Shown piece by piece: positions 1 to 35,995 of a stretch of 35,995 nucleotides of DNA. The position numbers and the translations under genes were made by a program. Under the pieces are notes generated by a model, which saw only the letters and a list, made by a program, of their open reading frames with translations, ran no database searches and was not told where the DNA came from. This DNA comes from Candidatus Roizmanbacteria bacterium RIFCSPHIGHO2_02_FULL_37_13b. Lineage in GTDB: Bacteria; Patescibacteriota; Microgenomatia; UBA1406; HO2-37-13b. Every line of letters starts with the position of its first letter. Positions within the stretch are counted from its first letter, which is position 1. The stretch spans positions 1 to 35,995 of the forward strand of contig MFZK01000005.1 in the NCBI GenBank assembly GCA_001789395.1, in the 5' to 3' direction.

Positions 1-903
<903 letters not shown>

Positions 904-926
904 TAAATATATGTTCCACAAATCAG

Positions 927-948
927 AATAGATTTTTTAAAATCTATT
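927..948 (-). other. Perfect hairpin in the tRNA-Ala/23S spacer
   Basis: Two 10-base arms, AATAGATTTT and AAAATCTATT, flank a 2-base loop. The position between tRNA-Ala and the mature 23S 5' end suits an rRNA processing signal. No U-run follows on the rRNA strand, so it does not look like a terminator. The role is inferred. Confidence 0.4.
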
Positions 949-997
949 AAAATAAATAATTTTTGATGCATACCTACGACTAATTGTCAAAGTGCTG

Positions 998-1070
998 TGG
1001 ACCTGACCGGGGTCGAACCGGTGACCTTCGGTATGCAAAACCGATGCTCTACCAACTAAGCTACAGGCCC
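998..1070 (-). tRNA. tRNA-Ala(TGC)
   Basis: A complete cloverleaf reads on the minus strand. The acceptor GGGCCTG pairs with CAGGTCC (one G-T pair), and the D-arm is AGCTTAGTTGGTAGAGC. The anticodon loop is TTTGCAT with TGC, and the T-arm is GGTTCGACCCC. The discriminator base is A and CCA is not encoded, so a CCA-adding enzyme is needed. It sits 94 bases upstream of 23S, as tRNA-Ala does in many rRNA operons, but here it has neither tRNA-Ile nor 16S before it. Confidence 0.96.
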
Positions 1071-1078
1071 AATTCAAG

Positions 1079-1084
1079 ATCATA
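1079..1084 (-). promoter_or_regulatory. Possible -10 box for tRNA-Ala/23S
   Basis: TATGAT on the minus strand lies 8 bases upstream of the tRNA-Ala 5' end, the right distance for a promoter. I find no good -35 hexamer 16-18 bases further upstream, so support is weak. If real, it would mean tRNA-Ala and 23S are transcribed independently of any 16S gene. Confidence 0.3.
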
Positions 1085-1278
1085 CTCAATTGATTTTATA
1101 TACAGCGTTTTCGTTTTATGAAGGTATTATGAAGGCTGTTAGGAGAGATTTGTCCAATAACTCCAATAATGCCTTACCTCCACCATTTCTGGTTTTGCAT
1201 AAGCTAATTGGAATATTAACAAAGCTAGATTTAAATGTCAAGCAGATTTTAGTTTTATATAAGCTTGAAGAATAAAAA

Positions 1279-1692
1279 TTATATTGATCTCTTTGTTTTT
1301 TTTACTTTTTGAAGTAGCTTTATATCAATCAGTGATTTTCTAAGCGTTGCCATTGCTTCATGACGCTCTTTATCTGTAGGCGCTTCTTTGACTTTCTTTT
1401 TTGCTTCTTCATGAGCTTTGGTTAACTCAGATTCATCAATTTCGTCTTGATGATATGCTGATGAAACTAACAGATAGACTTTCTTTCCGTCTGTCTCCAA
1501 ATATCCACTACCGATCGATAAAAAAGTCTCCTTCGCATCATGTTTAATTTTAACAATACCTTCTTTTAATAAAGTAAATAGAGGTGTATGATGCGCCAAT
1601 ACAGTTATTTCACCATCTTTCGCAGGAGCGGTTATTGACTCTATCTCCTCTTCCAGAACGACTTTTTTGGGTGTTAAAATTTGTAGCTTCAT
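1279..1692 (-). CDS. atpC: F-type ATP synthase epsilon subunit
   Basis: This is the 137-residue epsilon subunit of F1, part of the central stalk that couples rotor and catalytic head. The N-terminal beta-sandwich (about residues 1-85) has the family pattern: a start MKLQILTPKKVVLEEEIES, the GEITVLAHHTP segment, and IGSGYLETDGKKVYLLV. The C-terminal part (about 88-137) is a charged helical hairpin, the region that in other bacteria can inhibit ATP hydrolysis. Length is normal for the family. It is the last gene of the atp operon, starting one base after the atpD stop. About 200 bases separate it from tRNA-Ala downstream, and I see no clear terminator there. Confidence 0.95.
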   Translation of the reverse strand: MKLQILTPKKVVLEEEIESITAPAKDGEITVLAHHTPLFTLLKEGIVKIKHDAKETFLSIGSGYLETDGKKVYLLVSSAYHQDEIDESELTKAHEEAKKKVKEAPTDKERHEAMATLRKSLIDIKLLQKVKKTKRSI

Positions 1693-1693
1693 T

Positions 1694-3070
<1,377 letters not shown>

Positions 3071-3071
3071 T

Positions 3072-3127
3072 TATGAAACTTGAAACATGAAACTTGAAAC
3101 ATTATGCTTCAGGCTTCGTGATTCATG
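3072..3127. repeat. 7-bp-period repeat array between atpG and atpD
   Basis: The left half consists of direct heptads of the ATGAAAC / TTGAAAC type. The right half consists of related heptads in the opposite sense (ATGCTTC, AGGCTTC, GTGATTC), so the array can fold back on itself. The same unit reappears at 6326-6388 and, in opposite orientation, inside gatB at 11618-11645. It fills the whole gap between two ATP synthase genes. Confidence 0.8.
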
Positions 3128-4000
3128 CTACATAGCACTAGCGCTGCTTTCTTTTGCCGTGGTAATATCTAATAATTCCGTCGTTATGCTCGCTTGTCTT
3201 AATTTGTTACGCAATAGTGTTAAATTATAAATTAAATCCGATGCTGAATCGGTAGCATTTTTCATGGCAATCATTCGCGCACTATATTCAGCTGCTTCTG
3301 ATTCTAGGATTGCTGATCGTAGTGCATCTTTCAGCGAGTCGGCGATAAGTGCTTCTAAAACCTCTTTCGGCGAAGGTTCAATAAGGTAGTTAGCATTATC
3401 CCCTTCCATTTCTGGATCCTTGTCATCGACCTGATCTTTAATAGGTAATAATAGTTTCTTGACTGGCTCATTTTTTAGAGTTGAGATAAAGTGATTGTAA
3501 ATCAAATAAATTTCCGAGTATTTTCCGGTCAGGAATTTATTACTAACTTCGGAAAATATTGCCGAGGTATTATCTGCAAACGGAATTTGTTTAGAAAAAT
3601 CAGCGGTAATATTAGCACCCATTTTGATTAAAAAATCAGCACCTTTTTTTCCAAGGACGATAAAATCATCTCCATCAAAATCAACCTGATTGAAGATGAA
3701 TTTAAATAAATTAAAATTAAAGCTACCACAAAGTCCTTTATTTGATGATATGAGTATATGGAGTTTAGTTGATTTTTCATGACTTTCTCGCGGTACATTC
3801 TGATAAATTGATGTTTTAGAATCAGTTGATTCAACTACTCTGTTCCTGATCTGTTCCAGAATTTGTCGGTACAATAGTCCCTCCAAAGCGATTTCTTGAG
3901 CTTTTTTCATTTTCACCGAACTTACCATATGCATAGCATTGGTAATCTGTTTAACATTACCGATAGTTTTAATTTTTTTTCTAACTTGCCTAAAATTCAT
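3128..4000 (-). CDS. atpG: F-type ATP synthase gamma subunit
   Basis: The 290-residue central-shaft subunit of F1 rotates inside the alpha3beta3 head. Both coiled-coil ends typical of gamma are visible. The N-terminal helix (about residues 2-55) contains VRKKIKTIGNVKQITNAM and SSVKMKKAQ. The C-terminal helix (about 230-285) contains SARMIAMKNATDSASDL and LRNKLRQASITTELLDI. The middle is the expected Rossmann-like part with SSNKGLCGSFN. Length is normal. It lies 33 bases downstream of atpA and upstream of the repeat array that precedes atpD. Confidence 0.96.
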   Translation of the reverse strand: MNFRQVRKKIKTIGNVKQITNAMHMVSSVKMKKAQEIALEGLLYRQILEQIRNRVVESTDSKTSIYQNVPRESHEKSTKLHILISSNKGLCGSFNFNLFKFIFNQVDFDGDDFIVLGKKGADFLIKMGANITADFSKQIPFADNTSAIFSEVSNKFLTGKYSEIYLIYNHFISTLKNEPVKKLLLPIKDQVDDKDPEMEGDNANYLIEPSPKEVLEALIADSLKDALRSAILESEAAEYSARMIAMKNATDSASDLIYNLTLLRNKLRQASITTELLDITTAKESSASAM

Positions 4001-4033
4001 TTTCTATCTTATCCTTTTTACTTGTAATACGAG

Positions 4034-5545
4034 CTATGATTCTTGATAGTTCAAAGTAATAAATTTTTTAACCATAGTATGCAATTCCTTTTCCACTTCA
4101 TCACTAATTTCTTTTGTTTGATTAATGAGTTTAATAATTTTGGCTCCATTACCTTCTAAATAATCAATAAACTTGTTCTCGAAATCAACTACTTGATTAA
4201 TTGGAATATTATCTAGATATCCATTGACACCACACCAGATAATTACGACTTCATGTGCTAAATCCAAGGTATGATTTTTCTTCTGTTTGAGAAGTTCCGT
4301 CATCCTTGCACCACGATCCAGGAAATTTTTAGTGCGTTCATCCAACTCTGATTCAAATTGTGCAAATGCCGCGAGTTCACGATACTGAGCTAAATCAAAT
4401 CTTAACTTCCCACCGACTTTTTTCATTGCCTTGGTTTGAGCACTAGAACCCACTCTGGAAACCGATGTACCGACATTAATTGCCGGTCTTATGCCTTTGT
4501 TGAATAAATCGGTTTCTAAAAATATTTGTCCATCAGTAATTGAAATGATGTTTGTGGGTATATATGATGAAACATCCCCCTCTTGCGTTTCAACTATAGG
4601 AAGTGCAGTCATAGATCCACCACCATTTTTATCATCCAACCTACATGAACGTTCAAGCAAACGGGAATGTAAATAAAAAATATCACCGGGATATGCTTCA
4701 CGTCCAGAAGGCCGTCGAAGAATCAGCGATACCTGACGGTATGCCCACGCATGCTTTGTCAAATCATCATAAATTACTAACACATCCTTACCCTTATCCA
4801 TAAAATATTCGCCGATTGCCGTTGCTACATAAGGGGCAACAAATTGTATTGCAGCTGGGTCTGATGCGGTCGCTGCCACAATAATACTATAATCCATTGC
4901 CTTATGCTTCCGAAGCGTCTCAATCAAACTGGCGGTAGTAGCTCTTTTTTGACCTATGATGCAATAAATACAGATTACATTTTGATCATGCTGATTGATT
5001 ATCGTGTCAATTGCAATCGTTGACTTTCCCGTACCTCTGTCTCCGATAATTAATTCTCTCTGCCCACGACCAATTGGAATTACTGCGTCAATACCTTTAA
5101 TTCCGGTTTGCAATGCAACAGACACCGACTGACGAAATACTACACCCGGAGCTATTCTTTCAACAGGGTAATATTTGTCAGTATTAATCGGACCCTGATT
5201 ATCGATTGGACTTGCCAATCCGCTAACAACTCTTCCTAAAAGAGCCTCTCCAACAGGTATACTAAAAATTTTACCAGAACCCCGGGCCATATCGCCCTCT
5301 TTTAGGGTAGTATAGTCGCCGAAGATAATACAACCAACATTCGTCTGGGATAAATCAACAACCAACCCATTAACTCCGTTTTCAAAAGTGATTATTTCTC
5401 CATAACGGACATTATCAAAACCCTCCAAAAAAACGACTTCATCTTTTAATTCGGTAATATAGCCGACGTTGCTTTCAATAATTTTCGACGTTTTAGAAAC
5501 AATTTCCTCCTCAATCTCCTTATATATTTTATCAATTGTACTCAT
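4034..5545 (-). CDS. atpA: F-type ATP synthase alpha subunit
   Basis: The 503-residue non-catalytic nucleotide-binding subunit of F1. The P-loop GDRGTGKS is at residues 168-175, where most homologues have GDRQTGKT. The arginine finger is expected at Arg364 in the SVSRVGSSAQTKAMK segment. The N-terminal barrel, nucleotide-binding core and C-terminal helices are all present and length is normal. The N-terminal tail (about 1-25) is the part that normally docks the delta subunit. This matters because delta is truncated here (see atpH). It starts 3 bases after the atpH stop. Confidence 0.98.
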   Translation of the reverse strand: MSTIDKIYKEIEEEIVSKTSKIIESNVGYITELKDEVVFLEGFDNVRYGEIITFENGVNGLVVDLSQTNVGCIIFGDYTTLKEGDMARGSGKIFSIPVGEALLGRVVSGLASPIDNQGPINTDKYYPVERIAPGVVFRQSVSVALQTGIKGIDAVIPIGRGQRELIIGDRGTGKSTIAIDTIINQHDQNVICIYCIIGQKRATTASLIETLRKHKAMDYSIIVAATASDPAAIQFVAPYVATAIGEYFMDKGKDVLVIYDDLTKHAWAYRQVSLILRRPSGREAYPGDIFYLHSRLLERSCRLDDKNGGGSMTALPIVETQEGDVSSYIPTNIISITDGQIFLETDLFNKGIRPAINVGTSVSRVGSSAQTKAMKKVGGKLRFDLAQYRELAAFAQFESELDERTKNFLDRGARMTELLKQKKNHTLDLAHEVVIIWCGVNGYLDNIPINQVVDFENKFIDYLEGNGAKIIKLINQTKEISDEVEKELHTMVKKFITLNYQES

Positions 5546-5548
5546 AAG

Positions 5549-5830
5549 TTATATTTTTAAAGAAACGATAATATTATTAATCCGTGTTGCTAAACTACCA
5601 TCAATAATCTCAGATCCATGCTTGATAATATATCCACCGATTAATTTATCATTAACAATATTTTCTATCTGACAATTTTTTAAGAAGTGAAACTTGCTTG
5701 TAAATAGACTTAATTCATCTTGAGAGAGTAGATAAGGCGTCTCGATTACCGCAGAATTTTCACCCTCCGCTTTGATTCTCTTAACAATTAGAATTTTTAA
5801 TTGATTTCTTAAGTTTTGATTAATTTTCAT
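5549..5830 (-). CDS. atpH: F-type ATP synthase delta subunit, truncated form
   Basis: Only 93 residues are encoded, where delta is normally about 170-180. The C-terminal half matches the family: a segment like VIETPYLLSQDELSLF, then NDKLIGGYIIKHGSEIIDGS near residues 60-80, equivalent to the usual LIGG...IDGS signature. The N-terminal six-helix domain that binds the top of F1 through alpha is absent. The frame overlaps the 3' end of a complete atpF by 11 bases, so no missing domain is hidden upstream. The position between atpF and atpA is the standard one for atpH. Either this short form suffices as a stator link, or another protein replaces the missing domain. Confidence 0.85.
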   Translation of the reverse strand: MKINQNLRNQLKILIVKRIKAEGENSAVIETPYLLSQDELSLFTSKFHFLKNCQIENIVNDKLIGGYIIKHGSEIIDGSLATRINNIIVSLKI

Positions 5831-6317
5831 AAACCTTATCTGACTCTAATATTTTTGCCATTAATTCTTTTTGCTGAGATTCATCTAAATAACCTCGCAA
5901 TGCTTGTTTGACTATTAGCGTACTCGTATCGATGAGTTTTTCTTTTACCTCCGAATAAAGTATATTTTTTTCATCATTTAGCTGTTTCGACGCTTTTAAT
6001 CTGATGTCTTCAGCTTCTTGATGAGCCTTTTTTATTATTTCTTCGTGTTGATAAATAGCATTTTTTTTTGCTTCACTCACAATTTTATTGGCTTCTTCTC
6101 TCGCTAATTTAAGCGAATCAGATTTGTTTTTTTTAGCTTGTTCTTCAATCTTTTTTACATCGCCCAAAATTTTTTCCTTCTCTTGATTGTTTTTTTGTAG
6201 CTTGTCAAGATAAGAAAAAAAAGGTTTGGCCATAAATCGCTTAAACAAAAAAAAGAACAGGGTAAAATTAACGATCTGAGCTATAAGTAATTTTATATCG
6301 ATGCCTAAAGCTTCCAT
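5820..6317 (-). CDS. atpF: F-type ATP synthase subunit b
   Basis: The peripheral-stalk subunit: one N-terminal membrane helix (about residues 8-28, LLIAQIVNFTLFFFLF) followed by a long charged, Ala/Lys/Glu-rich coiled coil to residue 165. I place the start at 6317 (MEALGIDIKLL). An upstream in-frame ATG at 6356 would add 13 residues, but those are encoded by the repeat array in the atpE-atpF gap and have no place in the family. The stop overlaps the start of atpH by 11 bases, which suggests translational coupling. Confidence 0.92.
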   Translation of the reverse strand: MEALGIDIKLLIAQIVNFTLFFFLFKRFMAKPFFSYLDKLQKNNQEKEKILGDVKKIEEQAKKNKSDSLKLAREEANKIVSEAKKNAIYQHEEIIKKAHQEAEDIRLKASKQLNDEKNILYSEVKEKLIDTSTLIVKQALRGYLDESQQKELMAKILESDKVYEN

Positions 6318-6325
6318 ATTTTTTT

Positions 6326-6388
6326 CATGAAACCTGGAACAGTGAACCTGAAACATTGTGTTTCATGCTTCACGGTACGTGTTTCATG
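6326..6388. repeat. 7-bp-period repeat array between atpE and atpF
   Basis: Direct heptads related to TGAAACC / TGAAACA on the left face oppositely oriented copies (GTTTCAT type) on the right. The outer ends CATGAAAC and GTTTCATG are perfectly complementary, so the transcript could form a long stem. It is the same family as 3072-3127. It also supplies a spurious upstream ATG in frame with atpF. Confidence 0.8.
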
Positions 6389-6390
6389 AT

Positions 6391-6648
<258 letters not shown>

Positions 6649-7386
6649 TTAATCATGCTTAATTATCGCTACATTTATAAATATTGCCGTCAACATTGAA
6701 AAAACAAGAGCTTGGATGAAACCAACAAATATCTCAAGAAGGAGAAAAGGGAAAGATGCAAGAATGGGAATTAAAAAAGCAATGACAACCAGTAGAACTT
6801 CACCGGCAAATATATTTCCGAATAAACGGAAAGCAAAAGATATGATTTTTGACAATTCTGATACTATATCCAGAATACCAACAAAGAAATTTAATGGATT
6901 GGTCAAATTAATAAACTTAGTGACGTATCCTTTAAAACCAAGATATGCAATTCCATAATATTGAATTAAAACAACAGAAATTAGAGCAATAGCAATGGTT
7001 GTGTTTAGATCTGCAGTAGCTCCTCGTAGTAATGGAACTTGTTTTTCAATAGAATTTGCAGAAGATTCCTTAATAGTTATGCTTCCAACACCGGGAATTA
7101 AACCAAACCAATTAGATAGAAGAATGAATAAAAAAAAGGATGCCAGTAAAGGAAAGAACTTTCGAGTTTTATCTTTTAAAATTGAATTGAATAATGAATA
7201 AAGAGAGTCAATCATGAATAAAATTAAAACAACACCTTTAGATCTTTTTCCCGACATATTTTCAGAAAAAAAATGTGAGACTATCAGAAAAATTAGTAGA
7301 ACGATTAAAGATGATAAAAGAGAATTGGTTATATGTAATCCTAGAATATTAAAGATTGGTTCCGCTTTAATGCTAATGTGTAGCAT
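6649..7386 (-). CDS. atpB: F-type ATP synthase subunit a
   Basis: A 245-residue, multi-helix membrane subunit that forms the ion half-channels against the c ring. The essential arginine is Arg187 in SFAFRLFGNIFAGE, the strongest signature of the family. The SNWFGLIPGVGSIT segment (about 91-104) is also typical. At least five membrane helices are visible and length is normal. Its start lies inside the 3' end of atpZ (14-base overlap), suggesting coupled translation. Confidence 0.96.
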   Translation of the reverse strand: MLHISIKAEPIFNILGLHITNSLLSSLIVLLIFLIVSHFFSENMSGKRSKGVVLILFMIDSLYSLFNSILKDKTRKFFPLLASFFLFILLSNWFGLIPGVGSITIKESSANSIEKQVPLLRGATADLNTTIAIALISVVLIQYYGIAYLGFKGYVTKFINLTNPLNFFVGILDIVSELSKIISFAFRLFGNIFAGEVLLVVIAFLIPILASFPFLLLEIFVGFIQALVFSMLTAIFINVAIIKHD

Positions 7387-7654
7387 CCTTATACAATTTG
7401 ATCAAATTATAAATCGATGATATTAGTCCCGCGACCAAAAATATCAAAGTAAAAACTGGCTTGGTGTTTACCTTCTTATCAATTACTAAACCAAAAAAGA
7501 CTCCCAGTAAAATAGGAGAGACTAAATAATAACCAATATTTAGATAATTTGCAATAAGTAATTTGTCTTTATCGTTAAGATCTTTTTTTTTAAATGGTGT
7601 CTTTAGTGATGATTTCTCGATTGAAAAATTCTTATCTATGTAAAAATTATTCAT
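7373..7654 (-). CDS. atpZ: AtpZ/AtpI-like ATP synthase accessory protein
   Basis: A 93-residue protein with two membrane helices (about 40-60 and 68-86) after a charged N-terminus. The pattern GYYLVSPILLGVFFGLVIDKK then TKPVFTLIFLVAGLISSIYN is the ATPase_gene1 (AtpZ) type: a Gly-rich first helix, an Asp-Lys loop, then a second helix ending in a basic stretch. It is the first gene of the atp operon and overlaps atpB by 14 bases. Family members assist Fo assembly or Mg/Ca handling. The assignment to AtpZ rather than AtpI rests on length (two helices instead of four). Confidence 0.75.
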   Translation of the reverse strand: MNNFYIDKNFSIEKSSLKTPFKKKDLNDKDKLLIANYLNIGYYLVSPILLGVFFGLVIDKKVNTKPVFTLIFLVAGLISSIYNLIKLYKDATH

Positions 7655-7661
7655 TTGCGTT

Positions 7662-10600
7662 TTAACGCTTTTTGTAACTGGCTAAATCAACGGCATTTTC
7701 GACAATTACAGCAACCTGATCGTCTTTGGAATCTATTCTACCTTTAAGTAAAATCACCGTGTTAGGCTTCCAAATCGCCTGTGTTCTTGCATAAAGTTTT
7801 GGGAAAACAACTATGTCTATTGCTCCGGACTCATCAAAAAGAGTAACAAATGCCATATGATCGTTACTTTTTTTTGTTATCACTTGTTTTACTCTAAGGA
7901 TTGCGCCTGCCAATATATATGTTTTACCTACATCTTCAAGGCTGAGATCACCAATCTTTTTATCAACTCTCTTGTTTATTATGTCGCCGTATTGGTCCAA
8001 TGGATTCTTTGACAAGGAAAAACCAATTACTTGTCGTTCCATAAGCAGAATTTCATCTTCGCTAAATTCATCCATTTCCGGAAGCAGGTCCTTTGGATGC
8101 GAGCTTTCGGATGAAGTAAACAAATTAAACTGCCCTTCTTGAGTATCTTTTTTTATTTTCGCGACGTCAATCACTACATTTGGATAATAACTTATCAGCG
8201 CTGCTCTTTTACCATATACATCAAATGCACCTGCCTTAATTAGACTTTCTACTGTTTTTTTATTGACACGACGCAAATCAACTCGCTGCAAAAAATCCTT
8301 CAAACTGATAAAAGGCCCTGATTGTCTCGCTTCAATAATTGATTCGATTGCAGCAACACCGACATTTTTAATCGCTGACATACCAAAGCGTATTGATGTT
8401 CCTTCAATACGAAAATCATATATTGATTTATTAATATCGGGCGATAATACTTTAATATTCAAATTTCTACATTCATCGATTGCTTGTAAGATCTTGACTT
8501 CCCTCGTACTTCCTGAAGCTCCATGAAGTTCAGCCGAGAGAAGTGCAGTCATATACTCTACGGAATAATTTGCTTTCATATAGGCAGTCCAATATGCAAT
8601 CAGAGCATATGAGGCTGAATGAGGCTTGTTGAAACCATAGCCAACAAATTTTTCAATAAAACCAAATATCTTCTGAGCCAATCGTTTACCATATCCCCTG
8701 GTAATACATCCTTCCTCAAATTTCTGTTGCTCTTTTTTCATTAGAGATTTCTTTTTTTTACCCATGGCCATTCGCAAAATATCTGCTTCAGACATGGTAA
8801 AACCCGCTATTTTGTTAGCAATTTCCATCACCTGCTCCTGATAGACTAAAATCCCATACGTCTCCGCAAGAATCGGCTCAAGATCTTTATGAAGATAGCG
8901 GATTTTTTCACTATTCATTTTGCCTTCCAAAAAAATTGGGATCAGATCCATCGGACCAGGACGATATAAAGCAACCATAGCGGAAATATCTGAGATTTTA
9001 GTCGGCTTTAAATCTTTGGCGAGTCTTCTCATGCCTTGCGATTCAAGCTGAAAGACACCAACTGTCTGTCCACTTGAAATAAGTTCAAATGTTTTATCAT
9101 CATCGAGAGGTATGCTATGGATATCAACAGTTTTATCTCTGTTTTCTTTGACATAATTAATAGCATTTTCTAGTATTGTTAAATTGCGTAGTCCTAAAAA
9201 ATCAACTTTAAGAAGTCCGATGGCTTTATTATCAGAAACAGCATTTAAATCAAGACAATACATGTCATACTGAGTAATAATCCGTGTCCCTTTAGTTTCC
9301 CGTTGAAGTGGGACATAATCAGATAAACTCTTATCGGCAATGACAACACCCGCCGCATGTACTGATGAATGACGGGCTAACCCTTCTAGTCGACGCGCAA
9401 TATCAAGAAGTTGTCTAGTCTCTTGTTCATTTTGATAAGCATATGCCAACGCTGGATTTTCTTCCATTGCTTTTTCAATCGACATCGGAAAGCCCTGTTT
9501 ACCCTGAGGAATTAATTTAGCTATTCGATCGCCCTCAGAAAATGACATACCCAGAGCTCTGGCCACATCACGGACTGCCAATCGAGCCTCCATACGTCCA
9601 AAAGTGATTATTTGAGCAACTTTGTCTTCACCGTATTTTTTTGTAACATACGCTAAAACCTCATCCCGTCGTGTATCGGCAAAATCAACGTCAATATCCG
9701 GTGGAGTCGGACGATCTGGATTAAGAAAACGTTCAAAAGGTAAATTGTACTCTAATGGATTTATATCGGTTATTTTTATGATGTAGGCGACCAATGATCC
9801 CGCAACAGATCCGCGACCGGGTCCCACTGCAATACCATGATCTTTAGCCCAAGAAACAAAATCAGCAACGATTAAAAAATATGTTGAATAGCCACGCTTC
9901 CCTATTACATCAAGCTCATACTCAACACGCGCTAGCATTTCTGGTGTTTCTTTAACTCTTTCTTTTATTTTTTCAAATACTTGTCGCCGCAGTGCCGCTT
10001 CAGGAGAATCACCTTTTTCAAGTTGATAATGTGGCAATATCCATTTTCCATAAGGAATTTCAATGTTGCACTCTGAAGCAATTTTCATTGTATTTTCTAT
10101 CGCTTCGGGCAAATCTATAAAAAGTCCCGTCATCTCATCGCTTGATTTAAAATAATATTCGGGAACATCGATCATTGATAATGGTCTTTTTCTCTCAATC
10201 ACAGTATGTTGAGTTTGGATACAAAGCAGAATCTCTTGAGCATAAGCATCGTCTGCATTCAAATAGTGAATGTCGTTTGTCGCGACTATCGGAACAGCAT
10301 ATTTTTGTGATAATTTAATTAAATGATTATTAACTTTTTTTAAAATATCAACATTTGGATGTCTCTGAATCTCCAAATAGTAGTTGCCTTCAAATATATT
10401 TAGGTATTTTTTTAGGATATTTTCAGCTTCCTCATATTGATCTTGCACTATTGCACTGCAAATTTCCGAATTCAAACATCCTGATAATACTATTAAGCCC
10501 TCGCGATATTTTTCCAGGAGGTCAAAATCAATTCTTGGTTTATAGTAAAAGCCAGTTAAGTGAGCCTCGGTTGTCAATTTCAGTAAATTCCGATAGCCTT

Positions 10601-10886
10601 GATAATTTTTTGCTAAAAGAACCAAATGATTTTGATCTCTATTAGCCGATGTTTGTTTGGTTAAACGACTTTTTTTTGCTTTGTAGGCTTCAACACCTAT
10701 TATCGGATTAATTCCAGATTCCCGACAGCTAAGGTAAAATTTAAATGATCCATACATCGCTCCGTGATCGGTAAGCGCTAGAGAAGACATTCCCTGATTC
10801 TTAGCCATTAACACCAAATCGTCTACTTTCGCCAGACCATCAAGGAGCGAATAATCACTGTGAACATGAAGATGTGTAAATGGCAT
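7662..10886 (-). CDS. dnaE: DNA polymerase III alpha subunit
   Basis: The 1074-residue replicative polymerase. The N-terminal PHP domain retains all nine metal ligands known from DnaE1-type proofreading enzymes: His7, His9, Asp16, His41, Glu66, His87, Cys137, Asp205, His207. An active built-in exonuclease is therefore predicted. The catalytic aspartates are Asp397 and Asp399 in PPDIDVDF and Asp562 in KVDFLGLRNL. A QFNLF clamp-binding motif lies near residue 925. A C-terminal OB fold (about 960-1060) follows (LAGAILRVKQVITKK..). It starts 3 bases after the gatB stop and ends 7 bases before atpZ, so it is likely co-transcribed with both. Confidence 0.98.
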   Translation of the reverse strand: MPFTHLHVHSDYSLLDGLAKVDDLVLMAKNQGMSSLALTDHGAMYGSFKFYLSCRESGINPIIGVEAYKAKKSRLTKQTSANRDQNHLVLLAKNYQGYRNLLKLTTEAHLTGFYYKPRIDFDLLEKYREGLIVLSGCLNSEICSAIVQDQYEEAENILKKYLNIFEGNYYLEIQRHPNVDILKKVNNHLIKLSQKYAVPIVATNDIHYLNADDAYAQEILLCIQTQHTVIERKRPLSMIDVPEYYFKSSDEMTGLFIDLPEAIENTMKIASECNIEIPYGKWILPHYQLEKGDSPEAALRRQVFEKIKERVKETPEMLARVEYELDVIGKRGYSTYFLIVADFVSWAKDHGIAVGPGRGSVAGSLVAYIIKITDINPLEYNLPFERFLNPDRPTPPDIDVDFADTRRDEVLAYVTKKYGEDKVAQIITFGRMEARLAVRDVARALGMSFSEGDRIAKLIPQGKQGFPMSIEKAMEENPALAYAYQNEQETRQLLDIARRLEGLARHSSVHAAGVVIADKSLSDYVPLQRETKGTRIITQYDMYCLDLNAVSDNKAIGLLKVDFLGLRNLTILENAINYVKENRDKTVDIHSIPLDDDKTFELISSGQTVGVFQLESQGMRRLAKDLKPTKISDISAMVALYRPGPMDLIPIFLEGKMNSEKIRYLHKDLEPILAETYGILVYQEQVMEIANKIAGFTMSEADILRMAMGKKKKSLMKKEQQKFEEGCITRGYGKRLAQKIFGFIEKFVGYGFNKPHSASYALIAYWTAYMKANYSVEYMTALLSAELHGASGSTREVKILQAIDECRNLNIKVLSPDINKSIYDFRIEGTSIRFGMSAIKNVGVAAIESIIEARQSGPFISLKDFLQRVDLRRVNKKTVESLIKAGAFDVYGKRAALISYYPNVVIDVAKIKKDTQEGQFNLFTSSESSHPKDLLPEMDEFSEDEILLMERQVIGFSLSKNPLDQYGDIINKRVDKKIGDLSLEDVGKTYILAGAILRVKQVITKKSNDHMAFVTLFDESGAIDIVVFPKLYARTQAIWKPNTVILLKGRIDSKDDQVAVIVENAVDLASYKKR

Positions 10887-10889
10887 AAA

Positions 10890-12257
10890 CTATGATTTTA
10901 TTTCTTTTTCAATTTTGTTTCTAACAACGGTTGCATCTGCTTGACCCTTAAGTTCTCTCATCACGCTTCCTACTAGAAACATGATAACGTTTGTTTTACC
11001 TTTTTTATATTCTCCAATTGCTTTTTGATTCTGATCGAGAATAATATCTATAGTCTTTTTCAATTGCGTCTCATCCGTTTCTTTAGGTGATAATAATGAA
11101 CTGAGTTGTTTTATGAATTTATCGGGTATTAAATCTGTGGATATTTTTTTATTCACAATTAATGTGGCAATTGAATTTTCTAGGTTTTGACTTTTTACTT
11201 GTAGTTTTGACTTTTGACTTTTGAGTTTTGAGTTTATTACATCAAAGTATTCCGCAATATTCTTATCCCTCGTTAAAATAAAAGCATCTTGATACTTCAA
11301 ACCGTAATCTCTCATGTATCTTTCAACCTTACTACCCGGCAGTTCTGGCACGGTAATTTTCGCCAAAAATGACTCTTTAAACACCATCGGCGGTATATCA
11401 GGCTCAGGAAAATAACGGTAGTCATGCGCTTCTTCTTTTGTCCGTTGTGAAAAAGTTACATTCTTATTTTCATTAAATCCCCGCGTCTCTTGAACTGGTG
11501 TTTCACCTGTCTCTAATATTTCTGTCTGCCGCTTTATTTCATAATCAATGGCGTATTTCGCATAGCGAAAAGAGTTAATATTTTTTATCTCAACTTTATA
11601 ATTAGGTAATTTTTCTTGTTTCATGTTCCATGTTTCAAGTTTCATGAGCGAGACATTCGGCTCTACTCTCATCGACCCTTTTTCCATATCACAGTCGGCG
11701 ACATCCAGATATCTAAGGATCGTCTGTAATTCCTCTAAAAAATGTTTCGCATCGTCACTAATTCTAAAAACTGGCTCCGTAACTATTTCAACTAGTGGTA
11801 CCCCGGCTCTATTAAAGTCGACTAACGATTCATTTCCTTGATGAATTAGTTTTCCCGTATCTTCTTCTAAGTGAACACGTGTAATGGCAATTTCTTTTTC
11901 TTCAACTTTGAATTCTGAATTCTGAATTTTGAATTTAAGCGATCCTTTGATCGCGATTGGTTGATCGTATTGACTAATTTGGTAAGCCTTTGGTAAATCA
12001 GGATAAAAATAATTTTTACGATCAAATTTTGAAATTGTATTTATCTTACAATTTAAAGCTTTTGCAATTTTTATCGTCCATTCCACAGCTTTTTTATTTG
12101 GCACTGGCAATGTCCCGGGCAATCCCAAGCAGACAGGACAATTATTACTATTTGGAGGTTTACCAAACCAGTCACAAGGACAACCACAAAACATTTTTGA
12201 TTTTGTCTTGAGTTCAACGTGAATTTCAAGTCCTATTATTGGTTGATATTTATTCAT
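10890..12257 (-). CDS. gatB: Aspartyl/glutamyl-tRNA amidotransferase subunit B
   Basis: GatB, 455 residues, binds misacylated Glu-tRNA-Gln or Asp-tRNA-Asn and amidates it with ammonia from GatA. The start at 12257 (MNKYQPIIGLEIHVEL) matches the family; an upstream in-frame ATG at 12302 adds 15 unrelated residues. Seen: the Cys-rich FCGCPCDWFG..NCPVCLGLPG segment, HLEEDTGKL, NFNRAGVPL-like DFNRAGVPLVEIVTEP, and the C-terminal YqeY-type tail. Oddity: three 7-bp-period arrays lie in frame, at about residues 106-117, 204-213 and 342-357. They give peptides such as KFKIQNSEFKVEEK and KLETWNMKQEK that replace or extend loops. Confidence 0.95.
   Translation of the reverse strand: MNKYQPIIGLEIHVELKTKSKMFCGCPCDWFGKPPNSNNCPVCLGLPGTLPVPNKKAVEWTIKIAKALNCKINTISKFDRKNYFYPDLPKAYQISQYDQPIAIKGSLKFKIQNSEFKVEEKEIAITRVHLEEDTGKLIHQGNESLVDFNRAGVPLVEIVTEPVFRISDDAKHFLEELQTILRYLDVADCDMEKGSMRVEPNVSLMKLETWNMKQEKLPNYKVEIKNINSFRYAKYAIDYEIKRQTEILETGETPVQETRGFNENKNVTFSQRTKEEAHDYRYFPEPDIPPMVFKESFLAKITVPELPGSKVERYMRDYGLKYQDAFILTRDKNIAEYFDVINSKLKSQKSKLQVKSQNLENSIATLIVNKKISTDLIPDKFIKQLSSLLSPKETDETQLKKTIDIILDQNQKAIGEYKKGKTNVIMFLVGSVMRELKGQADATVVRNKIEKEIKS
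11171..11236. repeat. 7-bp-period repeat array inside gatB (first by coordinate)
   Basis: Units of the TTTTGAC / TTTTGAG type repeat from about 11185 to 11232 with one 6-base irregularity at 11199-11204. Less perfect units extend to both sides. It encodes the Lys/Ser/Gln-rich stretch SKLKSQKSKLQVKSQN in the linker before the GatB tail domain. Confidence 0.8.
11618..11645. repeat. 7-bp-period repeat array inside gatB (second)
   Basis: Four units of GTTTCAT type with two single-base changes. The unit is the reverse complement of the ATGAAAC heptad in the two atp intergenic arrays. On the coding strand it gives MKLETWNMKQEK, about six residues more than usual in the loop before VEIKNINSFR. Confidence 0.85.
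11906..11940. repeat. 7-bp-period repeat array inside gatB (third)
   Basis: Units TTCTGAA, TTCTGAA, TTTTGAA and flanking variants at exact 7-base spacing. They encode FKIQNSEFKVEEK in the beta-hairpin before the HLEED motif. Confidence 0.85.
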
Positions 12258-12274
12258 AAATTGAATTTCGCGTA

Positions 12275-12300
12275 GAATGCGGATGTGAACAAACGCATTC
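12275..12300 (-). other. Hairpin between gatA and gatB
   Basis: Arms GAATGCG and CGCATTC enclose a 12-base loop immediately upstream of gatB. There is no U-run, so it is not a terminator. It may affect mRNA stability or gatB initiation; this is inference. Confidence 0.35.
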
Positions 12301-12317
12301 AAGCAAAATTTTTCTTA

Positions 12318-13715
12318 TTAATCAGGATATAATTTCAACATCTGATTCTTTATCCCAAAAAACTCTGTCTCCTTTTCAAACTGATAACTTATATTTAATA
12401 AATCTTCTTCTCTAAAATGATTTGCCATGATTTGTAAGCCTATGGGTAAATCTTTTTTATCCAAACCAACGGGAAGATTGATTGCCGGGATACCGGCTGC
12501 AGAAGCCGGTTCGCAAAGCTTGTCCATCATTTCTCCAAAAAAAGGATACTTTTCAGATTCGCCAATCTTTAATGCCGTACATGGAGCGGTTGGACCGACA
12601 ATAAAATCAACGTCCTTAAAAGCGACTTCAAAGTCATTTCTTATTAATTGTCGCGCTTTCAATGCTTTTTTATAATATGCGTCATAATATCCATGGGAAA
12701 GTGTATATGTACCAAGCATTATCCTTGTTTTGGCTTCTTTACCAAATGCACTACGATCACTACCATATCTAATTCCGTCATAACGGCCCAGATTGGATGA
12801 AACTTCAGAGCGCTGAAGAATTGTATAAACGGATACGGCGTATTTCGGATCTATTAATTTCACTTTCCGGATTTTATGACCTGATTTTTTTAATATCTGA
12901 ATACATTGATCTATTCGACCACAAATCTCTTCATTTACATCATTAAAATATTCATCTGCAATGCCAATTGTATAAGTTTTTTTTGTATTAAGGTAATTTC
13001 CATAATTGACAACAGGAGTCTCAACCGAGGTAGCATCATAAGGATCTCGACCTGCTATTATTTGTAAAAGCAGTGCTACATCCGCGACATTTAAAGCCAG
13101 AATTCCCGGACAATCCCACGAAGATCCCATGGCTATGACACCGTATCTTGATATTCGACCATAGGTTGGTTTCAAACCAACGACACCACACCATCCTGCG
13201 GGAATTCTAATTGATCCGGCTGTTTCAGAGCCTATAGCAATCGGCGACAAATAGCTGGCTACAGAAGCAGCAGAACCACCTGATGATCCTCCAGCTACCC
13301 TGGAATAATCCATTGGATTTTTTGTGACTCCAAAATCTGATGTTTCCGTTGATGATCCGTGGGCCCAAGCATCAGTATTGGTTTTACCTATGATGACTCC
13401 TGATTCTTTTTTTATCCGTGCTACCACTGTAGAATCATATGGAGGAATAAAGTCAGCTAATACTATGGATGCTGCAGATGTTCGAACGCCTTGAGTACAA
13501 AAATTATCTTTAATAGCGACTGGAATTCCGGAAAGATTACCAATGTTTTTGATAACCTGATCACTAGAATCAACTATGACGCTTAAATATGAATTTATTT
13601 CCTTATCGTATTTTGTAATACGGTTAAGAAAATAATCATAAAGCTCTTCTACTTTTAGTTGTTTTGATAAAAGTAGTTTCTTTAACTCAATGACAGATTT
13701 ACCCAATAATTTCAT
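12318..13715 (-). CDS. gatA: Aspartyl/glutamyl-tRNA amidotransferase subunit A
   Basis: A 465-residue amidase-signature enzyme that hydrolyses glutamine and passes ammonia to GatB. The catalytic triad Lys69 (PVAIKDNF), cis-Ser144 (GGSSGGSAAS) and Ser168 (GSETAGSIR) is complete, with the same Lys-Ser and Ser-Ser spacings as in Staphylococcus GatA. The usual TGGSIR is TAGSIR here, a mild change. The start at 13715 overlaps the gatC stop by 4 bases (ATGA), so translation is likely coupled. It is followed by gatB. Confidence 0.97.
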   Translation of the reverse strand: MKLLGKSVIELKKLLLSKQLKVEELYDYFLNRITKYDKEINSYLSVIVDSSDQVIKNIGNLSGIPVAIKDNFCTQGVRTSAASIVLADFIPPYDSTVVARIKKESGVIIGKTNTDAWAHGSSTETSDFGVTKNPMDYSRVAGGSSGGSAASVASYLSPIAIGSETAGSIRIPAGWCGVVGLKPTYGRISRYGVIAMGSSWDCPGILALNVADVALLLQIIAGRDPYDATSVETPVVNYGNYLNTKKTYTIGIADEYFNDVNEEICGRIDQCIQILKKSGHKIRKVKLIDPKYAVSVYTILQRSEVSSNLGRYDGIRYGSDRSAFGKEAKTRIMLGTYTLSHGYYDAYYKKALKARQLIRNDFEVAFKDVDFIVGPTAPCTALKIGESEKYPFFGEMMDKLCEPASAAGIPAINLPVGLDKKDLPIGLQIMANHFREEDLLNISYQFEKETEFFGIKNQMLKLYPD

Positions 13716-14014
13716 ATGATTCTTGAAACGATAAAAAAATTATTTTTCTTTTTTTTTGCATTTTTAAAAACTGTAGATTGATCTAGCAATCTACTTTCAT
13801 CAATCGAATCATCGCGAAATACATTAGTTGCAGAAGTTGTATAAGTTGCCTCTGAAATAGCTGAGGTATCTAAGTCACCCAGGTTTTCAAAATAATCTAA
13901 TGTCTCATTCAGTTGTTTCTCGATCACCAGAAGTTCACTGTCATTTAACTGAAGTTTTGAAAGTTCCATCAAATGAATCAGATCTGATTTTGTAAGATGT
14001 TTAGTTTTAGTCAT
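13712..14014 (-). CDS. gatC: Aspartyl/glutamyl-tRNA amidotransferase subunit C
   Basis: A 100-residue small subunit that wraps around GatA and GatB. The N-terminal helices contain the family pattern HLTKSDLIHLMELSKLQLNDSELLVIEKQLNETLDYFENL, followed by an extended tail with the FRDD motif. I choose the start at 14014 (MTKTKHLTK). The ATG at 14050 would add a hydrophobic 12-residue extension not seen in GatC. The stop overlaps gatA as ATGA. Confidence 0.9.
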   Translation of the reverse strand: MTKTKHLTKSDLIHLMELSKLQLNDSELLVIEKQLNETLDYFENLGDLDTSAISEATYTTSATNVFRDDSIDESRLLDQSTVFKNAKKKKNNFFIVSRII

Positions 14015-14090
14015 AAGCAAATTGATCAAACACAGTATAATAAACTTCATCTAAAAAATCACTAGTTCGAAGAGTAGCCCGGGTAATTTT

Positions 14091-15533
14091 TCAAAATTCA
14101 TTCCACAAGATCTGATTAGTTACTTCATGGTGATAGATAATTTCTGATCGCTTAACAAGATTTCCTAGATTTTTTGGTGATCGTTCGGCTGCTAGCTGCT
14201 TAAAACGACAATACTTCTCCTTGTTTACTTCGCCAATTGTTTTATTTATCCAATCACTGGCTTTGAAGGTTTTGATAGCATCATATATATTATCCGGTAA
14301 AAATCTCAATCGATCTCTCTGATTTGCCTTTTTTTTGAGCTTTTGTCCCTCCAGGGCTGTCTTTGATATCAAAAATAAGGCTAAATACGGATTGGCATCA
14401 CAAGCTACAGAACGAATTTCTATTCTTGCTGTTTTTTCGTTACCTGCTGGAATTCGAATCATAGAACCTCTATCGACAGCCGATACTTTAATTTGATTCG
14501 GAGCTTCAAATTTAGGGTCTAGTCGACGATATGCATTAACACTCGAATTAAGTACCAAGCACATTTCTGGTGCATGATTTAAAATTCTCTCAATGACTTC
14601 CCAAGCCAGTGAAGATAAATTTTCCCTTCCTTTATCGTCAAAAAAAAGATTCTCCCCTTTTTTATTTAGTGAATAGTTTAAATGCATTCCGCTACCGTTT
14701 ATATTTGCTTTAGGTTTTGGAAGAAAGGTCGCTGTCATATCCATGCTGTTTGCAATTTGGCGACAAACTAGTTTATAAAGTTGAATATTATCGCAAGCTT
14801 GATTTACATCACGATATTTGAAATTAAGTTCAAATTGTGATGGTGCTACTTCCGGGTGATCTTTCTCATTTCCAAAACCCATTGCTCGTTGCGCCTCAGC
14901 ACATCGGTCAATAAATTGTCGTAATTTATCAAGCGGGAGTGAATGGTAATAACCACCGGTTGAAATTAACTTGAAGCCGTTCTCTTCGATAAAATTTTGT
15001 TCTGCCGATTTTCCGTCGACCAAAAATCCTTCAATTTCTGCTGATAAATATATCTGGTAATTATATTCTTTCTGAAGCTTCCTTGAATAAGATGAAAGCA
15101 AACTCCGAAAATCAGATTCATATGGACTACGGTCGCGATTTAGAATATCGGCAAACATAATCACTTTGCCCGCACCAAATATATCGGCAGGCAACCACCG
15201 AAAACTGCTGTAATCAGCCTTCAACCGCAAATCAGACTCATGAAGACTTGAAAAGCCTCTTATAGAAGATCCATCAAAGGTCAGATTATCATCCGAATGT
15301 ATGAAATATTTCTTATCATAATCTATCATGTGGAATCTTCCTTCGATATCTGTAAAACATAGAGTAATTGCTTTTATCTTAGATTCTTTAGAAAGATAGT
15401 CCTTATACTCCTGTTCGAGCAGTTTTTGATTTGTAGATATTCCCTTTTTCAAAGCCGATAAGTTTTTTCTTTCAAGTTCATCATAAGGTATTTCAAGAAA
15501 AGATTTTAATATATCTGGGTAATTTATATCCAT
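14091..15533 (-). CDS. glnA: Glutamine synthetase (type I-like)
   Basis: A 480-residue ATP-dependent enzyme making glutamine from glutamate and ammonia. Motifs in order: beta-grasp segment with FDGSSIRGF (about 88-96), SAEIEGFL (metal-binding Glu), the DHPEVAPSQFEL segment, NGSGMHLN (ATP/glutamate site), NSSVNAYRRL, and RIPAGNEKTARIEIRSVACDANPYL. I do not see the adenylylation loop Tyr motif (NLYDLPP) of classical GSI-beta, so adenylylation control is unlikely. It lies directly upstream of gatCAB, which consumes glutamine. The start at 15533 follows a 79-base AT-rich gap after nth. Confidence 0.92.
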   Translation of the reverse strand: MDINYPDILKSFLEIPYDELERKNLSALKKGISTNQKLLEQEYKDYLSKESKIKAITLCFTDIEGRFHMIDYDKKYFIHSDDNLTFDGSSIRGFSSLHESDLRLKADYSSFRWLPADIFGAGKVIMFADILNRDRSPYESDFRSLLSSYSRKLQKEYNYQIYLSAEIEGFLVDGKSAEQNFIEENGFKLISTGGYYHSLPLDKLRQFIDRCAEAQRAMGFGNEKDHPEVAPSQFELNFKYRDVNQACDNIQLYKLVCRQIANSMDMTATFLPKPKANINGSGMHLNYSLNKKGENLFFDDKGRENLSSLAWEVIERILNHAPEMCLVLNSSVNAYRRLDPKFEAPNQIKVSAVDRGSMIRIPAGNEKTARIEIRSVACDANPYLALFLISKTALEGQKLKKKANQRDRLRFLPDNIYDAIKTFKASDWINKTIGEVNKEKYCRFKQLAAERSPKNLGNLVKRSEIIYHHEVTNQILWNEF

Positions 15534-15612
15534 TTTATATTAAATAAATAAATAATAATTATAAAAGTAATATAAATAAATATTAAAGTCAAGACGATAA
15601 AATAAAACGACT

Positions 15613-16263
15613 TTATGATAAAATCTTACTTAGAGGATCCTCATTTGAATTCACTTTCGAAGCAGGTGAGTATTGTCGGCCATAATCAATCAACCGATAA
15701 GTAAAATCAAACCATTCTTTTTTCGGTAAAATTGACATTAAATCCTTCTCTATTTTGACCGGATCAACTTCATCAGTCAACCCATATTTTTTTGAAAGTC
15801 TCTTCACGTGGGTGTCAACCGCAATTCCTTCGACAATACCATAGGCATTTCCTAAAACAACATTGGCGGTTTTTCTCGCTACGCCCGGTAATTGCAAGAT
15901 TTCATCCATTGAATTTGGCACAAGCCCATTGTATTTTTCCTTGATAATTTTGGCTGATGAAAGTATATTTTTAGCTTTATTTTTATAAAAACCGGTTGAT
16001 CTTATATCTTGTTCAAATTCTTGTTGATTAACTTTTAAATAATCCTCTATGATTTTATATTTATTAAATAGCTTTTCAGTAACCTTATTGACCATCTTAT
16101 CAGTACATTGCGCCGATAATATAACCGCTACTAAAAGTTCGAAGTTATTTGAATAATTTAATACAATTTTTGCATCGGGAATAATTTGCTTCAGTTTTCT
16201 AATAATAATCCCAGCCCTTTTTTTTCTAGTGTTAAATTCTTTAGAGGTTTCATTACTTTTCAT
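15613..16263 (-). CDS. nth: Endonuclease III-like DNA glycosylase lacking the 4Fe-4S cluster
   Basis: A 216-residue base-excision repair glycosylase/AP lyase. The helix-hairpin-helix LPGVARKTANVV carries catalytic Lys131, and catalytic Asp150 is in IAVDTHVKRL. The C-terminus should hold four cysteines (C-x6-C-x2-C-x5-C). Here the aligned part reads YGRQYSPASKVNSNEDPL and has none; the only Cys in the protein is at residue 53. The iron-sulphur cluster is therefore lost while the active site is intact, as in some fungal Nth homologues. The start abuts a 7-bp-period array. The upstream gene on this strand is htpX. Confidence 0.93.
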   Translation of the reverse strand: MKSNETSKEFNTRKKRAGIIIRKLKQIIPDAKIVLNYSNNFELLVAVILSAQCTDKMVNKVTEKLFNKYKIIEDYLKVNQQEFEQDIRSTGFYKNKAKNILSSAKIIKEKYNGLVPNSMDEILQLPGVARKTANVVLGNAYGIVEGIAVDTHVKRLSKKYGLTDEVDPVKIEKDLMSILPKKEWFDFTYRLIDYGRQYSPASKVNSNEDPLSKILS

Positions 16264-16296
16264 ACTAAATACTAGATACTTTATACTAAATATTTT
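16262..16296. repeat. 7-bp-period repeat array between htpX and nth
   Basis: Four units of ATACTAA type (ATACTAA, ATACTAG, ATACTTT, ATACTAA) plus a decayed fifth lie in exact 7-base register. They fill the gap and reach the nth start codon. The base content differs from the atp arrays but the period is the same. Confidence 0.8.
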
Positions 16297-16297
16297 T

Positions 16298-17194
16298 TTA
16301 CATTTCCCTAAGAAGCTTTACTCTCTCTTCAATCGGTGGATGAGTAGAAAAAAGATTAGAAATAAATCCGGAAGTCCTCGTGCCTTTTTTAAAAGGATTT
16401 GAGATATACAGATGTGCAGTCGCATTGGTAGCGTGTTTAAGTGGTTGTCGGTCTCCAGAAATTTTGATGAGTGCATTTGCCAAGCCATCTGGATTTCTTG
16501 TCAATAGTGCACCGGAGGCATCGGCGAGCAGTTCTCGTTTGCGACTGACTGCCAATTGTATTAATGTTGCGGCAATTGGCATAATGAAAAGCGTCAGAAT
16601 AAAAAGCAATGTCGATAATCCACTACCACGATTATCATTGTCGTCTCGCATCCCACCCCAGAACATGCTTCTGGTAATCCAATCAGCGACAAAGACCACG
16701 GTACCGACTAGGACCGTAACTATCGTCGATACTAAAATATCATAATTTTTGACATGAGATAATTCATGAGATATGACACCCTCAAGTTCTGCTCTATCTA
16801 GTTTTTGTAAGATACCGGTTGTTGCAGCAACGACCGCATGTTTTGGATCTCTACCCGTAGCGAAAGCATTCAACGCTGGATCTGAAATTACATAAAGCTT
16901 AGGCATTGGTAATCCTGCGGCTATAGAAAGGTTTTCTGCTACGGTATAATAATCAAAATATTCTTTTTTACCAGCTGGTTTAGCTCCCGACATAGCTAAA
17001 ACTAATTTATCACTATAAAAATAACTACCGACACTGGTTATAAGTGAAAAGATAATTCCTACTACGAAATATGAATTTGAATTGCCTGTGTATTTTCCAA
17101 CTATAAAAAAGAAAAAAGATATAAAAATAATAAAGAAAAAAATTATTAGGTAAGTTTTTATCTTGTTTCCGGTTATTTGGGAATAAATGGTCAT
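16298..17194 (-). CDS. htpX: HtpX-type membrane zinc metalloprotease
   Basis: A 298-residue M48 protease of the cytoplasmic membrane that degrades damaged membrane proteins. There are two N-terminal membrane helices (about 14-33 and 42-60). The zinc motif HELSH is at 143-147 with catalytic Glu144, and the third ligand Glu221 lies in SRKRELLADASGA. Two further hydrophobic segments lie at about 152-175 and 195-216. FATGRDPKHAVVAATTG is the typical substrate-strand region. lemA lies directly upstream, the common lemA-htpX pairing. Confidence 0.95.
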   Translation of the reverse strand: MTIYSQITGNKIKTYLIIFFFIIFISFFFFIVGKYTGNSNSYFVVGIIFSLITSVGSYFYSDKLVLAMSGAKPAGKKEYFDYYTVAENLSIAAGLPMPKLYVISDPALNAFATGRDPKHAVVAATTGILQKLDRAELEGVISHELSHVKNYDILVSTIVTVLVGTVVFVADWITRSMFWGGMRDDNDNRGSGLSTLLFILTLFIMPIAATLIQLAVSRKRELLADASGALLTRNPDGLANALIKISGDRQPLKHATNATAHLYISNPFKKGTRTSGFISNLFSTHPPIEERVKLLREM

Positions 17195-17200
17195 ATAAAG

Positions 17201-17280
17201 ATTACAAGATACAAGAAACTAAGAAATTCCAAATTAAAATTTCCAAACAAGTTTGTTTCTTGGTTATTGTTTCTTGTTAC
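17201..17280. repeat. Mirror-like 7-bp-period array between lemA and htpX
   Basis: The left half has heptads such as GATACAA and GAAACTA. The right half has their complements (TTCTTGG, TTCTTGT). The halves meet near 17247-17256. ACAAGAAAC at 17212-17220 is matched by GTTTCTT at 17254-17260 and by GTTTCTTGT at 17269-17277. The whole gap between the two genes is repeat. Confidence 0.75.
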
Positions 17281-17281
17281 T

Positions 17282-17833
17282 TTAGAATGTCACTTTAACA
17301 CTTTTCTTCTCTTCCTCTGTAGCCTCAAAAAATTCCTCTTCTTTAAATCCGAGCATATTGGCAAATATATTATTCGGAAGTACCTTAATTTTGGTGTTAT
17401 ATTCTAAAACATTTGAATTAAAAAATTGTCTCGAGTATGCGATTTTGTCTTCCGTGTCCTCGAGTTGTCTTTGTAAGTCACGGAAATTTTCACTTGCCTT
17501 GAGATCGGGATATGCTTCGGCAACTGCAAAAAGTGATTTTAGAGCATCGGTCAGCATGTTATTTGCCTCAGCTTTACCACTCATTGAATCTGCTTTCATT
17601 AAGGAAGAACGGGCCTTTGTCACATTCTCAAAGACTGACTTTTCATGTTTGGCATAACCTTTGACCGTCTCAACTAAATTTGGGATCAGATCTATTCGAC
17701 GTTTTAGTTGTACATCTATCCCAGACAACGCCTCCTTAATTCGAGTTTTTAAAACAACCAGTGAATTATAAGTGGACCATAAATAAACAGCAAGAAGAAC
17801 TACAATCCCAATTAACAAAAAAGGTAAATTCAT
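17282..17833 (-). CDS. lemA: LemA family membrane protein
   Basis: A 183-residue protein with one N-terminal membrane helix (about 3-20) and a long helical bundle. Family signatures: [43 protein letters not shown], the [10 protein letters not shown] segment, [37 protein letters not shown], and [16 protein letters not shown]. Function is not fully known; the LemA cytoplasmic helices are thought to work with membrane proteases. Its position upstream of htpX supports this. Confidence 0.95.
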
Positions 17834-17892
17834 AAATTAGGTGAAATTTAACTTATAATTTGAAATGTGTATTGATACAGTATACCAAAAAA

Positions 17893-19698
17893 TTATTTTT
17901 TGATCCATTCTTTGATAGTTTTAAGAGGTTGAGCATTGACTACATATTCTGAAGTTAGCCATCCTCGTCTGGCTACAGATATACCATAAAACATTAAATC
18001 CATTTGCGAGATTTCATGTGCATCGGTGTTTATTGCAAACTTACATCCATAGGATTTCGCTTGATTGACCAGAGTATCAGGCAGATCAAGTCGTTCAGGA
18101 TAAGCATTTATTTCCAAAGCGATGTCTCGTGCCGCACATTCTTTAAAAACGGTCGACCAATCAACATCAATTTCACTTCGTTTCTGAAGCAGTCGACCTG
18201 TCGGATGACCTAAAATTTTTACTTTTGGATAGGTAAGTGCTCTCATTATTCTACTTGTCATCATATCCCGTGCCATTCTAAAAGAAGAATGAATGGAGAC
18301 TATAATCAAATCAACATGACCTAAAGCTCCTTCAGGTAGTGCGATGTTGCCATCAGGAAGAATATCCACCTCACAACTTACAAAATAATCAATTTTATTA
18401 TTTGACTTAGTTAATTCACGATTAATATCATCTTTACGTTTTTTCATGATTGAAATAATTTCAGAGTCATGAACGTTGGTAATTTTTGGGTTGTGATCGG
18501 AAAAGGCAATATATTCATATCCAAGTTTCTTTGCTTTATTTAAGATTTCCGGATACGTATTCACGCCTAAATCATGTGATGGTTGAAGATTGTAGGATGA
18601 ATGAACATGAAATTCACCCTTAATGTCAGATAATTCAACAAGGCGCGGAATTTTATTTTGTTTTGCCAGTTCAATTTCATTCGTTCCTTCTCTAATCTCT
18701 GGTGGGATATATTGAAGACCCAAAAAAGAGTAGAAACTCTCTTCTGAAGTAAATTTATTAATTTTTAATTTTGAATTATCATTTTGAATTTTGCCTTTTG
18801 AATTTTGACTTTTCTTTATTCCATACTCCGATAACGAATAACCCTTTTTTAATGCATATTCTCGTAATTTAATATTATGAGCTTTACTACCGGTGAAATA
18901 TTGAAGCATGGCGCCATAACTTTCTGAATTGGCAATTCGAATATCTACGCGTCGACCATTGCCGACTTTAATCGATGCTTTTTCTTCTCCCTGATTATCA
19001 GTACTAACTTTTCCGGGGAAATTTACAAACCTATTGATAATTGTTTTTGAATGCAGTTTATCACCAACCACGCTTAGATCAACATCACCAATCGTTGATA
19101 CCATCCTTCGTAAAGATCCCAAAATATCAATCGCTTTTACTCCTTTTTCACCCTGCAGAAATTCCTTAATTTCCAATGCTAATTTGTAGGCAATTGGCAT
19201 AGGCATCCGTTCTAGTTTAAAATTACCGGTTTTATAAAGTTTTATTGATTCGATAATGTCGGCTTGCGACTTGGCACCAAATGACTCAATAAGAGCAATC
19301 CTGCCGGCTTTTGCCTCATTTAATAAATCATCTATAACCGTCTTTTCATCCATCAATTTCAGCTCTTTGACAAGTTTAAAGGCTTTTTTCGGTCCTAATC
19401 CGGGAACTTTCATTAGTAAAAAAACCGTTGGTGGTATTTGATTAATCGTTTTTATTAAATACGAAATATTTCCTTTTTTAAAATATTCATCAAGATGTTG
19501 AGTGATCGTTGGTCCTATACCTGAAATTGAAGACAATTGTCCGGACTCCCAAATATCTTTGATTTCACGGTTCATCTGTTCAACAGTATCCGCGGCTTTT
19601 TCATAGGCGATAATTCGGAAGTGATTAACATTTTGCAATAAATACACTACCGCAACCGATCTCAAAAGTTGAGAGATTTCCTGATTGGTAGTTTTCAT
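17893..19698 (-). CDS. polX: DNA polymerase X with C-terminal PHP domain
   Basis: A 601-residue repair polymerase. The N-terminal 8-kDa/HhH part contains ISGIGPTI and VPGLGPKKAF. The nucleotidyltransferase core has GSLRRMVSTIGDVDLSV with Asp205 and Asp207, and RRVDIRI with Asp252. The C-terminal PHP domain (about 360-601) contains GEFHVHSSYN, FSDHNP, SCEVDILPDG, SIHSSF, GHPTGR and NTDAHE, so 3'-5' exonuclease activity is likely. Oddity: residues about 295-315 (KKSQNSKGKIQNDNSKLKINK) are an insertion encoded by a 7-bp-period array in the linker before TSEESFYSFLGL. It is the first gene of the minus-strand block, with its own promoter. Confidence 0.95.
   Translation of the reverse strand: MKTTNQEISQLLRSVAVVYLLQNVNHFRIIAYEKAADTVEQMNREIKDIWESGQLSSISGIGPTITQHLDEYFKKGNISYLIKTINQIPPTVFLLMKVPGLGPKKAFKLVKELKLMDEKTVIDDLLNEAKAGRIALIESFGAKSQADIIESIKLYKTGNFKLERMPMPIAYKLALEIKEFLQGEKGVKAIDILGSLRRMVSTIGDVDLSVVGDKLHSKTIINRFVNFPGKVSTDNQGEEKASIKVGNGRRVDIRIANSESYGAMLQYFTGSKAHNIKLREYALKKGYSLSEYGIKKSQNSKGKIQNDNSKLKINKFTSEESFYSFLGLQYIPPEIREGTNEIELAKQNKIPRLVELSDIKGEFHVHSSYNLQPSHDLGVNTYPEILNKAKKLGYEYIAFSDHNPKITNVHDSEIISIMKKRKDDINRELTKSNNKIDYFVSCEVDILPDGNIALPEGALGHVDLIIVSIHSSFRMARDMMTSRIMRALTYPKVKILGHPTGRLLQKRSEIDVDWSTVFKECAARDIALEINAYPERLDLPDTLVNQAKSYGCKFAINTDAHEISQMDLMFYGISVARRGWLTSEYVVNAQPLKTIKEWIKK
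18761..18815. repeat. 7-bp-period repeat array inside polX
   Basis: Units of the ATTTTGA / CTTTTGA type at 7-base spacing with one 6-base irregularity at 18775-18780. In frame they encode a polar insert in the linker between the polymerase core and the PHP domain. The unit resembles the gatB arrays at 11185-11232 and 11906-11940. Confidence 0.8.
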
Positions 19699-19708
19699 AA
19701 CTTTTAAA

Positions 19709-19714
19709 ATTATA
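19709..19714 (-). promoter_or_regulatory. polX -10 box
   Basis: TATAAT on the minus strand ends 10 bases before the polX ATG. The -35 region is weak (TTGGAT with an 18-base spacer). Transcription would start only about 4 bases before the ATG, so the polX message would be nearly leaderless. It faces the divergent tRNA-Asp promoter. Confidence 0.45.
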
Positions 19715-19721
19715 CTGCAAG

Positions 19722-19750
19722 TTTACAATTCTATCCAAATCTGCTATATT
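19722..19750 (+). promoter_or_regulatory. tRNA-Asp promoter
   Basis: The -35 box TTTACA (19722-19727), an exact 17-base spacer and the -10 box TATATT (19745-19750) place the start near 19757, 4 bases before the tRNA. Confidence 0.7.
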
Positions 19751-19760
19751 AGTCTCGTAT

Positions 19761-19835
19761 GGGGTCATAGCTCAGTCCGGTTAGAGCGTCCGCCTGTCAC
19801 GCGGAAGGTCGGGGGTTCGAGTCCCCTTGGCCCCG
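19761..19835 (+). tRNA. tRNA-Asp(GTC)
   Basis: A full cloverleaf. The acceptor GGGGTCA pairs with TGGCCCC, and the D-arm is AGCTCAGTCCGGTTAGAGC. The anticodon loop contains TGTCAC with GTC, and the T-arm is GGGGTTCGAGTCCCC. The discriminator is G and no CCA is encoded. Confidence 0.96.
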
Positions 19836-19840
19836 CATTA

Positions 19841-19946
19841 GAGTCACTTAATGAACGTAGTGAATTTAGCGACTCTTATGCCCTTCCGAAGTGAATTTTC
19901 GTCTGCGTGGATGTAAACCACGAGACGAATATGAACGAAGGAGGGC
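19841..19946 (+). other. Structured non-coding stretch downstream of tRNA-Asp
   Basis: Two successive foldbacks. The first (19841-19875) closes with GAGTC/GACTC. The second (19880-19946) closes with GCCC/GGGC. It contains a strong inner stem, TTCGTCT plus CGTGG (19898-19910) against CCACG plus AGACGAA (19918-19929), about 12 pairs with one bulged G around a 7-base loop. No U-run follows. It could be a structured RNA, a decayed palindromic repeat, or a tRNA trailer. The rest of the gap to the LysM gene (19947-20123) shows only AT-rich sequence and a possible TATAAT at 19968-19973 without a good -35. Confidence 0.45.
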
Positions 19947-20123
19947 AGTTTTCCTGACTTCTTGCCCTATAATAAACCCCTTTGATACAGTTTAAAATAG
20001 ATTGACTCCATTGATTTCTGCTTTTTAATCTGTTTATAATTTTGTGATTTTTAAAAACGACGTTTCTCAATGATTGCTTATAGTTATTTCTCTATTATTT
20101 TCATGAAGGGAGGTGAATAAAAA

Positions 20124-20723
20124 ATGTCAAAGTCTGACGAATCTTATGTAAACATATTAATGGATAAATTTAAGGGAAATTACCAATCGGTTATTTTAGG
20201 GATTTTAGTAATAATTGTCGGATTTGCCGTTCTTTTTAAAACCAGCAAAAATGGCATGCTAAATAAAGTATTAACAACGAAAGACCAAGCCGCAGCCGCA
20301 ACACAACAACAAAGTAATTTAGCACCCGGAGGAAAATATACAGTCAAAAAAGGCGAAACTCTTTGGGCCATTTGTGAAAAATATTACGGATCCGGATATG
20401 CATGGACTGATGTGACTACAACCAATAAATTGAAGAATGCTAATTTGATTGAAGTTGGCCAAGTATTGACTATGCCAGAGTTGAAAAATATTATCAAACC
20501 AGCGGAACTAACGACGCAACCCGCTAAAAAACAGGTTGTTAAGGAACTGAAGCCAATAACAATTAAGGAGACAAACTACAAAGTGATTAAAGGCGACAAT
20601 CTGTGGAAAATCTCTGTTGGTGCTTATGGTGACGGATATCAATGGGTTACAATTGCCCGGACCAATGGTCTTAAAAATCCAAATCTTATCTACCCGGGTA
20701 ATTTGCTGAAGTTACCAAGATAA
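20124..20723 (+). CDS. Membrane-anchored protein with two LysM domains
   Basis: A 199-residue protein with a short cytoplasmic N-terminus, one membrane helix (about 22-38) and an Ala/Gln-rich linker. LysM domain 1 lies at about 71-117 (YTVKKGETLWAICEKYYGSG..LIEVGQVLTMP) and LysM domain 2 at about 151-198 (YKVIKGDNLWKISVGAYGDG..LIYPGNLLKLP). LysM domains bind GlcNAc-containing glycans, mostly peptidoglycan, so this is probably a cell-wall-binding protein held at the outer face of the membrane. There is no catalytic domain. The start is fixed by a near-perfect Shine-Dalgarno AAGGGAGGTGA (20106-20116). It stands between tRNA genes with no obvious operon partner. Confidence 0.9.
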   Translation: MSKSDESYVNILMDKFKGNYQSVILGILVIIVGFAVLFKTSKNGMLNKVLTTKDQAAAATQQQSNLAPGGKYTVKKGETLWAICEKYYGSGYAWTDVTTTNKLKNANLIEVGQVLTMPELKNIIKPAELTTQPAKKQVVKELKPITIKETNYKVIKGDNLWKISVGAYGDGYQWVTIARTNGLKNPNLIYPGNLLKLPR

Positions 20724-20782
20724 GAAACGATTTTCACCATTGTTGATCCAGCAGTGTATACTATTTATTTGGTAGTTGTACT

Positions 20783-20853
20783 GCGGGATTAGTACAGTGG
20801 TAGTATGCCACCTTCCCAAGGTGGAGACGCGAGTTCGATTCTCGTATCCCGCT
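20783..20853 (+). tRNA. tRNA-Gly(CCC)
   Basis: A cloverleaf with acceptor GCGGGAT/ATCCCGC, anticodon stem CCACC/GGTGG and loop TTCCCAA (anticodon CCC), and T-arm with GTTCGATTC. The discriminator is T and CCA is not encoded. A TATACT box at 20757-20762 may be its -10 element. The last 22 bases from the T-loop on, including two bases past the discriminator, are duplicated downstream. Confidence 0.94.
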
Positions 20854-20939
20854 CAAGCGTTTGTATTACTGATGAGCAGATGAAGATGAGAGCCGAAGGT
20901 CCTTCGTTTACGAAGGATTCGATTCTCGTATCCCGCTCA
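20834..20939 (+). repeat. Direct repeat of the tRNA-Gly 3' end
   Basis: The 22-base segment from TTCGATTCTC to CCCGCTCA occurs at 20834-20855 (in tRNA-Gly) and again, identical, at 20918-20939. The second copy has no acceptor 5' strand or D-arm, so it is not a tRNA. Just before it a small hairpin CCTTCG/CGAAGG is found (about 20900-20915). The layout resembles the paired att sites left when an element integrates into a tRNA 3' end, but only 62 bases lie between the copies. Confidence 0.75.
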
Positions 20940-20966
20940 GCGTCTAAATAATTTTTCATGACACTT

Positions 20967-20975
20967 TGTTATAAT
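20967..20975 (+). promoter_or_regulatory. Extended -10 promoter of tRNA-Thr
   Basis: TGTTATAAT, a perfect -10 box with the TGn extension, ends 12 bases before the tRNA 5' end. Extended -10 promoters need no strong -35, and none is seen. Confidence 0.6.
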
Positions 20976-20987
20976 ATTCTATATTCT

Positions 20988-21060
20988 GCCGATGTAGCTT
21001 TAATGGCAGAGCAATCCCTTCGTAAGGGAGAGGTTGGAGGTTCGACTCCTCTCATCGGCT
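20988..21060 (+). tRNA. tRNA-Thr(CGT)
   Basis: Acceptor GCCGATG pairs with CATCGGC. The anticodon loop TTCGTAA contains CGT and is closed by CCC/GGG, and the T-arm is GGAGGTTCGACTCC. The discriminator is T and CCA is not encoded. An ORF reading through it in frame with the next gene is an artefact. Confidence 0.94.
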
Positions 21061-21068
21061 CAGGTGTT

Positions 21069-21773
21069 ATGAAACGACAAAATTTAAATAACGGTCAAAA
21101 TAATAACTCGAAGTTAGCCTTATACCTATTTTTACTCTTCGCTCTTATTATTTTTATGGTGACAATTGGACTTAGATTAATTATTAATACATCAATTTTT
21201 GTAGCTAATTTAAATAATAAAAGTTCAAATGAAAAAACTAAGGATTTAGATAATAATTACCTTGAAGCTCCAGAGATCGTCGATATTCCAGAGGCGACAA
21301 ATAGCGCAGAAATTACCATTTCTGGCGTTGCTCAACCTAAGCTTACGGTCTATATCTATGTCAATGATGAACAACAAAAAGAGTTAATTTCTGATGACGA
21401 TGGTTTTCAGACATCAATAAGACTTACTGAAGGTGATAATCAAGTTTATGCCGAGATTGAAGATAAAGAGAATAAATTAATAAAAAAATCAAGAATATAC
21501 CAAGTAACTTACAAAAATAGCAAACCCACGCTTACCATAGATTCACCAAAAGACAATGATAAAGTAAGCAGTGAAAATATTAAAGTAAACGGTCAAACTG
21601 ATGTAACCAGTCAACTCAAGATAAATGGTCAACCGGTAGTAATCGATACAAATGGAAAATTCAGTTTTGATGTCAGACTGAAAGATGGTGAAAATACGAT
21701 TTTAATAGAAAGCCGTGATGAAGCTAGCAATTTAGAAAGTAAGACTCTTAAAGTAATCTACGAGAAAGATTAA
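21069..21773 (+). CDS. Membrane-anchored protein with Ig-like/glucodextranase B-like domains
   Basis: A 234-residue protein with a polar Asn-rich N-terminus, one membrane helix (about 16-40) and an extracellular part with two beta-sandwich-like repeats. The repeats share the pattern I-x-V-x-G, then K/LKV or QLKING, and end in GEN/GDN-x-I/VxxE. Examples are EITISGVAQPKLTVYIYVND..EGDNQVYAEIED and NIKVNGQTDVTSQLKINGQ..DGENTILIESRD. This resembles glucodextranase domain B-type Ig-like modules in surface proteins; the function is unknown. I start at ATG 21069 behind an AGGTG site. The longer frame from 20958 runs through tRNA-Thr and is not real. Its 3' end overlaps the convergent membrane-protein gene by 26 bases. 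Confidence 0.8.
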   Translation: MKRQNLNNGQNNNSKLALYLFLLFALIIFMVTIGLRLIINTSIFVANLNNKSSNEKTKDLDNNYLEAPEIVDIPEATNSAEITISGVAQPKLTVYIYVNDEQQKELISDDDGFQTSIRLTEGDNQVYAEIEDKENKLIKKSRIYQVTYKNSKPTLTIDSPKDNDKVSSENIKVNGQTDVTSQLKINGQPVVIDTNGKFSFDVRLKDGENTILIESRDEASNLESKTLKVIYEKD

Positions 21774-22908
21774 CTCGCGATTGATAAAGAAGAAAGAATA
21801 AAATTAAGATAAAAGAATTGAGAAATACATTATCAAATAATGATGCGACTAATATCAAGATCATTAATGTCTGAGATACATTGTCACCTCTTTTAAATAG
21901 ATCCAATAACCATTTAAGAAAGATCAAAAATCCTGCCATTCCAGTTGAGGCTAATATAATTATGTAGCTTGAAGCAAATCCAAAGGTTGCATGACTGGGT
22001 ATAATAGATTTTTCTTGATTTTTAACGTATCCTATACGATTGTAACCTACCCCTATAATTGGAGATTTAGAAAACACTTGTAATCCCGATCTAATGTCTT
22101 CAACTCTTGATGATATGGTAAAAAGCCGTTCTAATTTAACACCTTCACCAAATGGTCTTGGCAAAAGCCAAATCAATCCAAAGAATATGATCATCGAAAT
22201 AATTAGGTAACTTGTTTTTAATTTGTTTCTAAAATAATAAAGACATGCGATTATTGAGCTGAGATATGTAATTCGAGAATATGTCAACATCATTAATGCA
22301 AAAACTCCGACAAATCCAAATATTAATAATTTTTTCTTGAGGGATTTTGGCGTTTTAATGGCTAGACTTATTAGAATTAAAATTACCATAGAAAATATAA
22401 GTCCAGAAATCGTAGTATCAAAGAATGTGGCAAAGACGCGCGATTGATGTGGATCCCATCCCAAATAATATAGATTTCGTAAGTTTGAATAAACAAAATA
22501 TTGTATTAATCCAAAAAAAATGATTAAGCTTGTAAATATGTAAAAACCTTGCTTAAGTATATGTTCTGACTGTTTTTCATGACGACGCCAGTAAGATAGA
22601 GAGATAAAAAATAACAGATACATCACTAGTCTAGACAGATACAAAAGTCCAACGCTATTTTGTAAAAGGCTGAAATTCCAAAAACTAATGATTAGTGAAA
22701 TCGAAAAAATGGCAATCAACAGAAGTATTAGCTTTTCTTTAATTATGAATAAATATAACCTTTGTCGATATCTTAAAAAAGCAAATAATATAAAAGAAAA
22801 AATGATCACGTCGTGAAGATTGATATTAATTACTTGGTTAAGGAAAGAAATTCGAGCCAATTGTCCAAATGAAAGAGCAATAAATAGTAAATATATTAAC
22901 CAGTTCAT
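21748..22908 (-). CDS. O-antigen ligase/polymerase-like membrane protein
   Basis: A 386-residue protein with about ten membrane helices. The Wzy_C/O-antigen-ligase pattern is visible: a large loop near residues 250-320 containing FSKSPIIGVGYNRIGYV and then SHATFGFASSYIIILASTGMAGFLIF, where the family usually has HN before the next helix. Such proteins polymerise or ligate lipid-linked glycans at the outer membrane face. It ends the glycan cluster and overlaps the upstream glycosyltransferase by ATGA (4 bases). Its stop lies 26 bases inside the convergent upstream gene, so no terminator fits between them. Polymerase versus ligase cannot be told apart here. Confidence 0.8.
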   Translation of the reverse strand: MNWLIYLLFIALSFGQLARISFLNQVININLHDVIIFSFILFAFLRYRQRLYLFIIKEKLILLLIAIFSISLIISFWNFSLLQNSVGLLYLSRLVMYLLFFISLSYWRRHEKQSEHILKQGFYIFTSLIIFFGLIQYFVYSNLRNLYYLGWDPHQSRVFATFFDTTISGLIFSMVILILISLAIKTPKSLKKKLLIFGFVGVFALMMLTYSRITYLSSIIACLYYFRNKLKTSYLIISMIIFFGLIWLLPRPFGEGVKLERLFTISSRVEDIRSGLQVFSKSPIIGVGYNRIGYVKNQEKSIIPSHATFGFASSYIIILASTGMAGFLIFLKWLLDLFKRGDNVSQTLMILILVASLFDNVFLNSFILILFFLLYQSRVNLSRRLL

Positions 22909-23717
22909 TTTGAATGATGCATCATATAAAGCTTAGATTGAACAAGAAATGAATGAAAGCTCATGAAAAATGCATAGACAAAACCGGCAGCACCCTCTAA
23001 AAATCCAAAACGCAACAGATAGTTATACCAAAATTTGAAGAATGGAAAAAATATGATCTTGAGCGCATTTCCTTGTTGACCTGTCTTAAATAATTCTTCG
23101 GCGCGACTACTGCTGTACTTATTAATTTGTTCCAGAAAAATTGCCACTGTAGGGTGCGGACGATGAATCAAATAAGAATCTAAAAATCCTGTTTTTTTTT
23201 CGGTTTGAAATGATTCATGGATCGCACCTATCCATTTACCGGATCCTTTTTTATACAAACGTATAAAACCTGTGTGAGCGGCCTTATAGACTTCTCCAAA
23301 CCGTAGCTCTCTCCCCCACCATATATCACGTCGTTTAATGTAATATATCTCGGTTTTTCCTTCTTCATCGTATACACCTATGTCATCCCGAGCTTGTCGA
23401 GGGATCTCGTCAAATGTTTTATATGTTTTCACGATCTCCTGAATCTCCTCTTTTAGCGCATTTGTGATCACCTCATCCGCATCAATATGAAGTATCCAAT
23501 CCCCTTTGGCTTGTATGTCTGCAAAATTTCGTTGTTTGGAGAAATCGTTGTTTAACGGATGAGCTATCACTCTGACGCCCATTTCTTTTGCGATTTTGAC
23601 CGTGTTATCTGTTGAATCATCATCAATGATCAGAGTTTCATCAGCAAAAGAAACTGATTCAATTGTTTTTTTTATAGATTCGTTTTCGTTTTTAGCTAGA
23701 ATGATTACTGAAAGCAT
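22905..23717 (-). CDS. Family 2 glycosyltransferase with a repeat-derived insert
   Basis: A 270-residue GT-A enzyme of the WaaE/KdtX-like group. N-terminal LSVIILAKNENESIKKTIESV, ETLIIDDDSTDNT, and the metal-binding HIDADE (about 77-82) are typical. The C-terminal part has GFIRLYKKGSGKWIGAIHESF and hydrophobic segments. Residues about 99-120, including FDEIPRQARDDIGVYDEEG, have no counterpart in the family, which passes directly from the helix after DADE to the YYIKRRDIWWGR segment. The insert is encoded by a palindromic repeat (23381-23422) and keeps the frame. The gene lies downstream of the GT4 gene and overlaps the membrane-protein gene by 4 bases. Confidence 0.88.
   Translation of the reverse strand: MLSVIILAKNENESIKKTIESVSFADETLIIDDDSTDNTVKIAKEMGVRVIAHPLNNDFSKQRNFADIQAKGDWILHIDADEVITNALKEEIQEIVKTYKTFDEIPRQARDDIGVYDEEGKTEIYYIKRRDIWWGRELRFGEVYKAAHTGFIRLYKKGSGKWIGAIHESFQTEKKTGFLDSYLIHRPHPTVAIFLEQINKYSSSRAEELFKTGQQGNALKIIFFPFFKFWYNYLLRFGFLEGAAGFVYAFFMSFHSFLVQSKLYMMHHSK
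23381..23422. repeat. Palindromic repeat element inside a glycosyltransferase gene
   Basis: TGTCATCCCGAGCTTGTCGA and the following GGGATCTCGTCAAATG match the element at 31684-31731. ATCTCGTCAAATGTTTTA is identical in both. The core folds as CCCTCGA against TCGGG with one bulge. It is read in frame in the minus-strand gene. Confidence 0.85.
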
Positions 23718-23726
23718 AGTTATATT

Positions 23727-24860
23727 TTACTCCATGTTGTAAATCTGCTCTATTTGTTTAGCAATTTTTCGACTATCAAATTCATCTTTAGCCCTTTTTA
23801 TAGCCATTAGAGAATATTTATATCGACTAAATTCATCATCTATGAACATTTTTACCGCTTGATAAAGATCTTTTTTATCACCTTCTTTGACTAATATTCC
23901 AGCACTTTCCAATACTTCACTGATTGCCCCGCTATCATAAGCAACGATCGGCAAGCCACATGCCATTGCTTCAACTAAAACCATTCCATATTGCTCTTCC
24001 CACGTATTGGTAGTTTTAGAAGGAACAATCAAAATATCATGATCTTGATATAACCTCGGCATATCTTCATATTTGCTTTGAACTATTTTGACCTTCTTTT
24101 CCCATTTATTTACTCCAATTAATCGATTAATTGGAATTTCCATGGGACCTGAGCCGGCAAGTGTCAATGCGATATTTTGATTCTTGACTAATTGTGAAAA
24201 ACAATCAATTAGATCATTTATTCCTTTCTCTTCAACTAATCGACCAACAAAAAGCAGTTTTGTTATAGACTTTTTTGATAGTTTTTTATTTATTTTTGGT
24301 TTGAAACGTTTTATATCAACACCGACTCTAATCACAGTGATTTTGCTTGCATCAACTCCTTCTTGAATAAGCGCATCTTTGGCTCTTTGTGTTGGGCAGA
24401 TAAAATGATCGATATTTGCTCTGATGATATGTTTCATCTTTGTCTTTTTAGTTACGGATTCATTATTAAATGGAATTGTCTCCCAACACGTTGAAACTAT
24501 TTTTTTTATCAATCCCTTTTTCTTCATCTCAATAGCTTGCAGGCCATATCCATAATGAGTCTCGGCGATATGAGCTATATCTATCGGACCATGTTGCCTT
24601 ACCCAATGTTCCAGTCCAAAAAGGAAATGACTGTCAGCAAGCGTCCGATTAAAAATCCATCGCAGTGACTTACCCAACGTCTCACCGCTTATATTTACCA
24701 AGTCATAAGGAGAGAAAAACTTAACCACTGGAAATTTGAATGAATCATGCATTGAAGTATGACTGCCAATACCAATAATATTATGTTTCTTAACAAGGGG
24801 TTCGTAATTTTGGCATTCGAATTTGTTTAAGAATGCACCGCGGAGAAGGAGGATGTTCAT
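23727..24860 (-). CDS. Family 4 glycosyltransferase
   Basis: A 377-residue GT-B retaining glycosyltransferase. The C-terminal Rossmann domain begins near residue 200 with TKLLFVGRLVEEKGINDLI, then LTLAGSGPM. The EX7E motif is Glu289 to Glu297 (EQYGMVLVE), followed by AMACGLPIVAYDSGAISEVL. The N-terminal acceptor domain is complete. It would transfer a sugar from a nucleotide donor to a surface glycan at the inner membrane face. It lies 9 bases upstream of the GT2 gene and 13 bases after the next gene upstream, so this is one transcription unit. Confidence 0.9.
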   Translation of the reverse strand: MNILLLRGAFLNKFECQNYEPLVKKHNIIGIGSHTSMHDSFKFPVVKFFSPYDLVNISGETLGKSLRWIFNRTLADSHFLFGLEHWVRQHGPIDIAHIAETHYGYGLQAIEMKKKGLIKKIVSTCWETIPFNNESVTKKTKMKHIIRANIDHFICPTQRAKDALIQEGVDASKITVIRVGVDIKRFKPKINKKLSKKSITKLLFVGRLVEEKGINDLIDCFSQLVKNQNIALTLAGSGPMEIPINRLIGVNKWEKKVKIVQSKYEDMPRLYQDHDILIVPSKTTNTWEEQYGMVLVEAMACGLPIVAYDSGAISEVLESAGILVKEGDKKDLYQAVKMFIDDEFSRYKYSLMAIKRAKDEFDSRKIAKQIEQIYNME

Positions 24861-24873
24861 AATAAAATATTGA

Positions 24874-25716
24874 TTATTTTCTTAGCTTTAAAATTAATTT
24901 TTCAACTTTTGATATTAATAAGTAGACACAGTTTAATATTAAATTAAAATGCATCCTAAAAAAAATATCTCTCGATTGAAACCATCGCGCTTCATCGTGA
25001 CGACGTGACAAATGTTTGTGACTACCTCCTGAGTAATGTTTAATTCGCGCTTTAGGATAATAGTAGGTTTTATATCCGATTTGTTGAGCTCTTAAACAAA
25101 AATCAACATCTTCTAGATATAACCAGTATGATTCATTAAAACCATTTAGAGAAATAATAATTTCTCGTGAAGCTATAAGAAAACCACCGCTAACACTAAC
25201 AACCTCTATTGAATCGGCTTTTTCTTTTACCCAAAATTTATTCAATCTTTCTTGAAATGGAACTATCTTTTTAAGATTTGTCAATTCTAAAATTGCGCTA
25301 ATAAAGCTTACAGAATTCACTGCTGCTTTTTGAGGTACACCATCTCTTTTATATGATAAATACTTACCACCGACTATTGCTGGCTTAACTTCCAAATAAA
25401 ATTTAACTATAGATCTTAATGAGTCTTTTAGAAAAATTACATCTGGGTTAACAAGTAATATATGTTCGTAAGAACAATACTTCAGCGATTCATTAATTGC
25501 TTTAGCAAAACCTAAATTAATTTCACTCCTTATAACATGAAATTTCTTGTAGTCATAGTATTTTAAATAGTAATTAATATATTTATGAGACTCATCATCT
25601 GAGTTGTTATCCCATATAACCAATTCAAAGTCATTATTTATAGCAAGTTTTAATGATTTAAAAAATTCTTGAAGAAAGTCTTTGCTGTTATAGGTAATTA
25701 TTATTATAGAAATCAT
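24874..25716 (-). CDS. Family 2 glycosyltransferase (rhamnosyltransferase-like)
   Basis: A 280-residue GT-A enzyme: ISIIIITYNSKDFL at the N-terminus, LVIWDNNSDD, NLGFAKAINESLKY, and NPDVIFL as the DXD-like metal site (about residue 93). GGFLIASREIIISLNGFNESYWLYLEDVDFCLR is the usual acceptor-side segment of the rhamnosyltransferase-like group. The sugar cannot be inferred. The upstream GT2 overlaps it by ATGA. Base composition of this and the next gene looks more AT-rich than the atp/dnaE block, a hint of separate acquisition. Confidence 0.88.
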   Translation of the reverse strand: MISIIIITYNSKDFLQEFFKSLKLAINNDFELVIWDNNSDDESHKYINYYLKYYDYKKFHVIRSEINLGFAKAINESLKYCSYEHILLVNPDVIFLKDSLRSIVKFYLEVKPAIVGGKYLSYKRDGVPQKAAVNSVSFISAILELTNLKKIVPFQERLNKFWVKEKADSIEVVSVSGGFLIASREIIISLNGFNESYWLYLEDVDFCLRAQQIGYKTYYYPKARIKHYSGGSHKHLSRRHDEARWFQSRDIFFRMHFNLILNCVYLLISKVEKLILKLRK

Positions 25717-26609
25717 GAATTTAATCCAATAAAGAAGTATTTTGTTGCTCCTGATTTGATTAATAAGGCTTCAAAATAATTCACATTAATTGCTCGTAAT
25801 ACATTTAGAAAAGGATGAGTGAAAATTAACAAATATTCTTTTATAGTGGGTTTTAAATTTATGAATGAATTACTAAGTTCTGGATGTAATTTTAATAATT
25901 TCTTTGCATAATATCCCATCATTTTATATCGCCTTGTTAATGATAAATAATCATATTGCTTAAAATGCTCAACTATATTTTTCTTATCAAAATATATTTG
26001 CAATCCTTTTTTTTCGAGTCTATAAGCAAGTTCAATATCATCGTATAAAGCATCTTTAAATATTTCATTAAATAAGCCATGCTTTAACATAAAGTTTTTT
26101 TTCATAGAGACATTACATGTATAAAAGTATCGAAAATCGACGATTCCACTTAATTGCTGTTTTCCAAACTGAAGATTCTGTTCATCAACGTTCCTCGTAA
26201 ATGAATTATTTAATGATATTTTTTTAGGCGTAATTACTTTACCAACAAGACATTTATTGTCCCCCCTGTTTTTTTGATGATAATTATAGTGATTGTTAAT
26301 AGAATCAATAGAAGGAAGTATATCGTCGTCAAGAAAAAGAATCACATTTCCTTTGGCAGATCGAATGCCAAAATTTCGAGCCGCTGCTGATCCACGATGA
26401 TTTGTTGTTAAACACCGAAACTTTTTTAAAGTTGCTTGTGAATTTATTGTATATTTCTTAAATTCTTTATTTCGATTATCATCCACAATTAACATTTCTT
26501 CCACATATGAAAGATTTTCAATAATTTTATTAATTACATTTAAAATCTCTGCGAAATCCTTTGTTCTCTCATATGTTGGAATGATAATAGACAACTTAAT
26601 ATCTTTCAC
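25713..26609 (-). CDS. Family 2 glycosyltransferase
   Basis: A 298-residue GT-A enzyme starting at a GTG codon (26609). Seen: LSIIIPTYERTKDFAEIL, MLIVDDNRN, NHRGSAAARNFGIRSAKG, and FLDDDILPS as the DXD site (about residue 114), with FKDALYDDIELAYRLEKKGL as the C-terminal catalytic-base region. It is the first gene of the glycan cluster and overlaps the next gene by 4 bases (ATGA). The 127 bases upstream are shared with the divergent lipase-like gene and are AT-rich. Confidence 0.87.
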   Translation of the reverse strand: MKDIKLSIIIPTYERTKDFAEILNVINKIIENLSYVEEMLIVDDNRNKEFKKYTINSQATLKKFRCLTTNHRGSAAARNFGIRSAKGNVILFLDDDILPSIDSINNHYNYHQKNRGDNKCLVGKVITPKKISLNNSFTRNVDEQNLQFGKQQLSGIVDFRYFYTCNVSMKKNFMLKHGLFNEIFKDALYDDIELAYRLEKKGLQIYFDKKNIVEHFKQYDYLSLTRRYKMMGYYAKKLLKLHPELSNSFINLKPTIKEYLLIFTHPFLNVLRAINVNYFEALLIKSGATKYFFIGLNS

Positions 26610-26699
26610 AAATTCAATCAGACTTTATATGCTGATATAGTTTTAACTTATTATAATTTCAGAAAGCCGCAATCTTGTATTTTTGATGATTATATTCCG

Positions 26700-26734
26700 T
26701 TGACGATATTGATTCATGCAGTTTATATTATAAT
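26700..26734 (+). promoter_or_regulatory. Promoter for the secreted hydrolase gene
   Basis: The -35 box is TTGACG (26700-26705). After 18 bases TATATT (26724-26729) follows, overlapping a TATAAT at 26729-26734. The ATG is at 26737, so transcription would begin at or just after the start codon. No Shine-Dalgarno is present. A leaderless message is predicted. Confidence 0.5.
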
Positions 26735-26736
26735 CC

Positions 26737-29412
26737 ATGAAATCAATATATATATTAGTTTTACTCGAGCTAGTGTTACTTTTGAGACCATTCAACGTAG
26801 AGGCAAGTTTAATTAGGTTTGAAAATAATCCAGTAATTGAAAGTTCAGAATGGTACGATATTAATGCAGTTTATTCATCTAGTACGGTATTACATAATGA
26901 TAAATATTATCTTTTTTATAGTGGTTATTTTGGAGGACAATATTCGATTAATCTTGCAGTTTCTCTGGACGGTATTCATTGGACAAAAGAATCCAATAAT
27001 CCGATTTTATTAACTAATACAAGCAATTCATTCATTTGTGAAAAAGGCATACATGATCCAGATGTAATTTTTGACGATTCAGATAATAAATTTAAAATGT
27101 GGTATGTTGCCGATTGTGATCCAAATACAACGGGAATTCCTAGATATTGGATTAAATATGCTGAGTCTAGCGATGGGATTTCATGGACTGTAAGAGATAA
27201 TCCTGTATTATCTCCAACAAACTCATGGGAAATTGAAGGTGTAACATGGCCAACGGTTATTAGACACTTGGACAAGTACCAAATGTGGTTTGCAGGTCGA
27301 AACTCACAAGGATTATGGCAAATCGGATACGCAGAAAGTTCCGACGGAATTTCATGGATAAAAAGAATAACTCCCGTTTTATCGCCCACAGAATCTTGGG
27401 AAGCAAGTGCTATTGGTGGACCGGACATTATTTATGATGGTAATCAGTATGTTCTTTATTATCATAATAGTATTATTTACGCGACATCCAGTGATGGTAT
27501 TACTTGGACAAAACCGTTAGACAATCCCATATTATTAAAACAGCCTAATGAAACATTAATGTGGTCACCTGACGCTGTCGTTACTAAGAATAACTTATTC
27601 ATTTACTACTCAGTTTTAATAAATGGTAAGTGGTCAATATATTTAGCGTCAACCTCACCAATTGTATTTTCTCCCTCCTCCTCCAAAATCATCCTCCTCC
27701 CAGGACTTTTTGGATCTTGGAATCGGGATGCGATTCTGCATAATAAGCCGGCTGGGGTATATGATTGGCAGCTCAACCTAATAGTCCATGATTATGATGG
27801 AATAATTAATTCACTAAAAAATATCGGTCAAGTCGAAAATCAGGATTTCTTTGTTTTTCCATATGATTGGCGAAAAAGCGTTGGGAGTTCCAGTGCTGAT
27901 TTAAATACTTTCATCACAGATAAAATTTCTGACACAAATACCAAAGTAAATCTTGTCGGTCATTCTCTCGGTGGCCTAGTCAGCCGGGTTTACGGTCAGA
28001 AAAATGACTCTGCAATAATAGATAAATTAATTACTGTAGGCTCTCCGCACAGTGGCGCGGCATTGACATATAAAGCTGTTGAAGGTGGCGAGATCGACGG
28101 ATCTTCACCACTTGATTGGCTTGGCAAAAAGTCAATATTAATGATGTACAAAAATAAATTTGAATCTGATCGCAATACTCTTGCCTCGATAGTTCCATCA
28201 CTTCTTGATCTTTTGCCAACTTACGATTATTTGAAAAATAAAGACAATAGCTTCGTTCCTTATGCCGGTATGCAAATTAAGAATAATACCATGATAAATC
28301 TAAATCCTACATTTTCCAATTTATTTAACCAACTTCATACTATCTATGGCGAAAAAGAAGATACTATCTTTGGATATAAGATCAATACCCGCAGTCTGAA
28401 AGACAAGCTGCTTGGCGATTATCCTGATGGCCGCCCCCAGCAGACTCTCTATGATATCGGCGACTCGGTAATTCTCTCAAACAGCGCTCGAGCCGGCAAC
28501 AATCAATATCCTTTATCAAATTTGGATCATGGAGAAATAATAAGAACGAAAACCGGTATTAAACAAATATTTGATATTTTGGGTTTGAACTACAGCGATG
28601 AGCAAATTGTCGAAGGCCAGGAATCTAAAATTAAACCCTCGTCACTCTATCTTTTATTATCTTCGGCAAAAAAGCATTTATCTGTCAGACATAACTCTAA
28701 ACTATATATTGATACTGAAGGCGCATTGTTAATTCCCGATGCCAAATCCGGCCACTATCAACTTGAAATCAATGGTAATGAACCGGATGAATATACGCTT
28801 TCACTTTTGCAAAACGCTGGTGATCAAGATTATTGGGAAACGATTACATCTGCGTTTAACCAGACATTTGAATTTGACTTTGACAGCCAAAAAATCAAAC
28901 CATTTCTCTTAACCCAAGAGAATCCTGCTGCAATATTTGATGATATTTTAAGTGAATTGTCTAAATTATCTAAAGAAAATCCTGATGCTGTCAATATCTA
29001 TAAAAAAGCGCTGGATGCTAAAAAAACATTTCAAAAAAATAACCAAATTCAACTTAAATCACAGCTCGATCAAATTCATCAAATGCTATTTAATCTCATC
29101 AAAAAACAACCGACTAATCAATATAATAGATATTTTGAATTAATTACTAAATTTGAAAATCTGTATCAATCGGTTCTTACTAAGAGTGTGAATAGTTTAT
29201 GCGGCATCAACTCTTGTCTTTTTAATTTGATTAAGGTCAAAAAAATGTTTACCAATTGTGAAGCATCAAAGAAATCTGCTCTCTTTTGCCAGGAAGCAGA
29301 AGAAAAAATGAATCTTCTAACCAAAATTGATACCAAGAAAAGTCCGTTATTAATCCAGATTATGAATCGGTCAATCGAGCAATTGTTAAAACTGGCCGGT
29401 AGCAAAATATAA
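26737..29412 (+). CDS. Secreted multidomain protein: beta-propeller, LCAT-like lipase/acyltransferase, helical tail
   Basis: An 891-residue protein with a signal peptide (about 1-23). Residues about 24-310 hold at least four repeats of the form YA-x-SSDGI-x-WT....P-V/I-L, resembling GH43/GH32-type five-bladed propellers. From about 316 an alpha/beta-hydrolase of the LCAT/lipase type begins (IILLPGLFGSWN). It has FPYDWRKS, the nucleophile elbow GHSLGG with Ser410, GSPHSG, and a likely catalytic His598 in LDHGE. Residues about 730-891 are a charged helical region with four cysteines. The hydrolase presumably acts on lipids or esters outside the cell, with the propeller as a possible glycan-binding part. 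The propeller half appears more AT-rich than the rest, suggesting fusion. Confidence 0.8.
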   Translation: MKSIYILVLLELVLLLRPFNVEASLIRFENNPVIESSEWYDINAVYSSSTVLHNDKYYLFYSGYFGGQYSINLAVSLDGIHWTKESNNPILLTNTSNSFICEKGIHDPDVIFDDSDNKFKMWYVADCDPNTTGIPRYWIKYAESSDGISWTVRDNPVLSPTNSWEIEGVTWPTVIRHLDKYQMWFAGRNSQGLWQIGYAESSDGISWIKRITPVLSPTESWEASAIGGPDIIYDGNQYVLYYHNSIIYATSSDGITWTKPLDNPILLKQPNETLMWSPDAVVTKNNLFIYYSVLINGKWSIYLASTSPIVFSPSSSKIILLPGLFGSWNRDAILHNKPAGVYDWQLNLIVHDYDGIINSLKNIGQVENQDFFVFPYDWRKSVGSSSADLNTFITDKISDTNTKVNLVGHSLGGLVSRVYGQKNDSAIIDKLITVGSPHSGAALTYKAVEGGEIDGSSPLDWLGKKSILMMYKNKFESDRNTLASIVPSLLDLLPTYDYLKNKDNSFVPYAGMQIKNNTMINLNPTFSNLFNQLHTIYGEKEDTIFGYKINTRSLKDKLLGDYPDGRPQQTLYDIGDSVILSNSARAGNNQYPLSNLDHGEIIRTKTGIKQIFDILGLNYSDEQIVEGQESKIKPSSLYLLLSSAKKHLSVRHNSKLYIDTEGALLIPDAKSGHYQLEINGNEPDEYTLSLLQNAGDQDYWETITSAFNQTFEFDFDSQKIKPFLLTQENPAAIFDDILSELSKLSKENPDAVNIYKKALDAKKTFQKNNQIQLKSQLDQIHQMLFNLIKKQPTNQYNRYFELITKFENLYQSVLTKSVNSLCGINSCLFNLIKVKKMFTNCEASKKSALFCQEAEEKMNLLTKIDTKKSPLLIQIMNRSIEQLLKLAGSKI

Positions 29413-29716
29413 CTTAAAATTTTGATCCAGTAACTATTATAAAGTTTGTTTTTTGAATGACTTTAATTTAAAGAAATATAGTAAATACTGGTTGACATAA
29501 ATTTTTATTTATGTCACACTGATATTAATTGCACTTAGACGTGCTTGGGAATCTCAATTATGTTGGTCAAACTTAGGTTTGAATTAAGTTCTAGAGCTTA
29601 TTAATCAGCCGATATTTTATCGGCTGATTTTTTTTATAGGGCTAGAACACCTAACCTACGCCGTTTTTTGGCAAGATTATTAACCTATTGCTTCTGATGA
29701 AAGGAGGTGAAAATAA
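29413..29716 (+). promoter_or_regulatory. Folded leader/intergenic region upstream of the TasA-SipW module
   Basis: This gene-free stretch of 304 bases holds a candidate promoter, TTGAAT (29453-29458) 18 bases before TATAGT (29477-29482). Four foldbacks follow: a perfect 10-pair hairpin at 29493-29516 (arms TGACATAAAT / ATTTATGTCA), GCAC/GTGC at 29531-29544, CAAAC/GTTTG at 29569-29582, and a strong terminator at 29603-29635. GTTCTAG (29588-29594) and CTAGAAC (29642-29648) could form an outer helix around the terminator. It could be an attenuator, a small RNA of about 145 bases, or simply the end of the upstream gene. I match it to no known riboswitch. Confidence 0.45.
29603..29635 (+). terminator. 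Strong intrinsic terminator
   Basis: Arms AATCAGCCGATA and TATCGGCTGATT (12 perfect pairs) with a 3-base loop, followed by a run of eight T (29628-29635). It lies about 190 bases after the lipase stop and 82 bases before the TasA-like start. Confidence 0.9.
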
Positions 29717-30295
29717 ATGAACAGAAAAATATTCGTGAGTTTATTTTCTATTGCTGTTATGGCTGTGATGGTAGGTGCCGTCACTTATGCATACTTTAGT
29801 GATAGTGGGACATCAAGTGGTAATGTATTTTCTACCGGGACTCTAGATTTAAGATTGTCAGATTCTGATCAAAGTGTTCAAGATAGTGTTAGTGCCAGTT
29901 TTGGAAGTACTACACTGGTACCTGGAAGTTGTACTAGTGTTCAAACACTTAATCTACGAAACAGTGGTACAGTCAATGCCAATCATGTCGAAGTCACATT
30001 GGATAACACTGCATCAGATCCAAACATGGCAAAATATTTGAGAATCGCCAGTCTAACTTATGATGGTGTCAATGTACTTGGACAAATAACCTTTGATAAC
30101 GGAAATGGATTTACCGATTTGGAAGATTGGGATCTTGATACTACCGCTCTAGATAATTTAGCGTTAACAAATCTCAATACTAATCACGCCTTAGATCTTA
30201 ATGTATGTCTGGATTCGTCAGCAGGTAATGATTTACAAGGCGATAATGTTACGGCAACATTTACAACAACCTTGAATCAAGATTCAAGTCAATAA
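29717..30295 (+). CDS. TasA/camelysin-like secreted protein with SipW-type signal
   Basis: A 192-residue protein. The N-terminus has a hydrophobic stretch and then AYFSDSGTSSGNVFSTGTLDL, the signature of substrates processed by SipW-type signal peptidases. The rest is a beta-rich domain of the TasA/CalY (M73) type, with the conserved LVPGSCTSVQTLNLRNSGTV segment (about residues 67-86). TasA-like proteins form extracellular fibres. A perfect Shine-Dalgarno AAAGGAGGTGA (29699-29709) points to high expression. The cognate signal peptidase gene follows 71 bases downstream behind a hairpin. Confidence 0.88.
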   Translation: MNRKIFVSLFSIAVMAVMVGAVTYAYFSDSGTSSGNVFSTGTLDLRLSDSDQSVQDSVSASFGSTTLVPGSCTSVQTLNLRNSGTVNANHVEVTLDNTASDPNMAKYLRIASLTYDGVNVLGQITFDNGNGFTDLEDWDLDTTALDNLALTNLNTNHALDLNVCLDSSAGNDLQGDNVTATFTTTLNQDSSQ

Positions 30296-30308
30296 TTTTT
30301 TTTATTTA

Positions 30309-30331
30309 GGGGGGATGAAGTTCATCCCCCC
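30309..30331 (+). other. GC-rich hairpin between the TasA-like and SipW genes
   Basis: Arms GGGGGGATGA and TCATCCCCCC (10 perfect pairs) around a 3-base loop. The T-run lies upstream of the hairpin, not downstream, so it is not a standard terminator on the plus strand. It may protect the 3' end of the tasA-like message and lower read-through into the peptidase gene. This is inference. Confidence 0.6.
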
Positions 30332-30366
30332 AGGGTTATGGGATTAGATCGAACATCGTTATTACT

Positions 30367-30948
30367 ATGAAAAAAATAATTAAATTAAGTTTTCAAACAA
30401 CAATTTTTGTACTTTTTGTCATGACGGCGGCAGTTCTGATCACTGCTAAGACTGACAAAGTCTTCGGAATTCAATCGTTTATCGTCGCCTCGGGAAGTAT
30501 GGAACCTACAATTCCTGTCGGAAGCGTCGTCTTTACTCAGAAAATGGCCAGTTACAAAAAAGGAGATGTCATTGCTTTTAAACAGGGCGATGTATCAGTG
30601 ACTCACCGCATCGTCAAAGTGACAAAAAATAATAGCACTATCAATTATCAAACCAAAGGCGATGCCAATAAAACTGCAGATCAAAATAAGGTTTCAGGTA
30701 AAGAGATAATCGGAAAGCAATTTGCATTTATTCCGCAATTGGGTAAATTTATGGTCTTTGCAAAGACCTTGCCGGGATTCATAATCTTTGTCATCATCCC
30801 GTCGCTTTTTTTTATCTCATTTGAGATGGCTACCGTATTAAGGGAGCTAGATAAACGAAATTTTGTATTGCCTGATCATATGGAAGATCTAAAAAAAATA
30901 AATCTTTATCAATATGTCCGTTACGAACCATATTTTAGAAATGGATAA
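30367..30948 (+). CDS. sipW: SipW-type (archaeal/ER-type) signal peptidase I
   Basis: A 193-residue membrane protease that cleaves signal peptides of TasA-like substrates. Membrane helices lie at about 10-27 and 132-157. The nucleophile Ser44 is in VASGSMEPTI. The general base is His80 (VSVTHRIVKV), in place of the Lys of ordinary bacterial signal peptidase I. TKGDANKTADQNKV supplies Asp99 and Asp105 of the ER-type group. The linkage with a SipW-type substrate upstream and another immediately downstream fixes its role. No clear Shine-Dalgarno is present. Its stop is directly followed by the next ATG. Confidence 0.92.
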   Translation: MKKIIKLSFQTTIFVLFVMTAAVLITAKTDKVFGIQSFIVASGSMEPTIPVGSVVFTQKMASYKKGDVIAFKQGDVSVTHRIVKVTKNNSTINYQTKGDANKTADQNKVSGKEIIGKQFAFIPQLGKFMVFAKTLPGFIIFVIIPSLFFISFEMATVLRELDKRNFVLPDHMEDLKKINLYQYVRYEPYFRNG

Positions 30949-31671
30949 ATGAACAGAAAAATATTATTTTTAATTTTTTTAGTCGCTGCCTTTGGCATCA
31001 TCGCTGCCAAATTTATATTTTCTTTTTTTACTGATACTGCTGTCTCAAGTTCAAATACATTTGCAGCAGCTGCAGAATTCCCGACTCCGATACCGACTAC
31101 CACTCCGACGCCGGGACCGACATCAACTCCGGGACCGACATCAACACCAGGCGTCACTCCAACACCAGGAATCAATGCTGGAGATGTAGTGATAAATGAA
31201 ATTAATTGGAGTAGTGCTGCTGATGAATGGATAGAACTAAGAAACACCACCTCTCACCCCATTGATATTTCTAATTGGGTCATCTTAAATGGAGGGACTG
31301 GTGGTAGTTCTGTCACAATTAATTCTTTCACAATCCCTGCAAACGGATTATTCTTAATGTCTAATAAAGATAAAAGTCAATCAGATATTAATATCGATCC
31401 AGATGAGGTCGACAGCGGTATCAGCTTTGTCGACAGCGGAGAACAGTTGACGTTGCAAACCAATACAGCTACAACAATTGATATAGCAAATGGAATGGGA
31501 GATTGGTTCTTTGGCACAAATAACGCTCCAAAAAAATCTATGGAAAGAAAGGATTCACCAGGCGATGGAACTGTTGGTTCTAATTGGCAGCATGCAACGA
31601 CTCATACTAATATGGACAATAACGGAACTAATGATCCTTATGGCACACCAAAAGCAGTAAATGGAAGTTAA
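30949..31671 (+). CDS. Lamin-tail-domain surface protein with SipW-type signal
   Basis: A 240-residue protein with an N-terminal hydrophobic segment and FSFFTDTAVSSSNTFAAAAE, the SipW-substrate pattern. A Pro/Thr-rich linker (about 45-74) follows, with tandem GPTSTP units. An LTD (lamin tail) domain covers about 77-235 (GDVVINEINWSSAADEWIELRN, IDISNWVI, FTIPANGLFLMSN). LTD domains in bacteria occur on secreted nucleases and surface proteins and probably bind other proteins or DNA. The ATG follows the sipW stop with no gap, so it is co-translated with its presumed peptidase. It is followed by a palindromic repeat pair. Confidence 0.87.
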   Translation: MNRKILFLIFLVAAFGIIAAKFIFSFFTDTAVSSSNTFAAAAEFPTPIPTTTPTPGPTSTPGPTSTPGVTPTPGINAGDVVINEINWSSAADEWIELRNTTSHPIDISNWVILNGGTGGSSVTINSFTIPANGLFLMSNKDKSQSDINIDPDEVDSGISFVDSGEQLTLQTNTATTIDIANGMGDWFFGTNNAPKKSMERKDSPGDGTVGSNWQHATTHTNMDNNGTNDPYGTPKAVNGS

Positions 31672-31683
31672 TTTCGATTAGTT

Positions 31684-31785
31684 TGTCATCGCGAGGCCGA
31701 AGGCCGTGGCGATCTCGTCAAATGTTTTAGATTTGACTAGATTGCTTCGTCCAAATACCAGACGGCTCTGGACCTCGCAATGACA
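31684..31785. repeat. Two palindromic repeat elements facing each other
   Basis: The left copy (31684-31731) reads TGTCATCGCGAGG at its outer end and GATCTCGTCAAATG at its inner end. The right copy, inverted (about 31731-31785), reads CCTCGCAATGACA at its outer end and ATTGCTTCGTCC inside. The pair can fold into one large foldback. It contains an ATG (31780) in frame with the RTX gene that is unlikely to be the true start. Confidence 0.85.
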
Positions 31786-31791
31786 TTAAGT

Positions 31792-32880
31792 ATGAAAAAT
31801 AGAATTATTAGAATAACAATAGGTTTTTTGCTTTTAAGCGGACTGATATTTTTCAATAAGGACAAATTTGATTTTTTAAAACCATCCATTGTCGAGGCAG
31901 TTGGGGACTTAGTCATCAGCTGGGGAGTAGCAGAAGGTAATCCCATATTCAATGTATCAAATATGGCACCGGGACAAAGTGAGCAGCGACAGGTTTCAGT
32001 CCAAAATAATGCATCGACGAGTAGACAAGTCGCTATCCGTGGATTAAAAAAGACAGAAACCGGAGGTTTGGCTCAAGCTTTTACAATTGTAATTAATGAT
32101 GGCACAAATGATCTATATGGCGGTACAAGTCCGACAGGTCCAAAGACTATTCAGCAATTTTTTGATGAAAGTGCTTTTGCCAATGGAATTCCTCTCTCAA
32201 CTTTAGTTTCAGGCGCGACAGTGAATTATAAGATCACGGCAAAGTTCAAAGAGGAATCAGGTAATGAATATCAAAATAAGCAACTTATATTTGATCTGAA
32301 AATCGGTATTAATGTCGATATGCCTCCGGAATGTCTGACAATGGTATTTGACAATGTAATATATGGGACTGAGAAAAAGGATAACTTAAGGGGAGGCCCG
32401 GGGACAAACTTAATCATTGGACTTGGAGGTAATGATTTAATTAATGGCGGGAGCGGTAAAGACTGCATCTTGGGTGGTAATGGCACTGATATTATTTTTG
32501 GCAATGAAAATGATGATGTCATCGATGGCGGAGCCAATAACGATATTTTATATGGCGGTGTCGGAAACGATGTCATCTATGGCGGGCTGGGCATCGACAC
32601 AATAAGAGGCGATGATGGTAATGATAAATTATATGGAGACGCGGCCGCAGATACGATAAATGGATGTAATGGTGATGATACAATCTATGGCGGAATCGGC
32701 GATGATTATATTACCGGAGATATGGGAAATGACACTATCTATGGTGAAGGAGGCAATGACAGGCTTTACGGAAATCCGAATAATGATTATTTGGATGGCG
32801 GAATCGGCAGTAATATCACTCATGGAGGAACAGAAATTGATACCTGCCTAAACGGAACAAAAATCCAGTGTGAGCTGTAG
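31792..32880 (+). CDS. TasA-like/RTX calcium-repeat secreted protein
   Basis: A 362-residue protein with an N-terminal membrane/signal helix (about 4-22). A beta-rich TasA/CalY-like domain (about 38-175) follows, with FNVSNMAPGQSEQRQVSVQNNAS and YQNKQLIFDLKIGI. About fifteen RTX-type nonapeptides (GGxGxDxhx) then run from about 190 to 340, for example GGVGNDVIY and GEGGNDRLY, which fold into a calcium-binding beta-roll. A short Cys-containing tail ends it. RTX proteins usually leave through type I secretion; here the N-terminal hydrophobic segment suggests the Sec route. I use ATG 31792, since ATG 31780 lies in the repeat. Palindromic repeats lie on both sides. Confidence 0.85.
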   Translation: MKNRIIRITIGFLLLSGLIFFNKDKFDFLKPSIVEAVGDLVISWGVAEGNPIFNVSNMAPGQSEQRQVSVQNNASTSRQVAIRGLKKTETGGLAQAFTIVINDGTNDLYGGTSPTGPKTIQQFFDESAFANGIPLSTLVSGATVNYKITAKFKEESGNEYQNKQLIFDLKIGINVDMPPECLTMVFDNVIYGTEKKDNLRGGPGTNLIIGLGGNDLINGGSGKDCILGGNGTDIIFGNENDDVIDGGANNDILYGGVGNDVIYGGLGIDTIRGDDGNDKLYGDAAADTINGCNGDDTIYGGIGDDYITGDMGNDTIYGEGGNDRLYGNPNNDYLDGGIGSNITHGGTEIDTCLNGTKIQCEL

Positions 32881-32886
32881 ATATAT

Positions 32887-32937
32887 TGTCATTGCGAGGA
32901 TCCGCTAACCAGCGGAGACGAAGCAATCGCATCAAAT
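32887..32937. repeat. Palindromic repeat element downstream of the RTX gene
   Basis: TGTCATTGCGAGGATCCGCT, a short GCGG-closed loop, then GACGAAGCAATCGC and ATCAAAT. It is the same family as 31684-31785 and 35856-35897, with a different central hairpin (CCGCT/AGCGG). It starts six bases after the RTX stop. Confidence 0.85.
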
Positions 32938-32993
32938 ATATAATTAATTTATTCATACCTACTCACCTCGTGAGGTAAGTGTATAAAACAACG

Positions 32994-34055
32994 TTACAGA
33001 ATTCTATACCTTGTACTTCTACCCATGCCAATCCTCTCCGTTTTTTTAAGCTTGAGTAGTTTTTTAAGAGCTTGATTGACAGTCGGACGGGCAATTTCTG
33101 TTTTTTTAGTTATATCTGAAGGAGTTGCTTCTTTGGCTTTTTCCAGATACTCTAAAACAGCCAGTTGCTTTTCGGATAAAGTTTTTTCCACGTTATCTGC
33201 AGCCAAAAGATTAACTGCTTCTTTAGATTGTTCCAAAATAATATTCAGGAAAAAAGTTAGCCACGGTACAATATCCGGCTTTTCCGATTTAAAAGTATTT
33301 TGTGCTTTTCTCAACGAGACATAGTATTCCTGTTTTTTTTCTTCAACTAATCTTTCATGTGAAACATATGGCATATATAGATATCCTGCCTGTAACATAA
33401 ATAAATTAGTCAGTATTCTTGATAGTCTCCCATTACCATCACGAAAAGGATGAACTTTTAGGAATTCGACCACGAAATTGCCAATTACCAACAAACAATG
33501 ATAATTTTTATTCTTTAGCGCTTCAGTGGTCCATTCAACCAATTCCTGCATCTCAATAGGAGTCAAGTAGACCGGAGTCGTGTCAAAAATGGTACCAACG
33601 ATATTTCCCTTCGCGTCTACCATTTGTACTTTATTTTCTGTAATCTTGTATTGGCCACGATGAAAAGTGTCCTTATCAACATACTTTAATATCTCTTGAT
33701 GAAAATGTTTGATCGTACCTTCATTGATCTTTATTGACTGCCAGGAATCGAAAACTTTCTTTAATAGCTCATAGTAACCTTTCACTTCCTGGGCATCACG
33801 GTCCTTGAATTTCTGCACGGAAATACCTTTCATTAAATCTTCCACTTCTGTATCGCTTAATTTTGCTCCTTCTATGCGAGTAGAAGCGCCGGTTGAGGTG
33901 ATAAGCACTGATTGTTTAAGCCTACCTAATATTTGAGGATGAAGATTGACACCGGCCGTCCAACGGCCTTTCAGTTCGTCAATCGAGGCAATGAGCGTGA
34001 GAATGTTGGCCGGTAGTGATTCAAGCCTCGTATCAAATTTAGATATATTAACCAT
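32994..34055 (-). CDS. Fic family protein with C-terminal winged helix
   Basis: A 353-residue protein. The active-site motif HPFRDGNGR is at 202-210, complete for AMP transfer from ATP to a target hydroxyl. An N-terminal inhibitory motif of the (S/T)xxxE(G/N) type is seen as STRIEG (58-63, Glu62), so this is an autoinhibited class II Fic. Residues about 290-353 form a winged-helix DNA-binding domain (LSEKQLAVLEYLEK..TPSDITKKTEIARPTVNQALKKL), suggesting it regulates its own transcription. The target is unknown. It converges with the RTX gene. It has its own promoter with decamer repeats upstream. Confidence 0.92.
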   Translation of the reverse strand: MVNISKFDTRLESLPANILTLIASIDELKGRWTAGVNLHPQILGRLKQSVLITSTGASTRIEGAKLSDTEVEDLMKGISVQKFKDRDAQEVKGYYELLKKVFDSWQSIKINEGTIKHFHQEILKYVDKDTFHRGQYKITENKVQMVDAKGNIVGTIFDTTPVYLTPIEMQELVEWTTEALKNKNYHCLLVIGNFVVEFLKVHPFRDGNGRLSRILTNLFMLQAGYLYMPYVSHERLVEEKKQEYYVSLRKAQNTFKSEKPDIVPWLTFFLNIILEQSKEAVNLLAADNVEKTLSEKQLAVLEYLEKAKEATPSDITKKTEIARPTVNQALKKLLKLKKTERIGMGRSTRYRIL

Positions 34056-34073
34056 AATTTATATTAAATTGAC

Positions 34074-34104
34074 TATATAAGATTGTATTAGATTATATAA
34101 GATT
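34074..34104 (-). promoter_or_regulatory. Decamer direct repeats overlapping the fic promoter
   Basis: Three copies of a 10-base unit (TATATAAGAT, TGTATTAGAT, TATATAAGAT) lie head to tail from 34074, exactly one helical turn apart. They cover the -10 box and the expected start. A DNA-binding protein could bind one face of the helix; the Fic winged helix is the natural candidate. Confidence 0.5.
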
Positions 34105-34120
34105 AAAAAACATTTTTCAA
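34092..34120 (-). promoter_or_regulatory. fic promoter
   Basis: On the minus strand, -35 TTGAAA (34115-34120), a 17-base spacer, and -10 TATAAT (34092-34097). Start is expected near 34085, about 30 bases before the fic ATG. Confidence 0.7.
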
Positions 34121-34201
34121 CTATGAGAATTGATAACTCTAAGCACCTTAGAGGTGAGAACATAAGTGAGAACAAATGAAATTTGACACTTCGGGTCGGA
34201 T

Positions 34202-34627
34202 TTATTTCATTAATTTGATGAAATCGCCCGGAGTAATAATAACGATTTTCTTTACAAATTTTGCGACTTCATTTGTTAAGAAATGTTTTCTATCCAATGT
34301 AACTAAATATTGACAGGGACTCTGAATGGCTGCAGCGAGAATTGGAGCATCTTTATTGTAAATAACTTTTTCACATAGCTCTATTAATTCCGGTAAGGGT
34401 TCATCAATTACTCCCAATTTAGCGTATTGTAAATAAATTTTAAAAATTTTCTTATGATCATCTTTTAATTTAAAATTAATATTCTTTTTTGCCTCTCCAA
34501 TTACATCCCTCGAGATATAACCTTTTATTAATCCTTTTCTACTTAATCCAAGAAGATATGCAGAAGCTCCCTTAGTTGACACACATGCAGCAACTAAAAC
34601 TGAAGAATCAATAAATACTGATTTCAT
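34202..34627 (-). CDS. PIN-domain toxin (VapC-like ribonuclease)
   Basis: A 141-residue PIN-domain protein. The four acidic positions expected for metal-dependent RNA cleavage are Asp7 (VFIDSSVL), Glu45 (VIGEAKKN), Asp93 (NKDAPILAAA) and Asp112 (VTLDRKHF). It is paired with an AbrB-type antitoxin gene upstream, overlapping by ATGA (34624-34627). I start at ATG 34627; an upstream TTG adds only five residues. Targets of such toxins are usually tRNA or rRNA; the target here is unknown. Confidence 0.87.
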   Translation of the reverse strand: MKSVFIDSSVLVAACVSTKGASAYLLGLSRKGLIKGYISRDVIGEAKKNINFKLKDDHKKIFKIYLQYAKLGVIDEPLPELIELCEKVIYNKDAPILAAAIQSPCQYLVTLDRKHFLTNEVAKFVKKIVIITPGDFIKLMK

Positions 34628-34896
34628 ATCAAATCTGACCAAATAGACTGTGCTTCTATAGCTTTATTTTTAGGGAGTTTATCTTCTTCAAGTATTTTTT
34701 TAAATTCTTTATCGTCATAAACTTCATAATCAACAGTATCTCTCGCTTCAATAATCAATCGCTTTCCTACTTTTTTGATTCTTGCTACTTCACCTTCTTT
34801 AATACCTAAGGCATCGCGAAATGATTTTGGAATTGTGACCATGCCTTTTGATAATATTTTAACCCATTCTGTTTGAGTTTGACTTGTGGTAACCAT
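34624..34896 (-). CDS. AbrB/SpoVT-family antitoxin
   Basis: A 90-residue protein with an N-terminal swapped-hairpin DNA-binding domain (about 10-52: VKILSKGMVTIPKSFRDALGIKEGEVARIKKVGKRLIIEA). The acidic C-terminal tail (53-90) should wrap around and neutralise the PIN toxin. The start at ATG 34896 gives the typical AbrB N-terminus; the longer frame begins at a TTG inside the promoter. It is likely to repress its own promoter, where two TTAACTTT copies lie. Confidence 0.87.
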   Translation of the reverse strand: MVTTSQTQTEWVKILSKGMVTIPKSFRDALGIKEGEVARIKKVGKRLIIEARDTVDYEVYDDKEFKKILEEDKLPKNKAIEAQSIWSDLI

Positions 34897-34915
34897 AGTT
34901 TGAAATGTCAACTTA

Positions 34916-34956
34916 TTAACTTTCAATATTATAGATAAAAAGTTAACTTTATTCAA
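34916..34956 (-). promoter_or_regulatory. Promoter/operator of the AbrB-PIN pair
   Basis: On the minus strand, -35 TTGAAT (34951-34956), a 17-base spacer, and -10 TATAAT (34928-34933). AAAGTTAA occurs on the same strand in the spacer (34943-34950) and over the expected start (34916-34923), suitable as an AbrB-type operator. Confidence 0.6.
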
Positions 34957-35113
34957 TAGAAATAGTTAAAATATTGTTGATTTGGTGTTTAATGAGGTAG
35001 TTATCGTGCAAAAATAGCTCAATGGATTACCTCTACAAATGGGGGAACTTTTTCTCTTTTCTCCGCCTTTTTAACCTCTTTTATGAAAACCTGTCTTTTT
35101 TGTTTAGATGTTT

Positions 35114-35374
35114 TCATTTTTTCGCAAATGCCTTTGTGATTTCATCATTTGTAAAACCAAGTCGTTTAAGTTGAGTTAGATAACCTGATACAGTTGGCGG
35201 AAAATACTGCTTTCTACCATGAACTACTTCTATAAATGGTCGCAATCCATCTGGTACTATTTTACTACTCGGTACATTATATTTTTGATGACTTGTTCCA
35301 CACTGCTTTTCAGGAGTAAATCCTAAATTGGTTAATGCTTTACACAGTTGTACTGTTCCAAATGTTATTCTCAT
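35114..35374 (-). CDS. hicA: HicA-like mRNA interferase toxin
   Basis: An 86-residue small basic protein. GTSHQKY (His29) sits where HicA toxins carry the catalytic His of the dsRBD-like fold. The N-terminal helix LCKALTNLGFTPEKQ and the VHGRKQYFPPTVSGYLTQLKRLGFTNDEI C-terminus fit the family. It overlaps hicB by 4 bases (ATGA). The order antitoxin first, toxin second is found in many HicBA pairs. It would cleave mRNA when free of HicB. Confidence 0.75.
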   Translation of the reverse strand: MRITFGTVQLCKALTNLGFTPEKQCGTSHQKYNVPSSKIVPDGLRPFIEVVHGRKQYFPPTVSGYLTQLKRLGFTNDEITKAFAKK

Positions 35375-35670
35375 GAAAACAAATACTTTCCAATAGAATC
35401 AGGAGTAGAATAGATGAGTAGCCTCTTTATATTTTCAAATTCTTTATCTTTATTTTCTTTTAAATAACGAATTTTACCTTGATATTCTTTTGGAACTTCA
35501 AATAAATCATAAATAAGATCATTAATCATTTCTTCAAGCTCCAATTCAGTATCAGCCTCTGTGAATACATCATACTCACTTAGTTTAGCAAAATAACCAC
35601 TTCCGTCCTTATGACGCATAATATTTACTTTGATTGTTTTTGGAAGATAAGGAAATTGAGCGATTTTCAT
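35371..35670 (-). CDS. hicB: HicB-like antitoxin
   Basis: A 99-residue protein. The partial RNase H-like fold of HicB is recognisable from an N-terminal strand pair, DGSGYFAKLSEYDVFTEADTELELEEMINDLIYDLF, where the usual form is DGGYVAxFPDLPG..GDTLEEAxxNA. A C-terminal DNA-binding domain is not obvious. I choose ATG 35670 over the upstream TTG at 35706, since the TTG lies inside an operator-like palindrome. It is paired with hicA by a 4-base overlap. Confidence 0.7.
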   Translation of the reverse strand: MKIAQFPYLPKTIKVNIMRHKDGSGYFAKLSEYDVFTEADTELELEEMINDLIYDLFEVPKEYQGKIRYLKENKDKEFENIKRLLIYSTPDSIGKYLFS

Positions 35671-35683
35671 AATTTTAAGAGCT

Positions 35684-35735
35684 TTGTAACAATCTAATTG
35701 TATCAAATATAATGAATGATAACAAGCTATAACAA
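35684..35735 (-). promoter_or_regulatory. hicBA promoter with palindromic operator
   Basis: On the minus strand, TTGTTA (35730-35735), an 18-base spacer and TATATT (35706-35711). An imperfect palindrome, TTGTAACAAT and ATTGTATCAA around CTA, lies at 35684-35706, just downstream, covering the likely start. This is the usual layout of an autorepressed toxin-antitoxin operon. Confidence 0.5.
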
Positions 35736-35855
35736 TATCTAATATTATGCACTTTGCATCAGACGCAAGTCAATAGGCATTTTGTATTTCTAACAAAATT
35801 AAACTAATAATATCTACTGCGGTATGTTATTGTATAGAAAATGATTCTTTCGACT

Positions 35856-35897
35856 TGTCATTGCGAGGAACGGAGTGACGAAGCAATCTAATCAATT
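35856..35897. repeat. Palindromic repeat element near the right edge
   Basis: TGTCATTGCGAGGAACGGAG, then TGACGAAGCAATCTAATCAA. It is the least decayed copy in the window of the family seen at 23381, 31684 and 32887. The centre folds as CATTGCG..CGAAGCAAT. Confidence 0.88.
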
Positions 35898-35995
35898 TGA
35901 AGACCTAATTTTGAAGGAAAGAGGAGGGGGTGGGTGCCCGGTTTGGATGAAACCGGATGAATTGTGCCGCGCATGCTAAACGCGCGGCTATTCTA
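35898..35995. other. Gene-free right edge with two strong hairpins
   Basis: CCGGTTT/AAACCGG (35938-35956) and GCCGCGC/GCGCGGC (about 35966-35988) are perfect 7-pair stems next to each other in a locally GC-rich stretch. This differs sharply from the AT-rich surroundings. The second loop contains ATGCTAAA, reminiscent of a tRNA-Ser(GCT) anticodon loop, but the D-arm does not fit. It may be the start of a structured RNA or a mobile-element end, cut by the window edge. Confidence 0.35.

Follow-up and report, generated by a model that had tools for sequence, protein, structure and literature searches.

The segment at positions 23381-23424 of the window, which is one whole contig (C5; 35,995 nucleotides) of the 23-contig, 1.16 Mb draft genome of Candidatus Roizmanbacteria bacterium RIFCSPHIGHO2_02_FULL_37_13b, is very probably a truncated palindromic repeat of the dispersed, mobile-looking REP type that entered a presumed surface loop of a GT-2 glycosyltransferase in frame and is now part of the protein. 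Relatives appear to have acquired other repeats of this kind independently in the same flexible loop, and selfish DNA would thus be a recurrent source of new stretches of protein.

The probable insert and its host gene

The original prediction linked the in-gene stretch to a non-coding element starting at 31684, and the comparison bears this out. The sequence of the segment, TGTCATCCCGAGCTTGTCGAGGGATCTCGTCAAATGTTTTATAT, contains the 19-mer GATCTCGTCAAATGTTTTA, which is found in exact copies at 23403-23421 and 31711-31729. The match to 31711-31732 extends to 22 nt with one mismatch (95%), and the two elements begin in parallel, with GTCATCCCGAG at 23382 resembling GTCATCGCGAG at 31685. The chance expectation for the 19-mer is 0.02 matches in shuffled sequences, even with 3 mismatches allowed.

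The 270-residue ORF stays open across the segment, as had been claimed: an element of 42-45 nt encodes about 14 residues, YKTFDEIPRQARDD, and a product peptide across the insert would include TFDEIPRQARDD. The addition of about 20 residues proposed at first holds for the loop as a whole, which exceeds that of the near relative L050 by ~20 residues, but not for the element itself. The loop is shorter in both repeat-free near relatives, L050 and L087. Similarly, the description of the insert as a captured palindrome stands as regards its REP origin but not its structure. The captured piece matches just half of the 31684 element, which is bipartite, and because it comprises a single REP arm with a portion of the central spacer it folds poorly: on its own the fold is no better than that of shuffled sequences (z -1.0), with an imperfect stem of 5 bp and mismatches. 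Conservation of the encoded peptide IPRQARDD in homologues would have spoken for an old protein feature; the peptide occurs in 0 of 124 other GT-2 homologues. It is therefore not ancestral, and an ancestral conserved peptide is ruled out.

The ORF matches Pfam PF00535 (E 6e-19), and the top structural matches of its AlphaFold model are SunS/ThuS-type and other GT-2 enzymes. The model, based on a 107-sequence alignment, has a mean pLDDT of 94 and a core pLDDT of about 98. Its main weak stretch, with pLDDT values of 65 and 57 in the blocks covering residues 101-120, coincides with the insert. The modelling, proposed as a check of whether the insert lies on the surface, thus places it in a low-confidence loop of an otherwise confidently predicted fold, as would be expected if the loop were exposed.

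Table 1. The glycosyltransferase gene and REP-type repeats of the window, and REP-like DNA in the same loop of GT-2 homologues.
Feature	Position or locus	Strand	Description
GT-2 glycosyltransferase gene	22905..23717	-	270 aa; GT-A-like fold; DADE motif at residues 79-82
REP half-element (very probable capture)	23381..23424	+	TGTC-tagged arm and part of central spacer; minus-strand reading YKTFDEIPRQARDD
Complete bipartite palindromic element	31684..31785	.	Non-coding; REP arm, GTCAAAT..ATTTGAC spacer, REP arm
Single REP arm, same family, intergenic	32887..32929	+	GTCATTGCGAGG...GACGAAGCAATC
Single REP arm, same family, intergenic	35856..35888	+	GTCATTGCGAGGAACGGAGTGACGAAGCAATC
Loop REP-like DNA	L051, L083; L085 (differs by one base)		GATCCTGAAACAAGTTCAGGATGAC
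Loop REP-like DNA	L116, L117		GATTCCCGCATTCGCGGGAATGAC
Loop REP-like DNA	L081		GATTCCGAACCAAGTTCGGAATGAC
Loop REP-like DNA	L099		GATCCCGCCACAGGCGGGATGAC

The repeat family and its copies in other enzymes

The two GTCAT-tagged arms of the complete element face each other around the spacer, and as single-stranded DNA the element folds strongly (-24.7 kcal/mol; z -5.31 against shuffles). The motif GTCATYSCGAG occurs at 18 sites in the genome and at none in the control read backwards. In sampled genome stretches totalling about 435 kb, the window included, a stringent detector gave 17 credible REPs (reversed control, 0), 15 of them outside ORFs of at least 120 aa. The remaining 2 of 17 lie inside real ORFs, two further weak hits having been discounted by eye; this intra-ORF fraction is only a rough guide, since the detector passes over the window copy as well as arms of the looser GTCATTGCGAG type.

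The family shares several features of the CGTC-tagged REP superfamily. A CGTC or TGTC tag directly followed by a stem starting with AT is present in the window copy (TGTCATCCC), in the 31684 copy (TTTGTCATCGC) and in two copies within the RpiB gene (TGTCATCC and TGTCATGC), and the repeats are multicopy and mostly intergenic. Stems of 8-9 bp with loops of 4-5 nt are seen in copies elsewhere in the genome such as GTCATTCCCGCGAAGGCGGGAAT; the stem of the window copy has 5 bp and mismatches. The window copy has no CCA-like unpaired tail and runs on with CTC after GGGAT; other genomic copies run on with CTA, CCA or CTC.

Two further observations concern the window. In the stretch 31774-31800, the 31684 element contributes at its end an ATG (31780) that lies in frame with, and upstream of, the likely start (31792) of an RTX-like protein with GGxGND repeats. 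An identical 22-nt repeat, TTCGATTCTCGTATCCCGCTCA, is found at 20834-20855 and 20918-20939; one copy is the 3' end of a tRNA-Gly, and the second lies 84 nt downstream.

A search of unrelated proteins, proposed as a check of the capture, recovered in-frame repeats of the same kind in four more enzymes of the genome: GlyA, ArgS, RpiB and a second GT-2 glycosyltransferase, with gene identities resting on NCBIfam and PDB matches. The GlyA insert is a complete two-armed element of 39 residues (region TNVIANDSEVISSHLK) that is exactly missing from three relatives (G005, G002 and G004) and from the genome's own paralogue. In ArgS, GTCATTGCGAGG...GAAGCAATC reads VIARSETTKQS, and the same loop holds three different REPs, one each in this genome (G000) and in the relatives G002 and G006. 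RpiB (L221:16500-17015; contig C22:116500-117015 of G000) carries, in frame, a facing pair of REPs that differ from each other and encode VILNSIQD and MPKQIRHD; in its relatives the length varies at the same place, without clear REPs. The second GT-2 enzyme has VIARSEATKQS at the loop equivalent to that of the window gene. Copies of the GTCATTGCGA type are common to GlyA, ArgS and the GT-2 paralogue, which places the same repeat in unrelated proteins. Together with the absence of the peptide from GT-2 homologues, these insertions support the proposed parallel with in-frame capture of Rickettsia palindromic elements (RPE) in another lineage. A second odd segment in the N-terminal part of ArgS (L037/L245), PPTLRKNEVTRNVSTPQPPTLRRIPTLRRETGERRG, consists of repeated CCCCGACGTTGAGG units, and relatives are without it.

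Recurrence at one loop and its possible causes

We drew GT-2 homologues from the order of this genome (71 of 83 genomes) and from its class, giving a set of 125; a scan of named genomes yielded only distant GT-2 proteins of Paenibacillus. In ~15 of the set different REP-like repeats, that is, GTCA[T/C]-tagged hairpins, occupy the same loop in both orientations. This loop connects the helix that follows the DADE motif to the strand YYIKRRD. The resulting peptides include ILKQVQDD, VIPAKAGI, DSRIRGND, IPNQVRND, DPATGGMT and MLKQVQHD. Three elements were found in the loop of L052 and two in that of L084, with further ones in other homologues. A detector for GTCA[T/C]-tagged hairpins gave about 30 hits in the family, 24 of them at residues 90-119, against 2 in the reversed controls. 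Repeats fall in the loop in 16 genes and elsewhere in 5, while the loop makes up 5.4% of residues (binomial P 9e-17); the 16 include a probable false positive (L138), and a degenerate extra case (L098) enters the tree count but not that of the detector. An unbiased scan recovered 20 hairpins in the GT-2 genes where codon shuffles predict 6.6, and these concentrate at residues 90-119 and in another loop, close to residue 46. The palindromic inserts of the residue ~46 loop (L084, L091, L104, L122 and L141) are of other types, for example ATGTAGGGAACAAAAATATTTGTTCCCTACAT. Genomes with and without an insert do not differ significantly in their richness in REP-like sites (P 0.16).

We considered whether a single ancestral invasion of the loop, followed by REP-into-REP replacement through recombination, produced the later diversity, so that the recurrence would reflect one founding insertion. 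The occurrence of different REPs at one loop in the related genomes G000, G002, G005 and G006 is in keeping with this scenario, as are tandem or nested REPs within single genes (L052, L081, L084 and L116). However, many relatives with short, repeat-free loops are interspersed in the tree. With the loop columns left out of the gene tree, the repeat-bearing rows require 12 changes of state, at least 5 of them forced by well-supported branches; overall support is modest and gains are not distinguishable from losses. The GlyA repeat, moreover, is a plain new insertion with empty sites in relatives. A single founding event is thus unlikely.

The strong clustering at one GT-2 loop and one ArgS loop could also arise if the repeats inserted site-specifically, favouring a DNA target at the GT-2 position rather than passing a filter of protein tolerance. 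We regard this as quite improbable: the insertion points lie several codons apart between homologues, other palindromes cluster in the loop near residue 46, AT-rich non-REP sequence lengthens the same loops too, and the GlyA and RpiB targets are unrelated. We think that protein tolerance, and not DNA target choice, accounts for the recurrence at the same loop, because the insertion points shift by several codons and the second loop appears to behave alike. Finally, an ordinary variable loop peptide resembling a repeat by chance, an idea to which the very variable loop length among homologues lends itself, has a negligible probability and is rejected on the 19-nt exact match with its shuffle expectation and on the same pattern in many orthologues against the 2 hits of the reversed control.

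An in-frame insertion filtered by protein tolerance suggests the following course of events. The insertion would have taken place after the split of the lineage from the sampled relatives. Its source would be a GTCAT-tagged hairpin repeat of the kind that often has two arms facing around a palindromic spacer, probably a copy like that at 31684 with a different arm. REP copies would move or be copied, most of them persisting between genes, and the few that land in frame, free of stops and in tolerant loops would survive; such survival is possible because the arms are open in several reading frames. The recurrence would then reflect tolerance of insertions at the loop and removal of others by selection, and the GT-2 enzyme with the insert is probably made and still active.

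The natural candidate mover would be a transposase of the Y1/HUH (RAYT-like) type that works on hairpins in single-stranded DNA; linkage in this genome gives it no support. The surroundings (about 1.5 kb) of the nine Y1_Tnp (RAYT-like) genes of the genome (L106-L114) contain only 3 REP-like sites, scattered over 2 of the 9 loci. As REPs of the window type do not consistently flank the nine genes, we ruled against these as linked mobilisers. Several Y1_Tnp genes are flanked by short gene-specific hairpins of their own (such as aatcccgggattg, ccaaccctcgtggttgg and taacctcgggagttacgcag), which face each other or repeat around the gene.

Relation to known repeats and biological meaning

Palindromic elements that insert in frame are known above all from Rickettsia. 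Like the RPE, especially RPE-4 and RPE-6, the repeats described here are dispersed and palindromic, lie in frame within protein genes and add short segments to the products; insertions in real genes with homologues lacking them were found for GT-2, GlyA, ArgS and RpiB. They differ from the RPE in their lineage and in the capture of several distinct repeats at one loop of orthologues. CGTC-tagged REPs have been described in Proteobacteria, Chlorobi, Bacteroidetes, Spirochaetes and Thermotogae, some of them inside ORFs (Di Nocera et al. 2013, PMC3733652). The same study equates the intragenic CGTC-tagged REPs of R. conorii with RPE-4 and RPE-6, so the RPE are the right class for comparison, the likeness lying in the kind of element. 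According to that study, too, recB of two Xanthomonas species carries REPs that differ from each other but lie at nearly the same site.

The repeats in this genome resemble CGTC-tagged REPs in the tag followed by an AT-starting hairpin, in occurring singly and as inverted pairs, and in being mostly intergenic and sometimes intra-ORF. Unlike those, the GTCATTGCGAGG-type arms have longer, mismatched stems, the window copy is without the CCA-like tail, and the host is outside the five phyla of PMC3733652. The inverted arms around a spacer at 31684-31785, together with the presence of Y1_Tnp genes, also recall REPINs (RAYT-associated doublets). REPINs usually have a RAYT gene linked to them, whereas the Y1_Tnp genes here carry other flanking hairpins. 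In the open-access literature we found no report on point of REPs in CPR/Patescibacteria, the group that small genome size and gene content suggest for this bacterium, nor any of recurrent uptake of repeats into a single loop in many orthologous genes.

In-frame REP capture is already known as a kind of event, and its recurrence at the same loop across orthologues is the less familiar part. The present case extends the process to another, small-genome lineage and to housekeeping enzymes. It also comes with its own replicate, since one and the same loop holds different repeats in different orthologues of one enzyme; the tolerance of the loop can therefore be tested directly against an acquired usefulness of the segments. 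In this small-genome group a few permissive loops of core enzymes (GT-2, ArgS and perhaps RpiB) might, as we tentatively propose, serve as standing landing sites that repeatedly acquire, replace and diversify REP segments. If this is true, REP capture would be a regular source of loop variation and not a rare accident.

What the first reader, a model, noticed from the sequence alone, without database searches (positions are those of the whole stretch)
29717..32880. A self-contained fibre/matrix module with its own signal peptidase
The cluster holds a TasA/camelysin-like protein, a Ser/His signal peptidase of the SipW type, a lamin-tail protein with the same AYFSD-like signal pattern, and a TasA-like/RTX protein. 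In Bacillus, SipW and TasA build biofilm fibres. The combination with an LTD adaptor and a calcium-binding beta-roll partner is not an arrangement I recognise. In a presumed CPR organism it could make attachment fibres to a host cell: TasA-like polymer, LTD adaptor, calcium-dependent tip or coat.
Basis: partly seen in the sequence, partly recalled or inferred. Interest (0 to 1): 0.75.

Follow-up and report, generated by a model that had tools for sequence, protein, structure and literature searches.

The report
Surface-fibre operon of ultrasmall bacteria
Four neighbouring genes in an uncultured ultrasmall bacterium look like a kit for building a protein fibre on the cell surface, and related bacteria keep the same kit, sometimes with the cutting enzyme joined to the fibre part it is expected to cut.

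Summary
In detail: 29717-32880 encodes a TasA/camelysin-like protein, a Ser-His signal peptidase (SipW/archaeal type), a lamin-tail (LTD) protein and a TasA-like domain with an RTX tail. It is a conserved operon. In 80 named peptidase loci, TasA, peptidase, LTD and gene 4 occur together in 20 of 44 CPR loci and 0 of 36 others; 116 CPR loci hold 41 complete unfused runs. Gene 1 and the gene-4 N-domain match TasA structures. A TasA-type N-terminal motif is in 38 of 56 LTD proteins but 1 of 75 gene-4 proteins. I infer a donor-strand fibre: TasA polymer, donor-only LTD protein at one end (works like TapA), acceptor-only gene 4 at the other. The gene-4 tail is exchangeable (membrane helices, RTX or LTD), so RTX is a local variant and gene 4 more likely base than tip. 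In 14 loci the peptidase is fused to its presumed substrate, often with the cleavage motif kept. Fibre, polarity, calcium and host attachment are untested. Paper listings seen showed nothing on this operon in CPR.

The parts
29603..29629 (+). intrinsic-terminator-like hairpin plus T-run between the upstream lipase-like gene and the module
   Evidence: 12 pairs, loop 3, TTTTTT tail; 4 such sites found against 3.8 expected from shuffles, so the class alone is not significant
29717..30295 (+). gene 1: TasA/camelysin-like protein, presumed fibre subunit; SipW-type signal, free N-terminal segment about residues 26-44, beta-sandwich from residue 45
30309..30331 (+). 10-bp stem directly after gene 1; stem-loops at the same place in six of nine relatives folded
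   Evidence: the window's own z is only -1.43
30367..30948 (+). gene 2: Ser-His signal peptidase of the archaeal/SipW type
30496..30498 (+). presumed catalytic Ser44 codon (GSMEP)
   Evidence: sequence; invariant
30604..30606 (+). presumed catalytic His80 codon (THR)
   Evidence: sequence; invariant
30949..31671 (+). gene 3: lamin-tail protein with TasA-like N-terminus (FFTDTAVSSSNTF) and Pro/Thr linker; LTD at residues 76-178
31685..31784 (.). inverted pair of a genome-wide REP-like repeat between gene 3 and gene 4
31792..32880 (+). gene 4: ordinary-type signal, TasA-like beta-sandwich (about residues 31-177) without the N-terminal donor segment, RTX beta-roll (about residues 185-362)

Best explanation
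A SipW-dependent donor-strand fibre operon of Patescibacteria (CPR). Gene 2 removes the special signal peptides of gene 1 and gene 3, freeing an N-terminal strand. TasA-like gene 1 polymerises by inserting that strand into the next subunit. Gene 3 has the donor strand but, instead of a TasA domain, an LTD that should already be a complete Ig-like fold, so it can only sit at one end and start or cap the fibre: it works like TapA. Gene 4 has the TasA-like acceptor domain but no donor strand, so it can only sit at the other end. Its C-terminal module (membrane helices in most typed relatives, RTX or LTD here and in close ones) ties that end to the membrane or surface layer. Shown: gene identity, conserved order, predicted folds, donor-motif asymmetry, tail exchange, peptidase-substrate fusions. 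Inferred: cleavage, polymerisation, polarity, anchoring.
For: Conserved order: one search has 57 rows; setting aside L068, L069, L072 (another cluster type) and L055, L056 (cut at contig ends) leaves 52, by my count of its table: LTD between peptidase and gene 4 or fused to the peptidase in 39; peptidase adjacent or fused in 50 (counting L130, whose peptidase ORF was recovered only, and L151). Named loci: all together in 20 of 44 CPR against 0 of 36 others (Fisher p = 6e-7). Pfam LTD in the gene after, or fused to, the peptidase: 28 of 42 CPR, 0 of 23 others. Spacing: 41 full unfused runs in 116 loci, peptidase-LTD median -4 nt, LTD-gene 4 median 1 nt. Folds: gene 1 best Foldseek match is the TasA fibre 8aur, E 3.6e-4; VIA Z 9.5 / 9.2 / 9.0 to 5of2, 5of1, 8aur. 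Gene-4 N-domain: 5of1 Z 10.7 (rmsd 2.7, 126 residues), 8aur Z 10.5. Gene-1 profile against PDB: 5of1 E 7.7e-11. hhalign gene 1 against gene 4: probability 98.7, E 1.7e-16, gap in gene 4 at YAYFSDSGTSSG. Donor motif: gene 1 135/140 (partly circular), LTD 38/56, gene 4 1/75, other hydrophobic N-termini 5/225. Fusions with the motif or a remnant. One relative's gene 3 (L177) has a TapA domain (TIGR04087 E 2.2e-21, 76.3 bits, cut-off 80) plus laminin-G-like and LTD domains. Donor-strand fibre and TapA role: passages of PMC9674648 and PMC10151520.
Against: No fibre has been shown. Gene 1 is only 15-18% identical to TasA in the structural alignments, its model is moderate (pLDDT 76.7, residues 27-39 under 50), and in the window the LTD motif is weak. 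The module is patchy: gene 4 in 12 of 96 relatives by single-sequence search and in 49 of 380 of the phylum by profile; 24 of the 44 named CPR peptidase loci lack part of it; same-family genomes have TasA and peptidase without LTD or gene 4 (L074, L076, L079); L127 and L133 have gene 4 without a recognised peptidase. 18 of 56 LTD proteins miss the motif at E < 0.01. Gene 4 does not match Pfam M73 nor TasA by sequence profile. RTX and LTD tails have no membrane helix, so anchoring there is a guess.
Confidence: 0.6

Rival explanations
1. One reading: TasA polymer, LTD as adaptor, calcium-bound RTX protein as tip or coat that touches the host.
For: Gene 4 here and in several related loci ends in an RTX beta-roll (window model pLDDT 90.6; best structural match the calcium-dependent 3p4g, Z 17.9) and has no C-terminal membrane helix.
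Against: Among 65 loci with a typed tail 48 have membrane helices, 12 RTX and 5 LTD (46 of 111 rows untyped or without gene 4), which suits a base. Gene 3 proteins carry extra lectin-like or carbohydrate-binding domains in some relatives.
Confidence: 0.18
2. A secreted, non-fibrous surface coat: the peptidase simply exports a set of small beta-sandwich proteins; LTD binds extracellular DNA or glycan for nutrient capture.
For: Four of 42 gene-3 proteins hit the first part of the ExeM extracellular nuclease model through their LTD region, far below its cut-off; CalY of B. cereus is described as a surface adhesin as well as a fibre protein (passage of PMC13082335).
Against: Donor-motif asymmetry between gene 3 and gene 4; the TasA fibre is the only Foldseek match under 0.001 for gene 1. 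No nuclease domain is among the 11 Pfam families tallied for 42 gene-3 or fused proteins.
Confidence: 0.17
3. Unrelated secreted neighbours thrown together in this one genome.
For: In the window a REP-like repeat separates gene 4 from gene 3.
Against: Same order in dozens of loci, overlapping genes, and fusions.
Confidence: 0.02

Closest known systems
Bacillus subtilis tapA-sipW-tasA operon
   Same: TasA-fold fibre subunit, dedicated signal peptidase, a third protein with a TasA-like N-terminus and its own Ig-like fold (passages)
   Different: Third protein is LTD instead of TapA (one relative, L177, has both domains); a fourth, acceptor-only TasA-like protein with exchangeable tails; gene order differs; peptidase fused to substrate in some relatives
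Bacillus cereus sipW-tasA / calY / CapP (BC1280)
   Same: TasA paralogues and a chaperone-like accessory protein near SipW (passages of PMC13082335)
   Different: No LTD, RTX or membrane-helix tail is mentioned in the passages seen
Archaeal bundling pili (Pyrobaculum, 7ueg) and AbpX (9sj2; archaeal by recall)
   Same: Archaeal donor-strand fibres, some related to TasA (as stated in PMC9674648); gene-1 profile hits AbpX, E 1.4e-5; 7ueg Z 5.8
   Different: LTD and gene 4 were not sought beside these pili; Z 5.8 is in the range of chance
Clostridium perfringens BsaA-SipW matrix
   Same: SipW-dependent matrix protein; one Saccharibacteria gene next to a peptidase (L197) hits TIGR04090 below its cut-off, 28.7 against 60 bits
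   Different: Known to me from a search listing and abstract start only

Membership tests
TasA/camelysin (PF12389, gene 1) | Pfam gathering score | tested here: met
   35.3 against 22.5 bits
TasA/camelysin (PF12389, gene 1) | SipW-type signal peptide | tested here: met
   TIGR04088 28.2 against 19 bits; the only match found in the genome at E <= 10
TasA/camelysin (PF12389, gene 1) | TasA jelly-roll fold | tested here: met
   predicted model; 8aur E 3.6e-4; 5of2 Z 9.5
TasA/camelysin (PF12389, gene 1) | forms donor-strand fibres | not testable with these tools
   needs protein and microscopy
Bacillus SipW equivalog (NF046067, gene 2) | curated score | tested here: not met
   114 against 190 bits
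Archaeal/ER-type signal peptidase I (TIGR02228, gene 2) | curated score and Ser-His pair | tested here: met
   98.6 against 51.85 bits; Ser44/His80 invariant; activity not tested
Lamin tail domain PF00932 (gene 3) | Pfam gathering score | tested here: met
   39.4 against 34.3 bits
TapA (TIGR04087, gene 3) | curated score | tested here: not met
   window gene 3 no match at E <= 1; one of 42 CPR gene-3 or fused proteins matches: L177, 76.3 against 80 bits
TasA/camelysin (PF12389, gene 4) | Pfam gathering score | tested here: not met
   no PF12389 row for gene 4; the predicted fold matches 5of1 Z 10.7
RTX repeat protein (PF00353, gene 4) | nonapeptide repeats | tested here: met
   127.3 bits, 8 stretches; beta-roll model
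RTX repeat protein (PF00353, gene 4) | calcium binding | not testable with these tools
   needs binding assay
RTX repeat protein (PF00353, gene 4) | type I secretion | not tested
   gene 4 has an N-terminal signal instead; no search for a type I system was made

The most novel reading that the evidence does not exclude
The peptidase-substrate fusions are self-processing: the fused donor-LTD segment stays in the membrane beside its own peptidase, is cut in cis and starts the TasA fibre on the spot, so the peptidase doubles as assembly platform; the resulting fibre is a second, type-IV-pilus-independent attachment organelle of CPR bacteria and could be part of the pili-like appendages seen on ultrasmall groundwater cells.
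Probability: 0.25. Interest if true: 0.85.

Novelty: new variant of a known kind. Interest (0 to 1): 0.7.

Why it matters
How CPR bacteria hold on to hosts is largely open. Pili-like appendages between ultrasmall groundwater cells and hosts have been imaged (passages of PMC7906910), and type IV pili have been proposed for host binding (PMC12206443, start of abstract only). This module gives a second, genetically defined candidate that occurs in records named Levybacteria, Roizmanbacteria, Chisholmbacteria, Moranbacteria, Nomurabacteria, Kaiserbacteria, Berkelbacteria and others, with two distinct end proteins that make polarity testable. Signal peptidases fused to their presumed substrates would be an unusual way to couple export to assembly.

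Tried and rejected
Lipase-like upstream gene (26737-29412) as a fifth member: rejected as a conserved part. It occurs in 48 of 96 relatives; comparing places, it lies by the module only in G000, G024, G034 and G082 (G019 about 7 kb away), otherwise on another contig or far off; a terminator-like hairpin separates it here.

Gene 4 as SipW substrate: 0 of 21 hit TIGR04088 and 1 of 75 the donor profile.

Camelysin protease activity for gene 1: no HExxH in the sequence; not pursued.

Gene 4 against PDB by sequence profile: RTX proteins and weak rows, no TasA among the 14; the TasA link rests on structure and profile-profile comparison.

TapA entries were not among the rows shown; that excludes nothing.

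Tree of the peptidase: fewest changes 11 for fused/separate and 5 for tail type, but 55 of 108 inner branches are open, so the number of independent fusions is not settled. There I set L163 and L170 to fused by hand (their hydrophobic stretch fell under my hydropathy cut-off) and removed L081 (not a peptidase of this kind). L115, fused by eye, was left as separate; L223 counted as fused though no motif or LTD was recognised in its extension. L155 was typed 'none' for its tail although its alignment shows RTX-like repeats.

The profiles used were built from CPR or mostly CPR sequences, so they are less sensitive elsewhere; the Pfam LTD comparison does not share this fault.

Paper listings were mostly cut: 25 of 213, 20 of 111, 25 of 31, 12 of 344, 15 of 272; complete.
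Full report
WHAT IS THERE. The window is contig C5 of a 1.16-Mb, 93% complete genome. From 29717 to 32880 four genes run on the + strand: a TasA/camelysin-like protein, a signal peptidase, an LTD protein and a TasA-like/RTX protein, recognised by curated models except for the TasA-like part of gene 4. The genome has one other S26 peptidase, with a far stronger PF10502 score (E 1.8e-48 against 1.0e-6), so gene 2 is an extra, Ser-His enzyme. Only gene 1 matches the SipW-signal model genome-wide; gene 3 has key residues in the same register (F27, D29, N36, F38) but scores weakly (E 0.014).

WHO THE ORGANISM IS. The best named matches to the peptidase are Levybacteria/Levyibacteriota and Roizmanbacteria records and one titled only Patescibacteria, so the genome is taken to be a Microgenomates-type CPR bacterium; no formal placement was made.

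IS IT A MODULE. Searching 96 relatives gave gene 4 in 12 and the peptidase in 35 genomes. Of the 12 with gene 4, 10 have the peptidase just upstream on the same strand; in the other two (G006, G049) gene 4 reaches a contig end. A profile search of 380 genomes of the phylum found gene 4 in 49; I fetched 40 regions (39 genomes) from that list. Order table. In 80 named loci chosen by peptidase similarity, LTD follows or is fused in 26 of 44 CPR and 0 of 36 others, a gene-4-like domain follows in 26 and 2, TasA lies upstream in 39 and 11, and all three in 20 and 0 (Fisher p 1.4e-9 for LTD). This sample is centred on the window's peptidase and says nothing about all bacteria. A second cluster type (TasA, peptidase, about 190 aa, often a second peptidase), without LTD and without a tailed gene 4, is common in the same order. 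In 41 full unfused runs of 116 loci, the peptidase-LTD and LTD-gene 4 junctions mostly overlap or touch (at most 20 nt in 34 and 36 of 41), while TasA stands off by a median of 72 nt. Of ten such gaps folded (some only in part), the window, L046, L048, L049, L153, L155 and L157 show a strong stem-loop, L047 not clearly, L050 and L154 none; L153, L155 and L157 share a stem sequence, the others differ; the window's z is only -1.43. I read this as a way to make more TasA than the rest; that is inference.

FOLDS. Gene 1 (17-row alignment, pLDDT 76.7) has a hydrophobic helix, a low-confidence stretch without strands to residue 44 and a beta-sandwich. Its only Foldseek match under 0.001 is the TasA fibre 8aur; VIA ranks the three TasA entries first, Z 9.0-9.5 against 7.0 for the next. 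Gene 4 (21 rows, pLDDT 90.6) has a beta-sandwich and a long beta-roll; the sandwich matches TasA (5of1 Z 10.7, 8aur 10.5, 5of2 10.4), the roll RTX and calcium-dependent folds (3p4g Z 17.9). Profile comparison of the two families: probability 98.7, E 1.7e-16, with gene 4 aligned as a gap at YAYFSDSGTSSG.

MECHANISM. In B. subtilis the N-terminal strand of each TasA completes the next subunit; TapA has a very similar N-terminus, a complete Ig fold, and can only start a filament (passages of PMC9674648 and PMC10151520). A profile of the gene-1 N-terminus finds this segment in 38 of 56 LTD proteins, 1 of 75 gene-4 proteins and 5 of 225 other proteins with hydrophobic N-termini (gene 1 itself, 135 of 140, is partly circular). 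So gene 3 looks donor-only and gene 4 acceptor-only, which fixes them to opposite ends if the module polymerises like TasA. One relative's gene 3 (L177) joins a TapA-like domain, a laminin-G-like domain and an LTD; L161 has a DNRLRE domain, and CBM96 and laminin-G-like matches occur in one each of 42. That favours gene 3 as the variable, outward-facing end. Gene 4 tails: among 65 typed loci 48 have membrane helices by hydropathy, 12 RTX, 5 LTD, which favours gene 4 as the cell-side end.

FUSIONS. In L051, L054, L071, L073, L114, L116, L117, L118, L119, L120, L131, L163, L166 and L170 the peptidase continues in frame through a hydrophobic stretch into the gene-3-like part. The motif is clear in some (NAFAYFSDTETSTGN in L114, TFAFFSDSETSTGN in L117; TIGR04088 over its cut-off inside L163 and L170, just under in L166) and only a remnant in others (such as L054, L071, L073, L131). 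An LTD was recognised in L051, L054, L071, L073, L114, L116, L118, L119 and L131, not in L117, L120, L163, L166 or L170. L151 has peptidase and gene 4 in one frame. This ties the peptidase physically to its presumed substrate.

WHAT IS NEW. Searches for TasA, SipW, camelysin or lamin tail domain together with CPR names (open-licence library, most listings cut) showed no paper describing this operon; one paper mentions an LTD protein beside a CRISPR locus in Roizmanbacteria (passage of PMC6509639). It is a variant of the TasA/SipW kind, with two new end proteins and peptidase-substrate fusions.

LIMITS. No experiment; no complex prediction; patchy distribution; the window's own gene 3 motif is weak and its gene 4 is set off by a repeat element.

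Noticed in passing
window 31685-31784 and 32888-32899: REP-like palindromic repeat (GTCATTGCGAGG), 20 copies with at most one mismatch in the genome against 3 for the reversed control; an inverted pair sits between gene 3 and gene 4 and one copy follows gene 4.
   Followed up: partly
window 26737-29412: Large secreted-looking protein with a GH32/GH130-like propeller part and an LCAT/PGAP1-type lipase part; in 48 of 96 relatives, mostly away from the TasA module.
   Followed up: partly
L057-L063, L065-L070: A different cluster in related genomes: TasA, peptidase, an about 190-aa protein without a Pfam match over cut-off in six tested, often a second peptidase.
   Followed up: partly
L153, L154, L157, L166 and window gene 4 C-terminus: RTX-tailed gene 4 proteins share paired cysteines near the end (DTC...CEL/CEI), perhaps a disulphide cap.
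   Followed up: no
G000:C10:4146-4850: Another protein of the genome carries two LTD matches.
   Followed up: no
window 34202-34956 and 35114-35706: Two pairs of small minus-strand ORFs that look like toxin-antitoxin pairs (PIN/AbrB-like and HicA/HicB-like by eye and recall); no family search was made.
   Followed up: no
L187 and L197 (Saccharibacteria): SipW-type signal proteins next to a peptidase, one with a sub-cut-off BsaA match, hinting at related matrix systems in Saccharibacteria.
   Followed up: no
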